From: Nitrospirae bacterium RIFCSPLOW2_12_42_9
Lineage (GTDB): Bacteria; Nitrospirota; 9FT-COMBO-42-15; HDB-SIOI813
Direction of reading: 5' to 3'
Assembly (NCBI GenBank): GCA_001805205.1
Contig: MHER01000174.1
Span: 1 to 12,098 of the forward strand
Length of the DNA: 12,098 nt
A program made the translations under genes and the position numbers. Of the stretch, positions 1 to 12,098 are shown piece after piece; position 1 is the first letter of the stretch; every line of letters starts with the position of its first letter. The notes below the pieces were generated by a model that saw only the letters and a list, made by a program, of their open reading frames with translations, did no database searches and was not told where the DNA came from.

Positions 1-511
1 CATTTATGGCATTTATCCTGCGGGCCGTCTTCCTGACCTCATGCCCGATCCTCCTCATATAGGACTCATCAGAGGCTGCCATCAACAATGTGTCCAATAA
101 TATCTCAAATCTCTTTGCAGCGGCATCAACTGTACCTGATACTGTCATAAATGCATAACCCCTGGCATCAAGCCTCCTCAACATCGTATCATGATGTATC
201 TCAGGGAATCTTACACCCCATACATTCCTTTCTGTCACCTCAACAGAAACCTCCCTTTTCGCTGCAAAGGCTGCTGACAAGACCCCTTCTCTCCCCTCTA
301 TCCCGAGGGCATAAAAAAGGTCAGAGGCAGCATCCTGCATCTTACCCCTCAAATCATATCTTTCAGATATCACCTCTTTGTATACACTCATAAGTTTTTT
401 AACAAGGGCACTCCTCTTATCCTCGAGGATACCTGCACCCCTCTCTGCTGTGGCAATCTGAGAGCGCAAGTTCAGAAGATTCATCCTGTTAGGGCTTATT
501 CGTTCCCGCAT
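1..511 (-). CDS. atpD: V/A-type ATPase subunit D (central shaft), cut by the left edge
   Basis: Subunit D forms the long coiled-coil of the rotor shaft that turns inside the A3B3 head. My translation gives 170 residues before the window ends. It opens [18 protein letters not shown], the family's N-terminal P-(T/N)-R-x-x-LL-x-L pattern, continues with [18 protein letters not shown], and reaches the conserved C-terminal helix motif [15 protein letters not shown] at the edge. Family members are about 200 to 225 residues, so roughly 30 to 55 residues are missing. I chose ATG 511 because TGGAG (519-523) lies 7 nt upstream and because the internal ATG at 484 would remove the conserved PNR segment. 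The gene starts inside the end of atpB, overlapping it by 23 bp, which suggests translational coupling. Identity is seen in the sequence and fits the operon order; function is family knowledge. Confidence 0.93.
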
Positions 512-1901
512 AATATTTCTCCATTATTTCCGGTCTTACCCTCGAGAATCTATCCTCAGGGAAGCGGCGTAACATATCCCATCCACAATCCAGCGACTCT
601 GTGATATTCCTGGTTGTATCACCCTGATTTATATAACCCATCTCAAAATTATCTGCAAATCTCAACAGTAACCTGTCTGCTTCAGAAAGCCCCTCTTCAC
701 CTACTATAGAGGCCACCCGTCTGAGATCCCTTCCCTGGGCATAAAAGGCATAGAGTTGGTCAGCAAGCTCTCTGTGGTCTTCCCTCGTCTTTCCATCACC
801 AATCCCAAGGTTCATAAGGCGTGACAAACTCGGTAATACATCTATTGGAGGGTACACCCCTTTCCTGTGGAGTTCTCTCGACAGGACTATCTGTCCCTCA
901 GTAATGTACCCGGTCAGGTCCGGTATGGGATGGGTAATGTCATCATCTGGCATTGTGAGTATAGGGATCTGTGTTATTGAACCCTTAGCCCCTCTGATGC
1001 GTCCTGCCCTTTCATAAATCGTAGCAAGGTCTGTATACATATAACCCGGATATCCCCTTCGGCCTGGTATCTCTTCCCTTGCAGTTGCGACCTCTCTTAA
1101 CGCCTCACAATAGTTTGTCATATCTGTAAGGATGACAAGTACATGGAAGCCATGCTCAAATGCGAGATATTCTGCAGTGGTCAGGGCGAATCTCGGAGTC
1201 AGTAACCTCTCGATTGCAGGGTCTTCAGCAAGATTCAGGAATATAACACTGAGATGGAGTGTGGCCCCGCGCTCAAACTCTTCTATGAAAAATGATGCCT
1301 CCCTGAAGGTGATTCCTATTCCGGCAAACACGATGGCAAACCTCTCCCCTTCTCCCACCACCATCGATTGACGGAGTATCTGACCTGCAATCTCTTTAGC
1401 AGGAAGACCGGATGCAGAGAAGATAGGTAGTTTCTGCCCCCTCACAAGGGTATTCAGGCCATCAATTGCAGAGATACCTGTCTGGATAAAATCAGAGGGT
1501 TCACCCCTTGACACAGGATTGATAGGATAGCCTGTGATACTTGCACGCCTTTCAGGGATGATATCCGGCATACCATCAATGGGCCTTCCGATACCGTCAA
1601 ACCTACGGCCCAGTATATCAGGAGTTAAATTTACCTTTGCCACACTCTCAGTAAAACAGATTTCAACATCGTGTATACTCAGACCTGTTGTCTCTTCCAG
1701 TACCTGTATAACTACATGTTCCTCAGAAACCTCTATGACCTGCCCCTTCTTCTCCTCCCTCTCAGGTAAGACTATCCTGACCATCTCACCTATAGAAACA
1801 TTTAAGGCCCGCTCAACAAAGAGGAGCGGCCCGACGATCTTTTCTGTTGTCCTGTATTTTCTGGTAAGCAGATCCATATCCCTTGTTTTTGTTACTCCCA
1901 T
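489..1901 (-). CDS. atpB: V/A-type ATPase subunit B (non-catalytic nucleotide-binding subunit)
   Basis: Subunit B alternates with A in the cytoplasmic hexamer and contributes to the interfacial nucleotide sites. The 470-residue product is full length for the family. A beta-barrel domain comes first (about 20-90), followed by the family signature around residues 131-175: [19 protein letters not shown], then [12 protein letters not shown], which replaces the P-loop as expected for B. The segment VLPSLSRLM holds Arg361, the expected arginine finger reaching into the neighbouring A site. The start at ATG 1901 lies 13 nt after the atpA stop with only a weak ribosome site. ATG 1877 (MDLLTRKYR), preceded by AAGGGAT, would begin closer to the usual family N-terminus and is a real alternative. 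The last codons overlap atpD. Confidence 0.97.
519..523 (-). promoter_or_regulatory. Ribosome binding site deciding the atpD start
   Basis: The minus strand reads TGGAG, 7 nt before ATG 511. It lies within the last codons of atpB and supports 511 over the internal ATG at 484. Confidence 0.6.
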
Positions 1902-1914
1902 TCCAGGTTAATTC

Positions 1915-3624
1915 TTACAGTCTGTTCATAATCTCTTCTGTCACTGCAGGGAATTTCTCTCCAGGCATATTCTTCAAATCCTTCAGGATCATCTTTCTCT
2001 CCATAGTAAATATCTCATCTGTGTCACGCCCCTCTCCAAGTTCCTTTAAGGCTATCTCATAAAACCTGGAGAATATCTTTAACATCGAATACTGTTTTCC
2101 CATAGGACAGAAGGCGTCTACCGGTGAATACGGGGACTGCTGCAGTAAGTTTTCACGTATCAAATGCCCTGTCTCCACAACAATCCTGTCCTGATCCCGA
2201 AGGGCATCCGGGCCTATAAGCTGGACAATGTCCTGTAGTTCTTCCTCTTTCTGAAGTAAGGACATAAGCCACCTTCTCATCTCCGGCCAATCATCAGCAA
2301 CATTTTCCCTGAACCAGTCATCAAGCTGATACAGACTGAAACTCCTCCCCCAGCTTATTGCAGGAAAGTGCCTCCTCCTTGCAAGATTGGTATCCAGTGC
2401 CCACATTGCGCCTGTTACCCGCAGTGCGCTTTGAGTGACCGGCTCAGAGAAATCCCCACCCGGTGGTGATATGGCTGTGCAAATTGTAATGGAACCCCTC
2501 CTGTTTCCATCATCCGTACATTCAATCATGCCAGCACGTTCATAAAAGGATGCAAGTCTTGAGGCAAGATACATTGGGAATCCCTCCTCGCCCGGCAGCT
2601 CTTCCAGTCTGCCGGAGATTTCCCTCATTGCCTCTGCCCATCTCGATATACTATCAGCAAGTATTGCCACATTGTAGCCCATATCCCTGTAGTATTCACC
2701 AATAGTGATACCTGTATATATAGACGCCTCACGGGCCGCAACAGGCATATTGGATGTATTGACTACAAGGACTGTCCTGTCCATGAGCAGATATCCTGTA
2801 TACGGATCAATGAGTTCCGGAAAGTATGTCAATACCTCTGCTATCTCATTACCCCTCTCCCCGCACCCTATATAGATAATCACATCTGATTTTGCAAATT
2901 TGGCGAGGGTCTGCTCAAGGACTGTCTTTCCTGTACCAAATCCACCTGGTATGATGACACTACCGCCTGATGCAACTGGAAATAGTGTGTCGATTATGCG
3001 TTGGCCCGTAATGAATGGGGTGTGAGATGTGATCTTCTTTTTAAAAGGCCTTGGCCTTCGTACAGGCCATTTTTGAATAAGCCTGATATCCCTGCCATCC
3101 TCAAGTATGGCAACCTTATCTTCAATAAGTAAATCAGTCTCTGCTATATCTTTTATAATACCTCTAAACCCTTGTGGAACCATTACCCTATGAATAATAC
3201 TGGTGGTCTCCTGGATCGCACCGATTATATCCCCTTCCTCTACTGCATCTCCTGGATTTACCGTTGGGGTAAAGTGCCATCTCCTGGATCGATTAAGCGA
3301 TGGCAGGGCAACACCGGTCGGGATAAAACTTTTATATTCACCGGCGATCTCTGCAAGCGGTCTCTGTATACCATCAAATATTGAAGAAAGAAGCCCAGGG
3401 CCAAGCTCAATGCATAATTGTTCCCCTGTATCAATTATCTCTTCGCCCATCTTAAGTCCATAAGTATCCTCATAGACCTGTATAGTTGCAGAATCACCCT
3501 CTATTCGTATAACCTCACCGATTAGCCTCATTCCGCCTACATAGACGAGATTATACATCCCGGACTTTCGCATGCCCTTCGCCACAACTGTGGGGCCTGA
3601 TATCTTAGTGATAATCCCTGACAA
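1915..3624 (-). CDS. atpA: V/A-type ATPase subunit A (catalytic)
   Basis: Subunit A binds and hydrolyses, or synthesises, ATP in the cytoplasmic head. The 569-residue product matches the usual length of about 580. In order: N-terminal barrel (1-75), the A-type insertion domain that F-type beta lacks (about 115-190), P-loop GGFGTGKT (227-234), the catalytic glutamate in GCGERGNE (Glu256), and Walker B VAILADSISRW with Asp324. The first codon is TTG, not ATG; the translation begins SGIITKISGPTVVAKGM. A strong site AAGGAG lies 10 nt upstream, and the next in-frame ATG is internal to the conserved barrel. The gap from the atpF stop is 6 nt. The enzyme may run as an ATP synthase or as an ATP-driven ion pump; the sequence does not decide this. 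Confidence 0.97.
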   Translation of the reverse strand: MSGIITKISGPTVVAKGMRKSGMYNLVYVGGMRLIGEVIRIEGDSATIQVYEDTYGLKMGEEIIDTGEQLCIELGPGLLSSIFDGIQRPLAEIAGEYKSFIPTGVALPSLNRSRRWHFTPTVNPGDAVEEGDIIGAIQETTSIIHRVMVPQGFRGIIKDIAETDLLIEDKVAILEDGRDIRLIQKWPVRRPRPFKKKITSHTPFITGQRIIDTLFPVASGGSVIIPGGFGTGKTVLEQTLAKFAKSDVIIYIGCGERGNEIAEVLTYFPELIDPYTGYLLMDRTVLVVNTSNMPVAAREASIYTGITIGEYYRDMGYNVAILADSISRWAEAMREISGRLEELPGEEGFPMYLASRLASFYERAGMIECTDDGNRRGSITICTAISPPGGDFSEPVTQSALRVTGAMWALDTNLARRRHFPAISWGRSFSLYQLDDWFRENVADDWPEMRRWLMSLLQKEEELQDIVQLIGPDALRDQDRIVVETGHLIRENLLQQSPYSPVDAFCPMGKQYSMLKIFSRFYEIALKELGEGRDTDEIFTMERKMILKDLKNMPGEKFPAVTEEIMNRL

Positions 3625-3630
3625 TTTCAG

Positions 3631-3960
3631 TTATCTCCTTATCTTTACATAGAATCCCAGGGCCCGCTGTAAGACCCTCTCTATATACTCCTCTTCCTTC
3701 CCCGCTTCTCTCCACGATTTAACAGATGGGATGCTGATGAAGATAGGTAATATACTCTCTTCTATCTTCCTGTGAAGAGATTCCGGGAGATTTCCTGAAT
3801 ATTCATCGCTGTACGCTACAATCTCATACTCCCTGTTTCTAAGAAACTTCTTGATATAGTCCTCTGCCTCTTGATGCGATAAGACGCTGTAGGCATCAAC
3901 ACCTGCGAGCCGGAACCCGAGGGCAGTATCAGGATCTGTTATTATTGCGACCCTTGCCAT
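3631..3960 (-). CDS. atpF: V/A-type ATPase subunit F (shaft-associated)
   Basis: Subunit F is a small Rossmann-like protein bound to D in the central stalk; in relatives it modulates ATPase activity. The 109-residue product begins MARVAIITDPDTALGFRLAGV, which carries the family's T-A-L-G-F-R-L-A-G motif. It continues with EYEIVAYSDEY and ILPIFISIPS, equivalent to the usual second and third beta strands. An upstream in-frame ATG (3999) would add 13 residues (MLFNLYFWLYFWD). That stretch is encoded by a repeated 12-bp unit and the arm of an inverted repeat, so I reject it as coding. The ribosome site before 3960 is poor (GGGAT immediately upstream), which is odd beside its neighbours. The gene is separated from atpC by the palindromic element. 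Confidence 0.93.
   Translation of the reverse strand: MARVAIITDPDTALGFRLAGVDAYSVLSHQEAEDYIKKFLRNREYEIVAYSDEYSGNLPESLHRKIEESILPIFISIPSVKSWREAGKEEEYIERVLQRALGFYVKIRR
3635..3640 (-). promoter_or_regulatory. Shine-Dalgarno of atpA, embedded in the end of atpF
   Basis: AAGGAG on the minus strand sits in the last codons of atpF, 10 nt before a TTG start. It justifies the TTG start and makes A translation likely to follow F termination. Confidence 0.7.
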
Positions 3961-3963
3961 ATC

Positions 3964-3987
3964 CCAAAAATAGAGCCAAAAATAGAG
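3964..3987. repeat. Perfect tandem duplication of a 12-bp unit before atpF
   Basis: CCAAAAATAGAG occurs twice head to tail on the plus strand (3964-3975 and 3976-3987). It sits between the atpF start codon and the left arm of the palindromic element, whose arm begins inside the second copy. It may be replication slippage or a scar of insertion. Confidence 0.8.
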
Positions 3988-4134
3988 ATTGAACAGCAAA
4001 GGAATCAGTTGCCGCTCATTCTCGGCGGGCGTCCTGCCCGCGTCCGAGGTCAGCGTCTAATCTCACCATCCTGGTGAGACTTTACGACGCTGAAATCCGC
4101 TATATCTGACTCCTTTGCTGTTCAATCTCTGTTT
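3980..4134. repeat. Nested inverted-repeat element between atpC and atpF (MITE-like or structured RNA)
   Basis: The outer arms are 28 nt each (3980-4007 and 4107-4134) and match as inverted repeats at 26 of 28 positions; the core is GATTGAACAGCAAAGGA. Between them lie two internal hairpins. The first is 4021-4048: GCGGGC pairs with GCCCGC, extended by CTCG with CGAG. The second is 4050-4093: TCAGCGTC pairs with GACGCTGA and encloses the perfect hairpin TCTCACCA-TCC-TGGTGAGA (4061-4079). The predicted RNA is a long stem topped by two arms. ATATCC at 3959-3964 and GGATAT at 4138-4143 could extend the stem over the atpF start codon. No transposase gene lies nearby. It may be a non-autonomous mobile repeat, a structured RNA of the operon, or both; I cannot tell from one copy. 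Confidence 0.85.
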
Positions 4135-4148
4135 CATGGATATCAATT

Positions 4149-5198
4149 TTATATAAGTATAAGGCTCTCCACTTCTCCCTGCGGGAGGTTATAGTGGATA
4201 CCCCTTATCATGGTCCTTAGATTTATAACCTCATTGGTCTTTCTCCATATATAACTTATCACAAGTCCGATGTGGAGGGGGTCCTTATGTGGAAGTCTTT
4301 TAGCATGGTTTAATATTTCGTAATCCATCCACCTTTCAACCTGCAAGAGAGGGTTTGTTATACGTGATTGTGCAGAGAATCTATCCCAGTGCATCTTCCA
4401 CACAGCCCTGTCAATCATGGCCATACACTCGCTTACGCCCCTCCCCTTCACGATCTTTTTATATATCTCCAAAGAGAGCAGACTTCCCCCTTCAATAAAG
4501 TATCCAAAGGCATCCTCTGAATGTAATCCACCTTCTGCCATCTTGATTGAGGCAATGAGGTTATATCTGTCAATGAGCATCCTTATTGTATCTTCCACTA
4601 TTGCACTATTCAGTCCCCTCTCCCTGGATGACTTTATTCTGTTTATCGCATCTTTGAAAAATGCCTTCTCCAATTCCACCTCTCCTTTAAACAGATTCCC
4701 CTCATTGAAATTCCTGATCTTCTTAAGCGATGAAACATAAGTATATCTCAGGGTAAATAGCATATCTATCATGGCCTGGACAGATGGTTGCTTATACACC
4801 TCCCTGAGCATCCCCTCATCGAGGCTTCCTGCCGGGACTGTCGCAGAAAGGGCCTCATCTGAAGGGATATTATTCAGTTTCCCCCTGACAAGGGTCTTAA
4901 TATTAAAGAGATCCCACCGTGATAACAAAATATCTATCAAGGTGCTATCATCCCCTTTAAAAAAAGAGAGGATCTTTTTCATGGAAACAGAGAGGGAGGT
5001 CCTGAAGGTCGTATCCATTGTATAAATCAAAGGCCCTTCAACCCATTCACTAAAATAGAAACCGTAGGTGGTCTTTTTAAGGTAGCCTGCGGCTGCGGAG
5101 AGTTCACGAAAGGATAATATCTCTCTCAGTTGTCCCTCATTGAGGAGATCCCCCTCCATTGACCGTATCCGTGCATTGATATATGCATAATCAGGCAT
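4149..5198 (-). CDS. atpC: V/A-type ATPase subunit C (d-type, rotor coupling)
   Basis: Subunit C is the funnel-shaped protein that seats the D/F shaft on the ring of K subunits. The 349-residue product has the usual length and begins PDYAYINARIRSMEGDLL, the typical Y-x-N-A-R-I-R-x-M opening. It is mainly helical. A segment near the middle, LLSRWDLFNIKTLVRGKLN, and the C-terminal segment YIWRKTNEVINLRTMIRG are the family's repeated W-D-x-x-N and K-x-x-E-x-x-N-L-R patterns. No transmembrane segment is seen. The start overlaps the end of atpE by 8 bp and has no obvious Shine-Dalgarno, so it is probably translated by coupling. Confidence 0.95.
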   Translation of the reverse strand: MPDYAYINARIRSMEGDLLNEGQLREILSFRELSAAAGYLKKTTYGFYFSEWVEGPLIYTMDTTFRTSLSVSMKKILSFFKGDDSTLIDILLSRWDLFNIKTLVRGKLNNIPSDEALSATVPAGSLDEGMLREVYKQPSVQAMIDMLFTLRYTYVSSLKKIRNFNEGNLFKGEVELEKAFFKDAINRIKSSRERGLNSAIVEDTIRMLIDRYNLIASIKMAEGGLHSEDAFGYFIEGGSLLSLEIYKKIVKGRGVSECMAMIDRAVWKMHWDRFSAQSRITNPLLQVERWMDYEILNHAKRLPHKDPLHIGLVISYIWRKTNEVINLRTMIRGIHYNLPQGEVESLILI

Positions 5199-5796
5199 TG
5201 TTCTTATCAGTAAACAATATCTCCCTTAACTGAGGCATCATATCTTCCCTGACCTTATCAAATCTGCTCCAGAGGGTGTTTATTATTGATATACTATTAT
5301 CATAAGATGATATCTTGACACCGGCATTTATCCTGTCATCTTCCTTAACAGATAAAACTTCACAACCGGTAAGACTGATATCCTTTAAAATATCCTTAAC
5401 CAGGGGGCAGTCCCTGCTGTTTGCAATTACATGGACCTTCCCTTTTACCTCCTGTAAGCCTTCTATAAGTAAATTCTTTAAAATTGAAGGGTATGCCGGA
5501 CCCTCTATGGTGGAATGAAAGGCATTCTCCACCTCTTTAAACACATCATCCACTACTTCCCCTTTTGCAGCATAAATATATGCGTTCCCTCTGTGCCTGG
5601 CCTTATTTAATTCTTTAACCCTGTATTCATCAAGGTCTTTTTTAACATTGCTGAATGCCCTCGCCTTCAGGTCTTCTATCATGTTTCCAAGTCCAGTAAG
5701 CATGGCGTCGGCCTTTTTCCGGGCCTCTGCAAGGATATCTTCCCTCCTCTTCTCCGCCTCCTTTATTATGTGGTCTATAAGGACATCATAGGACAT
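5191..5796 (-). CDS. atpE: V/A-type ATPase subunit E (peripheral stalk)
   Basis: Subunit E pairs with the small G/H subunit to form the peripheral stalks that hold the head against rotation. The 201-residue product has a charged N-terminal coiled-coil (about 1-75, IIKEAEKRREDILAEARKKA) and a mixed alpha/beta C-terminal head that binds the A3B3 crown. The segment DDRINAGVKISS (about 155-165) resembles the conserved G-G-x-x-x strand of the family in a degenerate form. It starts 4 nt after the atpK stop and overlaps atpC by 8 bp at its end. Confidence 0.92.
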   Translation of the reverse strand: MSYDVLIDHIIKEAEKRREDILAEARKKADAMLTGLGNMIEDLKARAFSNVKKDLDEYRVKELNKARHRGNAYIYAAKGEVVDDVFKEVENAFHSTIEGPAYPSILKNLLIEGLQEVKGKVHVIANSRDCPLVKDILKDISLTGCEVLSVKEDDRINAGVKISSYDNSISIINTLWSRFDKVREDMMPQLREILFTDKNNA

Positions 5797-5800
5797 ATCT

Positions 5801-6022
5801 TCACCGAGGCGTTGAGAGTATAATCACTGCTGTGACAAACCCGAGAATAACCAGTGTCTCCGGTATAACAAGGAGTATCAATATCCTCCCTATGAGTTCA
5901 GGCTTTTCTATCAGCGCACCAATACCTGCAGCACCGATCTTAGCCTGGGCAATAGCAGTAGCTATTGCAGCAAGTCCAATCGCAAGACCAGCACCAATTG
6001 CCATCAATCCAAGTTCCATCAT
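5801..6022 (-). CDS. atpK: V/A-type ATPase subunit K (membrane rotor ring, c-type proteolipid)
   Basis: Many copies of this protein form the ion-carrying rotor ring in the membrane. The 73 residues make one hairpin: a glycine- and alanine-rich helix (about 4-37), the polar loop EKPELIG (39-45), and a second helix carrying the ion-binding glutamate Glu55 in IPETLVILG. It has a single hairpin, not the doubled four-helix form of Enterococcus NtpK. Gln26 lies 15 residues before the loop proline, and Thr56 follows the glutamate; both positions act as Na+ ligands in known sodium rings. ATG 6022 overlaps the atpI stop by 4 bp (ATGA), with GGTGG upstream. A second ATG follows immediately at 6019. Confidence 0.95.
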   Translation of the reverse strand: MMELGLMAIGAGLAIGLAAIATAIAQAKIGAAGIGALIEKPELIGRILILLVIPETLVILGFVTAVIILSTPR

Positions 6023-7959
6023 ATCACCACCTTTCTCCCTCTTCCAAAGGGTTTGTACTCTACCCCGCCGGGATAGAAGAATTTATCAAAAAACTCCACG
6101 TAATGGAGCCTTAAAGTCTGGATCGCCGGTGCATATACCCCCACTACTAAATTTATAATATGAAAGAATATCCCTATGATAATACCGAGGACAATGCTCC
6201 TTGGCATCGCAGTAAGCCTGTTCGCAATAGAGGCAAGAAAGATAGAGGCAGCGCCAAACCCCATAATCCTTGCATATGAGAGGATATTAACAATCAGCTT
6301 TATTGCATCAAATGGGGCAATCCACTTTTCAAGGAAAAAGAGTGCAGCAATTATCCCTATTGCAAGTAATACCATTATGCGTAATAAACCTCCGGGCAGG
6401 AGACCGGATGCGGCTGCTGCTGCACCAAAGATGGAAAAGACAAAGAACATCTTGAGGATCCGCACAATCGCCTCATTCGCCTCTCTCCTCTTAAAAGAGA
6501 TAATAACACCTATAAGAAGGCCGAGTGATATATGAAGCCCGCCGATTATAATCGAGAATATGAGGAAAGGGATCAGTGCCACAGACCGGTCAATATAGTG
6601 GTGAAGACCAATGTATCTGCCAAGGTCTCCAAAGAGTTCTCCAAATATGACCCCGAAAAATATTGTGAAGAGTGAACTGAGCATTAATACACTGCTCATA
6701 TCTCTGATTGTCTCATTACCTCTCCACCGCCACCTCACAAAGAAAGATACAAGAAAAATGATCATCCCGTATCCCATGTCACCGAGGATAAGCCCGAAGA
6801 AGACAGGAAAGAACATGGCCAGAAGTGGTGTAGGATCAAATGTCCCATATTTGGGGAGTGCCAAAAACCTTGTCAGCGCCTCAAAGGGTCTGATAACTCC
6901 TGGATTACTGAGCAATACAGGGGTAATCTCTATTTCAGTCCTGGCCGGAGTTAATATCCTTATGATAACCATATCATTGAATCGCTTCCTGATATTATCT
7001 ATAAATGGGTGTGTACTCTTCTCCGGTATCCATCCACAGAGGTAGAAGGTATCCTTTGTCCCGTAAAGAGCGGAGAAAATCTCCATTTGTCTTAAACGCT
7101 CCTCAATAATATTAAAACACCTGATGAATTCATCATATTTCTCAAAAGCCAGTTGCTTTAAAGTATTTTCAAGTCCCTTCATATCCAAAGGTAATTCATC
7201 CTTTTTCTGCATAATTGTCCGGAGGGCTTCCATTAATGGCATATCAGCCAGGTCTGCGGGCATCCTTAGTTCACTTATATTTTCCATATGAAATAGTCTC
7301 TTTATCTCAGGTGCAAATTCCTTTGGATATACGACTACACATGCCATTAACTCTTCATCTACATCTTTTTTAAAGATTTCATACCTGCCATCTGTAACAC
7401 GCTGGATGGCCTCTTCGAGGAGCGGCAGAGGGGATTCTCTTTTATAGAGAGTAATACCGGTGTAGTCTCTAAAAGGGCTTTCAGGGATAAGCTCCATAAG
7501 AGGGGATAAGGAATTGAGTATTTTCTCATATCTGGTATACAGGGAGAGTTGTTGTTCTATCTCCTTAATCTCCTGGTTCAGATTATCAACTGAGATACTT
7601 ATCCTTTCTATAGATGCCTTAGCCTCAGTGGTTCCAATCTCTTCATGCTTATTAGTGATAGAATGCTGTTTAAAGAAATCATGTTGTATACTTCCGGGAA
7701 TGTCCCCGCTATGAACTCTAATATACAGGGGCTTAATTGTGTTAAGAGTCCTCCTTGCAAGGGCAAGCACCCTTTCCAGTTCTGCCATCTCATTCTTCTG
7801 CTCTAAAGAGAGGGTTAACTTCCTTATGTATGGGGTGTCCTTAACATATTCAGGCGGGGTTTCAATATGCAGTACTCCGGCCTCATATATATACGCCATT
7901 ATCTCCTGGAGAAGACTATGCGGGCCGATAACAGAGACCTTCGACATCTTGATTATCAT
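6019..7959 (-). CDS. atpI: V/A-type ATPase subunit I (a-type membrane stator)
   Basis: Subunit I forms the static ion half-channels beside the K ring and anchors the peripheral stalks. The 646-residue product has an N-terminal cytoplasmic arm with coiled-coils (about 1-365). A C-terminal membrane domain follows, with about seven to eight hydrophobic segments from FDPTPLLAMFFPVFFG onward. The motif NILSYARIMGFG carries the essential arginine (Arg564), and the C-terminal stretch TLRLHYVEFFDKFF is typical. I choose ATG 7959 (MIIKMSKVSVIG) because GAGG lies 9 nt upstream and the conserved N-terminus begins there. ATG 7947 is possible. The frame is open up to ATG 8004, but those 15 extra residues would be encoded partly by a palindromic repeat and do not resemble the family. 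Confidence 0.95.
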   Translation of the reverse strand: MIIKMSKVSVIGPHSLLQEIMAYIYEAGVLHIETPPEYVKDTPYIRKLTLSLEQKNEMAELERVLALARRTLNTIKPLYIRVHSGDIPGSIQHDFFKQHSITNKHEEIGTTEAKASIERISISVDNLNQEIKEIEQQLSLYTRYEKILNSLSPLMELIPESPFRDYTGITLYKRESPLPLLEEAIQRVTDGRYEIFKKDVDEELMACVVVYPKEFAPEIKRLFHMENISELRMPADLADMPLMEALRTIMQKKDELPLDMKGLENTLKQLAFEKYDEFIRCFNIIEERLRQMEIFSALYGTKDTFYLCGWIPEKSTHPFIDNIRKRFNDMVIIRILTPARTEIEITPVLLSNPGVIRPFEALTRFLALPKYGTFDPTPLLAMFFPVFFGLILGDMGYGMIIFLVSFFVRWRWRGNETIRDMSSVLMLSSLFTIFFGVIFGELFGDLGRYIGLHHYIDRSVALIPFLIFSIIIGGLHISLGLLIGVIISFKRREANEAIVRILKMFFVFSIFGAAAAASGLLPGGLLRIMVLLAIGIIAALFFLEKWIAPFDAIKLIVNILSYARIMGFGAASIFLASIANRLTAMPRSIVLGIIIGIFFHIINLVVGVYAPAIQTLRLHYVEFFDKFFYPGGVEYKPFGRGRKVVI

Positions 7960-7968
7960 GTTAAGCTG

Positions 7969-7972
7969 CCTC
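7969..7972 (-). promoter_or_regulatory. Ribosome binding site supporting the atpI start at 7959
   Basis: GAGG on the minus strand, 9 nt before ATG 7959 and downstream of the palindrome. ATG 8004 lies inside the palindrome and has no comparable site. Confidence 0.5.
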
Positions 7973-7993
7973 GAGTTACATCGTAAAGCGGGG

Positions 7994-8026
7994 ACACTTC
8001 CCATATTTTTAAAATATGGGAAGTGT
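7994..8026. repeat. Perfect 33-nt palindrome (16-bp arms) between the G/H gene and atpI
   Basis: ACACTTCCCATATTTT (7994-8009), one central T, then its exact reverse complement (8011-8026). It begins 9 nt after the stop of the G/H gene. The minus strand continues into GTGTCCCCGC. A palindrome flanked by a run of C resembles the REP-like repeats spread by small Y1 transposases; that likeness is from memory and unproven. There is no T-run after it on the minus strand, so it is not a standard intrinsic terminator. In RNA it would form a stable hairpin that could affect mRNA stability or downstream expression. Confidence 0.9.
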
Positions 8027-8034
8027 ACCTACTT

Positions 8035-8358
8035 CTACTTTGGTAAAATGTAAGACAAAATCTTTTTTATAGCAACCGGTATCCTCCCTTTCGATATCTC
8101 TTTTATTCGCTCAGCAACAGATTCTGCCTCTTTTACGACCTTTGAAGCCTCTTTTTCTATCTCTTTGATACCTTCCTCTCTTATCTTTGCAACTTCATCT
8201 GCAATTGCCTTTTCCTTCTCTTTTAATTGAGAGGCAATATAATCTTCTGTCTCTGCAATAAGCTGTTTTGCATCCTTTTCAGCCTCTTCTATCTTCTCTA
8301 TAGCCTTCTGCTCGGCCTCGTGGATCTTCTTTAAAATCTCCTGTTCATTTAACTTCAT
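8035..8358 (-). CDS. V/A-type ATPase subunit G/H (small coiled-coil peripheral stalk)
   Basis: This 107-residue, strongly charged protein is almost entirely heptad-patterned helix (about 5-88, rich in E, K, A and I), ending in a short conserved-looking tail GRIPVAIKKILSYILPK. It fits the small subunit (NtpF, AhaH, Thermus G) that pairs with E in each peripheral stalk, and it holds the first position of the operon as in Enterococcus and Thermus. Low-complexity coiled-coils resist firm assignment by sequence alone, so position carries much of the weight. ATG 8358 is preceded by AGGA at a 7-nt spacing. A promoter lies just upstream, so this is the first gene of the ATPase transcript. A palindrome separates it from atpI. 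Confidence 0.87.
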   Translation of the reverse strand: MKLNEQEILKKIHEAEQKAIEKIEEAEKDAKQLIAETEDYIASQLKEKEKAIADEVAKIREEGIKEIEKEASKVVKEAESVAERIKEISKGRIPVAIKKILSYILPK

Positions 8359-8381
8359 AGCAAAATCCTAACCTTATTCAA

Positions 8382-8410
8382 TTTATATCACAGCCGGTAT
8401 AATAGTTCAA
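8382..8410 (-). promoter_or_regulatory. Sigma70-like promoter of the ATPase operon
   Basis: The minus strand reads TTGAAC (8405-8410), a 17-nt spacer, then TATAAA (8382-8387). It sits in the 86-nt gap between the ABC-F gene and the first ATPase gene, with a predicted start near 8375 and a leader of about 17 nt. Read by eye only. Confidence 0.6.
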
Positions 8411-8444
8411 ACAAAGACCAGCTTATCCATTGAGACTTTTCCTG

Positions 8445-10367
8445 TTATTTGTTTTCTAATTGAGAGGAGATGCGTTCCCACTCAGCCATTAATACATTAA
8501 TCTTCTGCTGGACCTGAGTATGGGCCATTATCGTCTCTGAGAAACGTTTCTTATCCTGATATAATTCCGGATCTGCTAACAACTGTGTAAGTGATTCGAG
8601 GGTCTTTTCGGTTTCTTCCATATCGGTTTCGATCGATGCCAATTTCTCCTTTAACAGATTTATCTCCCGTTTATGTACCTCTTCCTCTCCCTTCCTCTGC
8701 TCCGTGGTCTTCCGGGTCTTTTTAGTTTCAGTCCCGGTTTGTGAAGCTGGTTGGCTTAATAGCTCATCTGTAATCTTCTTTTTATAGAGGTAATAATCAT
8801 AATCACCGGCATAAGGGGTGGCTTTCCCATTCTGGACTTCTATGATCTTGTTGGCAACAGATTTGATAAAGTGACGATCATGAGTGATAAAACATATCGT
8901 CCCGGTAAAATCTTGCAGAGCCTCCTCAAGCACATCACGTGAGGGGATGTCGAGATGGTTCGTTGGTTCATCAAGAAGGAGTAGATTGGCAGGCCGTATC
9001 AGCATCTTGGCCAATGCCAGCCGGCTCTTCTCACCACCCGACAGTACAGCAACCTTCTTCTTAACATCATCACCTGAAAACAGGAATCTCCCAAGGATGG
9101 CACGAAGAAAAGACTGCTCTTCCAGCGGTGCAGCCAATGTTATCTCTTCAAGGATTGTATTGGAGGGATTCAGCAGCTCCAATTGATGCTGTGCATAGTA
9201 GGCCAATGATACATTATGACCAAGTCTTCGATCCCCTTTCTCAGAGGGTGTAACACCTGCCAGAAGTTTCAGCAATGTAGATTTACCTGCACCGTTCGGA
9301 CCAACCAGGGCTATCCTCTCTCCCCGGTGAAGCTCGACATTTAGTGCCTGATAGATCGTGTTATTATCGTATGACTTGTCGATATCGATCAGACTAATGA
9401 CAGTCTCTCCGCTCCTTGGCGGGGGTGGAAAGGAGAACCGTACAAGTTTCCTCTCAGGATCCAATTCTGCCTTATCCATCTTATCCAACATCTTTATCCG
9501 GCTTTGGACCTGACGGGCCTTCGTGGCTTTGTATCTGAAACGTTCGATAAAGGCCTCGGTCTCTTCTATCTTTTTCTGCTGGTTTTTAACAGTAGCCTCA
9601 AGGATTTGCCGAGCCTCGGCCCTGGCAGTTTCAAACTTGTCATAATTTCCAGTGTATGTAATCAGTTGTTGACGGTCCACCTCCACTATGCGGGTTGCAA
9701 GCCTGTTCATAAAATTCCTGTCATGGGAGATCAGGAGTATAGCACCGGTATCCCCTGCTAAAAACTCTTCAAGCCATATGACTGATGCTAAATCCAGATG
9801 GTTTGTTGGTTCATCAAGGAGGATCACATCCGGCCCTGATAAGAGGAGCCTCGCAAGTGCAATCCGCATCATCCAGCCACCCGAGAACTTTTCCATAGGA
9901 CGGGTGAGGTGTTTCTCCTTGAAACCGAGTCCAAACAGTATCTCCCTTGCCCTGGCCTCGCGTGAATACCCGCCAAGATGTTCATACCTGGACTGGAGTT
10001 CACCGTAACGGTCAATAAGCCCTTCTGAAGTATCAGGGGATGTTGTTGCAATCTCCTCCTCAAGGAGCCGGAGATGGTGTTCAATAGTTGATACCTCAGA
10101 CTCACCTGCAAGGACCTCTTCAAGTGCAGTCTTCCCCTCACTTGCTTCCAGTTCCTGGGTCAGATAGCCTATGACAGCCTTACTGTTTATGGTTATTGTC
10201 CCGCTGTCAGGAGAAATCCTCCCTGCTATCATCTCCAGGAGTGTAGTCTTTCCAGCGCCGTTTGGGCCAACAATAGCCACACGGTCTTCCAGGCCGATGC
10301 GGAGCGATGCATCTTTAAAGAGCACACGGCCGCCATAACTTTTTGATATATGTTGAATTGAGATCAT
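8445..10367 (-). CDS. ABC-F family ATPase (translation factor type)
   Basis: ABC-F proteins have two ATPase cassettes and no membrane domain. They act on ribosomes, at the E site, to relieve stalling; a few give antibiotic resistance. The 640-residue product has cassette 1 with GPNGAGKT (34-41), signature FSGGW (161-165) and Walker B VILLDEP with Glu186. The charged helical linker (about 240-310) is the P-site tRNA-interacting segment of the family. Cassette 2 has GPNGAGKS (356-363), signature LSGGE (442-446) and [12 protein letters not shown] with Glu467. The tail (about 560-640) is a predicted coiled-coil. Linker, tail and length resemble the Uup/YheS/YdiF housekeeping groups, but I cannot assign one. 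The gene has its own promoter and no clear Shine-Dalgarno, so it is probably transcribed apart from its neighbours. Confidence 0.93.
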
Positions 10368-10407
10368 ATCTTATTATATCTTAATTGACGCTTTTAAGGC
10401 GTGCAAG

Positions 10408-10437
10408 AGTATAAGAGAATTAAGGGAGATATGTCAA
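10408..10437 (-). promoter_or_regulatory. Sigma70-like promoter of the ABC-F gene
   Basis: The minus strand carries TTGACA (10432-10437, full consensus), an 18-nt spacer and TATACT (10408-10413). The predicted start is near 10401, giving a leader of about 34 nt before ATG 10367. Confidence 0.75.
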
Positions 10438-10489
10438 TCAATGGTCTTAAAGTTTATCAATAGTTATAGGTCTTAAGTTAACAGATTAC

Positions 10490-10535
10490 AAAAAAAAGAT
10501 CCTCTCTCAGTTTTATATAAACCTGATTGAGGATC
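10490..10535 (-). terminator. Rho-independent terminator after the 33-residue membrane protein gene
   Basis: Read on the minus strand, GATCCTC (from 10535-10529) pairs with GAGGATC (10504-10498), with a further CTG/CAG pairing inside the loop. Eight T residues follow directly (A-run at 10490-10497 on the plus strand). It begins 22 nt after the stop at 10558 and separates this unit from the ABC-F promoter. Confidence 0.8.
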
Positions 10536-10557
10536 TATAAGGATTTGAAGGGTACTA

Positions 10558-10659
10558 TTAAGACCGGAGTAAAAACTGTGCACCGGTCAGCATACCTACG
10601 GTTAAAACCAGGACAACTAAACCGTAGACAGTAATTGCTATCTTCTCATCTCTTTCCAT
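10558..10659 (-). CDS. 33-residue single-span membrane protein of unknown function
   Basis: A short gene with strong translation signals. It encodes a charged N-terminus MERDEKIA, one hydrophobic segment (about residues 8-30, ITVYGLVVLVLTVG then MLTGAQFLL) and an Arg-Ser end, with stop TAA. The charge pattern does not clearly fix topology: the N-terminus is mixed and the C-terminus has one Arg. AAAGGAGGT lies 8 nt before ATG 10659, the best ribosome site in the window, and a good intrinsic terminator follows. Together these argue for a real, well-translated gene. I do not recognise the family. Tiny one-helix proteins often serve as accessory subunits of membrane complexes such as terminal oxidases, but nothing here names a partner. 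Its own promoter is uncertain; it may be the tail of the clpS transcript. Confidence 0.75.
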   Translation of the reverse strand: MERDEKIAITVYGLVVLVLTVGMLTGAQFLLRS

Positions 10660-10667
10660 TTAACATT

Positions 10668-10676
10668 ACCTCCTTT
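10668..10676 (-). promoter_or_regulatory. Strong Shine-Dalgarno of the 33-residue gene
   Basis: AAAGGAGGT, complementary to the 16S tail over nearly its whole length, 8 nt before ATG 10659. An ATG at 10666-10664 in another frame stops after 6 codons. Confidence 0.8.
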
Positions 10677-10804
10677 CTATAATCATGTTTTACATTTATT
10701 CTTAGATGGCTGCAGTATATAACCATCTTCTGTCTTTATAAATACATTATACTTATTCAAGATTAAGATAGGATTAAACCCTGGCTGATAAATAATCACT
10801 GCTC

Positions 10805-11086
10805 TTATTTTGGTTTACTATCCCAGTTTGGATCAAAAAATACTTTACAGAAGCAGTGTCCCTTCTTCTTTATATCCTCATCCATTTCATCGCACGGACA
10901 CACCGGTCTTTCCCTCGGCAGGCAGGGACACCTGCCCATAGTTAAAAGAACTGACTTTGCTGCTATTTCATAAAGTGGTTTGCTAAATTTTTTGCTATAC
11001 CTCTCATTCAAGACATAGCCTTTTTTATTGGCCACATCCTTCCATAACCTTATTAATTCATCTACGGTTGTATATCTTTTATTCAT
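10805..11086 (-). CDS. Ferredoxin-thioredoxin reductase catalytic-chain-like iron-sulfur protein
   Basis: Ferredoxin-thioredoxin reductase uses a 4Fe-4S cluster beside a redox disulfide to reduce thioredoxin with ferredoxin electrons. This 93-residue product has the hallmark three C-x-C pairs: CPC (53-55), CPC (63-65) and CFC (78-80), with spacings of 7 and 12. The preceding helix region GYVLNERYSKKF also fits the family. The first spacing is shorter than the roughly 16 of the plant enzyme, as in the more divergent bacterial and archaeal forms known to me. No variable subunit or thioredoxin is visible here. ATG 11086 begins 2 nt after the clpS stop. The longer frame from 11110 overlaps clpS and would add MHHRTSVI, which is unlike the family. 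Electron donor and target are not shown by the sequence. Confidence 0.8.
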   Translation of the reverse strand: MNKRYTTVDELIRLWKDVANKKGYVLNERYSKKFSKPLYEIAAKSVLLTMGRCPCLPRERPVCPCDEMDEDIKKKGHCFCKVFFDPNWDSKPK

Positions 11087-11088
11087 TA

Positions 11089-11400
11089 TCACGCTGGTTC
11101 TATGATGCACCTTAGCGGATACCCTGCTTTTCGAGCCATGGAGTGAGTCTGCTGTTGGCGAAACTCAGCTTGTTCCAACGGCATGACATCCACAACGGCT
11201 GACCCATTGTGATGCACATCCAACATCAAACGTACAGCCGTCATCTTTTCCCTCTTAAAAACCAATATTAGGATTTTTACCACAAAATCCATAGTGGTCA
11301 CATCGTCATTTAGAAAGATTAATTTGTACAGGGGAATCTGTTCAATTTGGGAATCCTCCCGGCTTCCAATCCTGGTATCAGGTAACAATAGGGGTGGCAT
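11089..11400 (-). CDS. clpS: ClpS, N-end-rule adaptor of the ClpAP protease
   Basis: ClpS delivers proteins with bulky hydrophobic N-terminal residues to the Clp unfoldase. The 103-residue product has a flexible N-terminal tail (1-22), then YKLIFLNDDVTTMDFVV. Asn31, Asp32, Asp33, Thr35 and Met37 match the N-degron-binding pocket of the Escherichia coli protein (Asn34 to Met40), and LMLDVHHNG supplies the pocket histidine (His63). The C-terminal PLRCIIEPA is also typical. No clpA lies in the window. The start at 11400 has a weak ribosome site, and TATAAT lies only 8 nt upstream, so the mRNA may be nearly leaderless. The 2-nt junction with the next gene implies they are co-transcribed. Confidence 0.94.
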   Translation of the reverse strand: MPPLLLPDTRIGSREDSQIEQIPLYKLIFLNDDVTTMDFVVKILILVFKREKMTAVRLMLDVHHNGSAVVDVMPLEQAEFRQQQTHSMARKAGYPLRCIIEPA

Positions 11401-11408
11401 CGCTCTCT

Positions 11409-11414
11409 ATTATA
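11409..11414 (-). promoter_or_regulatory. Possible -10 element just before clpS
   Basis: TATAAT on the minus strand, 8 nt before the clpS ATG, in the 51-nt gap after the regulator gene. No good -35 hexamer stands 16 to 18 nt upstream. The gap is AT-rich, so this may be chance. Confidence 0.3.
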
Positions 11415-11451
11415 ATACTTTGTTCCCCTTGAAGATATTTTTATTATTATA

Positions 11452-11781
11452 TTATCCTATATAGAAAAGGGATTCTTTTATTGCTTCACCATGACATATT
11501 GGGCATTTGCCAGGTTTATTAAGCCGTTCCCTCTTTCTGAATACAAACCCACATTTCCTGCATTCTGCCGGTGTAATAACCAGTGTGCGGTCACTTTTAC
11601 TGATAGTCTTTTGTATATGCACCAGGTGTTCGTAGACCTCTTTCTCAGAGACCCTGACCTCACTGGAAATATCTCTGGCTGAAAGTGTGTGCCCTTCAAG
11701 AACTAATATGATCTTCTGGCGGATGGTCTCCTTTCTGTAGGCAGGTACAAAAGGACCTTTTGCTCTCTTTTTTATAGTCAT
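11452..11781 (-). CDS. Small HTH plus zinc-ribbon protein, predicted transcriptional regulator
   Basis: The 109-residue product has a basic N-terminus and a winged-helix-like HTH region (about 18-62, RQKIILVLEGHTLSARDISSE followed by a recognition-helix-like VSEKEVYEHLVHIQ). A zinc ribbon with Cys74, Cys77, Cys93 and Cys96 (ECRKCGF and KCPICHG) follows. This matches the HTH-zinc-ribbon family first noted in archaea (COG3357), from memory. It probably binds DNA; the target and signal are unknown. Four thiolates could make it sensitive to zinc or redox, which is inference. It is the first gene of a cluster with clpS and the thioredoxin-reductase-like gene and may regulate that cluster or itself. 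The start at 11781 has no clear Shine-Dalgarno, and no other start is evident. Confidence 0.82.
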   Translation of the reverse strand: MTIKKRAKGPFVPAYRKETIRQKIILVLEGHTLSARDISSEVRVSEKEVYEHLVHIQKTISKSDRTLVITPAECRKCGFVFRKRERLNKPGKCPICHGEAIKESLFYIG

Positions 11782-11827
11782 GTGTGAAATTGATCTATAG
11801 AGCTAGTTCTTCCGGGTAAATTCTATC

Positions 11828-11847
11828 ATATCCTGAGGAGTGGATAT
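11828..11847. promoter_or_regulatory. Inverted repeat, possible operator upstream of the HTH gene
   Basis: ATATCC, 8 nt, GGATAT. It overlaps the candidate -10 box, as an autoregulatory operator would, but 6-bp arms can arise by chance. Confidence 0.3.
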
Positions 11848-11871
11848 AAATATTTAATAATGGAATATCAA
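11843..11871 (-). promoter_or_regulatory. Candidate sigma70-like promoter of the HTH-clpS cluster
   Basis: The minus strand reads TTGATA (11866-11871), a 17-nt spacer and TATATC (11843-11848), with a predicted leader of about 55 nt before ATG 11781. The region is AT-rich, which lowers confidence. Confidence 0.4.
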
Positions 11872-11925
11872 CACCACAACGATATTGGCTTTGTCACAAG
11901 ATTTGAAAAAGAATCAAGTCTTACG

Positions 11926-12098
11926 TTAATCCTTTCGCGACGTGTTCGCTTTCACTCCAAAACAATAATAAACCTGCACAGTTAGGGGTAACATCATTGC
12001 TTCCTGTACTAAACAATCTTCAAGCCTTTTCCAAAATGCAGGGTTACAAGTGTTAATCAATATTTTCTCTTTTTGCCTGAAAACAATATTTGAGAATC
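11926..12098 (-). CDS. Possible 3' end of a gene entering from the right edge (weak)
   Basis: One minus-strand frame is open from the edge (first full codon at 12096) to TAA at 11926-11928, giving 56 residues, including CNPAFWKRLEDCLVQEA and TVQVYYCFGV. I recognise no family. A frame this long occurs by chance often enough that the reading is weak. The other two minus frames stop within 15 codons of the edge. The rest of the 317-nt stretch from 11782 to the edge holds only the candidate promoter and inverted repeat. Confidence 0.2.
   Translation of the reverse strand, partial: FSNIVFRQKEKILINTCNPAFWKRLEDCLVQEAMMLPLTVQVYYCFGVKANTSRKD

Follow-up and report, generated by a model that had tools for sequence, protein, structure and literature searches.

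A MITE-type element, probably IS1380-mobilized and carrying a conserved Y-shaped fold, upstream of atpF in a Nitrospirota ATPase operon

The large palindrome between atpC and atpF in Nitrospirae bacterium RIFCSPLOW2_12_42_9 is very likely (probability about 0.8) a non-autonomous, MITE-type DNA transposon, probably mobilized by an IS1380-type enzyme, that carries a conserved Y-shaped fold as its passenger. It belongs to a new family of MITE-type elements in which the fold is unusually well kept, is strand biased, and travels in more than one vehicle. The family is large and apparently unnamed, to judge from a limited search of the open-access literature in which no description of it was met. 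The window analyzed here is the whole 12,098-nt stretch of contig MHER01000174.1.

Results

A palindromic unit separates atpC from atpF

The operon in the window encodes a V/A-type ATPase on the minus strand, with subunits G, I, K, E, C, F, A, B, and D (ORF list). Subunits F, C, E, I, and G were searched against Pfam; A, B, D, and K were named after the initial annotation and a look at their sequences. Most junctions outside C-F had been described as overlapping or shorter than 15 nt, which is true for six of the other seven in the ORF list (I-K, K-E, E-C, F-A, A-B, and B-D), and the G-I junction is 30 nt. Between atpC (subunit C/AC39; 4149–5198, minus strand; ORF list and Pfam) and atpF (subunit F; 3631–3960, minus strand; Pfam), the same list gives a spacer of 188 nt, which would be 7 nt without the inserted unit and one target duplication.

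The outer arms of the palindrome, initially annotated as 28 nt with 26 matches, are real and were measured at 29 nt with 27 of 29 positions complementary (93%), lying 97 nt apart. On the minus strand, which we call the folding strand, they form the 5' arm (4106–4134) and the 3' arm (3980–4008) of a long stem, P1. The two enclosed hairpins, one nested in an 8-bp stem, were also found: P2 (4050–4093, minus strand) has the stem TCAGCGTC/GACGCTGA around TCTCACC/GGTGAGA, and P3 (4021–4048, minus strand) reads CTCGGACGCGGGCAGGACGCCCGCCGAG. Conserved junction strands AGCGGATT (4094–4101) and AATGAGCGG (4012–4020), both on the minus strand, complete a Y-shaped three-way junction with P1 as its stem and P2 and P3 as its arms, which forms the interior of a 176-bp unit. 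Comparison with shuffled sequence, the check proposed with the initial annotation, supported the fold: the plus strand of 3959–4143 gave −87.7 kcal/mol versus −42.6 (SD 3.95) for 200 dinucleotide shuffles, none of which was as good (z −11.4), and the minus strand gave z −10.0 (200 shuffles).

The unit has the features of a MITE insertion

The whole transposable unit occupies 3964–4139 (minus strand) and has CC…GG ends. These were recognized by comparing copies within other genomes, where the true ends showed that a unit can exceed the fold bounded by P1; general extension of the stem past P1 was not found (p 0.27). Directly at the P1 ends, duplications of 2- to 5-mers were near chance, and duplications became visible only once the true unit ends had been established. 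The palindrome originally drawn at 3959–4143 is confirmed, but the mobile unit is slightly offset from that span, with 5-bp target duplications at 3959–3963 (beside atpF; ATATC on the plus strand, GATAT on the minus strand) and 4140–4144 (beside atpC; ATATC on the plus strand).

Read directly from the sequence, the terminal inverted repeat on the atpF side (3964–3987) is a tandem pair of the 12-bp CCAAAAATAGAG (3964–3975 and 3976–3987), and the one on the atpC side (4127–4139) is CTCTGTTTCATGG on the plus strand. Put as unit ends, these are CCATGAAACAGAG at the 4139 side and two consecutive CTCTATTTTTGG on the opposite side, so that the terminal inverted repeats expected of a MITE are present as CCATGAAACAGAG and CCAAAAATAGAG at 4139 and 3964. 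The ORF list has no frame of at least 50 aa wholly inside 3964–4139; this short unit lacks a transposase gene. On the coding strand, the last AT of GATAT, followed by GG, opens the atpF ATG (3960–3958), and the unit thus ends 3 nt before the start codon.

Two relatives have an empty site. The C-F junction is unoccupied both in L008, from a Nitrospirae MAG (C subunit 92% identical), and in L009 (C subunit 63% identical); the window minus the unit and one duplication is collinear with L008. No significant match was obtained in the L008 and L009 genomes (best E 0.134). AGGAAG stands directly 5' of the atpF ATG in L008 and is absent from the window; the sequence before the ATG is AAGGGGATC in L009 and TTTTTGGGAT in the window. 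Altered atpF initiation would be plausible. Between 3900 and 4250, no terminator-like site (GC-rich hairpin followed by a T run) was found, and the window holds one promoter-like match versus 0.6 expected.

Copies are dispersed in the host genome and across the phylum

Besides the window copy, the host genome (2.05 Mb in 208 contigs, 85% complete) carries two others, at L006 2302–2457 and L007 2626–2731. Neither has a clear 5-bp duplication; the copy between xerC and miaB has a TATGGC repeat, and its site is empty in the L009 genome. A further dispersed repeat lies at L007:4167-4278, with short matches of 86–95% at several points of the L008 and L009 genomes. Using the core as the BLASTN query, matches among 61 genomes were confined to the host and G038.

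A covariance model built from the three host copies and the G038 copy matched in 67 of 395 sampled Nitrospirota genomes, the host included; the nine further genomes from its own family gave no match. Eight candidates were scored per genome, so the copy numbers are undercounts. A 16-base gapped pattern matched in 75 of the 395 genomes, some by chance, with up to 32 copies in one (G117); the reversed pattern gave five hits, and pattern hits in G041, G042, G047, G071, and G235 were unlike the element. Inspection of 80 loci, from 86 pattern stretches on viral contigs, found none with the element, and phage and plasmid records gave no match. Rfam reported no family over the gathering cut-off in the window, three chance-level matches far under the cut-off around the element, and only tRNA and SRP RNA, outside the element, in 20 other loci.

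Pairing is conserved by covariation and biased to one strand

Alignments of 33 and 90 copies were fitted to the model, which favors structure. Within that constraint, 93.4% of cells in the 90 distinct copies can pair, compared with 61.7% after shuffling and at most 44.1% in slid controls, and cells with both sides changed number 1162 versus 297 in shuffles. In these copies, 36 of the 39 modeled pairs have changed on both sides; for P1, all 14 modeled pairs have done so among relatives. The smaller set of 33 copies keeps the three-way junction as well. In the first alignment, made by sequence only from four copies, 13 pairs were changed on both sides versus 5.0 in shuffles.

The junction bases are the best conserved part of the element in the alignments, and both junction strands were placed from the alignments and from their covariation with each other. 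Among 112 pattern matches, the purine of GARCGG (in AGCGGATT) and the pyrimidine of GAGYG form 87 G-C, 24 A-T, one G-T, and no A-C combinations; the P1 stem continues into the junction.

Mismatches differ between the strands. Scored alike, G·T exceeds A·C by 63:12 in P1 and 11:6 in P3; on the model alignment the ratios are 80:17 in P1, 37:19 in P2, and 13:5 in P3. The finding of many copies with a model that allows G-U may have added to the excess. From this excess, pairing seems to be selected on one strand, which in the window is the mRNA-sense strand, as RNA or single-stranded DNA. Such a bias argues against a role as a double-stranded cruciform. The suggestion that the palindrome is structured is supported by the strong covariation, which is dispersed and not limited to this operon.

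The fold travels in units with different ends

Units bearing the core were delimited in several relatives, with ends of up to 17 bp. Those of G123 are 198 bp long with ends CCCAAATCCAGCGATAA and CCCGGATTCAGCGATAA; similar units are 194 bp in G272 and 197 bp in G374, and in G185 most units measure 186–187 bp and have different CC ends. Among 21 units in which both ends were recognized by sequence alone, with duplications left out of account and some ends doubtful, eight are flanked by identical 5-mers (shuffled mean 0.96, maximum 5, 2000 shuffles) and 13 lack matching 5-mers. A wider 5-mer search near copies also yields chance repeats. In G123, L385, L389, L395, L397, and L399 have the end of the core-bearing units and a similar start of the arm; by eye their interior is changed, and the core pattern match is absent.

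Ends of the CCCAAATCCAGCGATAA type also flank units without the fold. These include 139-bp elements in G308, with duplications AATTA, TTTTA, and TATTA and none at the L378 unit, a 201-bp unit in G143 with the same ends and duplication TTAAT, and others. The 139-bp MITE, seen at L378, L390, L396, and L400 of G308, contains two different hairpins, and this 1.9-Mb genome has 35 end matches, one IS's included. Because units with the same ends and other contents occur, the fold appears to be a passenger and not a component required for transposition.

Two insertion sequences have ends of this type. An IS in G324 (L409 1102–2751; 1650 bp) has a 464-aa open frame with a PF13701 match of 214.7 bits, a marker that we take to denote IS1380-type transposases. 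Its ends, CCCAAATCCAGCGGTAA, are inverted at 17 of 17 positions, it is flanked by the duplication TATTA, and the ends are near-identical to those of some 194- to 198-bp core-bearing units. A 1496-bp IS in G308 carries exactly CCCAAATCCAGCGATAA at both ends, and its transposase is split over two ORFs (PF13701 34.2–36.6 bits for the first, versus a cut-off of 34.7, and 133.9 bits for the second); its flanking 5-mers differ (L407). Ends in common with an autonomous transposon were thus seen in the CCCAAATCCAGCGATAA group (L407 and L409), whereas the window's own ends differ. CC ends with a 4–5 bp duplication are the rule in the IS1380 family, were seen directly in L409, and are also found in the window unit, for which mobilization by an IS1380-family enzyme is probable by analogy.

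PF13701 was detected in 15 of 50 genomes surveyed (2 of 12 and 13 of 38). The host genome, at 85% completeness, gave no match, and the window ends CCATGAAACAGAG/CCAAAAATAGAG are unlike those of the PF13701 loci whose ends were found; such a match of ends was seen only for relatives. There is also no PF13701 gene in G123, G374, G290, and G229, though all four have core copies with CCCAAATCCAGCGATAA-type ends (only one unit end was seen in G290 and G229). No genome was seen to combine an autonomous IS with core-bearing units of the same ends. The PF13701 copies of G272 and G191 were rejected as partners, their ends being different. DDE_Tnp_1 (PF01609) was likewise rejected: it is present in six of 12 genomes, absent from G123, G185, G310, G374, G350, and G290, and none of its loci has the end motifs searched. 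The two copies at L039 and L281 sit between ends of another type (CAGTAGTGTCCGGTAAAA) with 9-bp repeats, so that one transposase does not account for all copies, and the fold seems to be carried by two or more kinds of vehicle.

Insertions of different ages

Multiple dispersed copies and unoccupied sites in relatives, both marks of a MITE, are found in other genomes too. The G290 copy at L089 1680–1807 is absent from its congener G252, and that at 16081–16209 is absent from G374 and G350. In a set of 71 copies from six genomes, both flanks are shared by 18 pairs of copies from different species or genera, amounting to 11 sites. Some insertions are polymorphic, then, and others old. Identity in 16 shared-site comparisons ranges over 61.8–97.1% for the element and 54–96% for its 25-nt flanks; the flanks are less conserved than the element in 15 of the 16, and six of these comparisons concern one site. 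Within the compared pairs, which are not independent, positions with both sides changed are paired in 43 cases and broken in seven, and those with one side changed are paired in 41 and broken in 45. At some shared sites, different species carry different subtypes (L331 and L322, for instance), and L316 differs from L053 in P3 alone, which suggests gene conversion. The idea that the arms are made anew at each insertion was discarded, as the arm is almost identical in three G290 copies.

L096 2753-2917 and L101 2872-3042 are variants in which P2 is replaced by a long AGGTTA-type repeat hairpin, and each lies close to a standard copy of opposite orientation, at distances of 11 and 13 bp. At L089 13565-13732 and L076 1127-1305, extra hairpins beginning GGGGTCCCC lie inside P3 or P2; they resemble a nested insertion of another palindrome.

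Genomic contexts do not favor a cis-acting role

Of 85 copies placed in context by a simple ORF finder, 53 lie between ORFs of one direction, with the folding strand antisense to them in 37 and sense in 16; a further 16 lie between divergent and 16 between convergent ORFs. These contexts make a cis-acting mRNA role unlikely for most copies. No neighbor gene family recurs beyond groups of three among 290 neighbor ORFs; these groups are two shared insertion sites, the dnaX neighborhood, an ABC-ATPase group, and L020/L099/L105. Elements at L030 and L066, of two families, lie near tRNA/SRP RNA genes and dnaX at different positions. The 25 nt flanking the stem on each side show no conserved sequence in 85 copies, and so no shared promoter or terminator there. 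Orientation relative to GC skew was mixed: it is opposite in 22 of the 27 G131 and G191 copies, in four of 13 from four other genomes, and in 26 of 40 overall. GGA loops were suggestive of a CsrA sponge, yet many P2 loops in f11 copies read TGA, and this candidate was dropped.

Discussion

On this reading, the 176-bp unit was placed 3 nt ahead of the atpF ATG by a trans-acting transposase, probably an IS1380-family enzyme; we read the insertion from the sequence and infer the enzyme. Insertion would have duplicated 5 bp (GATAT on the coding strand) and so spared the start codon. The Y-shaped junction is the conserved interior common to the family across the phylum, and its pairing seems to be selected on one strand, in RNA or in single-stranded DNA. 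Consequences for the ATPase operon may follow from the 188-nt spacer and the absence of the AGGAAG seen in L008. Of the two proposals originally made for the palindrome, the MITE-like repeat is borne out by dispersed copies, inverted ends, a 5-bp duplication, and empty sites in relatives.

The other proposal, that the repeat was domesticated within the operon as a regulatory RNA setting the amounts of F, A, B, and D, agrees with the very stable fold and with the favored folding strand being the mRNA strand here. It fares poorly against the covarying pairs, which are not restricted to this operon, and against the absence of the element at the C-F junction of the two nearest relatives found. The fold adjoins many other genes, without recurrent neighbor families beyond groups of three and mostly antisense in same-direction contexts, and 3900–4250 lacks a terminator-like site. 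A regulatory role in the ATPase operon is unsupported, and we consider this explanation improbable. Much the same low probability attaches to a stand-alone family of small-RNA genes spread with their own promoter: strand-biased covariation and the better conservation of the element than of its flanks at shared sites would fit, but the unconserved flanks of 85 copies leave no shared promoter or terminator there, and some copies are bounded by transposon ends.

REP, BIME, and REPIN sequences are dispersed intergenic palindromes, and the element resembles them in being dispersed, intergenic, and, by eye, often close to stop codons; it is also longer, has target duplications, and showed no link to Y1 transposases. 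Movement by a Y1 (RAYT) transposase recognizing folded single-stranded DNA would account for the apparent selection of one strand and the intergenic hairpins, and Y1 genes occur in 25 of 30 genomes tested. However, the element-rich G119 and G290 have no Y1 match, none of 30 Y1 loci searched (of 73 places listed) carries the element, and duplications with inverted ends fit a DDE transposase, so that we regard this route as highly improbable.

The MITE reading accords with several known systems in part. What the element shares with IS1380-family IS, such as that of L409, is CC…GG ends in inverted orientation together with a 5-bp duplication, but it has no transposase and the ends alone are shared; for the window copy, likeness is confined to the CC…GG type of end. 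A long stem crowned by two arms is the form of the parvovirus-type T-shaped inverted terminal repeat, a likeness of shape that does not imply kinship, the element being chromosomal and bounded by transposon ends. QMITE2 of Coxiella (PMC10969869) is described as a short, intergenic element without a transposase gene, with inverted ends, direct repeats, and a predicted stem-loop transcript. Like such bacterial MITEs, the unit studied here is short, transposase-less, and intergenic with inverted ends and direct repeats; it differs in that 36 of 39 modeled pairs have changed on both sides across a phylum, mismatches are strand biased, and one interior occurs within different ends.

Tentatively, the Y-shaped module could be a selected, strand-specific RNA or single-stranded DNA part that rides as a common passenger in unrelated miniature transposons, stays in place once inserted, and is exchanged at fixed sites through gene conversion. 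We think this wider proposal rather unlikely to hold as a whole; if true, vehicles would change while the module persists across the phylum by serving the host or the elements. The family allows one to ask whether the fold of a MITE is selected, on which strand, and what for. The ATPase operon offers a case in which the duplicated target leaves a start codon intact even as the insertion adds a structured spacer.
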